Positions 1 through 64,000 of a stretch of 64,000 nucleotides of DNA are shown here, one piece after another (within the stretch, counting starts at the first letter, position 1; each line of letters starts with the position of its first letter). The notes under the pieces were generated by a model. The model ran no database searches and was not told where the DNA came from. It saw nothing but the letters and a program-made list of their open reading frames with translations. Source of the DNA: Tropheryma whipplei str. Twist (GTDB lineage Bacteria > Actinomycetota > Actinomycetes > Actinomycetales > Microbacteriaceae); the NCBI RefSeq assembly GCF_000007485.1, contig NC_004572.3:558001-622000 (forward strand). The letters are read 5' to 3'. Both the position numbers and the translations under genes were made by a program.

Positions 1-749
1 GCAAAGTTCTGAGTGTCACAGGTCTCCTGCATTTCTGAAGTATCTAAGACGCCCGTGTATCCACCAGTCTGTGATATGAGTTGCGGCAAACCAACCGTGT
101 CCGTGTGAAACACATCACCTGTATCAGTGATCATTTCAGTCGGACCATTTGGGGCAGAAATAACCAGGGCAGAGGTGGCAACAATGGAGTGATTGCGTGC
201 CTCAAACTCTCTGGATTCACCGGTAGTAGTTGGACTCTCGTGAAGAGAGGAACCTACTGCTGTACCAAACCGCCTGCTGCGGCGAGTATGCAACACTTTA
301 CCTTTATCAATACCAGTTCCAACCACTCCGGCTGCAACTGGCGCAGAAGGTTGAGGAATGATTTTAGAAGATACGTTATGCAACTCTAGGGAGTCTGTAA
401 AGTGAACCTTAGTATGGTCCCCGCCACTCGGAATTACCTCGATGGGGGTTGTTTCAGTTTTTTTCTCGAGAGGCTCTTCAGAAGATGACCTATAAGACTC
501 GAGTGCTCTCCGCATTTTTCTGCTCATAAAGCGCGGAAAATCCGGGCTGGAGGGGTCTGTTGTGTAACCATCTACTGATCTTTCCGAATGTTCTACGCGA
601 AGTCGAGAGTCCGTCCCCTCGGTGAGAAACATATGCGAGGTGGGCAGGGGCGAGTCGTGCGTTACAGATGGCACATCAATCTGTTCACTGCGCGTGGAGC
701 GTAAAATCTCTCTCAACTGACGCCTTGTGAGGTGCTTATTATCATCCAT
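1..749 (-). CDS. Hypothetical protein, partial (runs off left edge)
   Basis: The minus strand is open from an ATG at 749 to the window edge, about 249 codons with no stop. The start has a good ribosome binding site (AGGAG, about 7 nt upstream) and overlaps the nadD stop by 8 nt (ATGGATGA), which suggests translational coupling. The N-terminus reads [18 protein letters not shown]. The rest is rich in Ser, Thr, Pro and charged residues, with a basic patch (TRRRRF) near residue 165 and no clear membrane segment, so most of it is probably disordered. As I recall, relatives carry a poorly conserved protein with a similar L-T-R-R-x-L-R-E start just after nadD, before rsfS. I do not recognise a domain and assign no function. 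The C-terminus lies outside the window. Confidence 0.75.
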
Positions 750-1347
750 ACAAGCTCCTATACAAACCGTGTTTTGCTATGTACTGGACGACCCCTTCAG
801 GAACAAGGTACCAAATTGGCAATCCGGATCTGACCCTCTCACGACAATTAGAAGATGAAATCGCCATGGCGGGCACTTCTAGGAAGCTTATCCTGTCATT
901 CGGAATATCCACAACTTCATGCCCCGGGCGGCTAACGGCTACAAAATGCGCAAGAGACCAAAGTGTATCAGCGTCTTTCCAGGAAAAAATCCTGGCGAGG
1001 GCATCTGTTCCGGTTATAAAGAATAGGTCTGATGATGGCAGTTGTTCACGTAACTCTCTCAAGGTATCAACTGTAAAAGTGGGTCCAGTTCTTTCTATAT
1101 CAATCTTGCTAACAGAAAAACGTTGATTTGAGGCAGTAGCAATAACTGCCATTAGATAACGGTGCCAGGGGTCAGATACTTCCTTCTTATGTGGCGGACG
1201 ACCGGTCGGGACGAATATTACCTCATCAAGACAAAACCTACTGGCCACTTCACTGGCAACAACAAGGTGACCGTGATGTATGGGATCAAACGTTCCACCC
1301 ATAACACCTATCCGGGCTCCCCTATCAGTCTTTGGTGTGCTTGTCAT
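742..1347 (-). CDS. nadD: Nicotinate-nucleotide adenylyltransferase
   Basis: NadD joins ATP and nicotinate mononucleotide to make deamido-NAD, the common step of NAD synthesis and salvage, in the cytosol. The 201-residue protein has the nucleotidyltransferase signature [11 protein letters not shown] near residues 17-27, the [10 protein letters not shown] substrate loop near 45-54, and the C-terminal [13 protein letters not shown] segment equivalent to the ISSTxIR motif of the family. Length is normal. The ATG at 1347 lies inside the end of the small membrane gene upstream (23 bp overlap), and the stop overlaps the next gene, so the three are probably co-translated. In related actinobacteria proB and proA lie between obg and nadD; they are absent here. 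Confidence 0.95.
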
Positions 1348-1564
1348 AGAGACTCTCGTACCGCTTTACAGCGGAACACACCTGATCATACGTTTCTCTA
1401 TATTGCTCATGCCTATTGCTTACATTCCGGTAAGACCACAGTACAGCACACGCAACAAAGGCAAGCAGCAAAAAAATCGCTGGTTCAACAAATGGAATGT
1501 GACCAACCCCGTGAGTGCTTCCAGCCGACAGTTTAAACACCCACATAGACGACACGGTTAGCAC
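1325..1564 (-). CDS. Small single-pass membrane protein upstream of nadD
   Basis: This 79-residue protein has one hydrophobic segment (about residues 24-45, [20 protein letters not shown]), then [10 protein letters not shown] and a charged soluble tail. From memory, Microbacteriaceae have a similar short membrane protein just upstream of nadD with an F-R-D-V-A-N-R-H motif at the same place, which supports a real conserved gene, but I could not run that comparison. Its 3' end overlaps nadD by 23 bp. Function is unknown. The start could be the ATG used here or the later in-frame ATG at codon 7. Confidence 0.7.
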
Positions 1565-1629
1565 GATTCAATACTACATACCAAACAATCTAAAGATAAC
1601 TTAGGTGGGTGCATGTTAATATATGGGAA

Positions 1630-2967
1630 TCACACAGAGAGAGAAAATGATGTGTTGGCAACACTCGGATCCCATGTAAAGATTACGCCGCCGATTTCAA
1701 CCTCATCACCACAAGTTGCACCGGCACGGACCAATGCATCTTCAATTCCCAGGCGATCTAGTCTTTCTGCAAGATAACTAATTGCTTCATCACTTGAAAA
1801 ATCAGTTTGCAGAATCCACTTTTCCGGTTTCTTGCCGGTCACTCTATACACTCCATCCGTTCTATCTAAGGAAAATTCAGGGGTATTTTTTGCAGGGATC
1901 AATATGGTCTGTGATGTCGGTTGCACTTGTGAGGGGTATTCCTGACATATTTCGCCAAGTCTCAGAGTAAACTGTCGCAACCCTGAACGGGTTACGGCGG
2001 AAATTGCATACACATCTGTGACCAATTTCTTGAAAACTGATTGCAGATAAAGCAAAGTATCCTGCTCCTCCTTAGTCTGCAAGACATCAATTTTATTGAG
2101 AACAATAACTTTAGGCCTTTTGTTCAGAGGAATCGCGTTCTCTGCAACTTTGTATTCTGACAACTCTTTTTCTATTAAATTAAAACCTGATATGGGATCT
2201 TGCTGTGTATTTGCGCAATCTATTACATGGACCACAACGCTACACCGCTCAATATGTCTGAGAAAATTTAAGCCTAGACCAATACCCTTACTGGCGCCTT
2301 CAACGAGGCCTGGGACATCAGCAACCGTGTATCTGTACGGGCCAGATTGCACAACACCGAGATTGGGATGGAGGGTTGTAAACGGATAATCCGCAATTTT
2401 TGGTTTTGCAGATGAGATTGCACTGATTATGCTTGATTTTCCAACCGAAGGAAAACCAACAAGTGCAACATCTGCAATAGATTTGACCTCAAGCCTGAGC
2501 TTGCGCTTCTGGCCGGGCAAGCCCAACAGGGCAAACCTTGGGGTTTTGCGCCTATAACCTGCAAGAGCGGCATTTCCAAGGCCACCAGTGCCCCCACGAA
2601 CGACCTGCAGGCAACTGCCAGGCGATACAAGATCAGCTATTTGCCTACCGCCTTCATCATAAACAGATGTGCCGCAGGGGACAGAGACTTCTAAGTCCTT
2701 ACCGCGAGCACCATTACGCAGTCTACTCAGGCCATGTGCCCCATTACTGGCAGAGTAATGGCCCTTGCGGCGAAAGGAAATAAGAGTACGTTCAGAAGTA
2801 TCAGCCTTTAAAAAAATGCTACCCCCGTGACCTCCACTCCCACCGTCAGGGCCAGCAAGAGGCTTATACTTTTCGCGCCTCACAGAGGCGCAGCCATTAC
2901 CACCGCGCCCAGCAGAAAATTCTACAGTTACACAATCGACAAACTCAGGGAGAGTGATCCCCGACAC
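1630..2967 (-). CDS. obg: GTPase Obg, ribosome assembly
   Basis: Obg is an essential GTPase that binds the 50S subunit and links ribosome assembly to growth and stress. At 445 residues it has all three parts: the glycine-rich Obg fold at residues 1-160 ([24 protein letters not shown]), the G domain at about 160-340 with P-loop GFPSVGKSS, switch [16 protein letters not shown] and NKID, and the actinobacterial OCT domain at about 360-435. The start is GTG at 2967; its G is also the last base of the rpmA TAG stop, a one-base overlap implying coupled translation. It belongs to the rplU-rpmA-obg operon found in most bacteria. Confidence 0.97.
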
Positions 2968-3215
2968 TACGTGTCTACGCTAACAGCCCTGCGCTTTCCA
3001 GATCTGCCGAACCTGACCCGGCCAGAAGCGAGAGCAAAAAGGGTATCATCATCCCCGCGGCGCACATTAGTGCCAGGATGAAAGCGCGTACCGCGCTGAC
3101 GAACAAGTATCTCACCAGCGGACACAACTTGACCCGCAAAGCGCTTAACGCCAAGACGCTTCGCGTTGGAGTCACGGCCATTCCGACTGGAACTGGCACC
3201 TTTTTTATGAGCCAC
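2967..3215 (-). CDS. rpmA: 50S ribosomal protein L27
   Basis: bL27 reaches towards the peptidyl transferase centre through its N-terminal tail. The 82-residue sequence starts [17 protein letters not shown] and continues with RLGVKRF and the GTRFHPG motif, all typical of the family. No N-terminal cleavage extension of the Firmicutes kind is present: the sequence starts directly with M-A-H-K-K. It lies 40 bp after rplU and overlaps obg by one base. Confidence 0.98.
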
Positions 3216-3255
3216 GCAACCTACCTAAAACGATAATAAATTCGCACCGAGCAAA

Positions 3256-3570
3256 CTAATCGCCACGCTCTATAGAGGTCACGCTAAAAACGTAAACCCC
3301 CTGGCGATGGCCCTGACGCTTATGATACCCTGTTTTGTTCTTAAATTTATGAATGCGCACTTTTGGGCCACGAAGTTTACGCAAAAACTTCGCAGACACC
3401 CGCGCGAGCCGAAGTTTATCCGGATCTGAAACCACTTCCGCACCATCAACCAGGAGCAGAACCGGGAAGTGGACAAAACCCCCAGAATCAACATTGGTTG
3501 GGTCAATGCTAATAACTGAGCCAACCTCAACCAAGCGCTGAAAGCCCGAAGCCTTCACAACAGCAAACAC
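3256..3570 (-). CDS. rplU: 50S ribosomal protein L21
   Basis: bL21 binds 23S rRNA in the large subunit. The frame can be opened further upstream, but the normal L21 N-terminus (short beta strand, then G-x-Q) fits a GTG start at 3570, giving MFAVVKASGFQRLVEVG and 104 residues, the usual length. AGGGGG lies about 5 nt before this GTG. The C-terminal half carries the basic K-F-K-N-K-T-G-Y-H-K-R-Q-G-H-R-Q motif that binds rRNA. It is the first gene of the rplU-rpmA-obg group and lies 123 bp after rne on the same strand. Confidence 0.95.
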   Translation of the reverse strand: MFAVVKASGFQRLVEVGSVISIDPTNVDSGGFVHFPVLLLVDGAEVVSDPDKLRLARVSAKFLRKLRGPKVRIHKFKNKTGYHKRQGHRQGVYVFSVTSIERGD

Positions 3571-3693
3571 AAAGCCCCCTGCAAAGCAAAGCAGAAACGA
3601 CACAAGATTCTACACGAAAAAACAACAAGGCAACAATTCCCAAAGACACGATAGGCCATAAAACACCCGTATAAGGCACGCAGAAAATTTAAT

Positions 3694-5343
3694 CTAAGAC
3701 GCCCTCGGGTCGCCACTAGCGTCAATAGTCGATGTAACAAGCCTACGACGACGATTACCTACCGAAATGGAGACCTGACTGTCTGGCGTAAGGGCGCCGC
3801 GTGAAGACAGGGTGTCACTGCGTGCATCAGAATAACCCGCTGTGTCTTGCATTGCAGAAATAATTCTCACCGCAGCATCAGAAGCCTCCTTGTTGACCTG
3901 CCTTAGTCTATGCTTTTTCCGCGCACGTGGCTTATTGGGTACTGGATTTATGACCCTACCACGGCCGGAGCAGCGATCACACAACTCACTGACAGGCTCT
4001 AAGGCAACACCGAGTTTTTTGCGGGTCATTTGAACAAGACCCAAACTCGTTATCTCGGCAACTTTGTGACGAGATCTATCAAGAGATAAGGCCTCCAATA
4101 GCCTGTTATAAACAAGATCGCGATTCTCTTGTAAAAGCATGTCAATAAAGTCAATAACAACTATTCCACCGAGGTCCCTGAGTCTAATCTGTCGCACTAT
4201 TTCGTCAACCGCTTCTAGATTGTTGTCGGTAACGGTTTGCTCTAGGCTGCTACTCGTTCCGACAAATTTACCGGTGTTAACGTCTATAACGGTCATTGCC
4301 TCGGTATGATCAACCACGAGGGACCCACCAGATGGAAGAAGCACCTTTCTGTTCAACGATCTATCTATTTGCTCCGTTATGCGATATGCATCAAACAAGT
4401 CTTCTTCGGAACTTTTACTTACTTTACCCAGCATTTCCGGTGATACGTCTTGTAAATAGGAATTTACCCGCTCATAGAGTTCAGCACCTTCAACAATTAA
4501 TTCTTTAAAGTCGTTATTGAACGTATCTCTAAGCAGCCTGATTAGGAGATCGGGCTCTGAATAGATTATTGAAGGGGCAGTGGCGTTTTCTGACTTTTCC
4601 TTTATAGCCCTGTAGGCTTCGCATAGCATCTTTGCATCATTACCAAGCTGTTCACTTGTTGCGCCAACGGCTGCTGTGCGTATTATGAGACTTGAGACAT
4701 CTTCCACAGCTGCCTTCAGAGATTTCTGAAGGCGCGCGCGCTCGGATGGTGCAATACGACGACTTACACCGCCCGAACCCGGGGCATAAACCAAGTAACG
4801 ACCCGCGAGAGATAGTTGTCCAGTAACCCTTGGGCCCTTGTTAGCAACCGCATCCTTCGTTACTTGAACAAGGACCGAGGAGCCTTCTCTAACGGTATTT
4901 TCGATACTCTGAGCCTTAACGCCCTCCCAAACAGCTTCGCCAGAATACAAAACGGCATTACGGCCACAGCCGATATCAACAAAAGCAGCTTCCATTCCGG
5001 GCAAGACATTCTGCACTCTGCCCATATATATATTCCCTACAAGAGAACTTGAAGCACCACGAGCCATGTAGTACTCAACAAGGATGCCCTCCTCTAGGAT
5101 GCCAACTTGCACATCTGAGGCGCCAGAGCCGCGAACCAACATAACACGCTGCGTGTTACGCCGTAAAATTCCTGTTTCAGCGGGGGAAGTTCTCGACGCC
5201 CTACGTTTTGATTGACGGAGAGGCGTGATATCGCTCCGTTTTTTTTGCGAGACAATACGCGCTGAAAAGTCAGGAGCTTGAAACACAACTTTATAACCGC
5301 TGGCTCGCTTCGATCCCGTATCAACCATGCATCTACCAAACAC
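3694..5343 (-). CDS. rne: Ribonuclease E/G, shortened form
   Basis: This is the endoribonuclease that starts mRNA decay and processes rRNA and tRNA. It has 549 residues against roughly 900-1100 in many actinobacteria; the long acidic/basic low-complexity arms are almost gone. The catalytic core is intact: S1 domain at about 95-180 (VGNIYMGRVQNVLPGMEAAFVDIG), RNase H-like and DNase I-like parts with the metal-binding DVNTGKF near 350 and VVIDFIDM near 395, and the zinc-link C-D-R-C-S-G-R-G near 460. The N-terminal 60 residues are basic. The start used is the ATG at 5343; another in-frame ATG lies five codons later. A -10-like box inside an inverted repeat lies about 100 bp upstream, a possible control site. 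Confidence 0.95.
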   Translation of the reverse strand: MFGRCMVDTGSKRASGYKVVFQAPDFSARIVSQKKRSDITPLRQSKRRASRTSPAETGILRRNTQRVMLVRGSGASDVQVGILEEGILVEYYMARGASSSLVGNIYMGRVQNVLPGMEAAFVDIGCGRNAVLYSGEAVWEGVKAQSIENTVREGSSVLVQVTKDAVANKGPRVTGQLSLAGRYLVYAPGSGGVSRRIAPSERARLQKSLKAAVEDVSSLIIRTAAVGATSEQLGNDAKMLCEAYRAIKEKSENATAPSIIYSEPDLLIRLLRDTFNNDFKELIVEGAELYERVNSYLQDVSPEMLGKVSKSSEEDLFDAYRITEQIDRSLNRKVLLPSGGSLVVDHTEAMTVIDVNTGKFVGTSSSLEQTVTDNNLEAVDEIVRQIRLRDLGGIVVIDFIDMLLQENRDLVYNRLLEALSLDRSRHKVAEITSLGLVQMTRKKLGVALEPVSELCDRCSGRGRVINPVPNKPRARKKHRLRQVNKEASDAAVRIISAMQDTAGYSDARSDTLSSRGALTPDSQVSISVGNRRRRLVTSTIDASGDPRAS

Positions 5344-5428
5344 AATCCGAGGCCAGACTTGACCTCAGGAAATATCAAACAGTACCGATACCCATGCGCA
5401 AAAGGCGCCAAACGACGCAAAGCTAAGA

Positions 5429-5459
5429 GCGTCCGTTAACGGATTATATACTCGGACGC
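5429..5459 (-). promoter_or_regulatory. Inverted repeat spanning a TATAAT box upstream of rne
   Basis: GCGTCCG at 5429-5435 and CGGACGC at 5453-5459 form a perfect 7-bp inverted repeat. Between them, on the minus strand, is TATAAT (5443-5448), a consensus -10 box pointing at rne, and the perfect palindrome CCGTTAACGG (5433-5442). No convincing -35 box is visible. A second weaker inverted repeat (AAATAAC at 5474-5480, GTTATTT at 5494-5500) lies upstream. The arrangement suggests an rne promoter overlapped by an operator, or a hairpin at the very start of the rne leader. This is inference from sequence only. Confidence 0.45.
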
Positions 5460-5560
5460 AGAAGTTTACCGGTAAATAACACTCCCGTTACAGGTTATTT
5501 TTAAAGGTACGGTATTAGGACCAAGGGATTGACGCAATAGGAAATATTCAAAGCAAAACC

Positions 5561-5971
5561 TTATGGAAACCAAATATCCAATTCACGCTTAGCAGACTTG
5601 ACCGAGTCAGAGGCATGGACTATATTCTGTATAACACCAAGACCCCAGTTGCGCCCGAAATCGCCCCTAATTGTGCCCGGCAAGGCTAAAGTCGGGTCTG
5701 ACACGCCAACGAGAGTGCGAAGGGCATCTACAACCCCATGACCCTCTGCCCTAACCAGAACAATAGGCCCAGAGGTCATGAAATCTACGAGCGGAAGATA
5801 AAAATGTCGATCCCGGTGTTCCAAGTAATGCTCTTCAACTGACTGTCTGTCTGGAACTAGCATGCGGATATCGACTATTTGATAGCCTTTTGCTTCAATG
5901 CGAGACAATACCTGTCCGATCAAACCACGCCGAATCCCATCTGGCTTGATAATCACGAGTGTCTGCTCCAA
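5561..5971 (-). CDS. ndk: Nucleoside diphosphate kinase
   Basis: Ndk transfers the terminal phosphate of ATP to other nucleoside diphosphates through a phosphohistidine. The 136-residue protein begins MEQTLVIIKPDGIRRGL (family signature IKPDG) and has the active-site motif NIVHASDS with the phospho-accepting His near residue 117. Length is typical. It lies in the usual actinobacterial order folC-DUF4233-ndk-rne. A 217-bp gap separates it from rne, while only a 64-bp spacer holding a duplicated 19-mer separates it from the DUF4233 gene upstream. Confidence 0.97.
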   Translation of the reverse strand: MEQTLVIIKPDGIRRGLIGQVLSRIEAKGYQIVDIRMLVPDRQSVEEHYLEHRDRHFYLPLVDFMTSGPIVLVRAEGHGVVDALRTLVGVSDPTLALPGTIRGDFGRNWGLGVIQNIVHASDSVKSAKRELDIWFP

Positions 5972-5984
5972 AATAATTCCCCCT

Positions 5985-6022
5985 TATTTACCGACTAGCA
6001 CAGTATTTACCGACTAGCACAG
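5985..6022. repeat. 19-bp tandem duplication between DUF4233 gene and ndk
   Basis: The unit TATTTACCGACTAGCACAG occurs twice, perfectly and back to back, at 5985-6003 and 6004-6022, filling most of the spacer in front of ndk. It is one of about ten such short duplications confined to spacers in this window. Confidence 0.95.
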
Positions 6023-6035
6023 TCTAATCCAAATC

Positions 6036-6365
6036 CTATTGCCCCATATGCCCGTTATGGCGCCTCGCAGACCAAAGCGCATAGGCCCACAGCGTGCCAA
6101 ATATAAACCCAAATATTGCAATTGGAATAGATATAAAAAACCCAACGGTGACAATAAAGATTTGCACAATCCAGCCCAGTGTGATACCGAAAACCTTTGA
6201 ACTAAGGAGCAGCGCAAGAAAAGCCATCGGAGCCACAACAGCAATAAAAATCCCTGAAGGGAATCTGTCAAATGGCATGGTAAACAAAAAAACACCTGCG
6301 AGAATAAATGCAACGAGCTCAAAAGAGAGAACAACTCTTGCAACCTTTGTCCTGAGATAATTCAT
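6036..6365 (-). CDS. DUF4233 family membrane protein
   Basis: The 109-residue protein has about four hydrophobic segments (residues 12-31, 39-57, 61-78 and 82-96), matching the DUF4233 family whose gene follows folC in nearly all Actinobacteria. Function is unknown. It starts 4 bp after the folC stop on the same strand, so it is probably co-transcribed and coupled with folC. Its N-terminus (MNYLRTKVARVVLSFELVAF) resembles the family's conserved start. Family assignment is from position plus sequence pattern. Confidence 0.85.
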   Translation of the reverse strand: MNYLRTKVARVVLSFELVAFILAGVFLFTMPFDRFPSGIFIAVVAPMAFLALLLSSKVFGITLGWIVQIFIVTVGFFISIPIAIFGFIFGTLWAYALWSARRHNGHMGQ

Positions 6366-6369
6366 TTAT

Positions 6370-7755
6370 TCATCGCGGAATAAAACTACTAAGAATGCTG
6401 ATAGAGCCGGAGACAACAATGGCATCCGGGTTAAGCCTGGTACTGTACTGAAACGCATCATTCGCACTTTCACATACTATAAGTCCCTCGTTAGCTACAA
6501 CTCTTTTAGCAATGCTAAACGCTACATCAGCGGCAACCGCTCGCGGGTGTGTTGATTGTGTTATGACAAATGTTACACGAGGGTTACTGAACCGGGTGCT
6601 TTCCGATTCACTGTAACCTACGGAGTCACTCGTTACACGCAGCGAGCCGTGTAAAAAAGACATTAGATTACGAATTATGCCTTCAATGTCTTTATCGGAT
6701 AAAAACGCTAGAATAAACACAATTTTCCCAAAGGAAAAAAATTCATCCAGAGCAATTGCGAGATGTTTTGCCGCATGTGGATTATGTGCTGCATCAAGTA
6801 AAACAACTGGATTTTTAGAAATAATCTGAAGCCGCCCTGGGCTCGTTATATTTGAAAAGGCCTCGAGGGCTATATCATGTTCCACCCTACCAAAAAAGCT
6901 TTCCACGGCAGCTAAGGACAGGGCAGCGTTTTTAGCCTGATATCCACCAAAAAGTGGAAGAAAAACCTCGTTGCACTCACCGTATAGACCACGCAAATCG
7001 AGTATTTGCCCTCCCGCAACGGGTTTGTAATCACAGTCAAAATCTTGCCCAAAGAACCTTATTTTGTCAGGTAATTCTGTGTCATAGCTCTGGCATCCGA
7101 TATTTATGGATGCAAAATAATCCTCAAGGCACTCTTGCACAACTTGATGTTGTTCTGCAGCTACAACAAAAGATCCTGGCTTGATTATCCCAGCTTTTGT
7201 GCGTGCAATCTCTTCTAACCTGCTTCCCAAACGACCTGTATGGTCAAAATCAATTGGCGTAAAAACACACACCCTGGCATCGACAACATTGGTTGCATCC
7301 CAAGCACCACCCATACCAACCTCAAGCACCATGACATCCACAGGTGTATCTGCAAAGCATGAAAATGCAAGAACCGTCATACACTCAAAAAATGTCAGCG
7401 GTGGGCAGTTTTTTTTCTCAAGATGAGCATCCGCGAGCCGCAACTGAAACTGAATATCGAACCAGTGTTTCTCTAAGATGTGCCCCTGGACGGGATTCAT
7501 GTCAATCTGAATTCTCTCCTCGAGAGCGGTAATGTGAGGGCTAGTAAATAAACCGACACGCAGCCCGAGAGATGTTAGGATGCAGGCTATCATCCTGCTT
7601 ACAGTTGTTTTCCCATTTGTTCCGGTGATGTGAATTACCGGAGCACATTCTTGAGGATTTGACAGATACGATAGGGCAAGTTTGGTGCCATCAAGCCGCG
7701 GCTGCGGGAGGGCCTCGCCGGCTCTTGACATAATCTGCCTGTAAAACTCTGACAC
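6370..7755 (-). CDS. folC: Folylpolyglutamate synthase / dihydrofolate synthase
   Basis: FolC is a Mur-ligase-fold enzyme that adds glutamate to dihydropteroate or folates. The 461-residue protein shows the P-loop HITGTNGKTTVSRM near residue 42, the LFTSPH substrate loop near 70, the E-V-G-M-G-G-x-x-D-A-T motif near 145 and the C-terminal LDAAHNPH motif near 320. The frame starts with GTG at 7755; the first in-frame ATG is M9. Whether it has one or both activities cannot be decided here. It lies 85 bp after ileS and just before the DUF4233 gene, the standard actinobacterial arrangement. Confidence 0.95.
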   Translation of the reverse strand: MSEFYRQIMSRAGEALPQPRLDGTKLALSYLSNPQECAPVIHITGTNGKTTVSRMIACILTSLGLRVGLFTSPHITALEERIQIDMNPVQGHILEKHWFDIQFQLRLADAHLEKKNCPPLTFFECMTVLAFSCFADTPVDVMVLEVGMGGAWDATNVVDARVCVFTPIDFDHTGRLGSRLEEIARTKAGIIKPGSFVVAAEQHQVVQECLEDYFASINIGCQSYDTELPDKIRFFGQDFDCDYKPVAGGQILDLRGLYGECNEVFLPLFGGYQAKNAALSLAAVESFFGRVEHDIALEAFSNITSPGRLQIISKNPVVLLDAAHNPHAAKHLAIALDEFFSFGKIVFILAFLSDKDIEGIIRNLMSFLHGSLRVTSDSVGYSESESTRFSNPRVTFVITQSTHPRAVAADVAFSIAKRVVANEGLIVCESANDAFQYSTRLNPDAIVVSGSISILSSFIPR

Positions 7756-7840
7756 GGCCTACAGGCTCCAATCATCCAGTAAGGGAAACTCAGGCGGACA
7801 AACTGAATAGGCTATCGAGCCGAATAGATGTATCACACAG

Positions 7841-10800
7841 CTATTGTCTAAATTTTTCCAGCGAAACTGTAATTCCGTCTATACCCTTTTTCACAAGAAT
7901 ATCAAGACGGTCGCAAAGAGTCTCCTTGCAGATCAACTCACTGAAAGCTAGAAGATTGTTCTTTACTTGCTCATCGGGCACGCATACCTCTAAGGAAATG
8001 CGATCGGTAATATTCAGATCTTTTTCTTTTCGTGCAATTTGGATCTGTCGTACAGTATCACGCGCAACACCTTCCGACCTCAGCGTTTCGTCTATACGCG
8101 TATCAAGAGTTACACTCCCGCCAAACGGCAAGGGCTGTGAATTTTTTGAGTCTTGCGCACCTGCAACAAGTTGGTATTCATTTTCAAGCAAAGGAATACC
8201 ACCCGCGGTGACATGCCCGTCGTGGTCAGTCCAGTCACCACGTCGGGCCGCGGCAATAACAGTCTGAACATCCCCTGCAAGCCTGGGACCTGCTACACGG
8301 GGTAATATTTTTAGCATTCGCTGAGTGCAGGACCCCTCCTCAATTGAAACGGTTTTTACGTTTAGCTCTCCGGATATTATGTCTTTGTATTGAGCCAAAG
8401 ATCCCACTTGAGCGACCCTGATATGTGCTGAGGAAAGTGGTTGCCGGGCCTTTATGCCCAGGCGCTTTCTAAGGCTCAAGCCTGTTGAACAAATTTTTCG
8501 AACCCTATCCATAGTCTCAACAAGACCGGTCTCATTAGGAAAAGTCGCCACATCGGGCCAATCAGACAAATGCACGGATCGACTGTTGGTAAGACACTTA
8601 TAGACATGCTCAGAAACCATCGGAACAAATACTGCCCCTAACCGACATAAAGTCTCAAGCACCGTATACAAGGTGTCAAAAGCACCTGTATCACTGCCAT
8701 CCCAGAACCTATCACGGCTGCGGCGGATATACCAATTAGTCAAAACAGCAACAAAATCACGAAGCTGCAGTGCGGCTGATGCCATATCAAAAGAATCCAT
8801 AAAGCGTGTAACATCTTCTACCAGAAGCCCCGTTTTGGACAGAATGTAGCGATCCAGAATATCCTGAGAGTCGACCGAAAACCTGGCCTTATAGCCTCCT
8901 GGCCGGGCAGCCTCAGAATAAATGTGAAAGAAATACCAGCTGCTCCACAGTGGCGTAATGTACTGCCGGATCGCATCCTGAATTTTTTTTCGACTAACAA
9001 TCAGACTTCCGCCGCGTAAAATTGAGCTAGAAATTAGATACCAGCGAACGGCGTCTGACCCTTCATTCTCAAATACGTCATAAACATCAGGATAATTACG
9101 CAGGCTTTTGGATGCCTTCTGCCCATCGTCGCCGAGGACAATGCCGTGACAAATCGCGTTTTTAAACGCCACGCCGTCAAAAAGCGCTGTTGACATGGCA
9201 TGCAAAAGATAAAACCATCCTCTTATCTGGCCAGCATATTCGACAATAAAATCAGCGCTCTTGTTTGCCTCGAATCGCTCGATATTTTCGAACGGATAAT
9301 GCAATTGGGCAAATGGCATTGATGCAGCATCAAACCACACATCGAGCACGTCAGGAACACGGCGCATGGTAGACGCGCCAGTTGGATCATCGGGATTGGG
9401 TCTGGTTAACCGATCTATCTCTGGGCGATGCAAATCTGTAAGCTTTATACCAAAATCATCTTCCAACTCTTTCAAGGATCCGTAGCAATCTATCCTGGGA
9501 TATTCTGGGTTATCACTCTTCCAAACAGGAATAGGGGTGCCCCAATATCTTGTACGAGATATTGACCAATCCTTTGCAGAAGAGAGCCATTTTGCAAATT
9601 GACCGTTCTTCACACTCTTTGGCACCCAATTAATTTGCTGATTTAATTCAAGCATTCTGTTCACCGAATCGGTTATCCTAAAAAACCAGCTCGTAACCGC
9701 TTTGTATATAAGGGGGCTGCGGCAGCGCCAGCAATGCGGATACGAATGCTTATAGGACTCGTGACGCAGAATACGACCATCCCGTGATAAATCCGAACGT
9801 ATAACCGCATTAGCATCAAAGATATGCATCCCCGCATAGTTACTAATAACATCCGTGAAGCACGCAGCGTCATTGATTGACACAACTGTTGGCACACCAA
9901 AGGCATCACACACTCGTTTATCATCTTCACCGTGCGCTGGGGATGCATGGACAATTCCTGTTCCCTCTGTAACATCTACATAATTGTCAGAAAGTATCGT
10001 GAAGGCATTATGCAAGTCGGCATAATAGTCAAACAGGGGCTTGTAATGGATACCCTCAATTTCTTTTCCAAGGAGAGTGCGTCTAATTGATGCACGGGCA
10101 TCTTGCCCTGATTCATAACCGAGACACTCTGCGTATGAATCAAGAGAAGACTTGCAGAGTAAAAAATCAGAATTAGAATTCTGCCGAGCAGAAGAAACAA
10201 CAACATACTCGACATTCGGGGAAACGATAAGAGCCATATTGCTCGGTAAAGTCCATGGCGTTGTCGTCCAGGCAAGGGCTGCAACACCGTCGAGTCCACA
10301 CGTTTTGGCCTTCTGGCCAATAAGGGGGAAAGTAACCGTAAGGGAATCATCCAAGCGTTGTTTATACACTTCATCATCCATGCGCAATTCGTGGTTGCTA
10401 AGGGGTGTTTGATCATTCCAGCAATACGGTAAAACCTTGTATCCCTCGTATATAACCCCCTTTTTGTAAAGGGTTTTAAAAGCCCATAGAACTGACTCCA
10501 TGTAATCAAGATCGAGAGTTTTGTATCCGTTTTTAAAATCAACCCATCGCGCCTGACGGTTAACATATTCTTCCCATTGATCAACATATGTCAGTACTGA
10601 CTTTCTGGCCGCTTCGTTAAAGCTCGCAATTCCCATAGATTCAATCTGAGATTTCTCGGTTATGCCGAGACGCTTCATTGCCTCAAGCTCTGCCGGCAAA
10701 CCGTGGGTGTCCCACCCGAACACTCGTGGAACATACTGACCACGCATTGTTTGATATCGAGGGATAGCATCCTTTATATAACCTGTCAACAAATGCCCGA

Positions 10801-11011
10801 AATGTGGAAGGCCATTGGCAAATGGAGGGCCATCATAGAACACCCACCGCTTACCGTGTTGTCTTTGCTCAAGCGAGGCTTCAAAGGTCTTATCGCTCGA
10901 CCAAAAGGCCAATACACTCTCCTCAATTTTCGGAAGATTTGGCCGTGGTGTAGGGCGCTGTTCTTTATAATCCGAACTGTTCTGCGAAGAAACCTCGCCT
11001 TGATCACACAT
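7841..11011 (-). CDS. ileS: Isoleucyl-tRNA synthetase, type 2 (eukaryote-like)
   Basis: IleRS charges tRNA-Ile and edits valine. It is the type 2 form typical of Actinobacteria, with FANGLPHFGH as the HIGH motif near residue 65 and about 1056 residues. The second signature reads KASKS instead of KMSKS (codon GCA for the usual Met), an odd substitution in the loop that grips ATP. The CP1 editing insert (WTTTPWTLPSN) and C-terminal anticodon-binding region (YIRRSRDRFW) are present. I chose ATG 11011 because AAAGG lies about 10 nt upstream; the frame extends ten codons to a TTG at 11041. I looked for a T-box leader in the 196-bp spacer and saw no T-box core. Confidence 0.93.
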   Translation of the reverse strand: MCDQGEVSSQNSSDYKEQRPTPRPNLPKIEESVLAFWSSDKTFEASLEQRQHGKRWVFYDGPPFANGLPHFGHLLTGYIKDAIPRYQTMRGQYVPRVFGWDTHGLPAELEAMKRLGITEKSQIESMGIASFNEAARKSVLTYVDQWEEYVNRQARWVDFKNGYKTLDLDYMESVLWAFKTLYKKGVIYEGYKVLPYCWNDQTPLSNHELRMDDEVYKQRLDDSLTVTFPLIGQKAKTCGLDGVAALAWTTTPWTLPSNMALIVSPNVEYVVVSSARQNSNSDFLLCKSSLDSYAECLGYESGQDARASIRRTLLGKEIEGIHYKPLFDYYADLHNAFTILSDNYVDVTEGTGIVHASPAHGEDDKRVCDAFGVPTVVSINDAACFTDVISNYAGMHIFDANAVIRSDLSRDGRILRHESYKHSYPHCWRCRSPLIYKAVTSWFFRITDSVNRMLELNQQINWVPKSVKNGQFAKWLSSAKDWSISRTRYWGTPIPVWKSDNPEYPRIDCYGSLKELEDDFGIKLTDLHRPEIDRLTRPNPDDPTGASTMRRVPDVLDVWFDAASMPFAQLHYPFENIERFEANKSADFIVEYAGQIRGWFYLLHAMSTALFDGVAFKNAICHGIVLGDDGQKASKSLRNYPDVYDVFENEGSDAVRWYLISSSILRGGSLIVSRKKIQDAIRQYITPLWSSWYFFHIYSEAARPGGYKARFSVDSQDILDRYILSKTGLLVEDVTRFMDSFDMASAALQLRDFVAVLTNWYIRRSRDRFWDGSDTGAFDTLYTVLETLCRLGAVFVPMVSEHVYKCLTNSRSVHLSDWPDVATFPNETGLVETMDRVRKICSTGLSLRKRLGIKARQPLSSAHIRVAQVGSLAQYKDIISGELNVKTVSIEEGSCTQRMLKILPRVAGPRLAGDVQTVIAAARRGDWTDHDGHVTAGGIPLLENEYQLVAGAQDSKNSQPLPFGGSVTLDTRIDETLRSEGVARDTVRQIQIARKEKDLNITDRISLEVCVPDEQVKNNLLAFSELICKETLCDRLDILVKKGIDGITVSLEKFRQ

Positions 11012-11121
11012 CTGAAGAAAACCTTTCTCTATCGAGATCAATACTATGAGATCCCCATAGCAATGTCATTATTATGACAATGACATGTTCAGCAAAGCAC
11101 CAACAGAGCTAGAATCCCTTT

Positions 11122-11151
11122 TGAAATTGCTAACAGTGAAATTGCTAACAT
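11122..11151. repeat. 15-bp tandem duplication between ileS and valS
   Basis: TGAAATTGCTAACA occurs at 11122 and again at 11137 (15-bp period, last base of the unit G versus T), followed by a looser third partial copy (ACTTGCTAA). It lies in the 196-bp divergent spacer that must hold both promoters. A small inverted repeat (TGTCAT / ATGACA) lies at about 11064-11079. Confidence 0.85.
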
Positions 11152-11207
11152 AAACTTGCTAAGAAGCGGCAAGAGATGCAGCTTTTTGGAGATTGTAGAA
11201 ATAACAA

Positions 11208-13778
11208 ATGAATATTCCAGATAAACCGAGTTTAGAGGGCCTTGAGGAAAAATGGTCAAAGCTTTGGAAAAGCTCAAAGATTTATAACTTTGAGTTAGAG
11301 CAGGTTAGTGCAAAACAAGACGTATATTCGATTGATACACCACCCCCAACGGCATCTGGGGTGTTGCACATTGGACATGTATTTAGTTACACTCACACAG
11401 ACATAATTGCCCGATTTCAGCGGATGCAGGGCAAAATTGTGTTTTACCCAATGGGGTGGGATGATAACGGGTTGCCGACAGAAAGACGTGTACAAAACTA
11501 CTTCTCGGTACGATGTGATCCATCTTTGCCATATTGCCAGAATCTGAAACTTGCTCAAATCAATAACGATTCGATGGCGCGATCTATATCAAGAAGGAAC
11601 TTCATTGAACTATGCCAACAGCTCTCCGAAGAAGATGAGAGAAAGTTTGAGGAGCTTTGGAATTACCTCGGGCTCTCGGTTGACTGGTCACAAACCTACA
11701 GGACCATAGATGATGATGCAATCCATCTATCTCAGCATTTCTTTCTAGAAAACGTTAACTCAGGCGCTGCGTACCAGGATTGGGCACCAACATTGTGGGA
11801 CGTGACATATCGCACCGCTGTGGCGCAGGCGGAAATTGAAGAAAGGCAAATAACCGGATTTTACTACCGACTCGCTTTCGAGAATGAAAACGCTACCGTA
11901 GAAATCGAAACAACAAGGCCCGAATTACTTGCTGGATGCGTCGCGCTGGTTGCGCATCCCGATGACAACAGGTACAAACATCTTTTTGGATCACATGTCA
12001 TTACACCGGTATTTGACGTAAAGGTACCCGTCCTACCACACAGAGCCGCACAGCCGGACAAGGGAAGTGGAATTGCAATGGTATGTACATTTGGCGATAT
12101 AACTGATGTCCAGTGGTGGAGAGACCTTAACCTACAGAGCTGCCCGATTATCGACGCATCCGGCAGGGTGGTGCCTGATGCCCCAGACCCAATAGTGTCT
12201 GAAAGAGGAAGGCGAGCTTTTGCTACCCTCAGTGGAAAAACGCTAAGTGCCGCAAAGAAACATACCCTTGAAATGCTTATTTCTGAAAAGTCAATTATCG
12301 GTGAGCCGAGAAAAATAACCCACCCTGTAAAGTTCTTCGAGAAAGGTGACAAACCGCTCGAGATACTGCTAACAAGACAATGGTACATCCGGAATGGCTA
12401 CAGCGATAATGCTTTGACTGAAAGATTAATTGAGCTTGGCAAACAACTTCAGTGGTATCCAAAAACAATGCTTAGACGCTATGAAGGCTGGCTAACCGGA
12501 TTGAACAGTGACTGGCTAATCTCGAGACAAAGGTTTCTAGGGGTGCCATTTCCGATCTGGTATCAAACAGATGACCGTGGGAATGCCAAATTTGATGATC
12601 CTATCTTTCCGGATAGAAAAGACCTTCCACTCGATCCGACAATTGCGGTACCAAGAGGATACTCTGAAAATCAACGAGGGGCACCCAATGGTTTTGTTGC
12701 CGAAACCGATGTTATGGATACGTGGGCAACATCTTCCCTTACACCGCAGCTTGCCGGAAAGTACCTAAAAAATCCGAAGCTATTTGAGGCAATTTTCCCG
12801 TATTCACTCAGGCCACAGGGGCAAGATATAATCAGGACTTGGCTCTTCTCAAGCATTATTAGAAGTGAGTATGCCCATGCTACTGCGCCCTGGAAGAGTA
12901 CCGCTATTTCCGGATTTATTCTTGACCCAGACAGAAAGAAAATGTCAAAGTCAAAAGGTAATGCAAAGACTCCGAAGGATATACTCGACCGTTATGGTGC
13001 GGATGCGGTCAGGTATTGGGCAGCCTGCGCTAGACTCGGGGTTGATACGGCTCTTGATGTTGAAAACCCAACACAGATAAAAATAGGTCGTCGACTCGCC
13101 CTCAAGGTGCTAAACGCTGCGCGATTTGTTGTGCATCTGCATAAAAATAAAGAAACCTATTCAGGACAACCCGATATGAAGCGATGTTACCCAATTGATT
13201 TTGCAGCAATTTCGAACCCCTTGGATCTCAGTCTTTTGAAGCAATTAGATCAGACTATTGAGCAATCTACAAACGCCCTCAAAAATTTTGATCACTCAAA
13301 AGCGCTTGACACTACAGAAACCTTCTTTTGGAACTTCTGTGATAATTACGTGGAAATTGTAAAAGACCGGGCATACGCCGGTGATGAAAGTGCCCTTACA
13401 ACACTTCTGGTAGTGACGAATATTGTGATAAAACTTCTCGCGCCGTTCATACCATACGCAACGGAAGAAGCATGGTCGTGGTTTAACGAAACCTCTGTGC
13501 ATACGCAGAGCTGGCCAGAAACACTGAAACTCCATTCAGGGGATATTGAGCTGTTAAAAATTGCATGCTCTTTTATGTCTCTTGTGAGAGGCGGCAAAAC
13601 GGAAGCAAAACTGTCGCAAAAAACAGAAATTGCTTACCTGAAAATCGCATTACCCAATCCGGAAATAATTATGCCAATAATGGATGACTTGCGGAGAGCG
13701 GGAAAAATCGACAAATGTGAGCTTATCGACGGGGACGCTCAGATTCTCGCGATAGAGTACGGAGAGATATCACGCTGA
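11208..13778 (+). CDS. valS: Valyl-tRNA synthetase, archaeal/rickettsial type
   Basis: ValRS charges tRNA-Val. The 856-residue protein has [15 protein letters not shown] (HIGH motif, near residue 50), the [11 protein letters not shown] block that marks the archaeal and rickettsial ValRS form rather than the E. coli form, the [16 protein letters not shown] editing domain, and KKMSKSKGN near residue 580. It is about 100 residues shorter than E. coli ValRS and lacks the C-terminal coiled coil. The gene diverges from ileS. Its last 9 bp overlap the last 9 bp of clpX on the opposite strand. GGAG lies about 16 nt before the ATG, rather far; no better start is visible. Confidence 0.93.
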
Positions 13779-15041
13779 TCTGATGTAATTAGACCTAGCA
13801 CATCGCATCGTAAGATGCGGGCCACCACCTGCAACTGTTTCGGCAGTTATTCGGACACTTTCGATATCACCTCTTGATGGAACATCAAACATTATGGGGC
13901 TCAAAATCGATTCCATGACAGAGCGCAATGCTCGTGCGCCAGTTTTTCTTTTGAGTGCCAATTCTACTATTGCCTCAAGCGCTTCGTGGTCAAACCCAAG
14001 AGAAACCCCATCGAGCGAAAAAAGCCTTTTGTACTGCTTTACAAGTGCATTCTTAGGCTCGGTCAAAACCCGAATCATATCCTCTCCGTCAAGATGAGAA
14101 ATTGCTGTAACAATCGGAAGGCGGCCAATAAACTCCGGAATAAGCCCAAATTTTCTCAAGTCCTCGGGTAAAATCTGGTCAAATACATCCGTATCTTTCC
14201 TAAGCAAATCCGACCCGAAGCCCATGTTAGATCTGCCGATACGAGATGAAATAATTTCCTCTATCCCGGAAAAAGCGCCTGCAACAATAAAAAGAATATT
14301 CCTCGTGTTTATGCTGGCCTGTTCGTATTGGGTATGCTTTTTACCACCTTGCAAAGGAACAGACGCTACCGTACCCTCTAGAATTTTCAGGAGAGCCTGT
14401 TGAACACCCTCTCCTGAAACATCCCGCGTAATTGAGGGACTGTCGGCCTTGCGAGATATTTTGTCAATCTCATCTATGCATACGATACCCGCCTCGGCGC
14501 GAGTAATATCAAAATCAGCGTCCTGTAAAAGTTTTAAGAGGACATTTTCAACATCATCCCCGACATATCCCGCCTCTGTCAAAGCTGTTGCATCGGCGAC
14601 AGCAAAGGGAACACGAAGCATCCGAGCGAGGGTTTGTGCGAGGTAAGTTTTGCCACAACCTGTAGGGCCAATCAGTAGAATATTTGACTTGGAGAGCTCA
14701 ACTTCATTTTCGCTCTCACTTTTTGTCGAGACAAGCCTCTTGTAATGGTTATAAACCGCAACCGACAAATCACGCTTTGCCTTCTGCTGACCAATTACAT
14801 ACTCATCAAGAAAGGCATATATCTCAGCGGGTTTCGGTAAGCCCTCAAGAACTGACCGCTGTTTTCTCTTGATAAAAGCATCTTGCTTCGCAAGAGCCTC
14901 ATTTCTTCTATCCTCAACAATCTCGCAGCTCAGAACAACACACTCGCTGCATATACGCACATCCGGACCGGCTATCAGATCATCAACCTGATGGTGTTCC
15001 TTTCCGCAAAAAGAACACCGATATTCGGTATCATCCGTCAA
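13770..15041 (-). CDS. clpX: ClpX, ATP-dependent unfoldase of Clp protease
   Basis: ClpX is the AAA+ hexamer that unfolds substrates and feeds them to ClpP. The 423-residue protein has the N-terminal zinc-binding domain (CSFCGKEHH ... CSEC, residues 9-36), Walker A GPTGCGKT near 130, Walker [10 protein letters not shown] near 195, the IGF-like loop in [14 protein letters not shown] that docks on ClpP, and the sensor-2 motif GARALRS. Length is normal. It lies 9 bp after clpP2 and ends the tig-clpP1-clpP2-clpX run. Confidence 0.97.
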
Positions 15042-15050
15042 GCATAACCC

Positions 15051-15674
15051 CTATTTCTTACCCAGGCCAGCTTTACGACTAACCAATATCTGATCAATCA
15101 AGCCATATTCCAAAGCCTGCTCGGAAGAAAGGATCTTATCACGATCAATATCCTTACTGACTTGTTTTACAGACTTATTGGAATGTTGGGCAAGTGTTTT
15201 TTCTAGCCATTCGCGCATGCGCATTATTTCACGAGCCTGTATCTCTATATCACTTGCCTGACCGTAACCGGAAGAGGCGACAACGGGCTGGTGAATTAGT
15301 ATTCTTGCGTTTGGCAAGGCAAGTCTCTTTCCTGGAGTTCCGGCCGACAGGATCACGGCAGCAGCCGAGGCGGCCTGCCCAAGACACACTGTCTGTATCT
15401 GCGGACGTATATACTGCATCGTGTCGTATATGGCTGTCATGGCTGTAAAAGACCCGCCAGGTGAATTGATATACATAATTATGTCGCGTTCAGCATCTTG
15501 ACCTTCAAGAACCAAGAGCTGTGCCATAACATCATCAGCAGATGCATCATCAATCTGAACTCCAAGAAAAACTATGCGATCTTCAAACAGCTTTGTGTAC
15601 GGATCAACCTGTTTATACCCATAGGCAGTACGCTCGTCGAGACTCGGCAAAATATATCTTGAATTTGGGTACAT
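15051..15674 (-). CDS. clpP2: ClpP2, proteolytic subunit of Clp protease
   Basis: One of two ClpP paralogues, which in actinobacteria form a mixed tetradecamer. The 207-residue protein has the oxyanion-loop motif INSPGGS, the catalytic Ser in GQAASAAAV, the catalytic His in ILIHQPV and an Asp in KDIDRD. It starts at an ATG 11 bp after clpP1 ends and precedes clpX. Numbering as P2 rests on its position next to clpX, as in mycobacteria and streptomycetes. Confidence 0.95.
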   Translation of the reverse strand: MYPNSRYILPSLDERTAYGYKQVDPYTKLFEDRIVFLGVQIDDASADDVMAQLLVLEGQDAERDIIMYINSPGGSFTAMTAIYDTMQYIRPQIQTVCLGQAASAAAVILSAGTPGKRLALPNARILIHQPVVASSGYGQASDIEIQAREIMRMREWLEKTLAQHSNKSVKQVSKDIDRDKILSSEQALEYGLIDQILVSRKAGLGKK

Positions 15675-15685
15675 AAAGCCCTTTC

Positions 15686-16228
15686 CTACTCGGTACGTAT
15701 ATGATCAACAAAACCGTATTCCAATGCCTCTTCGGCAGTGAACCAGTGATCCCTGTCGCCGTCCTCCATAATCTGCTCAACAGTTTTACCCGTTCTAGAG
15801 GCGGTTATCTGACTGAGCCTATACTTCATGTCTAGAATCAACTTCGCCTGTGTCTGTATATCACTCGCTGTCCCCCCAAAACCGGCCAATGGCTGATGAA
15901 GCAAAACACGAGCATTCGGCATAATGTAGCGCTTGTTTTGGGTGCCCGAAGTAAGCAACACCTGACCCATCGAGGCGGCCATCCCAATACCAACGGTGAC
16001 AATATCATTGCTAACAAACTGCATGGTGTCATAAATCGCCATCCCTGCAGTTATGGACCCGCCCGGTGAATTGATATACAGAAAAATGTCTTCCTTCGGG
16101 TCATCAGCATTCAGAAGCAATATTTTTGCGCATATCTCATTCGCAAGCTTGTCATCTATAGCCTCACCAAGCCAAACAATCCTCTCTTGAAGAAGGCGAT
16201 CAAAAACTGTTTGCTTTGTCTCGCTCAC
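15686..16228 (-). CDS. clpP1: ClpP1, proteolytic subunit of Clp protease
   Basis: The first ClpP paralogue of the operon, 180 residues, shorter than ClpP2. It has INSPGGS, the Ser motif [11 protein letters not shown], the His motif LLHQPL and D in EDGDRD, so the triad is complete. It starts at GTG 16228, overlapping the stop of the upstream membrane-protein gene in a GTGA junction, a strong sign of coupled translation. With ClpP2 and ClpX it forms the major cytosolic degradation machine. Confidence 0.95.
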
Positions 16229-17427
16229 GGCAACCCCTTAAGAACTCGCTTTATCTGTTTTCTTGACACGGTACCACGCTTCCGAACACCAAGTCTTATT
16301 ATCCTGTACAAAAATGGGATTCTCCTGGCAACAAATGGAGCGGCATAGATTGCAAAAACCTGTACAAGGTACGCCCAGGCCATTAACAACACAGCAAAAA
16401 TGACGCCGTTCATACCAACTTCAACTGTAACAAAACTACCCGAAGGAACAACAGGAGAAATGGAAAACCCGGCCGTAAAACAAGACAGCACAATGGCCAA
16501 TAAAAACACCGCTGTCGGCATATGCCATATCGAAGAAAGGGCCTGTTTTTTTGTGCATGGCTTTCTCATGGCAGCAAGACGCAGGGCGACAAAAAACAGA
16601 AGAATCAAGAGAACCAGTACGAATAACATATGCGTATGAAAGTACGATACCTTTTCATACACGCTATCGACCCTCAAAAAGAACCCCGCGCCACCCGCAT
16701 ACGCAGCAAACACGACAGACAAAGGGACGCTGTAGATAACCAGGGCGGAAAGAAGAAAAGGAAATTCGGTGTAACTTGGCACAATCAGCACGACCAGAAC
16801 AACAAATCCAAGTACAACAAACAGGGTAACAAAAAATAATGATTCGCGAATAAATCCGGTAAGGCGCAGACGTAACCTGCCGAGGAGATCGGTCAGAAAC
16901 AAAGCAAGAAAATCAAAAATTAGAAAAAATAAACTGTAAATTATTGTCGGGTCAGAAACAAAGAGTGAAAAAAGTGCCAGAAGTGTGACAACAACAGACG
17001 AAGACAGAGACAGCAGAATCTTCTCTTTCAAAGACTTACTCGGTAAAAAACGCTCAAGAAGTCTGGAGGAAATAAACAAGATCACAAGCAACACAACCGT
17101 GGAGACAGGAAGAGAAGAGACCGTAAAGCGCATACTTCCAAAGGCGGTGTCAAAGGCAAATCTTGAAAAACCCGTCGCAAGCAAAGAAGCACCCTGCAAA
17201 AAGCCGACCATGGGCACTGCAAAAAGCGACTGTGGACCGGATGAAAAAAACTGGGATCCCGGGGGGGATGACGAGTCGAATGAAGGGAAAGTAAAACTAC
17301 CTATCGCAATCGAAGTCAAAAATGATAGAACAGCAAACGCTCCATACATGACAATACCGAGGGATAATGCGCACAACAGACGGAAACAGGCAGACCTCAC
17401 AAAGCGCAATCCTTGCCTTCTGTTCAT
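16225..17427 (-). CDS. Polytopic membrane protein of unknown function inside the tig-clp operon
   Basis: This 400-residue protein has about eight or nine hydrophobic segments spread along its length (for example residues 15-40, 105-122, 130-150, 158-178, 185-210, 220-245, 270-290, 320-345 and 355-385) and a basic C-terminus ([15 protein letters not shown]). It overlaps tig at an ATGA junction and clpP1 at a GTGA junction, so it is translated as part of the proteostasis operon. I do not recognise the family. Its topology is loosely reminiscent of the actinobacterial DUF6350 membrane proteins, which usually lie elsewhere, but I would not assign that. A role linked to Clp or trigger factor is only suggested by position. 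Confidence 0.8.
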
Positions 17428-18737
17428 TCGGACCTCCTGACCTTCGGATCCCCATCAGTCTTAATCGTAAACTCAGAAATATCCAACGGATTTCCTGCCG
17501 AGTCAATCACTTTAACTCTGCTCAATGCAATTGAAAGTGCCTTGTTTCGGACAATATCAGAAATAACATACTTATCCTGCCCCGCGCTTTTTATCACAGA
17601 GACAAGTGTGGCAACACTCATCTTTCTCTGCGCTGCGGCACTTGACAAATATCGCTCCAATTCATCCTCTTTGAGGGTTACAGAAAAAGTCTTTGCAAGT
17701 AAATCAAGCAATATATCCCTGCGAGCTTGCTTTGTTCTGTTTTGCTTTTCCTCTTCATCCTTAATCTCGTCTAATACATCAGCTATTGGTCCTGGAAGAA
17801 GAAAGGTAATTTCCGACAGCAATTGCTCGAGCAGTAAATCCCTGGCCTGAAGACTTCTTTGAAAAAGCATTGACCTCTCAATATTCTTTGCAGAATCCTT
17901 CCTTAACTCCTCGAGGTTTGCAAACCCACCGACAAGACGTGCAAGTTCATCATTTTCCTCAGGCAAGTCCCGTTTATTGACAGAGGAAACTTTCAGTTTT
18001 ACACGTCTTGTATCCCCGCTTTTAGCAAACTGATCTTGCTGAGGGTTTTCGCCTGCCGGATCTTCTACGGGAGGGGTTAGATCGATTGTTGTGGTGTAAC
18101 CCGCACGGGCAGAGGTCAAGGCAGAATCAAGGCCGTCAAACAGAGTATTGGAACCAAGCTCGTACGGCACGGCATTCGATTCGCTTAAGACTTTATCGCC
18201 ATCAAGAATCTGTAAGTCAAGAATCAGAAAATCGCCATCAATAGCTGGCCTATCTAAAGCAGTAAAAGTTGCCAGCTTTTCCCGAATACCAACTATTTCA
18301 GAATCAACCATACTATCTGTGACATCTATTGCATCAACTTCTATCTGCTTATTCTCAAAAGCCGGGAAATCTACATCCGGATAAACATGCACATCAAACA
18401 CAACTTCAAGCGAAGCGTCGGGCTCTGTCGGAAGAGAAGCGATATGCGCTTTTGGTGCTGCAACGGGGGTTAGGCCCTGCTCATCAACTGCGGATTGGAA
18501 AAAATCGCCTATGCAGTCATTGATAGCCCTATCGAGCACTACATGCTTTCCAATCCTTTGGTCAATAATCCTGACTGGAACTTTTCCACGACGGAAACCC
18601 GGAACACTGACAGTTTTTGCAACTTCCCTATAGGCCCTGTCGACATGGGGCTTTAAGCTTTCGGAGGGAATAGTTACCTGCAGCTTCAGCTCTGTCTCAC
18701 TGACCCTTTGTACGATACTCTTCAAAGTTCTGCCCAT
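17424..18737 (-). CDS. tig: Trigger factor, ribosome-associated chaperone
   Basis: Trigger factor binds at the ribosome exit tunnel and holds nascent chains. The 437-residue protein has the ribosome-binding signature GFRRGKVPVRIIDQRIG at about residues 47-64, a peptidyl-prolyl isomerase-like middle domain (about 150-245) and a long helical C-terminal domain. Length is typical. It starts the tig - membrane protein - clpP1 - clpP2 - clpX group and ends in an ATGA overlap with the membrane-protein gene. A tRNA-Pro gene lies 51 bp upstream on the same strand. Confidence 0.95.
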   Translation of the reverse strand: MGRTLKSIVQRVSETELKLQVTIPSESLKPHVDRAYREVAKTVSVPGFRRGKVPVRIIDQRIGKHVVLDRAINDCIGDFFQSAVDEQGLTPVAAPKAHIASLPTEPDASLEVVFDVHVYPDVDFPAFENKQIEVDAIDVTDSMVDSEIVGIREKLATFTALDRPAIDGDFLILDLQILDGDKVLSESNAVPYELGSNTLFDGLDSALTSARAGYTTTIDLTPPVEDPAGENPQQDQFAKSGDTRRVKLKVSSVNKRDLPEENDELARLVGGFANLEELRKDSAKNIERSMLFQRSLQARDLLLEQLLSEITFLLPGPIADVLDEIKDEEEKQNRTKQARRDILLDLLAKTFSVTLKEDELERYLSSAAAQRKMSVATLVSVIKSAGQDKYVISDIVRNKALSIALSRVKVIDSAGNPLDISEFTIKTDGDPKVRRSE

Positions 18738-18788
18738 TTTTGCTTCTCCGGAAATTATAGAACAGGGGAGGGATGTTTCAGCATAAAG

Positions 18789-18862
18789 TCGGGGCGACAG
18801 GATTTGAACCTGCGACCTCCCGCTCCCAAAGCGGGCGCTCTACCAAACTGAGCTACACCCCG
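18789..18862 (-). tRNA. tRNA-Pro (anticodon TGG)
   Basis: The reverse strand folds as a complete cloverleaf: acceptor CGGGGTG paired with CGCCCCG, D-arm GCTCAGTTTGGTAGAGC, anticodon stem CCCGC/GCGGG with loop TTTGGGA (anticodon TGG), and T-arm with GGTTCAAATCC. The CCA end is not encoded. Confidence 0.97.
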
Positions 18863-19071
18863 GAGGGCACAGGAATACGATACCCACGGGTTATGGAGTT
18901 TACAAATCACCTGACATAATCATTTGATTGATGCCCGTGATTCTTCCTTGCACTTAGCCTTCTCAAGCAACCTAACAGGCGCACATCTGAATTCTCGTAC
19001 ACTCAGGCGATCATATGGAATTGGTAAACCGCTTAATCTCAAAGAGATAAAAGAGTAGCATTGAATTTACT
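18863..19071. other. Spacer between divergent tRNA genes
   Basis: I see no open frame of note in these 209 bp. A stretch at about 19013-19050 resembles the D-arm of a leucine tRNA (GGAATTGGTAAACC) but has no matching acceptor or T-arm. The spacer presumably carries the promoters of tRNA-Pro (-) and tRNA-Gly (+). Confidence 0.5.
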
Positions 19072-19142
19072 GGGGGTGTAGCTCAGTGGTAGAGTTCCAG
19101 TCTTCCAAACTGGTGGCGCGGGTTCGATTCCCGTCACCCCCT
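19072..19142 (+). tRNA. tRNA-Gly (anticodon TCC)
   Basis: A complete cloverleaf: acceptor GGGGGTG paired with CACCCCC, D-arm GCTCAGTGGTAGAGT, anticodon stem CCAGT/ACTGG with loop CTTCCAA (anticodon TCC), and T-arm with GGTTCGATTCC. The CCA end is not encoded. Confidence 0.97.
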
Positions 19143-19270
19143 CACGGATCACACAACCTATTTCAGGTCAAATTTACTGGCCGTTGTCAGTAGATAATTA
19201 GCGCCCCTGTGTAACAAAAATTTCTGGTCACAAAAATATTCTGAACACAGCGCAATGCAACACTGCACAG

Positions 19271-19297
19271 CTGCGTAAGTCTCAGCTGCGTAAGTCT
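19271..19297. repeat. 12-bp exact repeat (CTGCGTAAGTCT) in spacer after tRNA-Gly
   Basis: CTGCGTAAGTCT occurs at 19271-19282 and 19286-19297 (15-bp period). The core TGCGTAAGT recurs in the unrelated duplication upstream of ptrB (29453 and 29477). The 299-bp spacer 19143-19441 has no convincing gene. Confidence 0.8.
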
Positions 19298-19414
19298 TGT
19301 TTGTTTAGTTGATTTACTGTATACGTTCTAGCAAATTATCCAGTGAATTCATGATATTTTTCTACAAAAGAGACGGTGAATAACGATGTTTCATGGCTCA
19401 AAAGGGCATAACAC

Positions 19415-19444
19415 AAGCATGGTGTCTTAAAGCGTGGTGCCTTA
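19415..19444. repeat. 15-bp imperfect tandem duplication at the dxs 3' end
   Basis: Two 15-bp copies, AAGCATGGTGTCTTA (19415-19429) and AAGCGTGGTGCCTTA (19430-19444), differ at two positions. The last three bases of the second copy are the dxs stop codon on the minus strand, so the duplication lies immediately outside the coding region. Confidence 0.85.
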
Positions 19445-21331
19445 CACGCAATTGATAATTTGATTGAACCGGGCCTTTATCTTACGGGCAATATGCTCCC
19501 CATTTAAACCAATTGCATCAAGTAACTCATCGCGTGATCCCTGGGGTTGGAAATCCCCTGGGATCACAAATTCTAACAATCGTCTTCCGGCAATATAGTC
19601 ACCAAGACCGGGTGATTTCGCCCCTTCTTCAGCAAGCACAACCAGCTTTGCCTTCGACACCCTGGCCAGGACCTGCCTATGTAGGGGCCAGAAGCAAACA
19701 GGATTTATAACAGTTGATTCTATTCCAGACTCTGCCAGTAATTGGGCAGCTCTAACGCATGCATGTGCCATAACGCCAATGGCAACAATAACGATATCTT
19801 CGCGATCGCAAGATCCATAGAGCACATCAATTCCGTCGTCCAGAGAACGTAAAGCCGGAAGATCGTCGCAAACACTCCCTCTTGGGAAACGTATAGCAGT
19901 AGGACAATCTTCGGAGCAGACAAGCGCGAGGGTATTTCTCAATGTGCTAGCATCCCGTGGAGCATAAAGTTTAATACCTGGCACAATTCGCAAAAGCGAA
20001 AGGTCCCAAATTCCGTGGTGGCTAGCCCCATCAGGACCTGTTATCCCTGCCCTATCAAGGACGAACGTTACCGGTGCGCCATGTAAGGCAACATCCATCA
20101 TAACCTGATCAAAGGCCCTATTCATAAAGGTTGAATAAATCGCAACAACCGGATGTAGCCCTTCATACGCAAGCCCAGCGGCAGATGCAACGGCATGCTG
20201 CTCCGCAATACCAACATCGAAAACCCTGTGTGGAAATTTTTCAGCAAACATGGAAAGGCCAGTTGGGTGTAGCATGGCAGCGGTGACAGCAACAATGTTT
20301 GTATTGCTCTCGGCAAGCCGCAAAAGCTCTTCCCCAAAGACGCCAGTCCATGTATCTTGACGCACTTGGCCCTGCACAGAGGCGGATTTACCAGTGCTGG
20401 GATCTATTACACCAACAGTGTGAAGACAATCCAGAGCATCCTCGAGCGCTGGGGGATATCCATGACCCTTTTCTGTTATCACGTGAACAATAATTGGGCG
20501 TGCATATTGCTTCGCCTGTTTGAATGCCTTCTCAAGAGCTTTGCGATTATGGCCATTTATCGGTCCTAAATACCGGATATCAAGATTCGAGAAAAGCTTA
20601 TTTGAGCTTGAAAAGCGGCTCAAGAACCCATGTATTGCCCCTCTAATCCCCTGGTACAGGCGCCGCCCGGGTGACCCCATATGCGAAAACACCGCTTCGC
20701 TTGACTCCCTGAGCCACAAATAACTCTTACTTGCACGAACCGCATTCAAAAATCGTGCTATACCGCCAATTGTACGAGCATACGACCGTCCATTATCGTT
20801 GACAACTATTACAAGCCGGCGGTTATTGTCGTCGCTGATGTTATTTAGCGCCTCCCAGCACATCCCGCCTGTCAGTGACCCATCGCCGACAACAGCAATA
20901 ACATAATTGTCATTACCTAACAGAGTCCGAGCACGTGACACGCCATCCGCCCAGCTAAGTGCAGCGGAAGCATGAGAGTTTTCGACAATATCGTGGTTTG
21001 ATTCATGTCGTGACGGATAACCGGATAGCCCATTCTTGCACCGTAAAGCTTTGAAATCGTGCCTGCCGGTTATTAGCTTGTGAACATAGCACTGATGACC
21101 GACATCAAAGATTATGCAATCTTCGGGAGATCTAAATGACCTGTGTAGCGCTATGCTCAGCTCGACAACGCCAAGATTCGACCCCAGATGCCCACCGGTT
21201 TTTGCGACACTTTGGATGAGAAAATCGCGCACCTGACACTCAAGCTCATCAAGCTGATGCGGGGTAAAAGAGTCAAGGTCTCTTGGGCTTCGTATACTTT
21301 CAAGTAGACCATACTGCCGTTTTGTACACAT
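19442..21331 (-). CDS. dxs: 1-deoxy-D-xylulose-5-phosphate synthase
   Basis: Dxs condenses pyruvate and glyceraldehyde 3-phosphate with thiamine diphosphate, the first step of the MEP route to isoprenoids, needed here for undecaprenyl carriers and quinones. The 629-residue protein has the N-terminal HLGSNLG motif near residue 47, the thiamine-binding GDGSLTGG ... N near 150-180, the transketolase pyrimidine-domain E in GIAEQHAV near 375, DRAGITGPDGASHHG near 428 and a transketolase C domain. Length is normal. It lies 27 bp after the DUF3159 gene on the same strand. Confidence 0.96.
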   Translation of the reverse strand: MCTKRQYGLLESIRSPRDLDSFTPHQLDELECQVRDFLIQSVAKTGGHLGSNLGVVELSIALHRSFRSPEDCIIFDVGHQCYVHKLITGRHDFKALRCKNGLSGYPSRHESNHDIVENSHASAALSWADGVSRARTLLGNDNYVIAVVGDGSLTGGMCWEALNNISDDNNRRLVIVVNDNGRSYARTIGGIARFLNAVRASKSYLWLRESSEAVFSHMGSPGRRLYQGIRGAIHGFLSRFSSSNKLFSNLDIRYLGPINGHNRKALEKAFKQAKQYARPIIVHVITEKGHGYPPALEDALDCLHTVGVIDPSTGKSASVQGQVRQDTWTGVFGEELLRLAESNTNIVAVTAAMLHPTGLSMFAEKFPHRVFDVGIAEQHAVASAAGLAYEGLHPVVAIYSTFMNRAFDQVMMDVALHGAPVTFVLDRAGITGPDGASHHGIWDLSLLRIVPGIKLYAPRDASTLRNTLALVCSEDCPTAIRFPRGSVCDDLPALRSLDDGIDVLYGSCDREDIVIVAIGVMAHACVRAAQLLAESGIESTVINPVCFWPLHRQVLARVSKAKLVVLAEEGAKSPGLGDYIAGRRLLEFVIPGDFQPQGSRDELLDAIGLNGEHIARKIKARFNQIINCV

Positions 21332-21358
21332 AAAAAATCCGTGAAAAACACCACCAGT

Positions 21359-22015
21359 CTACTTACTCTTCGAGTTAATTTTTCTAAACAAAACCCATGA
21401 GGTAAACACGGTAAGCCCAAGAAGAGGGTAACCCATAAAAATTTTCGTGGTTGCAAGTAATTCAAAATTTCCCGACAGATACAGGGGCAGCTGAATTACA
21501 GCCCTCAATAGAGAGGCAGCGAAAAAAACTATCGTAATTACAGAATATGCCCACACCCTGTTCGGATCCTTCCTCCATCCTAAGTCACCTAAAAGGCCAG
21601 CAAGAAGGAAACCAAAAACAGGCATCCTGAGCAATACGGAAACCAGTAAGAGTAGCGCTAAAACCGCATTCCAGACAATACCGATAACAAAAACATCAAT
21701 AGCCCGGCCTGTATATAACGAAACAAGAACAGAAATGACAAACCCAAAAAAACCAGAAAATGCCGGGACAAGCGACTGCCGCTTGGCAATGCGCAGGGAA
21801 ACAATGAACAATGAAAGCAAAACCGAGATAATGCAGGCAAGAAGCAAATCTTTCAGAATGGAAAAAGTCAAAATATAAACCAGAGGTGGGAGTAGCGACT
21901 CCACAACACCCCGTACGCCACCGAGCACCGAGAGAATATTGCTAAAACCAGTACGCCCGCCAGAGCGCTTACCTGAAATACCTGCAAGCAATTCAGAAAA
22001 ATCTGAAAAACGCAT
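21359..22015 (-). CDS. DUF3159 family membrane protein
   Basis: A 218-residue integral membrane protein with about five or six hydrophobic segments after a soluble N-terminus. It matches the actinobacterial DUF3159 family through the GGVRGVVESLLPPLVY motif near residues 32-47 and the R-x-x-x-Q-L-P-L-Y-L motif near 165. Function is unknown. It starts 3 bp after the DUF3710 gene, and the order dut-DUF3710-DUF3159 is the standard actinobacterial one, so these probably form one transcription unit that continues into dxs. Confidence 0.85.
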   Translation of the reverse strand: MRFSDFSELLAGISGKRSGGRTGFSNILSVLGGVRGVVESLLPPLVYILTFSILKDLLLACIISVLLSLFIVSLRIAKRQSLVPAFSGFFGFVISVLVSLYTGRAIDVFVIGIVWNAVLALLLLVSVLLRMPVFGFLLAGLLGDLGWRKDPNRVWAYSVITIVFFAASLLRAVIQLPLYLSGNFELLATTKIFMGYPLLGLTVFTSWVLFRKINSKSK

Positions 22016-22018
22016 ACA

Positions 22019-22594
22019 CTACACCAAACTTTGAGTTACACCAGAAGTTAGTTCAAGCGGCATACGCAAGGGTATCATCTCATGTGGAGGCATCGGGAGA
22101 TTCCCCCTTACAACGACCAGGCTACGGAATAGATTCTCGATTTCTGCTGCGGCAGAATCGTTTGTCAAGGCCTCGCCGACAATAACGCCCCGCAGTAACC
22201 AGCGGGGACCATCAACACCAACTATACGTGCCCAACGGGTCTCTGAAAAAGTCTCACCAGCCATCAGAACTGGAATACTCGCGCGCAGCTCCTTACCAAG
22301 TGCGCCATCAGTCTCGACCAAATGCGCACCGCGTGAGAGTAATTGATCTCGAAGTTGTTTTCTAACATCCTCCCACAAACTTGAGTTACTCGGGGCAGCG
22401 AATGGTTGCACCTGCAGAGTGCTTTTGCCATAATCAAGCCCGAGCGCGACAGGCTTGTTAGTAACCCTGTCAAACTCAAGCCGAATAGACAAGCGTTCGC
22501 ACGGAGGTACCTTAATTCCGCCGAGATCAACGAAGATTCTAACGGAATCTACCTCGGATTCGTCAAAAGGACCTGTTTTTGACCTGTCATCCAC
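22019..22594 (-). CDS. DUF3710 family protein
   Basis: A cytosolic protein of about 191 residues matching DUF3710, whose gene follows dut in Actinobacteria. Recognisable parts are VRIFVDLGGIKVPP, the LQVQPFAAPS motif, GLLW-like NSSLWEDVRKQL, and DGPRWLLRGV in the second half. Function is unknown. The frame can open at ATG 22642, but a GTG at 22594 with GGAAGG 10 nt upstream gives a GTGGATGA overlap with the dut stop, the same 8-nt junction type seen after nadD, so I prefer that start. Confidence 0.85.
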   Translation of the reverse strand: MDDRSKTGPFDESEVDSVRIFVDLGGIKVPPCERLSIRLEFDRVTNKPVALGLDYGKSTLQVQPFAAPSNSSLWEDVRKQLRDQLLSRGAHLVETDGALGKELRASIPVLMAGETFSETRWARIVGVDGPRWLLRGVIVGEALTNDSAAAEIENLFRSLVVVRGNLPMPPHEMIPLRMPLELTSGVTQSLV

Positions 22595-23027
22595 GTGTAT
22601 CGTGCCTTCCGCTTGAACCAAAAGCAGAGATGCCCCTTGCACTCCCAGGAAGAGTATCGACCTCTATAAAACTTGCATGACAAACCGGCATAATAACCAA
22701 CTGAGCAATTCGGTCACCCTGTGAAATATGAAAAGCCTGGTGCAAATCCGTATTGATCAGCACAACCGATATTTCACCACGATACCCAGCGTCAATCACG
22801 CCCGGTGAATTGACCAGTGTAATACCATTCTCAGAAGCTAACCCGCTGCGTGGCATGATAAAACCGGCATAGCCATCCGGCAACGCGATCGCAATACCTG
22901 TTTTTACAACCTGTCGACAGCGCGGTTGTATAACCGCTGTGTGGCTTGACTGAAGATCAAAACCGGCATCACCATCAAAAGCGCGCTGCGGCGTGTAGCC
23001 ACCCTTGAACAACACCTCAACAGTCAC
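22587..23027 (-). CDS. dut: dUTP diphosphatase
   Basis: Dut hydrolyses dUTP to dUMP and keeps uracil out of DNA. The 146-residue trimeric-type protein has all five motifs: DAGFDLQS (motif 1), PRSGLASENGI (2), GVIDAGYRGEI (3), GDRIAQLVI (4) and the C-terminal arm GSARGISAFGSSG (5). The start is GTG at 23027. It diverges from the DUF3093 gene (72-bp spacer) and leads the dut-DUF3710-DUF3159 group. Confidence 0.97.
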   Translation of the reverse strand: MTVEVLFKGGYTPQRAFDGDAGFDLQSSHTAVIQPRCRQVVKTGIAIALPDGYAGFIMPRSGLASENGITLVNSPGVIDAGYRGEISVVLINTDLHQAFHISQGDRIAQLVIMPVCHASFIEVDTLPGSARGISAFGSSGRHDTRG

Positions 23028-23099
23028 TCTAATAGACCTAGCACAAGAGTCAGATAAATATCAAATAAAATATTTCTCGGTCTTGTTCATAAACCTCGT

Positions 23100-23567
23100 A
23101 TGATTATGCGTTATACAGAAAGGCTTTGGCCGGGTCCAGGGCTGTTTTTGGCGGTAGCACTTGCAATGCCCATTTCGGGTTTAATTTCTATGCCGGTGTT
23201 GCAGAGGGCGGGAGTTACCCTATTGTGGTCTATCCCAATTGCCGCGGGTGTATATATCCTTCTATGTCTATGGCTAAGAGTCATGAGCCCGAAACTAGAA
23301 GTATCAGGTGGGATATTTCGTGCAGGACATGTAGAAATACCAATTAAATACATCGGAACTTGTCGGGTAATAAACAGAAAAGACGTGCACGACGAACTCG
23401 GACTAAGACTGCACCCACGGAGTTTTAAAATGACACGGGGGTGGGTCAAAGATCTCGTCAAGATCTCTATAATTGACCCTGAAGACCCAACACCGTATTG
23501 GATTGTGTCATCCCGAAAACCACAAAAACTGGTAGATGCGATAAAAGCCTGCCCATCAGACAGCTAA
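23100..23567 (+). CDS. DUF3093 family membrane protein
   Basis: A 155-residue protein with two N-terminal membrane segments (about residues 13-33 and 37-60) followed by a small soluble domain, matching DUF3093, which lies beside dut in Actinobacteria. Family-like features are the start Y-x-E-R-L-W-P, the P-K-L-E-V-S-G-G-x-x-R-A-G segment and the C-terminal D-P-x-D-P-T-P-Y-W-I-V-S-S-R-x-P. Function is unknown. The start ATG at 23100 is followed two codons later by another in-frame ATG. Confidence 0.85.
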   Translation: MIMRYTERLWPGPGLFLAVALAMPISGLISMPVLQRAGVTLLWSIPIAAGVYILLCLWLRVMSPKLEVSGGIFRAGHVEIPIKYIGTCRVINRKDVHDELGLRLHPRSFKMTRGWVKDLVKISIIDPEDPTPYWIVSSRKPQKLVDAIKACPSDS

Positions 23568-23633
23568 ATACTATTCCGCAAGCTTTCCAAATACTGCCGT
23601 TAATATTGCCCGTTACAAACGAGACTGCTTCGC

Positions 23634-23912
23634 CTAGCCGGCACAATCTTTACACATATTCGCTACTGAGCTAAGCTGCAAGCGGTGCTTCACCAAAAAG
23701 CAAGAAGTGCAAGTAAACTCATTTTCCTGAGGTGGAATAACAACAACCTCAAGATCAGTATCAGACAGATCTGCGCCAGGCAGCTCAAAAGAAGCAGAAT
23801 CGAAGTCCTCATCAACGTCAGTGTTGAGATCATCCGTGGCGGTCTTCTCTAAGACCTCAATCGACTCCGTAAGCTCTTCTGTCTGCCGGGGGGTATCGTA
23901 GTCAGTATGCAA
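23634..23912 (-). CDS. DUF4193 family protein with C-terminal zinc ribbon
   Basis: A small acidic protein (92 residues) matching the actinobacterial DUF4193 family: start M-H-T-D-Y-D-T-P-R, an acidic middle (DDLNTDVDEDFD) and a C-terminal C-T-S-C ... C-K-D-C metal-binding pair about 20 residues apart. The start codon is TTG at 23912, supported by a strong AAGGAGGT Shine-Dalgarno sequence 4-5 nt upstream. Function is unknown; the fold suggests a small zinc protein, perhaps binding RNA polymerase or nucleic acid, but that is speculation. It diverges from sepH. Confidence 0.88.
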   Translation of the reverse strand: MHTDYDTPRQTEELTESIEVLEKTATDDLNTDVDEDFDSASFELPGADLSDTDLEVVVIPPQENEFTCTSCFLVKHRLQLSSVANMCKDCAG

Positions 23913-24052
23913 ATTACCTCCTTCTGAAGGAACATCTCAGTCTATATTTATAGACGTTTATTTCCAAAAACAAAACTTGACACAAAATTATCCGGGAGAT
24001 TTGTGAAAATATTATGTGGGCGGCGGGTTTTATTACCAAAGGGGATAGGAAT

Positions 24053-24976
24053 ATGTACGATCTTTCAGTCATAGGGCTTGAGGATGGCTTTCTCATTCTT
24101 GCAGCTGAGGATGGCACAAAATTCAGAATTGCAGCCAATGAACTGTTGCCCTACGCAGACCCCGCTACACAACCTCCGGTACGAGATGTATTAGACGGGT
24201 GTGGAGCAGCATCCGTAAAAGACATTCAGGCTCTCATTAGAGAGGGCCTGCCTGCGGAAAAGGTAGCGCAAAAGCTCTCAACAAGCATTGAGCGAGTAAA
24301 AAGATTTGAGCCACCTGTTGCTGCAGAAAGGTCGCATATGGCGCAAATGGCACTCGGAGTAAGTTTCGGCGATAAGTCATTCGGTGAAATTCTTCTCAGT
24401 GCCCTTGAGAAAAAAGGTGTTTCGGAATACAAAATATCTGCCAAAAAGGGATTCAGTGCGTGGGTGTTGGGTGTTGAGTACGTATCAGACGCAGAGCCGC
24501 ATCATGCAACATGGGATTTTAATCACAAGGATATGTCACTAAGACCTGTTGATGCCACAGCAAGGGAATTAGTTCCGGAAGAAATATGCAGCGAGACTTT
24601 TGATTCCTTTCCAAAAGAAATGAATTTTGGGGCTCTTGGCAGCCTCTCGTTTGATTCAGAAAATAGAACACGCGCGGCAGAAAATACACCGGGATTTTTC
24701 TCAGTAAACGACGTGGCGGTTGCCAGAGAAAAAGAGCCTCTTCTGGATGACTCTGCTCGGGATCTGGTTGATGCACTCAGAAAACGACATAAAGAAAGTA
24801 TTGAGCAGCAAAGGGTTGCAAAAACAGATATCAATCAAGTGGCGAACCTAATAGACATAGATAGAAAGCGGGATGCGCGGGCAGCTGACCCTGAAAGGGC
24901 TCGTCAGACATCGAGGCGTACTAGCGTTCCGAGCTGGGATGAAATCCTTTTCGGTTCTGACAAAAACAAGAATTGA
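24053..24976 (+). CDS. sepH: SepH, septum-site / FtsZ regulator
   Basis: SepH is an actinobacterial cell-division protein that binds FtsZ and stimulates its assembly. The 307-residue protein has the N-terminal DUF3071 region MYDLSVIGLEDGFLILAAE, a helix-turn-helix at about residues 55-85 (VKDIQALIREGLPAEKVAQKL) and a variable C-terminal half ending in SWDEILFG. I chose ATG 24053 over an upstream in-frame ATG (24014) because GGGGATAGGA lies just before it and homologues start M-x-x-L. Its stop overlaps the parC start (TTGA). FtsZ, SepF and DivIVA are in this same window. Confidence 0.9.
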   Translation: MYDLSVIGLEDGFLILAAEDGTKFRIAANELLPYADPATQPPVRDVLDGCGAASVKDIQALIREGLPAEKVAQKLSTSIERVKRFEPPVAAERSHMAQMALGVSFGDKSFGEILLSALEKKGVSEYKISAKKGFSAWVLGVEYVSDAEPHHATWDFNHKDMSLRPVDATARELVPEEICSETFDSFPKEMNFGALGSLSFDSENRTRAAENTPGFFSVNDVAVAREKEPLLDDSARDLVDALRKRHKESIEQQRVAKTDINQVANLIDIDRKRDARAADPERARQTSRRTSVPSWDEILFGSDKNKN

Positions 24977-27447
24977 GTGGCTTGGATAAGGACATCCCTG
25001 AGATATTTGATGTAATTTCCGATAACGAGAAAATAACAGATGTAGACCTCTTGCATCAGATGCAAGACTCGTTTCTGGAATACGCCTACTCTGTTATTCA
25101 CTCTCGGGCATTGCCAGACGCGCGGGATGGCTTAAAGCCCGTACAGAGGCGCATCTTATACACAATGAGTCGGATGGGTCTATCCCCAGATAAAGCCCAT
25201 GTCAAGTGTGCAAGGGTAACCGGTGAGGTTATGGGAAAACTTCACCCCCACGGAGATGCAGCAATCTACGACACGCTTGTCAGGATGTCACAGGACTTCA
25301 CAATGCGAATTCCGCTGATTGATGGACACGGCAACTTTGGCTCTCTGAATGATGGGCCGGCAGCGAGCAGATATACAGAGGCCAGACTATCCAGAGCGGC
25401 AGTTGCGATGATTAACGACTTAGAGAGCAATGTTGTTGATTTTGTGCCAAATTATGATAACCAATTCACGCAACCTGAAGTTTTACCGGCTCTGTTACCT
25501 AACTTGATTGTAAACGGAAGTAGCGGAATAGCCGTCGGAATGGCAACCAGTATACCCCCGCATAACCTACAAGAAACCGTTCGAGCAGCTATATATCTTG
25601 TTCGCAATAGGCAGTCAAGTCTAGAGCAAATAATGAAAATCCTGCCAGGACCTGATTTTCCTACAGGTTCGATAATTGTTGGCAAAGAAGCATTCAAGGA
25701 AATATATGCAACGGGTAAAGGTTCATTTAAAATCAGGGCAAAGATATCAATTGATTACGCAGGTATCGGTCATACAAATCTTGTCATAACTGAACTACCC
25801 TATATGGTTGGCTCTGAAAGGGTTATTGAAAAAATAAAACAGGGTGTAAATGCACACAGAATCGACGGAATTCTCGATGTCACTGATCTCAGTGACAGAA
25901 AAAACGGCTTAAAGCTTGTTATAGGAATTAAGCCGAACTTTTCGCCAAATGAGGTAATGGATAACCTCTACCGGCATACCCCTCTTGAAGAATCGTTCAG
26001 TGTCAACAGTGTTGCCCTAATCGACGGAAAGCCTAAAACCCTTGGCATGCTGGATATGCTGAAGGTTTTTATAGACCACCGTGTATGTGTGATAACAAGG
26101 CGCAGTAAGTTCTATTTGGCAACACACAAAAAGCGTCTTCATATGATCGATGGGCTTCTTTTGGCTCTAGTCGATATAGATAAAACAATCTCCATAATCC
26201 GAAACAGCGAAGGTATAAAAGAGGCTAGGAAAAACCTTATGAAGTGCCTGAATGTAACACGGGATCAGGCAGAATACATCTTGGATATAAGACTGAATAT
26301 GCTAACCAAACTCTCGACTATAAAACTTCAGTCTGAGCAGGAGGAACTTAGAAAAACCACGCAAGACCTTGAAGAAATTCTTTCTGACCCGAACAAAATC
26401 GATGCGATTCTTATCGATGAACTAAAAAAGGTGGCACAAAGACTCCCATCACCCCGTAGGACGATTTTAGAGTCAAGTGTCAAAAGTAAAAAACAAAAGA
26501 CGGATTATCCTCGTCAAGTTGTTTTAACCACCAATGGCTTTATATTCACAATTGAGGTGAACAATGATTTGATATCAGAATTGAGCCAACCCGAGACGTT
26601 TGACATGGCATTCAATACCCACAGCGAACCTTTGCGTGTTGTGAAATCTTCCATTGTTTGTGGGGTGAGATCAAGAATTGGCGCTCTGACCAGTGCGGGA
26701 AAGGTCATACCATTCACTCCAATCGGTCTTCCGGTATTGGACAGTGGATTTGTCACTGCAAAGAGTTTCCTCGGACTTGAAAATGACGAAGAAGCTGTTT
26801 TGCTTTTCGAGCTTCACCAGAAAGAAAGTCTTGCCATTGCCACATCAAGTGGAATTGTGAAGCGTGTAACTCCGGCTATATGGCCAGATAGAACTGAGCG
26901 GGTAATTACTCTCAGTGCGGGTGACAGGGTTGTTGGGGCCGCTAGAGGTGTATCCAGTTGTGGGTACTTTGTTTTCATAACTGCAAAAGGCAATCTCTTG
27001 CACTACAGTGCAGGCCTTGTTAACCCCCAAAATCGGCCCGCAAGAGGGGTTGCAGGTGTAACCCTAAAGGATGATGACGACAGGGTTATCAGTTTCGGCT
27101 ATACAGAAGATGTAGATAGGGCAAATGTACTGACTGTATCAAAAAGAATGACGACATCACGCCTTAGCTCTTATCAAACAAGAGGTAGGGCAACAAGAGG
27201 TGTGCAATGTCACAAGTTTCTAAAAGGCGAAGAGTGGTTACACGCAGCAATTGTTGGAGAGAATTTGGCAGCAATAGACAATTTGGGCAATGTCGTAGCC
27301 ATTGGCAAAAGCAGTGTGACTGCAAAAAGTTGTGCAGGAGTGAAACAATATCGATTGCCACAAGAGAAATCGGGAAAAAGTAAGCGAGAAGACCGACTAA
27401 TTAGATATCTCGGATATCCTTTCGTGCACGGCAACGACACCTATTAG
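24973..27447 (+). CDS. parC: DNA topoisomerase IV subunit A (GyrA-like)
   Basis: This subunit cuts and rejoins DNA in a type IIA topoisomerase. The 824-residue protein has the breakage-reunion domain with the catalytic Tyr in AASRYTEARL (near residue 135), the quinolone-resistance region HPHGDAAIYDTLVRM near 90-105 and a C-terminal beta-propeller. I call it ParC because it lies near parE and beside sepH as in other actinobacteria; gyrA is expected elsewhere. The position equal to E. coli GyrA Ser83 is Ala, a change linked to quinolone resistance. Start codon TTG overlaps the sepH stop. Confidence 0.9.
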   Translation: MSGLDKDIPEIFDVISDNEKITDVDLLHQMQDSFLEYAYSVIHSRALPDARDGLKPVQRRILYTMSRMGLSPDKAHVKCARVTGEVMGKLHPHGDAAIYDTLVRMSQDFTMRIPLIDGHGNFGSLNDGPAASRYTEARLSRAAVAMINDLESNVVDFVPNYDNQFTQPEVLPALLPNLIVNGSSGIAVGMATSIPPHNLQETVRAAIYLVRNRQSSLEQIMKILPGPDFPTGSIIVGKEAFKEIYATGKGSFKIRAKISIDYAGIGHTNLVITELPYMVGSERVIEKIKQGVNAHRIDGILDVTDLSDRKNGLKLVIGIKPNFSPNEVMDNLYRHTPLEESFSVNSVALIDGKPKTLGMLDMLKVFIDHRVCVITRRSKFYLATHKKRLHMIDGLLLALVDIDKTISIIRNSEGIKEARKNLMKCLNVTRDQAEYILDIRLNMLTKLSTIKLQSEQEELRKTTQDLEEILSDPNKIDAILIDELKKVAQRLPSPRRTILESSVKSKKQKTDYPRQVVLTTNGFIFTIEVNNDLISELSQPETFDMAFNTHSEPLRVVKSSIVCGVRSRIGALTSAGKVIPFTPIGLPVLDSGFVTAKSFLGLENDEEAVLLFELHQKESLAIATSSGIVKRVTPAIWPDRTERVITLSAGDRVVGAARGVSSCGYFVFITAKGNLLHYSAGLVNPQNRPARGVAGVTLKDDDDRVISFGYTEDVDRANVLTVSKRMTTSRLSSYQTRGRATRGVQCHKFLKGEEWLHAAIVGENLAAIDNLGNVVAIGKSSVTAKSCAGVKQYRLPQEKSGKSKREDRLIRYLGYPFVHGNDTY

Positions 27448-27462
27448 CAATGACACCTATTA
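27431..27462. repeat. 16-bp tandem duplication spanning the parC stop
   Basis: GCAACGACACCTATTA (27431-27446) is followed at once by GCAATGACACCTATTA (27447-27462), one mismatch. The parC stop codon lies at the junction, so the second copy lies just outside the gene. Confidence 0.85.
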
Positions 27463-27515
27463 ATGGCAAACCGCTGACGGACCTTACAACGTGACTAGGG
27501 GCCGCATTGCATTCA

Positions 27516-27558
27516 GCTCTAATATGGCCCACAGAGGGCGAGTATGTCATATTAGAGC
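27516..27558. terminator. Long hairpin between convergent parC and gnd
   Basis: GCTCTAATATG (27516-27526) and CATATTAGAGC (27548-27558) form a perfect 11-bp stem. The loop contains a second small stem, GCCC (27527-27530) and GGGC (27536-27539). No U-tract follows on either strand. Its place between converging genes suggests a bidirectional, U-less terminator, common in actinobacteria, but a structured RNA is also possible. The surrounding 272-bp spacer otherwise holds no convincing gene. Confidence 0.5.
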
Positions 27559-27604
27559 AGCGGTGTGTGTTATGCAACACTGTTTATGTAGAATCATAAT
27601 TTAC

Positions 27605-27630
27605 AAAAGAAACGCAAAAAAGAAACGCAA
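27605..27630. repeat. 13-bp perfect tandem duplication
   Basis: AAAAGAAACGCAA occurs at 27605-27617 and again at 27618-27630, in the spacer between parC and gnd. Confidence 0.9.
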
Positions 27631-27719
27631 CGACTGTACCTGGCACGGAAAGGCCGAGCGGATTACAACACGCTGTTGCTGGAGAATAGTTTTTAGGATC
27701 CGGAAACACGAGAAGTATT

Positions 27720-29150
27720 TCAGGCGGGCACTTCGCTCAGGTCTGATGACCAAAGGGTATGAAAAATCCCCGGAACGTCGACACGCCTGTAAGTGTGGGC
27801 ACCAAAATCATCTCTCTGCGCCTGAATCAGACATGCAGGCAAGCGATCTGAAGCAAGCGCGTCGATATATGACAAGAGAGATGAAAAAACAGGTGCTGGA
27901 ATAGCCAGGCGGGCTGCAGAAGCAACAACTTCCCTCAAAAACCGTAACCTGCCTACCAATTCATCAGAAAAACCCGGAGAACACATAAGACTTGTGAGGT
28001 CCGGATTCTTACTGTACTCATGGGCAACTTTATCCAGAAAAACTGCCCGGATTATACAGCCCGCACGCCAGATTCGTGCACAGGCAGAAAGGTCTATACC
28101 CCAGTCATGCTTGGCGGCTGCAACACTAATAATTCTAAAACCCTGAGAGTACGCAAGTATCTTTGCCAAGTAAAGGGCATTGCGTACAGCATCGATAAAC
28201 TCCGCCTCCTTCAAGGGTGCTTCATGACTTGATGCTTGTGATCTAGAAAGTTTCTGTTGCACCTGGCAACGCTGTTCATCCGATGAAAGACTGCGCGCAA
28301 AAACTGCTTCAGACACGGAACCGGCGGGAACACCAAGGTCAAGTGCGTTCTGCGCTGTCCAAGCACCGGTTCCCTTTGCACCAGCCTGGTCGAGAACAAT
28401 ATCAACAAACGGCTTTCCGGTTCTCTTGTCTCTATGAGAAAGTATGTCAGCTGTTACTCCAACTAAATACGACTCAAGCTCACCGCTGTTCCACTCACGA
28501 AAAATATCGGATATACGCGTCGGAGAGAGCCCCAAACCCCGTCTTAAAAGATCATAAGACTCGGCAATTATTTGCATATCAGCGTATTCAATGCCATTGT
28601 GGACCATCTTCACAAAGTGTCCCGCGCCATTATGACCTATGTGCGCAACACAGGGCTCACCATTCGCCCTAGCGGCTATCTTCTCGAGCATAGGACCAAC
28701 GATCGAATAAGCGTAATCAGATCCTCCGGGCATAAGACTGGGGCCTTCGAGGGCGCCCACCTCTCCGCCCGAAACACCAAGCCCTATAAAGTGCAACCCC
28801 CTCGCCTTGAGTTCTTCCTCACGCCTGATTGTATCGGTGTACAGAGAATTACCACCGTCGATTATCACATCTCCTGGTTGCATAAAGGTGGAGAGTCGAG
28901 CTATAACTTCATCCACAATAGATCCAGCCTTAACCATCAGAAGGACAGTTCTGGGCGAACTGAGTGAATCTATAAAATCTTTATCATCCTTCGCAACAAT
29001 AAAATTACACTCACTGTGCTGCTGTGCGAGGGAATTAGATCTGTCGGATGACCGGTTATGAATAGCAACCCGGATACCTTTGCCGGCAAAATTTCTCGCA
29101 AGATTACTGCCCATAACCGCAAGACCATATACACCGATATCAGCCCGCAC
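27720..29150 (-). CDS. gnd: 6-phosphogluconate dehydrogenase
   Basis: Gnd oxidises 6-phosphogluconate to ribulose 5-phosphate and CO2, making NADPH in the pentose phosphate pathway. The 476-residue protein has the N-terminal dinucleotide fold GVYGLAVMGSNLARN, the NRS cofactor loop, SGGEVGALEGPSLMPGG near residues 127-143, HNGIEYADMQ near 187 and DQAGAKGTGAWT near 258. Length is that of the long (E. coli-like) form. The start is GTG at 29150. tRNA-Ala lies 36 bp upstream on the same strand. Confidence 0.96.
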   Translation of the reverse strand: MRADIGVYGLAVMGSNLARNFAGKGIRVAIHNRSSDRSNSLAQQHSECNFIVAKDDKDFIDSLSSPRTVLLMVKAGSIVDEVIARLSTFMQPGDVIIDGGNSLYTDTIRREEELKARGLHFIGLGVSGGEVGALEGPSLMPGGSDYAYSIVGPMLEKIAARANGEPCVAHIGHNGAGHFVKMVHNGIEYADMQIIAESYDLLRRGLGLSPTRISDIFREWNSGELESYLVGVTADILSHRDKRTGKPFVDIVLDQAGAKGTGAWTAQNALDLGVPAGSVSEAVFARSLSSDEQRCQVQQKLSRSQASSHEAPLKEAEFIDAVRNALYLAKILAYSQGFRIISVAAAKHDWGIDLSACARIWRAGCIIRAVFLDKVAHEYSKNPDLTSLMCSPGFSDELVGRLRFLREVVASAARLAIPAPVFSSLLSYIDALASDRLPACLIQAQRDDFGAHTYRRVDVPGIFHTLWSSDLSEVPA

Positions 29151-29186
29151 AGCGCTCCAATCTGAACATTACCGAAGTTCTGCGAG

Positions 29187-29260
29187 TGGAGCTAAGGGGA
29201 TTCGAACCCCTGACCTTCTCATTGCGAACGAGACGCGCTACCAGCCTGCGCCATAGCCCC
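29187..29260 (-). tRNA. tRNA-Ala (anticodon CGC)
   Basis: The reverse strand folds as a cloverleaf: acceptor GGGGCTA paired with TAGCTCC (one G-U), D-arm GCGCAGGCTGGTAGCGC, anticodon stem TCTCG/TGAGA with loop TTCGCAA (anticodon CGC), and T-arm with GGTTCGAATCC. It reads GCG codons. CCA is not encoded. Confidence 0.96.
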
Positions 29261-29352
29261 ACATTCAAAACTCAAGTATACTGGAGTGAATCTATCGGTC
29301 GCAGATACGGCACGGATCTATTCACGGATCTAATTCACGTCTAGTTCGCATT

Positions 29353-29419
29353 GTGACGCATGTCACGGTTTATGAGTGACGCATGTCACGGTTTATGAGT
29401 GACGCATGTCACGGTTTAT
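29353..29419. repeat. Triple 23-bp direct repeat, each copy with a dyad
   Basis: A 23-bp unit starting GTGACGCATGTCACGGTTTA occurs at 29353-29375, 29376-29398 and 29399-29419 (last copy cut by 2 bp). Each copy holds the dyad GTGAC-GCAT-GTCAC. Spacing of 23 bp would place the dyads on nearly the same face of the helix. The array lies 64 bp upstream of the ptrB start and may be an operator array, or simply a replication-slippage product. Confidence 0.9.
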
Positions 29420-29451
29420 ACCCCGGATCTAGATTTGTTAGGCGATCGAGT

Positions 29452-29499
29452 TGCGTAAGTGACAATGCCCTACTCTGCGTAAGTGACAATTCCCTACTC
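29452..29499. repeat. 24-bp tandem duplication across the ptrB start
   Basis: A 24-bp unit beginning TGCGTAAGTGACAAT occurs at 29452-29475 and 29476-29499 with one mismatch (G at 29467, T at 29491). Copy 1 contains ATGCCCTACTC, copy 2 ATTCCCTACTC. The ATG of copy 1 reads six codons and stops at TAA (29480-29482), directly before the GTG at 29483 used by ptrB. Confidence 0.92.
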
Positions 29500-31756
29500 G
29501 AAGAATAGAAAAATAAAAGGGGTCCCAAAATCAAGAAATTCTCTGGATGGTAGCTTTATTTATGTGAAATCCCCAACATTTTTTGAGAATCACGGAGATC
29601 GAATAATTGATGATTACGAATGGCTTCGATCGGATAAGAAGGCAGCAGAAAAGCATCTAAAGGAAGAGCAGACACGTACCGCTCAGGCCACAAAACACCT
29701 CGCGGACCTTCAAAACACAGTATTTCACGAGATAAAACATCATATACGGGAGACGGACGTATCTCCCCCGGTGCGAAAGGGGAAGTGGTGGTTCTATCAG
29801 AGAACGGTTTCAGGAAAATCATATCCGTATTACTACCGCATCCAGTCAATTGGGGATTTTCCTCCAAAACTTGATAAAACCCCATCCAGCAACGAGGAGC
29901 TTATTTTTGATGCAAATGCCGAGTCACGTTCAAATGATTTTTTTTCTATTGGAACTTTTTGTATATCGAACGACGGAAAATATCTTCTGTATGGGATAGA
30001 CAACGACGGTAGCGAGCGATATACACTTCGAGTAAGAAATATTGAAACTTTTGAGGATTTACCGGATGTTATCTATAACACAGCGGCAGGAGCATGTTTC
30101 CATCCGGACGGAAAAAGTTTTTTCTACTGCACAACAGATGAAGCATGGAGGCCGGATAAAATCTGGCAACACACACTTGGGTCCGGTGTAGAACATCTTG
30201 TGTTTCATGACTCAGAGTATTGGCTCGGATTTGAAGTATCAAAAAGCGAGAAAGTTCTGTTTATAGGAAGCGGGAATAGTCAAACCTCGGCCTACTGGAT
30301 TCTTGACCTTGAATCAGACAGCCGGTCACTTAGAGAAGTGTGGCCAAGAGAAAATGATGTCTTATACACGCCAGAACATGCAATAATCAACGGAAAAGAC
30401 ATCCTCCTTATAGTTCACAATCGCAATGCTGTCAATTTCGAACTGGTCGCGGCAAATTTCATAAACCCATTGCAGTGCGTCCCAATAATTCCACATAACC
30501 TTGAGCGCAATATAACTGATATTGAGGCTTTTGAGGATTATTTGACCGTTTCGTACAGGCAGGACGGACTCCCAAAAATTGCCGTTGCGCAACTGACACA
30601 CGACATGCATAGTGCAAAAACTGTATTTGATTCAAATACAGAACGACACAAAAACACTGTGCAATTCATCGATAATAACGGTGCATGTGAGGCGCGTCAC
30701 GATGTACTAACAAGTCTGCAAGCTCTGAAATGGGAGGAAGTCAAGTTTGATAACTGTGAAGGGGAAGTTTATTCAGTTTTTTCGGAATCTAATGAAGAAT
30801 GGTCATCTGCTTACCTTCAAATAAGCCTTGAAAGCTTCAAATTACCCAAAGCAACCTATATGTATGAAGTGAAGTCAAAGCGATTTACAAAAATACATTC
30901 CCAAATAGTTATTGACTACTTGCCAGAGAAATACGTCGAAAAGCGACTCTGGGCAAAGAGCAAAGATGGAACTGAAATTCCTATTTCACTGGTGTTTCGT
31001 AGGGATCTTGTGCATTATCCAGCCCCATGTTTGTTGTACGGATATGGTTCTTACGGGGTGTGTATTGATCCGCAGTTTTCAACTAAAAGATTACCCCTGT
31101 TGGACAGAGGGGTTATTTATGCAGTCGCCCATGTCCGAGGTGGTGGTGAAATGGGTGAAAATTGGTACCGCCAAGCCAAATATGAAAACAAGCCTCTGAC
31201 GTTTTCGGATTTTATTGCCTGCGCAAAAACGCTTATAGAAAATAACTACACGTCATCAGAAAAGCTTGCAATAGAAGGTCGCAGTGCAGGTGGAATGCTC
31301 ATCGGGGCGGTTATCAATTCAGAACCAGAGCTATTTACCGCAGCGATAGCTGGAGTTCCGTTTGTTGACGTGCTCACAACGATGCTAATGCCAAACTTAC
31401 CGCTAACCATTCATGAATATACAGAATGGGGCAATCCAACCGACAGTGAAGAGGCTTACAAATGGATAAAGTCCTACTCTCCATATCACAATATCGCCAA
31501 TGATGCGTCGCGGTATCCGTCAATTCTGGCAATAACAGGAACAAAGGATCCAAGGGTAAGCTTTATCGAGCCCACAAAGTGGGTATGTAGACTACGCGAA
31601 AAAGGTGCAAACGCAATACTCCATGTAGAAGATACATGTGGACATTTTGGCGCAAGCGGCAGATATGACATCTGGAAGAGTCAAGCCTGGGAAATCGCCT
31701 GGATCCTTGACAAGGTCTGCCAGTGCAATCTTAGCTGTCTATTCTGTCAGTGCTAA
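29483..31756 (+). CDS. ptrB: Prolyl oligopeptidase family serine peptidase (oligopeptidase B type)
   Basis: A cytosolic S9A peptidase that cuts short peptides, probably after basic residues. The 757-residue protein has an N-terminal beta-propeller (about residues 75-430) and a C-terminal alpha/beta hydrolase with YGYGSYG, HVRGGGEMG, the nucleophile in GRSAGG (near 600), Asp in TGTKDPRV and His in CGHFG. The frame begins at GTG 29483 inside a 24-bp duplication, with no good Shine-Dalgarno; ATT at 29489 occupies the place of a probable ancestral ATG. Its last 26 bp overlap the parE 3' end on the other strand. Confidence 0.92.
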   Translation: MTIPYSKNRKIKGVPKSRNSLDGSFIYVKSPTFFENHGDRIIDDYEWLRSDKKAAEKHLKEEQTRTAQATKHLADLQNTVFHEIKHHIRETDVSPPVRKGKWWFYQRTVSGKSYPYYYRIQSIGDFPPKLDKTPSSNEELIFDANAESRSNDFFSIGTFCISNDGKYLLYGIDNDGSERYTLRVRNIETFEDLPDVIYNTAAGACFHPDGKSFFYCTTDEAWRPDKIWQHTLGSGVEHLVFHDSEYWLGFEVSKSEKVLFIGSGNSQTSAYWILDLESDSRSLREVWPRENDVLYTPEHAIINGKDILLIVHNRNAVNFELVAANFINPLQCVPIIPHNLERNITDIEAFEDYLTVSYRQDGLPKIAVAQLTHDMHSAKTVFDSNTERHKNTVQFIDNNGACEARHDVLTSLQALKWEEVKFDNCEGEVYSVFSESNEEWSSAYLQISLESFKLPKATYMYEVKSKRFTKIHSQIVIDYLPEKYVEKRLWAKSKDGTEIPISLVFRRDLVHYPAPCLLYGYGSYGVCIDPQFSTKRLPLLDRGVIYAVAHVRGGGEMGENWYRQAKYENKPLTFSDFIACAKTLIENNYTSSEKLAIEGRSAGGMLIGAVINSEPELFTAAIAGVPFVDVLTTMLMPNLPLTIHEYTEWGNPTDSEEAYKWIKSYSPYHNIANDASRYPSILAITGTKDPRVSFIEPTKWVCRLREKGANAILHVEDTCGHFGASGRYDIWKSQAWEIAWILDKVCQCNLSCLFCQC

Positions 31757-33719
31757 CCACGGAATTTGCTATGAACTCCCTGCGTGGTGCGACATCATTC
31801 CCCATAAGGAGCGCAAAAATGTCTGAAGCCTGTTGGGCATCAGACATCCTAATCCTAAGAAGGGTACGCTTTGATCTGTCCATAGTTGTCTCTGCAAGTT
31901 GATCGGCATCCATCTCACCAAGGCCCTTGTATCTCTGAATCGGCTCCCTATGTTCAAGCCCCTCCTGTTTCAGTCTTGACAAAACCATTTCTAGCTCACG
32001 ATCTGATCTGGTGTAGATCTTCTCATTGCTGTTTTTAACCACCACCTGATGTAACGGAGGAAGGGCTGAAAAGACACGGCCGGATGAAATCATCGGCTGC
32101 ATATACCTGAAAAATAAGGTTAGTAACAGAATCCTAATGTGAGCACCATCCACATCAGCATCAGACATTATTATCACCTTGCCATAGCGTGCCTGTGCTA
32201 TATCAAAGTTACTTCCAGATCCGGCACCAATCACTTGAATAATACTTGCACATTCGGCATTAGCAAGTGCATCGGCTACACTCGCCTTTTGTACGTTTAG
32301 GATTTTCCCTCGAATTGGCAGAAGTGCCTGGTACTCGCTATTTCTGGCCCTGCGAGCAGTGCCGAGGGCAGAATCTCCCTCAACAATAAACAGTTCGCTT
32401 TCGTTAACATCATTGCTTCGACAATCCACAAGTTTTGCGGGTAAACTCGAAGTTTCAAGTGCATTCTTACGTCTCTGAGTCTCCCTACTAGCCCGTGCGG
32501 CTAACCGAAAGTGCATTTGTGCAACAACTTTTTCTAAGACACGCCGGATCTGGGTTTTGTATTTTGGATCTTCAAAAAGTTTTTGAAGATTATCTGCCAC
32601 GATATTTGCAACTATGCCTTTCACCGCGGGTGTTCCCAGCACTTCCTTGGTCTGGCCTTCAAATTGCGGTTCGGGCAATTTTACGGATACCACAGCGGTC
32701 AGTCCCGAAAAAACATCTTCGCGTTCGGGGCGGTTATTGCCAGACTTCAAATACCTAGATTGACTTGACACTGCGTTTCGAATAGTCTTCAAAAGAGCCT
32801 GCTCAAAACCAGAATAATGGGTTCCGCCCTTCGGGGTTTCGATCACATTTACAAAGCTATTGATATGAGTTTCAAAATCATTACGCCACGCAAGAGCAAT
32901 ATCAACATCACACACCCGCTCAACTGAGCTGATAACAAGGTTACCCGTCTCTTTCAAAACGGGAACCGCCTCAGAAAAACTACCTTTACCTCTAATACAC
33001 AAGACATCTGTAATCAGCTCTCCTGCGGAAAGATGCTCTACAAATTGTTTGCAACCGCCCTCAAAGAGATAGGAAGAGCTCTTGCCAAGCACCCTATCTT
33101 CAATATTCACCCTGAGGCCTGGAACTAAAAAGGCAGTTTGCATCGCGCGTTGATGCAAAGACTCAATACAGATTTCTGCACTACCAAAAATAAGCGGATC
33201 AGGCCAAAAACGCACCCGTGTTCCCGTTACATTACTAGCGATTTTACACTTAGATCGAAGGCCAGATGTCACTTGGTTACGAAATTCCATTACCCATGTC
33301 ATTCCATCTCTGTCAACCTCAACAGAGAGCTTTTCGGAAAGGGCATTTACAACACTCGCACCAACACCATGCAATCCACCCGATGTGAAATACGCTCCTG
33401 TGCCAAACTTTCCGCCCGCATGAAGCTTTGTAAAAACCAACTCAACACCCGTTAGGCCCGTCTTGCTTTCAATATCAACAGGTATCCCTCGGCCAAAATC
33501 CTGAACAGAAAAACTGTTATCGCCATGCAAGGTAATGTTCACAACATTGCCAAATCCAGCTAAAACCTCATCCACAGAATTATCGATTATTTCCCACAGA
33601 CAATGGGCCAAGCCGTGATTGTCGGTTGAGCCTATGTACATTCCAGGCCGTTTACGAACAGCAGCCAAGCCCTCTAGTAGGGCAATGTCATCGGCGTTAT
33701 AATCAGTATTACTCGACAA
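31731..33719 (-). CDS. parE: DNA topoisomerase IV subunit B (GyrB-like)
   Basis: The ATPase subunit partner of ParC. The 662-residue protein has the GHKL ATPase domain (EIIDNSVDE near residue 44, GRGIPVD near 77, GGLHGVGASVVNAL near 114), a transducer domain (about 220-390), and the Toprim domain with EGDSALG and DADVDGAHI. Length fits ParE rather than longer GyrB. The start is TTG at 33719 with AGGAG 5-6 nt upstream. It overlaps ptrB at the 3' end and diverges from the first alanine-racemase-like gene. Confidence 0.93.
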   Translation of the reverse strand: MSSNTDYNADDIALLEGLAAVRKRPGMYIGSTDNHGLAHCLWEIIDNSVDEVLAGFGNVVNITLHGDNSFSVQDFGRGIPVDIESKTGLTGVELVFTKLHAGGKFGTGAYFTSGGLHGVGASVVNALSEKLSVEVDRDGMTWVMEFRNQVTSGLRSKCKIASNVTGTRVRFWPDPLIFGSAEICIESLHQRAMQTAFLVPGLRVNIEDRVLGKSSSYLFEGGCKQFVEHLSAGELITDVLCIRGKGSFSEAVPVLKETGNLVISSVERVCDVDIALAWRNDFETHINSFVNVIETPKGGTHYSGFEQALLKTIRNAVSSQSRYLKSGNNRPEREDVFSGLTAVVSVKLPEPQFEGQTKEVLGTPAVKGIVANIVADNLQKLFEDPKYKTQIRRVLEKVVAQMHFRLAARASRETQRRKNALETSSLPAKLVDCRSNDVNESELFIVEGDSALGTARRARNSEYQALLPIRGKILNVQKASVADALANAECASIIQVIGAGSGSNFDIAQARYGKVIIMSDADVDGAHIRILLLTLFFRYMQPMISSGRVFSALPPLHQVVVKNSNEKIYTRSDRELEMVLSRLKQEGLEHREPIQRYKGLGEMDADQLAETTMDRSKRTLLRIRMSDAQQASDIFALLMGNDVAPRREFIANSVVSTDRIDS

Positions 33720-33775
33720 GATAGCTCCTGAAATCTTCTAAAAGTCAGTATCAAACAAGTGTTTTGTGTCAAAGT

Positions 33776-34438
33776 ATGATATCGCGTTTAGCAACCATTA
33801 CATTGGAGAGTATAAAGAATAATGCCCTTCTGTGCCTGGAGGCCGATGGTGATATAACGGTCGATCTGCGTGCCGACGCATTTGGGCACGGGCTTGTGAA
33901 AATTGCTTACACCTTGTACAGCACAGGGGTCAGAAAGTGTTTCGTGCGCAAAGCCCACGAAAAGATCTTTCTTGAAGAAATTGGGTTCACAGTGGATGTA
34001 TCAGATGCGCCTATAAAGCCATTCTCACACGATATATACGGCCTGGGTGATAATACAGAGTGCAAAGCTGCTTTGCATCTTGAAAGCTGCGTAGTAACGT
34101 GCAAGAAACTGCCGGCAGGAGCGGGTGTAAGTTATTGTCACACATACAGAACACAGTCAGAGGAAAATGTTGCACTCATAGGCATAGGATATGCAGACGG
34201 ACTGCCCTTTCAGGCTCAAGGATCTGTTGAAATAAAAAAGAGAAAATACCCCATTATCGGAAGAATAGCCATGGACTACATGGTTGCGAAGGTTACACCT
34301 GACTCGTATAAACATGGAACAAGAGTTACCGTATGGGGAGAAAGCGGTGCAAAGACTTGGGGTTTGTCAGCGGGAATAGACCCCCTCTGCCTTACCGCAG
34401 GACTAGCATACAGGGTTGAGAAACGCTGGCTTACATAA
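33776..34438 (+). CDS. Alanine racemase-like protein lacking the barrel core and PLP lysine
   Basis: From ATG 33776 this protein has 220 residues against about 370-390 for Alr. Residues 5-60 match the start of the Alr barrel, but the PLP-binding K-A-x-A-Y-G-H-G motif reads L-R-A-D-A-F-G-H-G, with Arg32 at the lysine position. Some 150 residues of the barrel are then missing. From residue 85 the C-terminal domain is complete: GAGVSYCHTY with Tyr120 at the catalytic tyrosine, GYADG, and GRIAMDYM with Met166-Asp167 at the conserved Met-Asp. Alone it cannot bind PLP in the normal way. It lies 49 bp before a second alr-like gene with the opposite losses, so a heteromeric enzyme or a decaying paralogue are the two readings. 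Confidence 0.85.
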   Translation: MISRLATITLESIKNNALLCLEADGDITVDLRADAFGHGLVKIAYTLYSTGVRKCFVRKAHEKIFLEEIGFTVDVSDAPIKPFSHDIYGLGDNTECKAALHLESCVVTCKKLPAGAGVSYCHTYRTQSEENVALIGIGYADGLPFQAQGSVEIKKRKYPIIGRIAMDYMVAKVTPDSYKHGTRVTVWGESGAKTWGLSAGIDPLCLTAGLAYRVEKRWLT

Positions 34439-34487
34439 AAAGATAAGGTCGGATGAAGAAAAGAAACGCAGATAACGAACAGACCAA

Positions 34488-35648
34488 ATGACACAAAGAA
34501 CTGCTTTATCCAATTCCCACGCTCAAGCGTTTATTAGTCTCGGGACTTTGAAAAAGAATCTTCTGTGGTTGCAAAATGAAGTCGCACCGGCAAAAGTTTT
34601 CATGGTTATAAAGGCAAATGCGAATGGACACGGGACGATGCGTGTTGCCGAGGTGGCAAAAATGAGTGGAATTCGCAATTTTGCCGTTCTTCTCCCAAAA
34701 GAAGCCCTACTGATAAAACGAGCCTTATCGCCGGGAGTGCGAGTATTTACTTGGCATATTACCCCAGACTGTGAAGACCTGCCGAGCCTAATTGAGAACA
34801 ATATTGAAATTGGCATAGGTGCAGAATGGCAGTTGCGATATATCGCATCGTGTGTAAAAAAGACAATGACATGCGAGGTGCTGTCTGGTTATAAACCAGC
34901 TCTAATTCATCTAAAGCTTGATACCGGCCTCAGTCGGGGTGGGTGTGGCGTGAAGGACTGGCAAAATCTTGTCTGTCTTGCACAAGACTTTCAGGAGATG
35001 GGCCTTATAAAGATAACTGGATTTTGGTCCCACCTGTCTAACACTTCTCCAGAGGAAGATAGACGTTCCCTAAAGATATTCACGGAAAACGTCACGCCAT
35101 ATCTCGCAAGTTACAGCCGGCGTGCCAGGCCAATAATGCATATCGCAGCGTCCGTTGCGGCATTGGGCCTGCCGGAGAGCAGGCTAGATTACGTAAGGCT
35201 AGGCCTCTCATGTTTTGGTTATTACGAAAAAGAAGAACTAAAAGGCGTTATGACATTAGTTGCGCCAATTATAAAATTTCTTCCCGAGCAGGGGCGTGCA
35301 ATAATTGCATGTGGGTTTGCTGATGGAATCAGCCCGCTTGCGGTGCGCAATAATGTTCCTCTTACAGGACGAAGTAACCGGGCAAGACTAATCGAGGTTG
35401 GGCCCGAAACATCTGTTATAGAGATCTGTCAAGATATCGATCGACGGCAAGACAATTTGCAAAATAGTTATGATCACGTACCGCAAGACCCCTTTTTAAA
35501 TGCACTGCGTGTCAGCCAAAACCATGTTATTCTTTTCGGATCCGGAGGGCTTTCAGAGCTAACTGCCAGACAATGGGCAGAGTCTTGTGGGACAACAATA
35601 GATGATGTCTTATCGCGTGTAAAAGCTGAGCTTATTTACCTGGAATAA
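34488..35648 (+). CDS. alr: Alanine racemase-like protein with PLP lysine but without the catalytic Tyr loop
   Basis: Alr interconverts L- and D-alanine with PLP, feeding Ddl. This 386-residue protein has the whole barrel: V-I-K-A-N-A-N-G-H-G with Lys42, LKLDTGLSRGG with Arg150, His182, MHIAAS with His218 and Ser222, and Arg237. In the C-terminal domain the V-S-Y-x-x-T-Y loop carrying the second catalytic base is deleted (sequence jumps from KFLPEQG to RAIIACGFADG), and the I-C-M-D-Q loop is replaced by RSNRAR. The upstream gene keeps exactly these two loops. Since Alr active sites use Lys from one subunit and Tyr from the other, the pair could complement. Its last 17 bp overlap gatD. Confidence 0.88.
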   Translation: MTQRTALSNSHAQAFISLGTLKKNLLWLQNEVAPAKVFMVIKANANGHGTMRVAEVAKMSGIRNFAVLLPKEALLIKRALSPGVRVFTWHITPDCEDLPSLIENNIEIGIGAEWQLRYIASCVKKTMTCEVLSGYKPALIHLKLDTGLSRGGCGVKDWQNLVCLAQDFQEMGLIKITGFWSHLSNTSPEEDRRSLKIFTENVTPYLASYSRRARPIMHIAASVAALGLPESRLDYVRLGLSCFGYYEKEELKGVMTLVAPIIKFLPEQGRAIIACGFADGISPLAVRNNVPLTGRSNRARLIEVGPETSVIEICQDIDRRQDNLQNSYDHVPQDPFLNALRVSQNHVILFGSGGLSELTARQWAESCGTTIDDVLSRVKAELIYLE

Positions 35649-36411
35649 ACTTGTATCTAATCGCGCGGGTAACCCTTTTTTTGATTACCCTCCGTGCCAT
35701 GTGTGAATAAAAATCCAAGTCAGTTGCGCTGGGTTGTGCGCAACAATATCGATTATCACAAGATTGTTTAGGGTTACAGTCATTATCGACGGAATGTGCT
35801 GTTGCACAGCCACCCATGCGTGATAAAAACCAATCGGCAACAATGGGGTTCAATGGCAGAAAGGCACCGTGCAAAAAACATGCCATCAAATTCCCCAGGA
35901 AAAACCCGTGTGGCCTAGAAAAAGTTCCCCTACTGTCCAAGCCGTAACCTAACGGATGTTCATTGTCAGTTATCTCGATATCGTGATTTTCAAACCCAAC
36001 AAGTTCACCAAAATCGCATTTTACAATCGACTCACCAACACGTCTGCGAATTCTATGACAGGAAATTGGATAAACTCCCGCGGCAGTGTGTTCAACATCA
36101 TCATGTGATACAAATTTTTCTGACAGAAGCCGTAAACCATTTGAAATCGCTAAAAACGGCACATTGTCATCCCTCAAGGCTTTGAGGTCACAGGCAAGTC
36201 TTCTCATATCACCGAGAAGATCGGCTAAAACATAATCAGGGCCTGAACCGATAACTACTCCCGATACACCGGTCGGCAAAACATTCCCCGGGTGAAGATC
36301 GTATATCTCAAGCTTGTGGCCAGCAAAATGCGCTCGAGCCTTCAATGCTGTTACATTACCCCTATCACCACGAATACTCAGCTGGTGTGGAAACAAATCA
36401 ACTAATAGCAC
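35632..36411 (-). CDS. gatD: GatD-like glutamine amidotransferase subunit, nucleophile Cys replaced by Ser
   Basis: GatD normally hydrolyses glutamine and passes ammonia to MurT for amidation of the D-Glu of lipid II. The 259-residue protein aligns well with GatD: GDRGNV near residue 15, ELVGFENH near 135-142 and the catalytic His in FLHGAFLP. The nucleophile elbow, C-G-G-Y-Q in S. aureus GatD, reads S-N-G-L-R here, with Ser90 (TCA) at the cysteine. The family tail is altered, with six Cys in about 22 residues. Glutaminase activity is therefore doubtful. Start GTG 36411 overlaps the murT end by 10 bp. Confidence 0.88.
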   Translation of the reverse strand: MLLVDLFPHQLSIRGDRGNVTALKARAHFAGHKLEIYDLHPGNVLPTGVSGVVIGSGPDYVLADLLGDMRRLACDLKALRDDNVPFLAISNGLRLLSEKFVSHDDVEHTAAGVYPISCHRIRRRVGESIVKCDFGELVGFENHDIEITDNEHPLGYGLDSRGTFSRPHGFFLGNLMACFLHGAFLPLNPIVADWFLSRMGGCATAHSVDNDCNPKQSCDNRYCCAQPSATDLDFYSHMARRVIKKRVTRAIRYKFIPGK

Positions 36412-37787
36412 GAGCTATCCAGGTACCTGTAGTGCCTAAGAAGCCTCATGGACATTTCGTAATTGAGGATCATAACCATTGCCGAATCATCTTTCGCGCC
36501 AAACTGATCTCTGTTGAAATCAGCATCCAAATGGGTAGCGGTGACACATTGATTATTGTCAAAATTTGATTTGCGTAGCACCTCGCTTTTCTTGTTATAA
36601 AAAGACTGAAATTTGTCGGAACTTGAGTGGCGAAGGAAATAATTTGTAGCCCTAAATAAGTTCGGTTCAACCAAATCAATTACAACACCAGCGTACGAAA
36701 GGGCCAGGGCAACCTGCCATGCCATACTACCGGTTACCACAGCGCGTTTTATAGCGGAAAGATTAACATCATAAAGCCAGGACGGATCAGGGGTGCCTCC
36801 GTCAATGCCTATCATTACACGAGATCCTGCAGCAATACTTTCAAGATTTACCTGCATACTCCTTGGGTTCTTCATAAGAAGGATCCGGACCGGTTGACCG
36901 GCCAGACTAATAACCTGATCTCTGCCAAATGCAGGTGTTGATAAACTTACCGCAGAAGATGCTTTGTTTGGATCAAATTCATCGCCCAAAATTTTCATGC
37001 ACAGCGCGAAAGCTGCAGCAGCGTTCTGTGCATGATGCACCCCTTCTGTGCGCAATTGTATTTCTTGTAGCCTGTCGACACCTTGTATTGAGAAGTGCGC
37101 TGTGCGGGCCGAATAATGTTCAATATGGCACAAGCTCTCTATACGTCCCGGAGGGGAAAATTGACCCCTAAGATGCGGTAAAAGTCCGGTTGGAGGTATT
37201 GAGTTTAGAATGTCACTGCTTGAAGAGAATCCGTACACACTCAGTTTCTGAGATGCTAGACTGCTTTCTAGCAGCTCAGAAAAACACGGTTCATTAAGAT
37301 TGAATATAAGTACATCCTTGACGAATGCAAGACTATTTTTCAGCTTGACGAGCACTGTTCCTGGGTCATGAAAACGGTTCAGCTGATCGACCTGGAGATT
37401 TAGGAAAAGCGCGGTACTCGGCTTCAAGAGATCTGCAAGCGTCTCAATATGCCCTTCATCTACTTCAAGCAAGGCAATACCTTTACGGGTGCGCTTTGGC
37501 ACTGCCAACAAACTGGCGATTATGCCATATTTCATATTGGCACCACTAGAATTCGTAAAGACCTCGTGCCCATGAGCTCTTAGAATGCTAACTGCCATCC
37601 GGGTTGTCGAGGTCTTCCCGTTACTCCCAGTCACAAAAATAATTTCAGAGTTTCCAATAAGACGAATGAGAATCCCAGGGGATATAAACTCAGCAAGAAC
37701 ACCGGGTAAGACTGACCCGCCAGAACGTAGAACACGCAAGGCAACAAGAAGAGCGCGGCCGAAGAAGATGGCCAGGCAACCCCTCAA
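36402..37787 (-). CDS. murT: MurT-like Mur ligase, lipid II amidation subunit
   Basis: MurT activates the D-Glu of lipid II with ATP and amidates it with ammonia from GatD. The 461-residue protein has the P-loop VTGSNGKTSTTRM near residue 52, SGANMKYGI, LLEVDEGHIETL, VDQLNRF and the DUF1727 C-terminal domain with KNPRSMQVNL and D-P-S-W-L-Y-D, keeping the Asp. The C-x-x-C ... C-x-C zinc ribbon found in the middle domain of S. aureus MurT is absent, replaced by a shorter Cys-poor loop (about residues 185-225). The start codon is TTG, 1 bp after the sigA stop. Confidence 0.88.
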   Translation of the reverse strand: MRGCLAIFFGRALLVALRVLRSGGSVLPGVLAEFISPGILIRLIGNSEIIFVTGSNGKTSTTRMAVSILRAHGHEVFTNSSGANMKYGIIASLLAVPKRTRKGIALLEVDEGHIETLADLLKPSTALFLNLQVDQLNRFHDPGTVLVKLKNSLAFVKDVLIFNLNEPCFSELLESSLASQKLSVYGFSSSSDILNSIPPTGLLPHLRGQFSPPGRIESLCHIEHYSARTAHFSIQGVDRLQEIQLRTEGVHHAQNAAAAFALCMKILGDEFDPNKASSAVSLSTPAFGRDQVISLAGQPVRILLMKNPRSMQVNLESIAAGSRVMIGIDGGTPDPSWLYDVNLSAIKRAVVTGSMAWQVALALSYAGVVIDLVEPNLFRATNYFLRHSSSDKFQSFYNKKSEVLRKSNFDNNQCVTATHLDADFNRDQFGAKDDSAMVMILNYEMSMRLLRHYRYLDSSCY

Positions 37788-37788
37788 G

Positions 37789-38952
37789 TTACCCCAAATA
37801 ATCCCTCAAACATTGAGAGCGCGATGGGTGCCGTAACTTCGCCATCGTCTTTGCCTCAATCTGCCTAATGCGCTCCCGAGTTACATCAAAATACTCACCG
37901 ACGTAGTCCAATGTCTTGGGCATGTCATCATCAAGTCCAAAGCGCATACGAATAACGCCGGCTTCACGCTCCGAAAGAGAATCAAGAAGAAGACGAAGTT
38001 GCTGCTGAAGCATACTAAACCCAACGGCATCGTCAGGCGCAACAGCGTCAACATCCTCTATCAAATCGCCAAACTCACTGTCACCCTCATCGCCGAGAGG
38101 GGTGTGAAGAGAAATCGGTTCACGGCCGTATTTCTGAACCTCAACGACCCTCTCCGGTGGCATGTCAAGCTCACGACCCAGTTCATCCGGGGTCGGTTCA
38201 CGTCCAAGATCCTGTAGAAGTTGCCTTTGCACTCTGGAAAGCTTGTTTATAACCTCGACCATATGAACGGGAATACGGATTGTCCGTGCCTGATCGGCCA
38301 TGGCCCGAGTGATAGCCTGACGAATCCACCATGTCGCATAAGTTGAGAACTTAAATCCCTTTACATAGTCAAACTTCTCAACAGCCCTAATGAGACCCAA
38401 ATTACCTTCTTGAATTAAGTCAAGAAACTGCATTCCTCGGCCTGTATACCGCTTGGCCAGAGAAACAACTAATCGCAAATTAGCGGCTAAAAGGTGGTCT
38501 TTCGCACGCTGACCGTCGCGCACAACCCACCTCAGCTCACGCTTGAGCTTCGGCGCGAGATCACCTGACTCTGAGAGTTTTTCCTCGGCAAACAGGCCCG
38601 CCTCGATCCGCTTCGCAAGGCTAACCTCCTCGTCGGCCGTTAGGAGTGATACCTTACCGATTTGCTTTAAATAATCTTTTACAGGGTCAGCAGTGGCGCC
38701 AGAAATTACGGGCGAAGCCGGGGTTGACTCATCATCCTTTGTATCCGCAAGGACGATCGCCTCGAAATCCCCTTCCGATCCTTTAGATGCAACGTCGGTA
38801 TCGGATGCAGTGGCTTGTGCAGAGATATGCGAAGCAGGATCAGTTGAAAGATCCTCGTCAAGAACGGCCCCGGAAGCACCCGAAGTAGAGGGAGCCCCGG
38901 CAAAAGCCTCTTTATCAGACCCGCGCGACTGGGTTTTTATCTTTACCGGCAT
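37789..38952 (-). CDS. rpoD: Primary RNA polymerase sigma factor (SigA/HrdB type)
   Basis: The housekeeping sigma factor. The 387-residue protein has a low-complexity acidic N-terminus (about 1-85), region 1.2 ([11 protein letters not shown]), region 2 with the -10 recognition block [21 protein letters not shown] near 225, region 3 and the region 4 helix-turn-helix ([20 protein letters not shown]) near 345-365. The end [13 protein letters not shown] is the usual actinobacterial terminus. It is shorter than SigA of mycobacteria mainly in the N-terminal part. It diverges from glyQS over 57 bp and leads into murT-gatD. Confidence 0.97.
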
Positions 38953-39009
38953 AACCTAGGGGGAATTATAACATGCGACTCCCCTCCGGAGAGAATATAG
39001 ACTACTGTA

Positions 39010-42000
39010 GTGCAGAAACACACACCCAGAATGCAAGACACGATTCTCATTCTTCAGACATATTGGGCTCACAGAGGGTGTCTCGTATTTCAGCCGATGA
39101 ATACTGAAGTTGGTGCGGGGACCGCGAACCCGGCAACTCTGCTGGGAGTGCTGGGTGACAAGACCTGGGGTGTTGCGTATGTTGAGCCATGTGTTAGACC
39201 TGACGACTCGCGCTATGGTATAAACCCGAGCAGACTGCAGTGCCACACGCAATTCCAGGTTCTCCTAAAACCCGAACCTGGCAATCCGCAAGAGATGTAC
39301 TTAGAAAGTCTGGAAGCCATCGGAATTGACCTTAAAAAACACGATATACGTTTTGTTGAGGATAACTGGGAAAGTCCTGCATTGGGCGCTTGGGGCCTTG
39401 GGTGGGAGATATGGCTTGATGGACTTGAAATAACCCAATTCACATATTTTCAGCAGGTTGGTGGGGTGCCGCTAAAGACAAGTGCGGTTGAAATAACCTA
39501 TGGAATTGAAAGAATAATGATGGCCCTTCAGAAGGTTAGTCACTTCAAAGACATAGAGTATTCGAAGAATATAAGCTATGGTGAATTGTTTGCGCAGAAC
39601 GAACGCGAGATGTCAGCTTATTACCTCGAGAAAGCAAATATCGAGAGAAATAAACAGCTCTTCGAGATATATTCCGATGAGGCTAAGATGCTTTTACGCG
39701 CTGGCCTTCCTCTTCCCGCATACACATTTGTACTGAAGTGCAGCCACGTTTTCAATATTCTTGATGCAAGGGGTGCAATTAGCACCGCTGAACGCGCGAA
39801 AGCGTTCTCACTGATGCGTACACTAACCAAAGAGATTTCTGCTACGTGGGTCGAAAGTAGATCAAATGGTGAGGTGAGTGACGATACAGTACACACAAAA
39901 GGCATCGATATAGCGATAGAAAAACCGCCAGACATGAAAGACCCTGTAACAAAGGGCCCGGAAACTGTCCTGTTTGAAATCGGAACAGAAGAAATGCCCA
40001 GCACACAAGAAATCATCACTACTGTTGAAAACACGCTTAGAGAAAAACTGGGAAGGTCGCAACTTAAGTTTGAGAAATATAGCGTGGATGCAACGCCAAG
40101 AAGAATTGTTATACGAATCTATAAAATGCACCCCAGGCAAAGTGACTCGAGTGTGCGAATAAGAGGACCAAAGGTAGAAGCGGCATTTGATGATGATAAA
40201 AAACCAACAGATGCACTAACCGGGTTTTTAAAAGCAAATGGTAAGAGTCTTGACGAAATAGAAATTGCTGTCCACAAAAACAGAAGGCATGTCTTCATAA
40301 CAAAAAACATTCCAGGACAGTCCGCAGCCAAACTCCTTGAGCAGATATTTGCCGAAATCGTTCTAGAAATCCGGAGTTCGCGGAATATGCGCTGGAATGA
40401 CCCAAAATTGGTATTCTCCAGGCCAATAAGATGGCTTGTTGCATTGTATGGACAAAGACAGCTTAATATAAGGGTATCTTTGTTGGAATCCGGGATGCAT
40501 ACGCGTGTTTTGCGCAATAGTAAAACCCCTATCGTGCCGGTAAAGGCCGCCGACAATTACGAAGAATTTCTTACACGAAACGGTGTAATCCTCTCCAGAA
40601 GCAAAAGACGAGAAATAATCTTTGAATCCGCTAATCTCGCTGCTAAAAGTGTTTCTTGTGAAATCGACTTTTCAACTCAGCCAATTGAAGAAATAACGGA
40701 TTTAGTTGAGGCGCCAAGTTTGGTGATATGCAGATTTGAAAAAAAGTATTTGGAGCTGCCGGAAGTTGTCTTGAATGCAATTATGAAAAAGCAAAAGTAC
40801 ATAACGCTATCTGAAAAATGTGCAACTTGCAAACGTATACAGCGTGAAAAATGTGATCAAAAAACCATAAGTCAGCACTTCATAACCTTCGCAAATGGCC
40901 TGTGCGATAAAGAAACTGTGCGATCCGGGAATGAGGCTGTAATAAGAACTCGCTTTGAAGATGCCCTCTTTTTTCAGGAGGCAGATTCTAAACTGTCACC
41001 CGAAAATTTGTACAAAATGCTTGACGGCCTTGTGTATGAGGAAAAACTGGGAAGCTATTTGCAAAAATCACAGCGCATACAAAGGATTACAGACGAGCTG
41101 CTTGCACTTATGAAGGCTGATAAAAATCTTTCGAATACAGCAAGACAATCAGCGGCAATAGCAAAATTCGACCTTGCCTCACAAATGGTAACCGAAATGC
41201 CAGAACTTTCGGGTTTTATGGCAAAAATATATGCACAGCGGGCTGGAAAGCCGCCTGAAGTCGCACAAGCGCTGGAAGACATGGAGGCACCCAGAAGTGC
41301 GGGAAAATCACTGCCCGTAACACAAGCCGGTGCGATATTGTCAATCGCAGATCGCTTGGATCAATTAGTTGCGATGACCGCTCTGGGGATAACCTCAACA
41401 GGCAGTTCGGATCTGTTTGGGGTAAGGCGTACCGCAAGTGGACTTGTTGACATTCTGCGTGTTTTGCCGCAGAAGTATGATCTTAATCCAATTGATATTC
41501 GGGTTGCTGTTGGGAAAGTTGTTGACATTATGCAGGGTTACATTATGGAGCACCGCGGCATAAGCAATGTGATTCTGGATGGTGTAGAGGACTCTATTGT
41601 TGACCTGATCCTGGGAAGGTGGCGACATCGCATTTCAGACAGTCAATCAAGGACTTTATCCATGGACACAGCTTCCCTTCAAAATATCGTATATGCTGCC
41701 CAAAAGACAGTACTTTCCGAAGCAGATAAGACATTTTCGCAACTCTGTCAGATTAGACAGAAAAGTCAATTTCTGGAGATAGTGCAGTGTTTGAAACGGA
41801 TTGACAGGATCTGTAAAAACTTCTATTTTGAGAGGAATGATGCACCCCTCAAATCTGTGCACGAGCAAAACCTAATAAACACATTTGAAGCGATCAGGCA
41901 AACGAATCGCACTGATTTGGAAGGATTCTACCGTGCAGCAAAAAATTTACCGGAAGCTGTGAATAATTTTTTCGATAATACGCTTGTTATGACTCCAGAA

Positions 42001-42084
42001 GAAGAAATCCGCACGGCGAGACTGGGACTATTGTGTGCTATACGAAGCTATTCATGGAAATATGCTGCTTGGGACTACATATAA
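39010..42084 (+). CDS. glyQS: Glycyl-tRNA synthetase, alpha and beta subunits fused
   Basis: This single 1024-residue protein carries the bacterial-type GlyRS alpha chain (about residues 1-285: TYWAHRGCLVFQP, EVGAGTANP, FVEDNWESPALGAWGLGWE, FTYFQQVGG) followed by a short linker and the beta chain (about 318-1024: VLFEIGTEEMPS, DATPRRIVIRI, an HD-type region, then an anticodon-binding tail). The fused form is known from chlamydiae. Most actinobacteria use the unrelated single-chain dimeric GlyRS, so this gene suggests replacement by transfer. The start is GTG 39010; ATG 39031 is an alternative. Confidence 0.95.
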   Translation: MQKHTPRMQDTILILQTYWAHRGCLVFQPMNTEVGAGTANPATLLGVLGDKTWGVAYVEPCVRPDDSRYGINPSRLQCHTQFQVLLKPEPGNPQEMYLESLEAIGIDLKKHDIRFVEDNWESPALGAWGLGWEIWLDGLEITQFTYFQQVGGVPLKTSAVEITYGIERIMMALQKVSHFKDIEYSKNISYGELFAQNEREMSAYYLEKANIERNKQLFEIYSDEAKMLLRAGLPLPAYTFVLKCSHVFNILDARGAISTAERAKAFSLMRTLTKEISATWVESRSNGEVSDDTVHTKGIDIAIEKPPDMKDPVTKGPETVLFEIGTEEMPSTQEIITTVENTLREKLGRSQLKFEKYSVDATPRRIVIRIYKMHPRQSDSSVRIRGPKVEAAFDDDKKPTDALTGFLKANGKSLDEIEIAVHKNRRHVFITKNIPGQSAAKLLEQIFAEIVLEIRSSRNMRWNDPKLVFSRPIRWLVALYGQRQLNIRVSLLESGMHTRVLRNSKTPIVPVKAADNYEEFLTRNGVILSRSKRREIIFESANLAAKSVSCEIDFSTQPIEEITDLVEAPSLVICRFEKKYLELPEVVLNAIMKKQKYITLSEKCATCKRIQREKCDQKTISQHFITFANGLCDKETVRSGNEAVIRTRFEDALFFQEADSKLSPENLYKMLDGLVYEEKLGSYLQKSQRIQRITDELLALMKADKNLSNTARQSAAIAKFDLASQMVTEMPELSGFMAKIYAQRAGKPPEVAQALEDMEAPRSAGKSLPVTQAGAILSIADRLDQLVAMTALGITSTGSSDLFGVRRTASGLVDILRVLPQKYDLNPIDIRVAVGKVVDIMQGYIMEHRGISNVILDGVEDSIVDLILGRWRHRISDSQSRTLSMDTASLQNIVYAAQKTVLSEADKTFSQLCQIRQKSQFLEIVQCLKRIDRICKNFYFERNDAPLKSVHEQNLINTFEAIRQTNRTDLEGFYRAAKNLPEAVNNFFDNTLVMTPEEEIRTARLGLLCAIRSYSWKYAAWDYI

Positions 42085-42130
42085 CCTGCTTTGTTGTAAC
42101 ATTTGAGATATGTTTATTTGGAAGGGATCT

Positions 42131-42153
42131 ACTCGCGCGTGGGCGCGCGCAGT
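42131..42153 (+). promoter_or_regulatory. Strong GC hairpin just before the pepA ATG
   Basis: ACTCGCGCG-TGGG-CGCGCGCAGT folds into a 9-bp stem with one bulged C and a 4-nt loop. It ends 9 nt before the ATG at 42163, between glyQS and pepA. It could block ribosome access, act as an attenuator, or simply be coding if pepA starts upstream (TTG 42103 or GTG 42139, the latter inside the hairpin). Confidence 0.45.
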
Positions 42154-42162
42154 CTGTTTAAC

Positions 42163-43671
42163 ATGAGTGATTACACGAATACTGTGACCGTAGAGATTAC
42201 AAGTGACGATTCACTTGTGGCAGATGTCATCGTGGTTCCTGTAGCTTCTGGCGCAGTGCCAAGGCTGCCCGAAGACTCTAAATTTAGAGCGTACGAGGAT
42301 ATCCTTCAAAAGCTTGGTGTAACAGGATCCAAGGATGAGCTCACTCGCATTCCCCTTGACGGTAGTAAACATGTTGTTCTGGCTTTTATAGGGGTTGGCA
42401 AGGCATTTTCTGCGACAGAATTAATGTTCGCAGCTGGATCTGCGGTAAGGCAAATTGGTGCCAGATGTATTCAGATCGACTTCTCTGTGACGCAGAAGGA
42501 TAAGCTTAGTGCCATCGTAGAAGGTGCATTTCTTGGAGCATACAGATTTGATAAATATCGCAGCAAGAAGAGCGAGTGTCCCGAAGTAATACGTGTCTCT
42601 CATAACATAAACGGCATAACGGATAGTGAGTGCAGGCAGATAATTGCCCGCGCTAAGGTTATTGCAGGATCAGTTGGCCTTGCGAAGGACCTTGTGAACA
42701 CAACCGGGGATGACCTGTATCCTGCGCAGTTTGCCAGTTTTGTTGCGAAGGACCTGGAGGGTATTGACCACATTTCTGTTGAATCTTGGGATGAAAAGCG
42801 CCTTCAGGAAAAGTCTTGCGGTGGAATTCTTGGTGTTGGGCGCGGGTCTAATTTCCCGCCGCGGCTTGTGAAGATCTCGTACACTCCCGGGCAATACAAG
42901 AAGCACTTGAGTTTGGTGGGTAAAGGAATCACTTTCGACACTGGTGGTTTGTCGCTAAAACCGGCATCTGCAATGCTCGGCATGAAATACGACATGACCG
43001 GGGCCGCTAATGTATTTGCCGTGCTCAGAATTGTCGCTCTTCTGCGTTTGTCTGTGAGGGTGACGGGGTGGTTATGTCTTGCGGAAAATATGCTGTCAGG
43101 AAGTGCTATCCGCCCTGGGGATATACTTCGAACGTACAGCGGAAAAACGGTCGAGGTAACGAATACTGATGCAGAGGGCAGGTTAGTTTTAGCCGATGGG
43201 CTTGCCCTTGCTGGTGACGAAAGGCCAGATGTAATTATTGATATTGCGACATTAACGGGCGCAGCAAAAGTTGCCCTAGGAGAAAGTTGTTCGGGGCTTA
43301 TGGGTAATAATCCCGACCTGCTTTGTTCGCTTGAGGTTGCGGCGAAAAGTGTTGGGGAGAAGTTTCTTGCTGTCCCAATAGATGATGATGCCTTACAAAA
43401 GGCGTTAAAGTCTGATATCGCAGATATTGTCAATGTGCCAACTTCAAATAAAGTACCTGGGATGCAGTTTGGTGCTGTCTTTCTCAAAGAATTTGAGACA
43501 ACAAATGACTCGGGCGAGGCTATCCCATGGGCCCATCTGGATGTTGCAGGTCCAGCAAATGCATCTTACGACACCGGATTTAATTCTTGCGGCCCGACTG
43601 GCGTGGCTGTAAGGTCCCTTGTTGAATTTTGCCGATGCCTGTCTTCTGCTCCAGAGCGAAAGCTGTTCTAG
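42163..43671 (+). CDS. pepA: Leucyl aminopeptidase (cytosol aminopeptidase, M17)
   Basis: A hexameric two-metal aminopeptidase. The sequence has an N-terminal macro-like domain and the M17 catalytic domain with [15 protein letters not shown] (Lys and Asp ligands), [11 protein letters not shown] and the signature [14 protein letters not shown]. About 502 residues from ATG 42163, a normal length. The frame continues upstream to TTG 42103; GGAAGGG at 42120-42126 would serve a GTG at 42139 better than the ATG, so the start is uncertain by up to 20 codons. It lies 6 bp before lpd on the same strand. Confidence 0.93.
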
Positions 43672-43677
43672 AGCATT

Positions 43678-45030
43678 ATGGACTACGATCTGATAGTTCT
43701 TGGTGCGGGAAGTGCCGGTTACGCGACTGCTATACGCGCAACGCAATTAGGTATGAAGGTTGCACTTGCTGAGGGGGATAAAGTTGGCGGGACATGCCTG
43801 CATAGGGGATGTATCCCAACAAAATCGCTTGTACAATGTGCAAAAGCTGCCCATATTGCCAAAAATGCGTCAAAATTTGGGGTTATAAATAGTTTTTCTG
43901 GTGTTGATATAAATGCTGTAAATGTCTTCAAGAATGGCATTGTTGAAAGTAAGTACCGTGGGCTACAGTCACTTTTGAGATCCTACGGTATCCATGTCTA
44001 CCCGAATTTTGCAACGCTTAGTTCACAAAACTCTGTTCGGATCGGCACAGAAGATATTACAGGGAAAAACATAGTGATCGCAACAGGTTCTAGACCGAAA
44101 GGCATACCGGGATTAAGCGGGGGGTGCATCTTTGACAGCGATTCTATTCTCGAGATAGATCATCTCCCGTCGAGTCTTGCCATTATTGGCGGGGGTGTAA
44201 TAGGCGTCGAGTTTGCAAGTATCTTTAATTATCTCGGTGTTGATGTGAGCATACTCGAGGCTCAAGAAACTCTTATTCCTTCCGAGGAGCGAGGTGTTAG
44301 CAAACAGCTCGAACGGGTTTTCAGGCGAAGAGGTATAAAGCTTTATCTGGGGCACAAAATAATGGATGTGTCACAGACAGATGGTGTGGTGGTATCCCTT
44401 GATTCAAACGAAAAAGTAAATGCTGACCTGCTTCTGGTGGCAATTGGCAGGGCACCCGCAACAGATGCAATAGGCAAAGTTGGAATAGAAATTGATGGAG
44501 GTGCCATCTCTGTTGATGAAAAACTGAGGACAAGTGTGCCTAATGTATTCGCTGCGGGAGATGTTGTAGGTGGTCTACAGCTTGCGCACAGGGGGTATCA
44601 GCAGGGCATATATTTGGCTGAACAAATTGCTGGTCTTGACCCATCCGCTGTGGCAGACATTAATATCCCGAGGGTGATTTACACAAGCCCAGAAGTCGCA
44701 TCTGTCGGATATACAGAAGCTGGGGCAGCAGAGATATATGGCGTGAATGAAATAGTTACCTATGAATACAATCTCGCTGGCAATGCAAAAAGTTCCATTA
44801 TGGGGGCTGCGGGAAGCATTAAGGTGGTCCAGCACAAAAACAAGGACGTCCTTGGGGTTCATATGGTCGGCGATGGGGTTAGTGAGCTTGTATCCGAGGC
44901 TCAATTGATTGTAAATTGGGAAGCCAACCCATCAGATGTTGCATCGCTTATTCATCCACATCCAACCCAGGCAGAAGCTATCGGCGAAGCGATGCTTGCA
45001 CTCGCAGGGAAACCCCTACATGGTATTTAG
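43678..45030 (+). CDS. lpd: Dihydrolipoamide dehydrogenase (E3)
   Basis: E3 reoxidises dihydrolipoyl groups of 2-oxoacid dehydrogenase complexes, passing electrons to NAD. The 450-residue protein has the FAD fold VLGAGSAGYATAIRA, the redox disulfide GGTCLHRGCIPTK, the NAD fold IIGGGVIGVEFASIF, the second FAD motif VFAAGDVVGG and the C-terminal HPHPTQAEAIGEA with the catalytic His-Glu pair. Length is slightly short for the family. It lies in line with sucB, separated only by a small ORF that overlaps both. Confidence 0.96.
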   Translation: MDYDLIVLGAGSAGYATAIRATQLGMKVALAEGDKVGGTCLHRGCIPTKSLVQCAKAAHIAKNASKFGVINSFSGVDINAVNVFKNGIVESKYRGLQSLLRSYGIHVYPNFATLSSQNSVRIGTEDITGKNIVIATGSRPKGIPGLSGGCIFDSDSILEIDHLPSSLAIIGGGVIGVEFASIFNYLGVDVSILEAQETLIPSEERGVSKQLERVFRRRGIKLYLGHKIMDVSQTDGVVVSLDSNEKVNADLLLVAIGRAPATDAIGKVGIEIDGGAISVDEKLRTSVPNVFAAGDVVGGLQLAHRGYQQGIYLAEQIAGLDPSAVADINIPRVIYTSPEVASVGYTEAGAAEIYGVNEIVTYEYNLAGNAKSSIMGAAGSIKVVQHKNKDVLGVHMVGDGVSELVSEAQLIVNWEANPSDVASLIHPHPTQAEAIGEAMLALAGKPLHGI

Positions 45031-45187
45031 TACCTGGGCATTACAAGAAATATCATTTATCGCGTGGTTGCGTAAATGCAGACCGCGTGACTTTAAGGCA
45101 AAATACGGCCTACAAAAATCTTTGGAAATGCGGCGCTTGTGCGGGATGTGTGTTACATATGGTTATGATCCTGGAGACTTTGAATGA
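45020..45187 (+). CDS. Small ORF bridging lpd and sucB
   Basis: An ATG at 45020 inside the lpd end opens 55 codons that finish in a TGA at 45185-45187, overlapping the sucB ATG as ATGA. The product begins MVFSTWALQEISFIAWLRK, then R-P-R-D-F-K-A-K-Y-G, and is basic with four Cys. Overlap at both ends with in-line genes, and no other use for the 153-bp gap, argue for a real coupled gene. I know no family for it; it could also be a chance frame in an eroded gene. Confidence 0.5.
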   Translation: MVFSTWALQEISFIAWLRKCRPRDFKAKYGLQKSLEMRRLCGMCVTYGYDPGDFE

Positions 45188-46569
45188 GTGAGGACTTTAT
45201 CCTGCCCGCATTGGGTGAAAGCGTAAGTGAGTGCGTCATAACTCGCTGGCTCAAAGAAGCTGGGGATCGGGTTGAAGTTGATGAACCACTGGTTGAAGTC
45301 TCAACGGATAAAGTTGATACCGAGCTTCCGTCCACTTTAACTGGGATATTGGAAGAAATACTTGTTCAGCGCGATGAAACGGCAAAACCTGGGCAGATTC
45401 TCGCTAGGATAGCAGTCGATAAAGATGAGACGAAAAGCAATTTTGACCACGGGGTAAAACAATCAGATGTAATAACAGGGGATTCCACCGGTAACCTGTT
45501 AGGCAATACTCGTCCAATCGAAGATACTGGATGGCCAGTCACACTGCATACCGCAGAGAGCAAACCGGATCTATCAGCAAAAGCAGATCATATTGGAGAT
45601 GAAGGCGACAAGCAAGGCAATTTGCCTACTGCGCATAATGCAGAAATACCGTACGCAACACCGATTGTTAGACAGCTTGCAAGAAAACTGAATATTGATC
45701 TAACTAACATAGTCGGGAGCGGAGTGGGCAACAGAATCCTAAGGGAGGATGTATTGTTGGCGAGTAACCGCACAACAAATACCTCAACCGAATGTGCTCA
45801 AAACATCCCATCAAGTCCAGAACATGACAAAAGTGCCGCAAGCTTTGACAGCGAAGTATCAGAACTCCGTGGGACGCGGATTAAGATGTCTCGCCTGCGC
45901 AACATAATAGCTGAGAGGGCTGTTCATTCAATGCAGAACACCGCACAGCTTAGCACTGTAATTGAGGTAGATCTAACAAGGATAGTTGACTATCGCAATA
46001 GCATAAAAGAAAAATTCAAAGAAGCGGAGGGTGTGAATCTAACCGTCCTACCGTTTATAATCAACGCCACAGTTCAAGCACTTAGAAAATATCCAGTTAT
46101 TAATTCCCATATTGTGGATGATCAAATAGTTTTTCCGGATTATGAAAATATTTCACTTGCTGTTGACACCGAAAGAGGGTTGCTGACACCCGTAATAAAA
46201 AACGCTGGAGATATGACGGTGGCGCAATTTGCAAAAAGTGTTTTTGATCTGGCGCGAAGGGCACGTAACAACAAACTATCTCCAGATGAACTTACCGGTG
46301 GAACATTTACAGTCACGAATACCGGTTCCCGAGGTGCTCTATTTGATACGCCGGTTGTATTTCTTCCGCAACTCGCGATTTTGGGAATTGGTGCTATTGC
46401 AAGGCGTCCGGTAATTGTGTTAGACGCGCAAGGAAACGAGTGTATCTCGATAAGATCCGTGGCGTTTTTTGCCCTATCGTACGACCATAGGGTTATTGAT
46501 GGCGCGGATGCTGCTAGGTTTTTAGGATACATAAAATCCCTGCTTGAAACGGGAAATTGTACAGTTTAG
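45184..46569 (+). CDS. sucB: Dihydrolipoamide acyltransferase (E2 of a 2-oxoacid dehydrogenase)
   Basis: E2 carries acyl groups on lipoyl-lysine and transfers them to CoA. The 461-residue protein has one lipoyl domain (residues 1-78, Lys43 in EVSTDKVDTE), an acidic linker, a peripheral-subunit-binding domain (about 157-192, YATPIVRQLARKL) and a catalytic domain ending in S-Y-D-H-R-V-I-D-G-A-D with the catalytic His. Many actinobacterial E2s have two or three lipoyl domains, so this is a reduced form. Whether the substrate is pyruvate or 2-oxoglutarate cannot be settled here; the symbol follows the closest actinobacterial naming. The gene is coupled to the small ORF upstream. Confidence 0.92.
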   Translation: MSEDFILPALGESVSECVITRWLKEAGDRVEVDEPLVEVSTDKVDTELPSTLTGILEEILVQRDETAKPGQILARIAVDKDETKSNFDHGVKQSDVITGDSTGNLLGNTRPIEDTGWPVTLHTAESKPDLSAKADHIGDEGDKQGNLPTAHNAEIPYATPIVRQLARKLNIDLTNIVGSGVGNRILREDVLLASNRTTNTSTECAQNIPSSPEHDKSAASFDSEVSELRGTRIKMSRLRNIIAERAVHSMQNTAQLSTVIEVDLTRIVDYRNSIKEKFKEAEGVNLTVLPFIINATVQALRKYPVINSHIVDDQIVFPDYENISLAVDTERGLLTPVIKNAGDMTVAQFAKSVFDLARRARNNKLSPDELTGGTFTVTNTGSRGALFDTPVVFLPQLAILGIGAIARRPVIVLDAQGNECISIRSVAFFALSYDHRVIDGADAARFLGYIKSLLETGNCTV

Positions 46570-46595
46570 CGTGCAATGGATTTAAGGTTGCTACG

Positions 46596-47060
46596 ATGGG
46601 AGTTTCCTGCAAAACCGTGTGTGCCTTTATTGTTAGCTCTGCGCTTTTTGGCTGCAGCACGGCTATTGTGCTTGAACCCGCACAAAGTGCGAATAACCCG
46701 AATTGTGCAGCTGTTACAGTAAGACTTCCGCAAGTACTGGGAAATCTGGTAAGCAGAAAAACAACTGCCCAGGCAACAGCTGCATGGGGAGAACCATTGG
46801 GAGCCGTGTTGCGTTGCGGACTTCCTGTGCAAAAGCCGACAACTGAATTGTGTGTCAGTGTAAACAATGTTGACTGGGTAATAAATGACAAATTTAATAC
46901 AAATATTCATGGGGTAAAGTTCAATGTAAGAGCCGTTACCTACGGGCGATCGCCGGCAGCTGAGGTGTTTTTGGACAATTTTAAAATATCACCAGCAACA
47001 GCACTGGCAACACTTGGGTTGGCGGTAAATTACCTGCCAAAAGTGGCTTCATGCAGTTGA
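46596..47060 (+). CDS. DUF3515 family lipoprotein
   Basis: From ATG 46596 the 154-residue product has a lipoprotein signal (basic start MGVSCKTV, hydrophobic stretch, lipobox L-F-G-C with Cys20), so it should be anchored outside the membrane after processing by Lgt and LspA. The body matches actinobacterial DUF3515: W-G-E-P-L-G-A-V-L-R-C-G-L-P and V-N-N-V-D-W-V. In relatives this gene often lies next to ddl, as here (convergent, 13 bp apart). Function is unknown. The frame opens 13 codons earlier but only this ATG gives a proper signal peptide. Confidence 0.87.
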   Translation: MGVSCKTVCAFIVSSALFGCSTAIVLEPAQSANNPNCAAVTVRLPQVLGNLVSRKTTAQATAAWGEPLGAVLRCGLPVQKPTTELCVSVNNVDWVINDKFNTNIHGVKFNVRAVTYGRSPAAEVFLDNFKISPATALATLGLAVNYLPKVASCS

Positions 47061-47073
47061 TGCAAGTCTCAGT

Positions 47074-48117
47074 TTAGCGTTTGACCTGGCAGTAGGCTGA
47101 GGCAAGAATAGTCTCTATAACTTGACTGTATTGCATCGACTTAAAGCTTGATGGAAAAATCGATTTCTGAGTGAGGCCGGGTGATGTGTTAATCTCATTT
47201 AGAACAAGACCCGATTCTGTAACAAAAAAATCAATCCGAGCGTAGTGGCGACAGCCAAGCTCGAAAAAAACTTTTGAAGCAATCTCGGCATATCCGTCGG
47301 TATTGTCAAACTGAGCTGGAATCACAAACTCAACCGGGTTCAGGTATTTGGCGGAATAATCATAAAACTTACTGCCACTATGTTTTACAAAAACGAGTTC
47401 AGAGCACTGCAATACCCCATTATTTTCAATGAGTGAGCAAAAAACTTCTGGAGCATCAAGGGCAGGCTCAACAATAGCAGATTTTCCGTGTTGAAGAGCA
47501 TGTTCTATAGCCACTGGCAATTGCTCGAAAAAATCAACAAAAGTGCAACCAAAACTCGAGCCAGCATCAACAGGCTTCACAAACAGAGGAAAGGTAAATC
47601 TGTCAGAAATTTGCTTCAAAAAAGAATCTCTGTTCTTATGCCAAGCATGCCCCTTAATGAGATACCACGGCAGAACCGGAATGCCCGCGTGGGAACACAG
47701 TATTTTTGTATAGTGCTTATCCATCGCAGCTGCACTTGCAAATACTCCGGAACCAACATAAGGAATATCAAGCAGGTCAAGCATCCCCTGGATTGTTCCG
47801 TCTTCACCAAACACCCCATGAAGGAGAGGAAATACGAGATCGAACTCAACAAAAAAGCTTTTGCCGCGAGCCTGGACTACCTCAATTTTTTTGCACCCCG
47901 CGCGGCTGGGCCAAACAACTCTATTACCATTATCAATGACTTCGCCATAATCCTGCTCTGACACAGTGCTGCAGTATACAAAATCGCCGTGTTTTGTTAT
48001 GCCAACAGGAATTACAGTCCATTCATCGCATATATGTTCAAGCAACGCCCTGGCCGATGCATAACTAACCGAATGCTCTTGTGAGCGACCACCAAATAAT
48101 AAGAGCAACCTGCGCAT
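47074..48117 (-). CDS. ddl: D-alanine--D-alanine ligase
   Basis: Ddl makes the D-Ala-D-Ala dipeptide that ends the peptidoglycan stem. The 347-residue ATP-grasp protein has GGRSQEHSVSYASA at residues 9-22, HGVFGEDGTIQG, VGSGVFASAAAMDKHYTK, FVKPVDAGSSFG and EINTSPGLTQKSIFP with metal-binding residues. Its substrate D-Ala would come from the unusual Alr pair 12 kb away. Its start overlaps the gpsA stop by one base. Order murA-plsC-gpsA-ddl is typical of Actinobacteria. Confidence 0.96.
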   Translation of the reverse strand: MRRLLLLFGGRSQEHSVSYASARALLEHICDEWTVIPVGITKHGDFVYCSTVSEQDYGEVIDNGNRVVWPSRAGCKKIEVVQARGKSFFVEFDLVFPLLHGVFGEDGTIQGMLDLLDIPYVGSGVFASAAAMDKHYTKILCSHAGIPVLPWYLIKGHAWHKNRDSFLKQISDRFTFPLFVKPVDAGSSFGCTFVDFFEQLPVAIEHALQHGKSAIVEPALDAPEVFCSLIENNGVLQCSELVFVKHSGSKFYDYSAKYLNPVEFVIPAQFDNTDGYAEIASKVFFELGCRHYARIDFFVTESGLVLNEINTSPGLTQKSIFPSSFKSMQYSQVIETILASAYCQVKR

Positions 48118-49094
48118 TACGCCAGGCTAAAACAAATATCCAGAAGCGAATGTGCCGTTCGTTTACCGCTAATAACCTGACTTAACGCTTGCGCAATTGG
48201 CATGTATACACCACTGCGTTCCGCGAGGGCGAGAACGCCCGAAATGGCAACAACCCCCTCTGCGGTTTGTTTTACCTCATCAAGGGGGGCACCCTTTGCA
48301 AGCAAAACTCCTGCTTTGTTATTTCTTGACAAATGAGAATTGCACGTTGCCACCACATCACCCAGGCCCGCTACGCCAAAAACAGTTTCCTCAGTACCAC
48401 CATTTTCAAGCACAAGACGCAAGAGCTCTCTGAATCCGAGCGTTATTAGCGCAGCCCGTGTATTATCCCCAAGATCCATACCTCTGGCTATTCCAGATAT
48501 TAGTGCAACCAGATTTTTTGAGGCAGCACATATTTCAACACCTTTGATGTCGGAACTTGGAATGCAATAAAACCCAGGACACTTCAGAGTGCCAGCCACA
48601 ATATTCGCTGTTGCAATATTCGCAGACGCAACAACCGACACACTGGGTTCGTCATTGGCCACTTCAAGTGCGAGATTAGGGCCGCTTATGACGGCAAGGC
48701 GATTGTGACCGAGGTCCAAAGCCTCCGAAATAACCTCACTCATCCGTCTGCCCGTGTCAGGCTCAAGACACTTTATAAGACTTATTACAATGGAAAACTT
48801 ATCCAGGGATAATTTGGGTAATACTTTTGATAGCGCAAAGCTCGGTAATGCTATGTATACATGGGAGGCGTCGGCAACGGCATAATCAAGATCACAAGTT
48901 GCCCGTAGGAATAATTCTACTCCTGGAAGATATTTCGAATTGACTCTGGCGTTATTTATCTCATCAATAACATTTTCATCCCTGCCCCATAGAATAGTTT
49001 CATTCCCCGCCTTACAAAGCAGATTGGCAATGGCGGTCCCCCATGATCCAGAACCTATAACAGCGACTTTATTGCGCAACCCACCCTCTTTCAT
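48117..49094 (-). CDS. gpsA: Glycerol-3-phosphate dehydrogenase [NAD(P)+]
   Basis: GpsA reduces dihydroxyacetone phosphate to glycerol 3-phosphate for phospholipids. The protein (about 326 residues) has [15 protein letters not shown] at its N-terminus, [12 protein letters not shown], the catalytic Lys in [15 protein letters not shown] and [11 protein letters not shown]. Two starts are possible: ATG 49094 (given) or TTG 49079, which has the better ribosome site (GAGGG 4-5 nt upstream). Either overlaps the plsC 3' end (26 or 11 bp). Confidence 0.94.
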
Positions 49095-49794
49095 GTCGCA
49101 TGAAGCCTGTCTCATCGGATAACCTGATAGCTGCAAGGGCTGTATTAATTTTTTCCTTCATCAGGTTACTGAAGCGCTTAATCTCCTCATCTGACAGCTT
49201 TTTTCTCGGAATATGCACCGGGGCACAAAATACAACACTGTACGCATTGCGCAGCCCAAATTTTGGTAACTTTTTTCCATAAGGAAGAGTTTTCTGTGCA
49301 CCCCACTGGGCCGCACAAATAATGGGTGTGCCTGTTAGGCTTGCCAAATGAACAAATCCCGGATTGAAACTGTCAAGCCACAGCTCGGGATGCCGTGTAA
49401 CAGACCCTTCGGGATAAAGCACAATAACTCCCCCGGCACGAAGGCGCCTGATAGCTGTCAAGAGTGAAGGCGCGTGTGTATTTTCTGTCATATCACCACA
49501 TGGCGTATCAGAGGGTCGGGTAACAGGAATCTGCCGCAAGAACCTCAGGCATGCACCTAAGGCAGGCACGGAAAATAACTGACGCTTCGCCATAAAATAT
49601 GGCTTTCGACCCATGCGCCAAATAGCTATCGCAAATAAAATCGGATCTAGTTCACTATTGTGATTTGCAACGATGATAACAGGACCCCTTAGCGGAACAT
49701 TACCCCGCAGTGTGTAACGAAACAAGAGCCGCACAAGGGGATTGATAAGAAACGTAAAAACCCAAAAGCGCGAAGGCAAACGCGTTTCCTTCAT
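49069..49794 (-). CDS. plsC: 1-acyl-sn-glycerol-3-phosphate acyltransferase
   Basis: PlsC-type enzymes acylate lysophosphatidic acid at the membrane. The 241-residue protein has the N-H-x-x-x-x-D motif as NHNSELD near residue 45, the YPEGSVTR substrate motif near 127 (EGS for the more usual EGT), and a hydrophobic N-terminal stretch that likely sits on the membrane. It overlaps murA by 4 bp and gpsA downstream, so the three are probably coupled. Confidence 0.92.
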
Positions 49795-51116
49795 GCCTCA
49801 AAATCAACTTTCAATCTTTCAAGCTTATGGACAAAGTTCTCATACCCTCGACTTATAATACCCGCATTGGTTATGATACTCTTTCCTTCTGCAGCAAATG
49901 CAGCAATAAAATGACTGAATCCACCTCTCAGATCTGGAACATCTATGTCTTGCCCGGTCAATGGAGTTGGGCCATTTATCACAGCAGCTTGCTCTATGGC
50001 TCTGTGTGGCACCCTGCGAAGTGTTCCCTGAAAACCATTCTCGTGCACAGAAATATCTGCACCCATTCTGTTGAGAGCTTCAGTGAATCCAAAGCGAGAT
50101 TCATAGACAGTCTCGTGCACGACGGATCTGCCGCTCGCCTGTGTCAGGGCAACAACGAGGGGCTGCTGCCAGTCTGTTGAGAAGCCCGGATGAACATCTG
50201 TTTCAACAACAACGGGATTCAGGTTACCACCGGGATGAAAAAACCTTATTCCATCATCTTTGATCTCAAACACTCCACCAACCTTCCTGTATACACTAAG
50301 AAATGCGAGAAGATGTGCCTGTTCGGCGTTCCGCACGAAGATATCACCTCGCGTTGCAAGTGCAGCACAGGCCCAACTGGCGGCTTCATTGCGGTCACTG
50401 ATAGCGTGGTGTGTATAGCCTGATAAACTGTCGACACCCTCTATAAAAATTACCCTGTCTCGTGCGCAGGTAATGATCGCACCCATTTTCTGCAATATCG
50501 CGATCAGATCCATTATTTCCGGCTCAATTGCGGCACCTCTAAGCTCTGTAACACCATCTGCTAAAACAGCCGTCAGCAGTACCTGTTCCGTGGCACCAAC
50601 ACTTGGATACGGAAAGTGTACACTCGCACCTTTCAATCTTTTTTTTGTTGAAAGAAGTATTCCACCTGGAAGTTTTTCATGACTTGCGCCAAACTTCCTC
50701 AGGGCTTGTAAATGAAAATCAATTGGTCGTTCCCCAATCCTGCAACCGCCCAAGCCAGTAATAAATGCCTGTCCTGTTTTATGAAGTAGCGGACCGCAAA
50801 ACAAGATTGGAACTCTGCTGGATCCGGCATAAACATCAATATCACCCCGAGAGCACTGTCCAAGAAGAATCGGATCAATAACGAGTGTGTCGTTCTGCGT
50901 GGCACGTACACTTACGTTATAAGCCTCCATAAGTCTCCGGACAATAAGGACATCCGATATATTGGGCACATTTGTCAAGACGCTCTGTGAATTGCCGAGC
51001 ATTGAGGCGACCATTGCCTTCGTTACAAGGTTTTTAGCACCCTTAACAGCAATTTCACCACGTAACGGCGAGCCGCCCGTTATAACAAACCTGTCAGGGG
51101 TGCTATCAAGCTTCAT
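49791..51116 (-). CDS. murA: UDP-N-acetylglucosamine 1-carboxyvinyltransferase
   Basis: MurA adds enolpyruvate to UDP-GlcNAc, the first committed step of peptidoglycan synthesis. The 441-residue protein keeps the key residues: K-N in GAKNLVTK, Arg in SSRVPI, the catalytic Cys in GGCRIGERPIDFH, Asp in FSTDWQQP, Arg in YESRFGF and Arg in DLRGG. Because the Cys is present (mycobacteria have Asp), fosfomycin binding should be possible. It leads the murA-plsC-gpsA-ddl group. Confidence 0.95.
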   Translation of the reverse strand: MKLDSTPDRFVITGGSPLRGEIAVKGAKNLVTKAMVASMLGNSQSVLTNVPNISDVLIVRRLMEAYNVSVRATQNDTLVIDPILLGQCSRGDIDVYAGSSRVPILFCGPLLHKTGQAFITGLGGCRIGERPIDFHLQALRKFGASHEKLPGGILLSTKKRLKGASVHFPYPSVGATEQVLLTAVLADGVTELRGAAIEPEIMDLIAILQKMGAIITCARDRVIFIEGVDSLSGYTHHAISDRNEAASWACAALATRGDIFVRNAEQAHLLAFLSVYRKVGGVFEIKDDGIRFFHPGGNLNPVVVETDVHPGFSTDWQQPLVVALTQASGRSVVHETVYESRFGFTEALNRMGADISVHENGFQGTLRRVPHRAIEQAAVINGPTPLTGQDIDVPDLRGGFSHFIAAFAAEGKSIITNAGIISRGYENFVHKLERLKVDFEA

Positions 51117-51138
51117 GTCATCTCAACTAACACATCGT

Positions 51139-51169
51139 GTTCCCTAGAGGTCAATAGACGCTAGGGAAC
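51139..51169 (-). terminator. 9-bp hairpin at the terC stop
   Basis: GTTCCCTAG (51139-51147) and CTAGGGAAC (51161-51169) pair perfectly around a 13-nt loop. The upper arm includes the terC stop codon. No U-tract follows, so a U-less terminator between terC and murA is the likeliest reading. Confidence 0.4.
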
Positions 51170-52114
51170 GCTATTGAGTTTCTTAGGTTTTTTCGTTTTT
51201 ATAAGACTAAGCGCAACAGACAGAGCGATGATGAGAAGTATGACCGACAAACTCACCCAAATGTTAATAACAGGAAACAAAACACTTGACCCAGGAATAA
51301 AAGGTATTCCGTGAGAGTGCCCGGCATCAAGCACGAGCTTAATACCTATAAAAGCCAAGAGCGCCGCGACCCCGAACTTCATATACTCCAGTCTGTGCAC
51401 GCATTCAGATAGAACAAAGTATAGCTGCCGCAAGCCCGTCAAAGAAAAAAAGTTTGCCGCAAGAACAAGGAAGGGGTCAGTTGTTATCCCAAAAATAGCC
51501 GGTATAGAATCAAGGGCAAACATCGTATCGGCAACCCCTATCGCTATAAAAACGGCAACCATCGGGGTCCACCGTCTGCTGCCGCGAGGTCCGGTTCTAA
51601 GTCTCATCGAATCGTAGTTCTTACTTACATTCATCCTGATCATTACCTTGTCAAGCAATCCAGATGTGTGTCCCTTTGCAGAAAATTGTTTTAGAGCTGT
51701 GTATATGAGGAGTGCGCCGAATATAAAAAATGTCCAAGAAAAGGCCTCTATAACGACCGATCCAAAGAAAATAAAAATCGCTCGGAGAAAAATTGCAATA
51801 AGAATTCCAATTGACAAAACATATCTCTGGAAGATTTCAGGAACCGCAAAACGGAAAACAATTATCGTAATAAAGACAAAAATATTATCGATTGACAGAC
51901 TATATTCTATAAGCCACCCGGTCAGAAGCATACTCGCATCATCAAGTCCACGGAAATGCAAAAGGATGCAAAAAAACGCCAATGCGAGGGCCACATAGCC
52001 AAAGCACCAAAACAGAGCTTCTTTGAAACTCGGCACGGCAGGTCGACGTACAGTCACCAGCATGTCAAGCACCAAAATCACAGCAAAGATCGACAAAGAT
52101 ATGGATTCAAACAT
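51161..52114 (-). CDS. TerC family integral membrane protein
   Basis: The 317-residue protein has about nine membrane segments and the TerC signatures: L-I-E-Y-S-L-S-I-D-N-I-F-V-F near residue 68 and the D-x-x-F-A-L-D-S-I-P-A-I-F-G-I near 198 with the conserved acidic residues inside membrane helices. TerC proteins are linked to metal (manganese) export to secreted proteins in some bacteria and to tellurite resistance in others; the substrate here is unknown. It lies 37 bp after tRNA-Glu on the same strand. Confidence 0.92.
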   Translation of the reverse strand: MFESISLSIFAVILVLDMLVTVRRPAVPSFKEALFWCFGYVALALAFFCILLHFRGLDDASMLLTGWLIEYSLSIDNIFVFITIIVFRFAVPEIFQRYVLSIGILIAIFLRAIFIFFGSVVIEAFSWTFFIFGALLIYTALKQFSAKGHTSGLLDKVMIRMNVSKNYDSMRLRTGPRGSRRWTPMVAVFIAIGVADTMFALDSIPAIFGITTDPFLVLAANFFSLTGLRQLYFVLSECVHRLEYMKFGVAALLAFIGIKLVLDAGHSHGIPFIPGSSVLFPVINIWVSLSVILLIIALSVALSLIKTKKPKKLNSVP

Positions 52115-52151
52115 GTTTTTGAATAGGCCGAAGGAAGTAGAAAAACAAGTG

Positions 52152-52224
52152 TGACCCCAGCGGGATTCGAACCCGCGCTACCGCCGTGAGAGGGCGACGT
52201 CCTAGACCTCTAGACGATGGGGCC
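52152..52224 (-). tRNA. tRNA-Glu (anticodon CTC)
   Basis: The reverse strand folds as a cloverleaf: acceptor GGCCCCA paired with TGGGGTC, D-arm CGTCTAGAGGTCTAGGACG, anticodon stem TCGCC/GGCGG with loop CTCTCAC (anticodon CTC), and T-arm with GGTTCGAATCC. CCA is not encoded. Confidence 0.96.
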
Positions 52225-52275
52225 GGATGTGGGGGTGCAACAAAGTGCACAAAACGGCAAAGAAAAGAAAGCAAA

Positions 52276-55200
52276 TTAACCGGAAATCCCCTCTATCCCA
52301 AGTATACCTTTCACTTCGGCAATGAGATCATTACTAATTTCAACACAGCGACTGAGCTCAAAGGTTTTGCTCTTCACAACTGAGTTATCGGTGATAATAA
52401 CCTCCATCGTAACAGGAGTATCTCCGGGATATTTCCGCAGAACATCGTCAAGGGCAATAAACACGTTCTGCGTGAGAAACCCTTCAGAACATTTCAGGCG
52501 TAACCGCGCTTCTTTCTTGACTGGCAATACATCTTTGATGGAATCACAGTATAAGGTCGTGGCATCATCACGAAAACTGATGCGGCCGGTAACGGAAACA
52601 ATTGAATCTGTAACAAGTTGTTCTGAAAAATTGTTGTAGTTCTGACCGGATAGCATGATCTGAATCTCACCACTGGTATCTTCCAGAATCGCATGGGCAT
52701 ACCGCATACCAGTGCGGCGTGCAACTTTGTGCTCTACGCTGGTAATAAGACCTGCAACCCTTATAACATCTTGAGGCTTACGGCTAATACACTCGGCAAT
52801 AGAGCAGTCCCTGAATTTTAGGAGTGAATCCTCAAGGCCATCTAGAGGGTGTGAAGAAACATACATTCCAAGCATTTCACGCTCATATTTCAATCGTTCA
52901 CGATTGTCCCAATCAGGTATATCGGGTGGTGAAAATCCCTCATATTCATCAAGCAGGCCATCAAGCAATGACACATCGCTACGGCGGGCATTTGCCTGAC
53001 AGTTTTCCAAGACTGACCTGTGTATATCCATCAAAGATCTACGATTTGGATGAATTGAATCAAATGCCCCGGCTTGTATTAGAGACATAACACTTCTACG
53101 ATTCAAAACCGAGTGTGGCATACGCTGAACGAAATCTATCAAGCTCACAAATGGTCCATCCTCGCGGACCTCAAGGATATCGTCAATAAGATTGGCTCCG
53201 ACATTTTTAATCGCCCCCAGGCCGAACAAAATATTTTCCCCCGATGGTGTAAAACCGCTCCTTGAAACATTTATATCTGGTAACAGAACCTTTATGCACA
53301 TATGTCGACACTCCTGTAGATAAAGACCGAGTTTATCCCTAGAGGTTTCAACGCTTGTAAGAAGGGCAGCCATATATTCTGTTGGGTAATGTGCTTTTAG
53401 GTAAGCTGTCCAGTACGATATGAGTCCATATGCCGTTGCGTGTGCTTTATTGAATGCGTAATCGGAGAAAGGCAACAGAACATTCCACAGTGCTTCCGTA
53501 GCACCGTCGCTGTAACCAGCCTTTCGCATGCCGTTAGCAAACTTATTGTACTGCCGATCGAGCTCATCCTTTTTCTTTTTACCCATTGCCCAGCGAAGAA
53601 CATCAGCTTCTTCGAGGGTAAATCCCGCGAGTTTTTGCGCAATCCCAATAACCTGTTCCTGATATACAATCAAGCCATATGTGGAAGACAGTAAAACAGA
53701 CAGATCCTTTGTGAGCTCAGGATGAATATGATCAATCTCTTGCTTCCGGTTTTTTCTAAGTGCATAATTCGTATGTGACCTAGCCCCCATCGGGCCGGGC
53801 CTATAAAGTGCTATTGCCGCAGATATATCATCAAAACTATCAGGCTGCATAAGCTCCAAGAGTTGCCGTATTGGCCCGGAGTCAAGCTGAAAAACACCTA
53901 ATGTATCGGCTCTGCGCAAAAGTTTATAAACCTCCGGGTCATCGAGGGGGAGATTTTCAAGATCTACCTTGGTATTTTTATTTTGCCGAATATTAGCAAG
54001 TGCATCATCAATAATTGTCAGGTTACGAAGGCCCAGAAAGTCCATTTTTACAAGACCGAGAGATTCGCACGAAGCGTAGTCAAATTGCGTCACTATATGA
54101 CCGTCAGACTCGCGCTTCATGATTGGAATTATGTCGATAATAGGAGCATCAGACATGATTACGCCAGCTGCGTGCACGGCCCATTGGCGCTTTAAGTTCT
54201 CCAATCCTTTTGCTGTATTAAAGATTTGTTGCATCTCATAATCAGATTCAATCATCTGCCTGACTTCACTGGCTTCCCTATGACGTGAATGAGTGGTATC
54301 GAAAATAGCGCGCAGGGGAATTTCACGGCCCATGACTGCGGGGGGCATAGCTTTTGTGAGCCGCTCGCCGAAGCTATACGGATAACTCAAGACCCGCGCA
54401 GAGTCCTTGAGGGCCTGTTTAGCCTTAATGGTTGCAAAAGTCACAATTTGTGCAACATGATCCGACCCGTACTTTTTTGTGACGTAGTCTATAACTTCAC
54501 CCCGCCTGCGTTCATCAAAATCGATATCAAAATCTGGCATTGAAATCCTTGCGGGATTTAGAAAGCGCTCAAAGATAAGCCCATGCTCCAATGGGTCTAG
54601 ATCTGTTATACGCATCGCATATGCCGCCATTGAGGCTGCTCCGCTTCCGCGACCTGGGCCAACGCGAATTCCGTTCAGTTTGGCCCAATTTATAAAATCC
54701 GCAACTATCAAAAAATAGCCAGCATAGCCAGCTTCTTGAACAACACGAATTTCGTATTCAGCCTGTTCAATAACCCGTCTACTGGGACCATTTGGGTATC
54801 TTGAGGCAATTCCTCTCTTTACCTCACTGGCAAACCAGCTATTTTCTGTTTCACCCTCCGGTACGGAGAACCGCGGCATGAAACTTCTTTGTGTATCAAA
54901 ATTGATATGACATCGTTCCGCTACCAGAAGGGTATTGTCACAAGCTTCAGGAAGGTCTTCAAAAAGAATCCGCATCTCACTGGAAGATTTCAAGTAGAAT
55001 TCATCCGAGTCAAATTTGAAACGATTAGGATCATTTATAGTCGACCCTGATTGAACACATAAAAGCGCTGCGTGACTTGCCGAATCCTCAGAATTCACAT
55101 AATGAAGATCATTTGTTGCCAACAGAGGCAAGCCCAGGTCACCCGCTAAGCGCAATAGATCTGGCATAACTGCCTTTTCAATCTCTAAGTTATGATCCAT

Positions 55201-55758
55201 CACTTCGCAGTAATAGTTTTCGGGTCCAAAAATATCGCGCATTTGTGCCGCAGCCTGACGAGCTTCAGAATATTGACCAAGACGCAACCGAGTCTGTATT
55301 TCCCCACTTGGGCAGCCTGTTGTGGCAATCAGGCCATTTGAATACTGATTGAGCAACTCTATATCTATACGGGGTTTAAAATAGTAGCCCTCAATGCTTG
55401 CAAGAGAAGAAAGCTTGAAAAGATTATGCATTCCCTCGTTATTTTGTGATAAAAGGGTAAGGTGCGTATAAGCCCCGCCTGCTGAGACGTCATCAGGACC
55501 GCCCGAGGCGAAGAATTTTCGAACTTTTTCTTTTCTATTCGTTCCTGGCGTCAAGTAGGCTTCCATACCAATTATCGGATTGATGTCATATGTCTTTGCA
55601 GTTTTCCAAAAATCAAATGCCCCGAAAGTATTCCCATGATCAGTTATTGCAATTGCCGGCATCTTGTCTTCTGCTGCCTTCCGCATAAGGTCCTCTGTCC
55701 GGGCGGCACCGTCCAACATCGAATAGTCAGTATGCACATGCAAATGCACAAAACTCAT
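52276..55758 (-). CDS. dnaE: DNA polymerase III alpha subunit
   Basis: The replicative polymerase. The 1160-residue protein has the N-terminal PHP domain (FVHLHVHTDYS at residues 3-13, ITDHGN), the polymerase core with the catalytic pair in PDFDIDFDERRRGEVIDYV near 415-435, GRGSGAASM, and the OB-fold region near 985-1060 (VIRVAGLITSVEHK). This is DnaE1 length. I chose ATG 55758 because GAGGG lies 5 nt upstream and homologues start M-S-F-V-H-L-H; the frame opens four codons earlier at TTG. Confidence 0.97.
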   Translation of the reverse strand: MSFVHLHVHTDYSMLDGAARTEDLMRKAAEDKMPAIAITDHGNTFGAFDFWKTAKTYDINPIIGMEAYLTPGTNRKEKVRKFFASGGPDDVSAGGAYTHLTLLSQNNEGMHNLFKLSSLASIEGYYFKPRIDIELLNQYSNGLIATTGCPSGEIQTRLRLGQYSEARQAAAQMRDIFGPENYYCEVMDHNLEIEKAVMPDLLRLAGDLGLPLLATNDLHYVNSEDSASHAALLCVQSGSTINDPNRFKFDSDEFYLKSSSEMRILFEDLPEACDNTLLVAERCHINFDTQRSFMPRFSVPEGETENSWFASEVKRGIASRYPNGPSRRVIEQAEYEIRVVQEAGYAGYFLIVADFINWAKLNGIRVGPGRGSGAASMAAYAMRITDLDPLEHGLIFERFLNPARISMPDFDIDFDERRRGEVIDYVTKKYGSDHVAQIVTFATIKAKQALKDSARVLSYPYSFGERLTKAMPPAVMGREIPLRAIFDTTHSRHREASEVRQMIESDYEMQQIFNTAKGLENLKRQWAVHAAGVIMSDAPIIDIIPIMKRESDGHIVTQFDYASCESLGLVKMDFLGLRNLTIIDDALANIRQNKNTKVDLENLPLDDPEVYKLLRRADTLGVFQLDSGPIRQLLELMQPDSFDDISAAIALYRPGPMGARSHTNYALRKNRKQEIDHIHPELTKDLSVLLSSTYGLIVYQEQVIGIAQKLAGFTLEEADVLRWAMGKKKKDELDRQYNKFANGMRKAGYSDGATEALWNVLLPFSDYAFNKAHATAYGLISYWTAYLKAHYPTEYMAALLTSVETSRDKLGLYLQECRHMCIKVLLPDINVSRSGFTPSGENILFGLGAIKNVGANLIDDILEVREDGPFVSLIDFVQRMPHSVLNRRSVMSLIQAGAFDSIHPNRRSLMDIHRSVLENCQANARRSDVSLLDGLLDEYEGFSPPDIPDWDNRERLKYEREMLGMYVSSHPLDGLEDSLLKFRDCSIAECISRKPQDVIRVAGLITSVEHKVARRTGMRYAHAILEDTSGEIQIMLSGQNYNNFSEQLVTDSIVSVTGRISFRDDATTLYCDSIKDVLPVKKEARLRLKCSEGFLTQNVFIALDDVLRKYPGDTPVTMEVIITDNSVVKSKTFELSRCVEISNDLIAEVKGILGIEGISG

Positions 55759-55779
55759 ATAATCCCTCAAGAACCTTAT

Positions 55780-56691
55780 TTATGACCCATCGTATATCTT
55801 CGACAGAATCCTGAGACTCTCCTGAAGATCCTCATGTATTCTTGACTCAAATTCAACAAATACACCACTGACAGGGTGCGTAAAGCTCAAGTGATAGGCG
55901 TGAAGCCACTGCCTTTTTAGATTCACCTTCTGGGAGAAAACCGGATCAGCACCGTATTTTACATCCCCAACCAATGGATGTCTCAGGGCAGAAAAATGCA
56001 CTCTTATCTGATGCGTCCTTCCTGTTTTTGGAGCAACTGATAAAAGGGTAAATCCCGGATACACCTCCTCTGTAGAATATTGAGTAACAGCATCACGTCC
56101 AGAGTAATCAATACAAAACCGATCGCGGTGCTTTAGATCCCTTCCAATTGGGGCATTTATAACACCACTGCTTGGGTCAGGGTATCCCTGCACTAAGGCC
56201 TTATAACGCTTATGAATAGCTCTGTCACGAAAGGCAGCCTTCAGATTGTGATAAGCAAGATCGGATTTAGCAAGCACCATAAGTCCAGATGTATTTGCAT
56301 CAAGGCGATGTACAATGCCCTGTCTATCTTGCGGACCACACGCTGCAAGTAAACCAGATAGACAGCCCGTCACAGTTGGGCCGCACCAGCCTGGTGACGC
56401 GTGCGCTGCAACACCGGCAGGTTTGTCTATCACGAATAAGTCATCATCAGAATAGATAACGCGCAGTAAGTCTCTTGTAGATGCGCACGGATCCAGGCAG
56501 CACGAATCAAGTGTGGAAGAAAAATGTACGGAATCTGGCGCGGCAGAATCCTCACCGGATGTATGAAGTGCATGCCTGTTCCACACATAAACCCCACTGG
56601 CAAGATCACTTTTTGTAAGCCTCTTATCCGAGACATTCTGCCGTGTTATCTCGCCCAATGAAATTGCCCGAGCAACACAACTCCTTGACAT
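55780..56691 (-). CDS. RluD-type 23S rRNA pseudouridine synthase, start codon disturbed
   Basis: RluA-family enzymes convert uridine to pseudouridine in 23S rRNA. The catalytic domain is intact: DDLFVIDKPAGVAAH, the signature G-I-V-H-R-L-D-A-N-T-S-G-L with the catalytic Asp, and GRTHQIRVHFSALRHPLVGD. From ATG 56691 the protein has 303 residues, but this start falls inside the N-terminal S4 domain. The frame upstream still codes an S4-like stretch (VIPPHLDGCRIDFAISSLS) back to an ATA at 56772-56770 that overlaps the lspA stop as TAATA, with AAGGGG 8 nt upstream. No ATG, GTG or TTG exists there. Either AUA is used or the S4 domain is truncated. Confidence 0.88.
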   Translation of the reverse strand: MSRSCVARAISLGEITRQNVSDKRLTKSDLASGVYVWNRHALHTSGEDSAAPDSVHFSSTLDSCCLDPCASTRDLLRVIYSDDDLFVIDKPAGVAAHASPGWCGPTVTGCLSGLLAACGPQDRQGIVHRLDANTSGLMVLAKSDLAYHNLKAAFRDRAIHKRYKALVQGYPDPSSGVINAPIGRDLKHRDRFCIDYSGRDAVTQYSTEEVYPGFTLLSVAPKTGRTHQIRVHFSALRHPLVGDVKYGADPVFSQKVNLKRQWLHAYHLSFTHPVSGVFVEFESRIHEDLQESLRILSKIYDGS

Positions 56692-56771
56692 TCCGCTAAG
56701 ACTGGAGATTGCAAAATCAATCCTGCATCCATCAAGATGCGGAGGGATAACAAAAACTTTTGACCCAGATA

Positions 56772-57224
56772 TTACTTTGACCCCTTCAAAAACAAGAACG
56801 TCCCAAAGACTCCAGCCAATATGAAAAGATCGGCAATGTTAAACACAACTCCAGAGAGCAATGGGGTGTTTAGAAAATCCACCACCTCGCCATTACCAAA
56901 ATATGGAGGCTTGAAAAGCCTATCAAACACATTGCCAGCAATACCTCCCTGTAACAGGGCCAAAAATACTATCGATCCAGTTGTCCTCGGTAAAAACCAT
57001 CCAATAAAAATAAGGGCAATAATCCCGAGCAAAAAGAAAAGCCAAGAAAAGCCAGTTCCAAAAGAGAAGGCAGCACCCGAATTCTTCGCAAGAGTAAGCC
57101 TAAAAAGATTCGGAATAACAATAAAATCGCGCGCAAGATAAGCATGCGCAAGATACTTGGTAACCTGATCCAGAAAAACTAAAAAACCCACCAGAGCGTA
57201 GAACCGCAGGGTTCTAGTCGTCAA
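56772..57224 (-). CDS. lspA: Lipoprotein signal peptidase
   Basis: LspA removes the signal peptide of diacylglyceryl-modified prolipoproteins such as the DUF3515 protein in this window. The 150-residue membrane protein has four hydrophobic segments and both catalytic Asp motifs: GIAGNVFDRLF and FNIADLFI, plus NSGAAFSF near residue 48. Its start overlaps divIVA by 4 bp (ATGA type). Confidence 0.96.
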   Translation of the reverse strand: MTTRTLRFYALVGFLVFLDQVTKYLAHAYLARDFIVIPNLFRLTLAKNSGAAFSFGTGFSWLFFLLGIIALIFIGWFLPRTTGSIVFLALLQGGIAGNVFDRLFKPPYFGNGEVVDFLNTPLLSGVVFNIADLFILAGVFGTFLFLKGSK

Positions 57225-57748
57225 GAGGGGTTCTTAGGCTCTAGGTCACGCAGCCCGCTCTGCAAAAAAGCACGCAACCTGTCCCTATAGTCACTCTCGA
57301 AAGCACGCAAATCAAGAACACGCTTCTCGAGGGCAGGTATCTCGAGTTTGAGAGCCTCAACCCGCCTGGTGAGTTCACTCTCAGATGTGCGAGCAGCACG
57401 TTCAGCGGATTCACGGGCCTCGGCAACAATAGCATCCCGCCTCTTAACACCCTCCTGTATATACTCATCACGGGCACGCTTTGCGAGAGCAAGAATCTCT
57501 GCAGCCTGATCACCAAACGAGCCACCAGAGGCACCGCGAGAAGCCTCGGCCAGCTCATCCTTTAGGGCTTGGATTTGCCCCCTGGCACTCTCCAGCTCAG
57601 ACGACAGTTCGTCATTTCTCTCAAGCAAATGACGAAGATCGACAGCAACCTCATCGAGATAATCATCAACCTCATCCTGGTCATATCCCTCCCTGAACTT
57701 GGTCACCCCGAACCTCTTGTTCACGATGTCGCTGGGAGACAAAACCAT
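57221..57748 (-). CDS. divIVA: DivIVA / Wag31 cell-pole protein
   Basis: DivIVA coats negatively curved membrane at poles and septa and directs polar growth in actinobacteria. From ATG 57748 the 175-residue protein begins MVLSPSDIVNKRFGVTKF, with the membrane-binding lipid-interaction domain (R-F-G-V ... Y-D-Q-D-E-V-D-D-Y-L-D-E-V) in residues 1-50 and coiled coil after that, strongly charged. It is short compared with Wag31 of mycobacteria. The frame opens 18 codons earlier, but homologues start at this Met. yggT, usually between sepF and divIVA, is absent. Confidence 0.93.
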   Translation of the reverse strand: MVLSPSDIVNKRFGVTKFREGYDQDEVDDYLDEVAVDLRHLLERNDELSSELESARGQIQALKDELAEASRGASGGSFGDQAAEILALAKRARDEYIQEGVKRRDAIVAEARESAERAARTSESELTRRVEALKLEIPALEKRVLDLRAFESDYRDRLRAFLQSGLRDLEPKNPS

Positions 57749-57832
57749 GTGGAGCCCGATCCTCAAAAACTTCTGATCTTCCGAACCAGTATACCAAAAC
57801 AAGAACTGCTCAAAAAACCAGAATAGAGAAGT

Positions 57833-58204
57833 TTACTCCTCCTTCTTGGATTCGGTGCTTATGGAAATATGCTCCGGAGATAGGAGAAAAACCTTACCAA
57901 CTACGCGCTCAATCTTTCCGACAAGGCCCTGCGAAAGTCCACTGGCAAAATCAATCATCCTGCGAGCATCGGTATCAGATAGCTGAGACATATCGATTAT
58001 CACGGGTATGTTCTGACGAAAACGCTCAACAATGCCCGAAACTTCACTATATTTCTTCGGATGAAAAGTGAATATCTCGCTCATTTGCTGCTTGGGGTGA
58101 GGAACGCGCCTCAGATGCGACATACCGCTAGGCGCGCTGTGCAGCTCTTGATTATCTTCAGCCAAACCAAGATAAACCATTGCCTTTTTCAAACCACCCG
58201 CCAT
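57833..58204 (-). CDS. sepF: SepF, FtsZ membrane anchor
   Basis: SepF links FtsZ to the membrane and is essential in actinobacteria, which lack FtsA. The 123-residue protein has an N-terminal amphipathic segment ([17 protein letters not shown]), a short linker and the SepF fold (about 40-115: [46 protein letters not shown]). It follows ftsZ by 116 bp; the yggS and pgeF genes often found between ftsZ and sepF are missing. Confidence 0.94.
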
Positions 58205-58320
58205 CGCATGCCCCTTTCTATCTGTTACTACGACGCAGCCTTGTTACGCCAGGGAATATCCTAACCTTAAACCCAAGCCTCAGTGTGCAATCTTGCTAAA
58301 AATCCGAGAACGTGTCGCGC

Positions 58321-59406
58321 CTAGCGGAGAAAATCTGGGACATCCAGACCATCTTCTTCAAATGGGTAATCATCAGACTGAGAGGGGGTGAGCGCATCCG
58401 GGTACTTATCTTGCTGTAGCGGAGCGATAGAAGTTGGTTTGAGGGTTGGCTCTCCCCCATCAAATCCCGCAGCTATCACCGTAACACGCACCTCATCACC
58501 GAGAGTATCGTTGATAACAGCTCCAAAAATTATATTTGCCTCAGGATGAACCACTTCTTGCACCAGCTTTGCCGCATCATTTATTTCAAAAATGCCAAGA
58601 TCAGATCCACCTTGGATGCTCAGCAACACCCCGTGTGCACCATCAATCGAAGCCTCAAGTAGTGGAGATGCGACGGCGAGTTCCGCAGCCTTAATCGCTC
58701 TATCGGCGCCTCGTGCGGAACCTATCCCCATTAGAGCAGATCCTGCACCCTGCATAACTGACCTAACATCGGCAAAGTCAAGATTAATAAGCCCGGGTGT
58801 CGTTATGAGATCAGTTATACCCTGAACACCTGACAACAGCACTTGATCGGCTGTTGCAAACGCATCCAGCATGCTTATATTGCGGTCACTTATTTCAAGC
58901 AATCTATCATTCGGAACAACAATTAAGGTATCGACCTCATTTTTCAGGGCTGCAATCCCCTGCTCTGCCTGCAAGGCGCGCCTTTTACCCTCAAAGCCAA
59001 AAGGTTTCGTCACAACCCCAATCGTGAGCGCACCAACAGATTTCGCAATCTTTGCGACAACTGGTGCACCTCCCGTGCCGGTCCCACCGCCCTCACCGGC
59101 GGTTATAAATACCATATCCGCGCCGGTAAGTGTTTCCTCTATTTCACCGGCATGCTCTTCGGCTGATCTGCGACCAACTTCGGGATCGGCACCGGCACCG
59201 AGGCCACGTGTGCTTGCGCGGCCAACATCCAGCTTGACATCGGCATCACTCATAAGGAGAGCCTGAGCGTCGGTATTTACCGCAACAAACTCAACCCCTC
59301 GCAGGCCAAGCTCAATCATGCGATTCACGGCATTAACACCACCGCCACCTATTCCAACAACCTTTATGACCGCGAGATAATTCTGGCTACCGACAACATC
59401 GCGCAT
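58321..59406 (-). CDS. ftsZ: Cell division protein FtsZ
   Basis: The tubulin-like GTPase that forms the division ring. The 361-residue protein has the GTPase fold ([17 protein letters not shown], tubulin signature [16 protein letters not shown]), T7 loop [11 protein letters not shown] and the conserved C-terminal peptide LDVPDFLR that binds SepF and other partners. The start ATG 59406 has GGAG 4 nt upstream. Unusually it is first in its group: no ftsQ or mur genes lie directly upstream; a 520-bp repeat-rich spacer precedes it. Confidence 0.97.
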
Positions 59407-59753
59407 ACAACTCCATCGCTCAACTTACCTGAACAACGCTAAAGCCTTTATGCGTAACGCAAGCCAAAGCGCGTACGCGTGTCTCGATATAGGGTTAAAG
59501 CATTACTTTATGGTTCGGTATAAGAAAACACCACCAATTAGCATTTACCGAAGGATGGAATGTACGCCTGATAGTACTCGCAGAACCTTTGACGAAGCAC
59601 AATTTTTCGCAGTCATCATCTTTCTTGCACCCCGGAGTGTAAAAAGATGCAGGCTGATATATTCAGCTGGATGTGTTCAGGCGCGTAAAACATTCATGGC
59701 AGCGGGCTGCGAAGCGGTTCCGTGATTCCATACTCCTTCTGTGCGCATACCTT

Positions 59754-59783
59754 GCTGTATGTAGCTGTATGTAGCTGTATGTA
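59754..59783. repeat. 10-bp unit repeated three times
   Basis: GCTGTATGTA is repeated perfectly at 59754, 59764 and 59774. Confidence 0.95.
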
Positions 59784-59813
59784 TCAGGGTGCACTGATGT
59801 GTTAGCGTGTTTT

Positions 59814-59851
59814 GAAATTACACCCTTTGAATGAAATTACACCCTTTGAAT
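59814..59851. repeat. 19-bp perfect tandem duplication
   Basis: GAAATTACACCCTTTGAAT occurs at 59814-59832 and 59833-59851. Confidence 0.95.
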
Positions 59852-59883
59852 AAGAGAAATAGGGTGCTGGGAGGCTATTGCCG

Positions 59884-59925
59884 TTTCAGGTAGAATCATC
59901 ATGATTTCAGGTAGAATCATCATGG
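59884..59925. repeat. 21-bp tandem duplication at the DUF2342 start
   Basis: A 21-bp unit starting TTTCAGGTAGAATCATCATG occurs at 59884-59904 and 59905-59925, differing only in its last base. The DUF2342 start codon follows at 59927, so the second copy forms its leader. Confidence 0.95.
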
Positions 59926-59926
59926 A

Positions 59927-61201
59927 ATGATACACGAGGATGATGGCAACGAGGGCCTTCCACCGTGGATGCAAGGAGGTATCTTTCTTCCAAACATTAT
60001 AGGACCGGTAAAGAATCCTGAACTTCAGGTCCTACGTCAGGCAGAGCAAGTGATAAACACAGTGCCGAAAGTGCAGATAGATAGCGACACAAGAGAGCGG
60101 CTGATAAAAAACATTGATGTAGCGAACCTATGGCTCTCAGAAGCTAGTTCTTTGACAGAAGTGAAAGTACCGTGTGAAATCCTCACCAGGGATGAATGGG
60201 TAAGGAATACTGCGCGCGGATGGCTAGACCTGACTTCGCCGATTAGTTCAGTTATTGCATCGAAACTCATTCAGCAGGCACAACATAATCTTCCAGAATC
60301 CCTCAAGCCACTCATCTCTCAACTTTCTCAGGCAATGCAGCAGGTTAGTAAAGCATCGCTACTTGTACAAGTTGGCAATGCAGCAGGCAATTTATCTTTA
60401 GAGGTTTTGTCTGGATGTGATGTTGGGATTCCGCTTCTCGAATCCCCAAAGGCCCTCATCGTTGCGGAGAATGTCGTAAAGTTTGCAAGCGACTTTCATC
60501 TACCCCTTGATGAAGCCGGGATTTATCTTGCATGCAGAGAGATTGCATACGCATGTGTTTTACAACACTGCGCCTGGATAAAGAGTAGGATATTTACCTC
60601 AATTCACAGCTTTTCGAAAAGTATGAGCGTTGATAACGAACTGATGGACATAAATGACATGCACTTCGATGCGGCAAGCGCACTGACGCAGATTACGGGA
60701 ACAATAAAGTTCGAGCCAAATGAACAACAATTAAATGCGCTGCGCGTGCTTGAGGATCAGTTAGCAATTCTTGAGGGATGGGTTAGCACTGTTACCACGA
60801 TCGCAACTTCCCGACTGCCGCACGCTGGGGCAATAAATGAAACAATTGTCCGGAGAAGAGCTGGCGGCGGGCCGGCCGAGAAGGCTTTATCCTCCCTGAT
60901 AGGGATCGACCTTCATCCACGTAGGCTACGCGCAAGCCAAAGCATGTGGAACAAGATAACACAAACTGTTGGGCCTTATAAGCGGGATAGTCTTTGGGGG
61001 CATCCCGACCTTGTGCCTACGTCTCATGATATTGACGATCCTGAGGGTCTGATCAAGAGACTTAGCGAGAATAAGAGTGACAAGATTGATGATGAACTTT
61101 CAAGACTGCTTGACTCAGAAATAGAACGAAATGTCAAAAATAGCACAGGTGACGATGAAGGTGATACAAATAGCAACGGAAAGGACGCAAGTAAAAGCTA
61201 A
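59927..61201 (+). CDS. DUF2342 family protein (putative zinc-dependent peptidase fold)
   Basis: The 424-residue protein matches the actinobacterial DUF2342 / TIGR03624 family by its place beside uvrD2 and by features such as LPPWMQGGIFLPNI, T-R-D-E-W-V-R-N-T, G-N-A-A-G-N-L-S-L-E-V-L-S-G-C-D-V-G-I-P and the C-terminal GGGPAEKALSSLIGIDLHPRRLR. The family is annotated as zinc metalloprotease, but the helix that would carry metal ligands reads C-R-E-I-A-Y-A-C-V-L-Q-H-C-A-W-I, without an H-E-x-x-H. Catalytic activity is therefore uncertain. The tail is acidic and Asn-rich. Start ATG 59927 has no strong ribosome site. Confidence 0.82.
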   Translation: MIHEDDGNEGLPPWMQGGIFLPNIIGPVKNPELQVLRQAEQVINTVPKVQIDSDTRERLIKNIDVANLWLSEASSLTEVKVPCEILTRDEWVRNTARGWLDLTSPISSVIASKLIQQAQHNLPESLKPLISQLSQAMQQVSKASLLVQVGNAAGNLSLEVLSGCDVGIPLLESPKALIVAENVVKFASDFHLPLDEAGIYLACREIAYACVLQHCAWIKSRIFTSIHSFSKSMSVDNELMDINDMHFDAASALTQITGTIKFEPNEQQLNALRVLEDQLAILEGWVSTVTTIATSRLPHAGAINETIVRRRAGGGPAEKALSSLIGIDLHPRRLRASQSMWNKITQTVGPYKRDSLWGHPDLVPTSHDIDDPEGLIKRLSENKSDKIDDELSRLLDSEIERNVKNSTGDDEGDTNSNGKDASKS

Positions 61202-61239
61202 TCAAGGCACATAGCGCATATAAATTCAGGCATGCATGC

Positions 61240-62997
61240 CTATTCCTTGGCAGATATAGGTGATAAGCACAATTCAGTTAAATACCTACTGGGAGTGCGT
61301 GTGCTGCTGAATACAATGTTTTTTCTCGCGCGGGTAACGCCCACATAAAATAGGCGTTTTTCCTCATCTTCGTCACCGGTGTGATGTGGAATTAGACCTT
61401 CGTTGACACCGATTATGTATACAGTGTCCCACTCAAGACCCTTTGTTGAATGTAAGGTTGCGAGGGTTGCGAAGGGCATTTCAGGCTCACGCCTATGCCG
61501 CTGCATTTCGAGCAAATATGTGGCAAAAGACGAAGCATTGCCATTGAAACGCCTAGCGCACAATCGCAATGCCTGAAGGGCAACCCAACCATCGTACTCG
61601 CCTGTTAGTGCATCTGGCTTGCGCGGGAATATTCCAGACACAACACTATCAACCAAATCAACCACCCTGACGTTACATTCAATCGTCTTTTCAATAACCC
61701 GCTTGCAGGCAATCTGTGCAACATCAGTTTCATGAAACAGCCGGCTTTCTTGGCTTCTATAAATTATTCCTGATGTGTGTAAATATTTTGCCAACCGCTC
61801 GCCCTGAATTGCCGTTCTGTAGAGCACAGCACAGCTCTGCGAAATATTCTTCAGACTCTGAGCAATAAAATGCATTTCCTGAATCTGGTTTTCAAAAGTA
61901 TGCCAACGAATAGGGGTTTCACGATAACCCAAATCGGAATTACCACATCTCACCGCGCCTTTGGTGCCAGGGGGTGCCGTGCAATGACATTTCGCTCTAT
62001 TTCCGGCATTTACCCGCATATCCTGAGCAGGAGTAGCCGTTTTTGTATCGGCATAATTGCGAGAGATACCCTCGGTGGGCTGGTACAGTCCGATATCCGG
62101 TGAGTGAGAGTCAATAATGTGCCTAGATAAACACACTATTTCCGGACGAGATCTGTAATTACGGCTAAGAAAAACCTCTCGCGCGCCCGGAAAATAGTCG
62201 GCAAATTTGACAAGATAATCCCTTTTTGCCCCTGCAAACGAATATATACACTGATTAGGATCTCCGACAACACAAATATCACGCCTGCGCCCAAGCCAAA
62301 TTCGCAGGAGCTCAAATTGTAGGGGTGACACATCCTGAAATTCATCAATCAAAAATACCCTAAACCTGTCTCGCACACGAGCAACGGCTCTCGGCTGAAC
62401 AGACAGCATGCCAACTGTGAGCGAAAGTATATCCTCAAAGTCGATTAGCCTTCTATTGTTCTTTACATCCTCATAAGCAAGCATGAGAGTGCGCGCCTGA
62501 CTGGCACTCATACCAGAAATTCTGTGATTGCACTTATCGTATCCACTCAAGTCGTAGCCGTTTTGTTTTGCCCATTCTATTTCCGAAGCAACCTGACACA
62601 ATGACTCATCCGAAAAGCTAAAGTTTATTCCTCGTGCTGCGTCCCGCAGTAAATTCACCTTATCGCGAATTATCTGTCTTGGAGGCTTTCCGTGAAAGGT
62701 CTCCCAAAAAAACCTGAGCTGTGAAAGTGCCGCGCTGTGAAAAGTGCCTGAATAAACCCCTTTAACGCCGTGCTCTACAAGGCGACTCCTGAGTTGCATG
62801 CTCGCGCGGCGAGTGAAACTCAAAGCCATAACATGCCCGGAATCATACTCATTGGAGATAATGCCATTGACTATTCTTCTTGTAATTGTCAGTGTTTTGC
62901 CACTTCCGGCGCCGGCAATTATTTTTACAGGCCCCCTCAGGGTACGGACAGCATCACACTGTTGGTCGCTAAGTCCCGAAAAAACATCAATTGTCAA
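61240..62997 (-). CDS. uvrD2: UvrD/Rep-type DNA helicase (UvrD2-like)
   Basis: A superfamily 1 3'-5' helicase for DNA repair. The 585-residue protein has motif I AGAGSGKTLTITRRI near residue 30, FTRRAS, motif II FLIDEFQDVSP near 215, motif III GDPNQCIYSFAGA, motif IV SRNYRSRPEI, motif V LHSTKGLEWDTVYIIG and motif VI LFYVGVTRARK. Actinobacterial UvrD2 is about 700 residues with a C-terminal HRDC domain; here the protein ends about 30 residues after motif VI, so HRDC is gone. A Cys/His-containing insert (C-H-C-T-A-P-P-G-T ... C) lies near 340. It diverges from the gene at the right edge. Confidence 0.92.
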   Translation of the reverse strand: MTIDVFSGLSDQQCDAVRTLRGPVKIIAGAGSGKTLTITRRIVNGIISNEYDSGHVMALSFTRRASMQLRSRLVEHGVKGVYSGTFHSAALSQLRFFWETFHGKPPRQIIRDKVNLLRDAARGINFSFSDESLCQVASEIEWAKQNGYDLSGYDKCNHRISGMSASQARTLMLAYEDVKNNRRLIDFEDILSLTVGMLSVQPRAVARVRDRFRVFLIDEFQDVSPLQFELLRIWLGRRRDICVVGDPNQCIYSFAGAKRDYLVKFADYFPGAREVFLSRNYRSRPEIVCLSRHIIDSHSPDIGLYQPTEGISRNYADTKTATPAQDMRVNAGNRAKCHCTAPPGTKGAVRCGNSDLGYRETPIRWHTFENQIQEMHFIAQSLKNISQSCAVLYRTAIQGERLAKYLHTSGIIYRSQESRLFHETDVAQIACKRVIEKTIECNVRVVDLVDSVVSGIFPRKPDALTGEYDGWVALQALRLCARRFNGNASSFATYLLEMQRHRREPEMPFATLATLHSTKGLEWDTVYIIGVNEGLIPHHTGDEDEEKRLFYVGVTRARKNIVFSSTRTPSRYLTELCLSPISAKE

Positions 62998-63077
62998 TTA
63001 TTTCCCATCAAAAACATTGCCAATATTTGCGTGGCTGCGCCCTCAATTCACAAAAAAGTCTTAGCCTTTTAAGGGTC

Positions 63078-64000
63078 ATGATTGCGCTCTCACCAATGTC
63101 AATGGCCGCTGTGGCTGTTGCGACTTTACCAAACCTGAATGTACTACAGGTTGCCAGGGGCACCTCTGATTCACACCACGTAGACTCCATACTACGTTGT
63201 GATGATAATCGCTGGATGTTAATAAGGGTGCCACTCTCGCAGAATGCGAAAGATAAAATGGCCAGACTTGTGAAAAATTTGAGAGCACTTAGTAAGGGTG
63301 TCAGAGCGCGCTTGCCATTTTCGATACCGAATGTTCTGGCCTATCAGCCTGTCAAACTGTCTTCGGGGATGAATATGACTCTCATTATGGATCACCCACA
63401 AGGCTATGCATTGAGAGATATAAAGCCTGGTGAAGGTGCTGCGACTTCGATTGGCTGCGCAATAGCAGCGATTCATAATCTGCCGAGCGGTCTTCTAATA
63501 TCTGCTGGGTACACACACAAAACAGCTCAGGATTGCCGTTACGAAGTTATAGATTTTGTTGATAAGGCAAATGCAACGAATATGTTGCCAGGGTCCCTCA
63601 AAGAAAAATGGGAGACCCTGGTAGAAGATGAAGACCTGTGGAAATTTCAAACTACAGTCGTTAAAAAAAATTTCTCGATGGATTCATTTCGCTTTCAAGA
63701 TAATCAGGAGGGCGGAAGCTCGGTATGCGCAATCCTGGAATGGGAAGATGCATCTATTGATGACCCTGCCTATGATTTGCATTGGCTTAATCAACTGTCT
63801 CATGAAAGTGCAGAAAGCATACTAAAGGCATATGAAGCCTTTAGTACAACCACTCATGATAGAGGCTGCCTGGAGCGTGCAAAGCTGTATGCAGAGCTTG
63901 ATATAGCACGCATTCTAATCGATGGAGTTAGAGAAGAAAAGCATGAACTCATTGATATGGCAAAGCGTCTTCTCTTGGAATTGGATCGCACAAGTGCGCA
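63078..64000 (+). CDS. Phosphotransferase-fold protein, partial (runs off right edge)
   Basis: An open frame from ATG 63078 reaches the window edge without a stop, about 307 codons. It begins MIALSPMSMAAVAVATLPNL and matches the aminoglycoside/macrolide phosphotransferase-like protein that lies beside uvrD2 in actinobacteria (R-V-P-L ... A-L-S-x-G-V-R-A-R-L-P-F-S-I-P, A-A-I-H-N-L-P, D-P-A-Y-D-L-x-W-L). The catalytic-loop H-G-D of the kinase fold is replaced by K-K-N-F (in TTVVKKNFSMDSF), and the metal-binding I-D-W is L-E-W. Kinase activity is doubtful. It diverges from uvrD2 over 80 bp. Confidence 0.82.
   Translation, partial: MIALSPMSMAAVAVATLPNLNVLQVARGTSDSHHVDSILRCDDNRWMLIRVPLSQNAKDKMARLVKNLRALSKGVRARLPFSIPNVLAYQPVKLSSGMNMTLIMDHPQGYALRDIKPGEGAATSIGCAIAAIHNLPSGLLISAGYTHKTAQDCRYEVIDFVDKANATNMLPGSLKEKWETLVEDEDLWKFQTTVVKKNFSMDSFRFQDNQEGGSSVCAILEWEDASIDDPAYDLHWLNQLSHESAESILKAYEAFSTTTHDRGCLERAKLYAELDIARILIDGVREEKHELIDMAKRLLLELDRTSA

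Follow-up and report, generated by a model that had tools for sequence, protein, structure and literature searches.

Two adjacent racemase genes of Tropheryma whipplei as the probable halves of one heteromeric enzyme

Textbooks present alanine racemase as a homodimer, and the enzyme is a drug target. Two adjacent forward-strand genes in the 64,000-nucleotide window analyzed here (positions 558001 to 622000 of the closed, 927,303-base genome of Tropheryma whipplei str. Twist) resemble this enzyme, and each lacks a different part of its active site. Are they two decaying racemases or the subunits of a single one? An earlier note on this DNA had proposed an obligate heteromer. From sequence comparison, and with a probability of roughly 0.8, we conclude that the two genes encode one obligate heteromeric fold-type-III pyridoxal phosphate (PLP) racemase, whose only active site is composed from both subunits.

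An active site divided between two genes

In solved alanine racemases (Alr), Lys39, Tyr43, Arg136, His166, His200, Ser204, Arg219, and Tyr354 act in cis, and Tyr265', Tyr284', Arg290', Arg309', and Met312' are contributed in trans (PMC3245724, PMC3146814; residue numbers differ slightly between the enzymes of the two studies). The upstream gene (33776 to 34438, with an in-frame TTG at 33764 as an alternative start) encodes a 220-residue small subunit (AlrS) made up of half a barrel and the Alr C-terminal domain, an assignment based on its PF00842 match (92.4 bits), its fold, and the 74 pairs described below. Aligned to solved Alr chains, it carries Arg32 (codon 33869 to 33871) at the position of the PLP lysine, Lys39, and retains both the catalytic Tyr265' as Tyr120 (34133 to 34135), within GVSYCHTY, and Met312' of the substrate carboxylate site as Met166 (34271 to 34273), followed by Asp167 within GRIAMD. 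About 150 barrel residues are absent, leaving a 44-residue PF01168 remnant that scores 16.5 bits. The trans residue set is otherwise kept except for Arg290', replaced by Phe145, a change private to the Twist genome among the pairs compared. The AlphaFold2 model (pLDDT 91) has the half barrel and Alr C-domain, and 214 to 218 of its residues superpose on Alr chains at 2.1 to 2.5 Å. Small subunits also preserve a D-x-[RTSA]-A-D-A-Y-G-H-G segment near-perfectly despite the lost lysine and PLP site (33863 to 33892, here VDLRADAFGHG); a role at the subunit interface is a possible reason.

The downstream gene (34488 to 35648) encodes a 386-residue large subunit, recognized as an Alr barrel by PF01168 (133 bits), fold, and conservation; PF00842 matches it only over its last 36 positions. 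Lys42 (34611 to 34613), the counterpart of Lys39, is present together with Arg150, His182, His218, and Arg237, and both the Tyr loop and the Met-Asp loop are absent. Two members of the cis set are replaced: Tyr43 by Asn46 (34623 to 34625), again private to Twist among the pairs compared, with Tyr in all 72 other large subunits, and Tyr354 by Asp372 (35601 to 35603). AlphaFold2 predicts the whole Alr fold for this chain (pLDDT 87). Alignment and domain scores thus bear out what the earlier note had said of both products, and both reading frames are open and free of frameshifts, as it had also claimed. The two chains exceed the domain cutoffs of the Alr fold family jointly, the large for PF01168 and the small for PF00842, and neither chain reaches the 168-bit equivalog cutoff of TIGR00492 (small, 91.2 bits; large, 106.7 bits).

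In the proposed enzyme, the large subunit would bind PLP on Lys42, with Arg150, His182, His218, Ser222, and Arg237 around it. The small subunit would take the place of the second protomer in an ordinary Alr dimer and supply Tyr120 as the second acid/base and Met166 for the substrate carboxylate. The second site of such a dimer would be dead and largely deleted, and the product in Twist would be D-Ala for the D-Ala-D-Ala ligase (Ddl). The physical heterodimer, its activity, and its use of alanine in Twist are what we infer from these comparisons.

The pair lies between a parE/gyrB-type topoisomerase subunit gene (31731 to 33719, reverse strand) and a gatD-murT pair encoding a glutamine amidotransferase and a Mur ligase (35632 to 37787, reverse strand), both of which are conserved neighbors of the racemase pair in relatives, the former in Microbacteriaceae. 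Between the small and large genes is a 12-codon mini-ORF (34453 to 34491; MKKRNADNEQTK) whose TGA overlaps the ATG of the large-subunit gene, so translational coupling is possible. Promoter and terminator scans returned signals at chance level.

Ddl, which the earlier note had named as needing D-Ala, is indeed encoded in the window (47074 to 48117, reverse strand; PF07478, 164 bits; PF01820, 104 bits). Genome-wide, the PF01168 match is the large gene only and the PF00842 match the small gene only; the closed genome therefore holds no second Alr barrel or Alr C-domain detectable by these models. Nor did we find a D-amino-acid transaminase, the best TIGR01121 score being 64.7 bits versus a cutoff of 277. 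That best scorer is an aminodeoxychorismate lyase (452 bits versus a 273-bit cutoff), one of two class IV aminotransferases in the genome; the other is a branched-chain type enzyme, assigned from its sequence and an ilvC-like neighbor gene. Within the families that these models cover, we thus reject a second alr, a D-Ala transaminase, and PabC as origins of D-Ala, and found no intact alternative of the kind that would have counted against the heteromer.

Distribution, conservation, and origin of the gene pair

We gathered relatives by genome search and a DNA pattern; a single-protein scan of genome contigs with the large protein had given no match. With a profile of five small subunits, small-type proteins were detected in at least 66 of 400 sampled Microbacteriaceae genomes from 24 genera, Twist included. 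Named carriers include Leifsonia, Pseudoclavibacter, Gulosibacter, Salinibacterium, Homoserinibacter, Diaminobutyricibacter, and Protaetiibacter, and most of the other carriers (at least 65 genomes) are large and free-living. No small subunit was found outside Microbacteriaceae in the order and phylum samples, where one match (G433) proved to be an ordinary Alr. Wherever enough sequence existed to tell, the small subunit adjoined a large one.

The losses in the two subunits, described earlier as exactly complementary, are strictly so across 74 pairs. Among the small subunits, the lysine position is Arg in 50, Thr in 12, Ser in 7, and Ala in 5, and never Lys; Tyr265 and Met312 are each present in 74/74 and Arg290 in 73/74. 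Scorable large subunits always have Lys39 (73/73), Arg136 (73/73), His166 (72/72), and Arg219 (71/71), and none has a Tyr or Met loop. The PLP lysine and the catalytic tyrosine thus never occur in one polypeptide of these pairs, Lys being confined to the large and Tyr to the small subunit of linked genes. With dozens of free-living relatives sharing the arrangement, it is very likely that neither protein functions without the other.

Both subunits of close pairs among the relatives evolve under purifying selection (dN/dS, 0.06 to 0.40). The Twist pair sits on a long branch, with median identities to relatives of 30% for each subunit, compared with 36% for MurT and 33% for GatD of the same locus. 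It nevertheless keeps 13 of the 17 most conserved columns of the family in the small subunit (76%) and 29 of 40 in the large (72%), versus 17% and 15% of the variable columns. Conservation so far above that of variable columns, at a divergence like that of murT and gatD, argues that selection has held in the Twist pair; the private losses of Tyr43 and Arg290' suggest that its activity may be low. At two other loci (L075 of genome G410, and L158), the large subunit is encoded in two separate frames, the result of either sequencing error or decay.

We distinguished three architectures. In T1, the small gene is upstream and the large downstream, as in Twist, usually beside parE and often near murT-gatD and sigA. 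In T2, found in seven genomes of genus g98, the order is large then small. The third, F, comprises large-small fusions in one open frame at eleven loci of genera g94 and g20; a single small-large fusion of T1 type, also in one open frame, was found as well. These natural fusions lend indirect support to a small-large complex in which Tyr120 would face Lys42.

In the barrel tree, T1 large subunits fall within the clade of alr2, the downstream gene of ordinary tandem pairs (SH-aLRT, 99), T2 large subunits group with the upstream alr1 genes (94), and F stands apart (97). A single clade of all large subunits, named for the AU test after a first tree had been seen, was rejected (p = 5.7e-62). Because the large subunits do not group together across lineages, the complementary loss arose about three times, and since ordinary alr2 genes nest inside T1, this form may itself have more than one origin. 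T2 small subunits group with alr2 (90), a polarity opposite to that of T1; a single origin of the small subunits could not be rejected on the short C-domain tree (p = 0.23 to 0.31). Locus L031 of genome G008 (1836 to 4093) holds a tandem pair whose upstream member has kept its full length and its Tyr and Met loops but has Thr in place of Lys39 and has lost the Arg136 and His166 sites; the downstream member lacks the Tyr loop. This pair is an evolutionary intermediate of the heteromer. The most likely route to this architecture starts from tandem alr duplicates that underwent reciprocal losses, after which the dead barrel was deleted. The architecture is family-wide, repeatedly evolved, and not special to the Twist genome.

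Some relatives have no ordinary Alr at all. All seven genomes of genus g98 (99 to 100% complete) carry only T1 and T2 split loci, and six others (G278, G183, G234, G316, G158, and G413, the last 90% complete) carry only a fusion. The remaining PF01168 matches in these genomes score 43 to 69 bits and, judging from score and coverage, look like the small YggS-type PLP protein; none of these genomes reaches the D-amino-acid transaminase cutoff. These bacteria, presumably peptidoglycan making, thus seem to get by with no racemase other than heteromeric or fused ones.

Substrate and competing explanations

The residue Tyr354, an inner-layer position that restricts the site to alanine, is replaced by Asp or Glu in 73 of 73 scorable T1 large subunits, Twist among them, and is kept in T2 and F. 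Residue 180 is Trp in 76/76 T1 sequences, and residue 185 is Asp or Glu in nearly all, with Asn in Twist, which alone within the T1 lineage has an alanine-type SNTS stretch at 184 to 187. Tyr354 controls racemase specificity (PMC3485190, PMC4517790), and Asp or Glu in its place lowers alanine activity in one alanine racemase (PMC4517790). The tandem full-length alr pairs at loci L023 to L029 likewise have Asp or Glu at this position in the downstream alr2, which is probably a racemase of different specificity. In the relatives examined, a T1 pair is accompanied by a further racemase that keeps Tyr354 (ordinary, T2, or fused), which leaves room for an ancestral substrate of the T1 pair other than alanine.

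These observations give weight to a competing account, in which the heteromeric racemase has a basic diamino acid as its native substrate (D-Orn, D-Lys, or D-diaminobutyrate of group B peptidoglycan) and is left over in Twist or has been re-recruited to alanine. Walls of Microbacteriaceae contain D-Orn, D-Lys, or DAB (PMC7033078), and lysine racemases also lack Tyr354 (PMC3485190), in keeping with the acidic 354 and 185 positions and Trp180 of T1; yet Twist has Ddl, no other D-Ala source that we could find, and the SNTS stretch that sets it apart from its lineage. We rate this account as the weaker one, though a real contender, and for the free-living T1 enzymes a basic amino acid is a candidate substrate. 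For Twist, we lean modestly toward alanine as the main product, a choice that follows from Ddl and the lack of another detected D-Ala source and not from the active site. A point against the heteromer reading is that T. whipplei has no class A PBPs and perhaps builds no more than a reduced wall (PMC8406291). A tentative and rather doubtful scenario would join both substrates: in Microbacteriaceae, tandem racemase duplicates repeatedly became one-site heteromers, the parE/murT-linked T1 form makes the D-Orn, D-Lys, or D-Dab of group B walls, and T. whipplei, once its ordinary Alr was gone, recruited the heteromer anew for D-Ala.

Two further explanations dispense with a shared catalytic site. 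The large protein, which keeps a full PLP site, might serve some other PLP function by itself or as a homodimer, while the small protein regulates it as a pseudoenzyme, much like the prozymes of trypanosomes, where activation by dead paralogues is known. We consider this improbable: a purely allosteric partner would have no need of the trans catalytic residues that small subunits so consistently keep (Tyr and Met without exception, Arg290 with one), and large-small fusions exist. Least probable of all is that both genes are alanine racemase pseudogenes decaying in a reduced genome and complement each other by coincidence. The long branch, and the losses of Tyr43 and Arg290' that are private to Twist, would suit such decay, but the architecture recurs in at least 65 other, mostly large and free-living genomes, selection is purifying, divergence is about that of murT and gatD, and Twist has no other alr. 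For the family as a whole, the number of genomes, the 74 complementary pairs, and the dN/dS values contradict chance decay, as the earlier note had suspected for this locus. Its heteromer proposal is likewise strengthened by the missing second Alr, the fusions, the L031 intermediate, and the Alr-less relatives; the amendments are that the architecture is not peculiar to Twist and that the alanine substrate is argued from the pathway.

Relation to known enzymes

We found no report of a heterodimeric or heteromeric alanine racemase in the open-access papers searched. Alr and DadX (TIGR00492; PF01168 plus PF00842) share with the Twist pair the fold, the PLP lysine, Tyr and Met in trans, the entryway residues, and, by inference for Twist, the two-base reaction. 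They differ in being homodimers with two equal sites, whereas in Twist one site is spread over two genes, the other has disappeared, and most of the barrel is missing from the small subunit. The lysine-preferring and broad-specificity racemases Lyr, Bar, and BsrV have the same fold and a replaced Tyr354, but in these homodimers every chain carries both catalytic residues, and Lyr and Bar have Thr or Ala at this position rather than the Asp or Glu of Twist and T1.

Heteromers of trypanosomatid AdoMetDC with its prozyme, and of deoxyhypusine synthase, are also paralogue pairs with one catalytically dead member. The prozyme, however, activates AdoMetDC allosterically and gives no catalytic residue, whereas the Twist small subunit would provide such residues directly and both members are incomplete. 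In ornithine decarboxylase, of the same fold type, mixing two different dead mutants (engineered Lys and Cys) restores one of two sites; this is laboratory complementation, not a naturally fixed heterodimer.

In this one family, two dead paralogues would thus rebuild one site, with about three origins and with living relatives that carry fusions or a full-length intermediate, making the racemase heteromer a rare, directly testable case of the passage from duplicated homomers to obligate heteromers. In T. whipplei, two genes that an annotator would label as broken or redundant are probably both required for making D-Ala.
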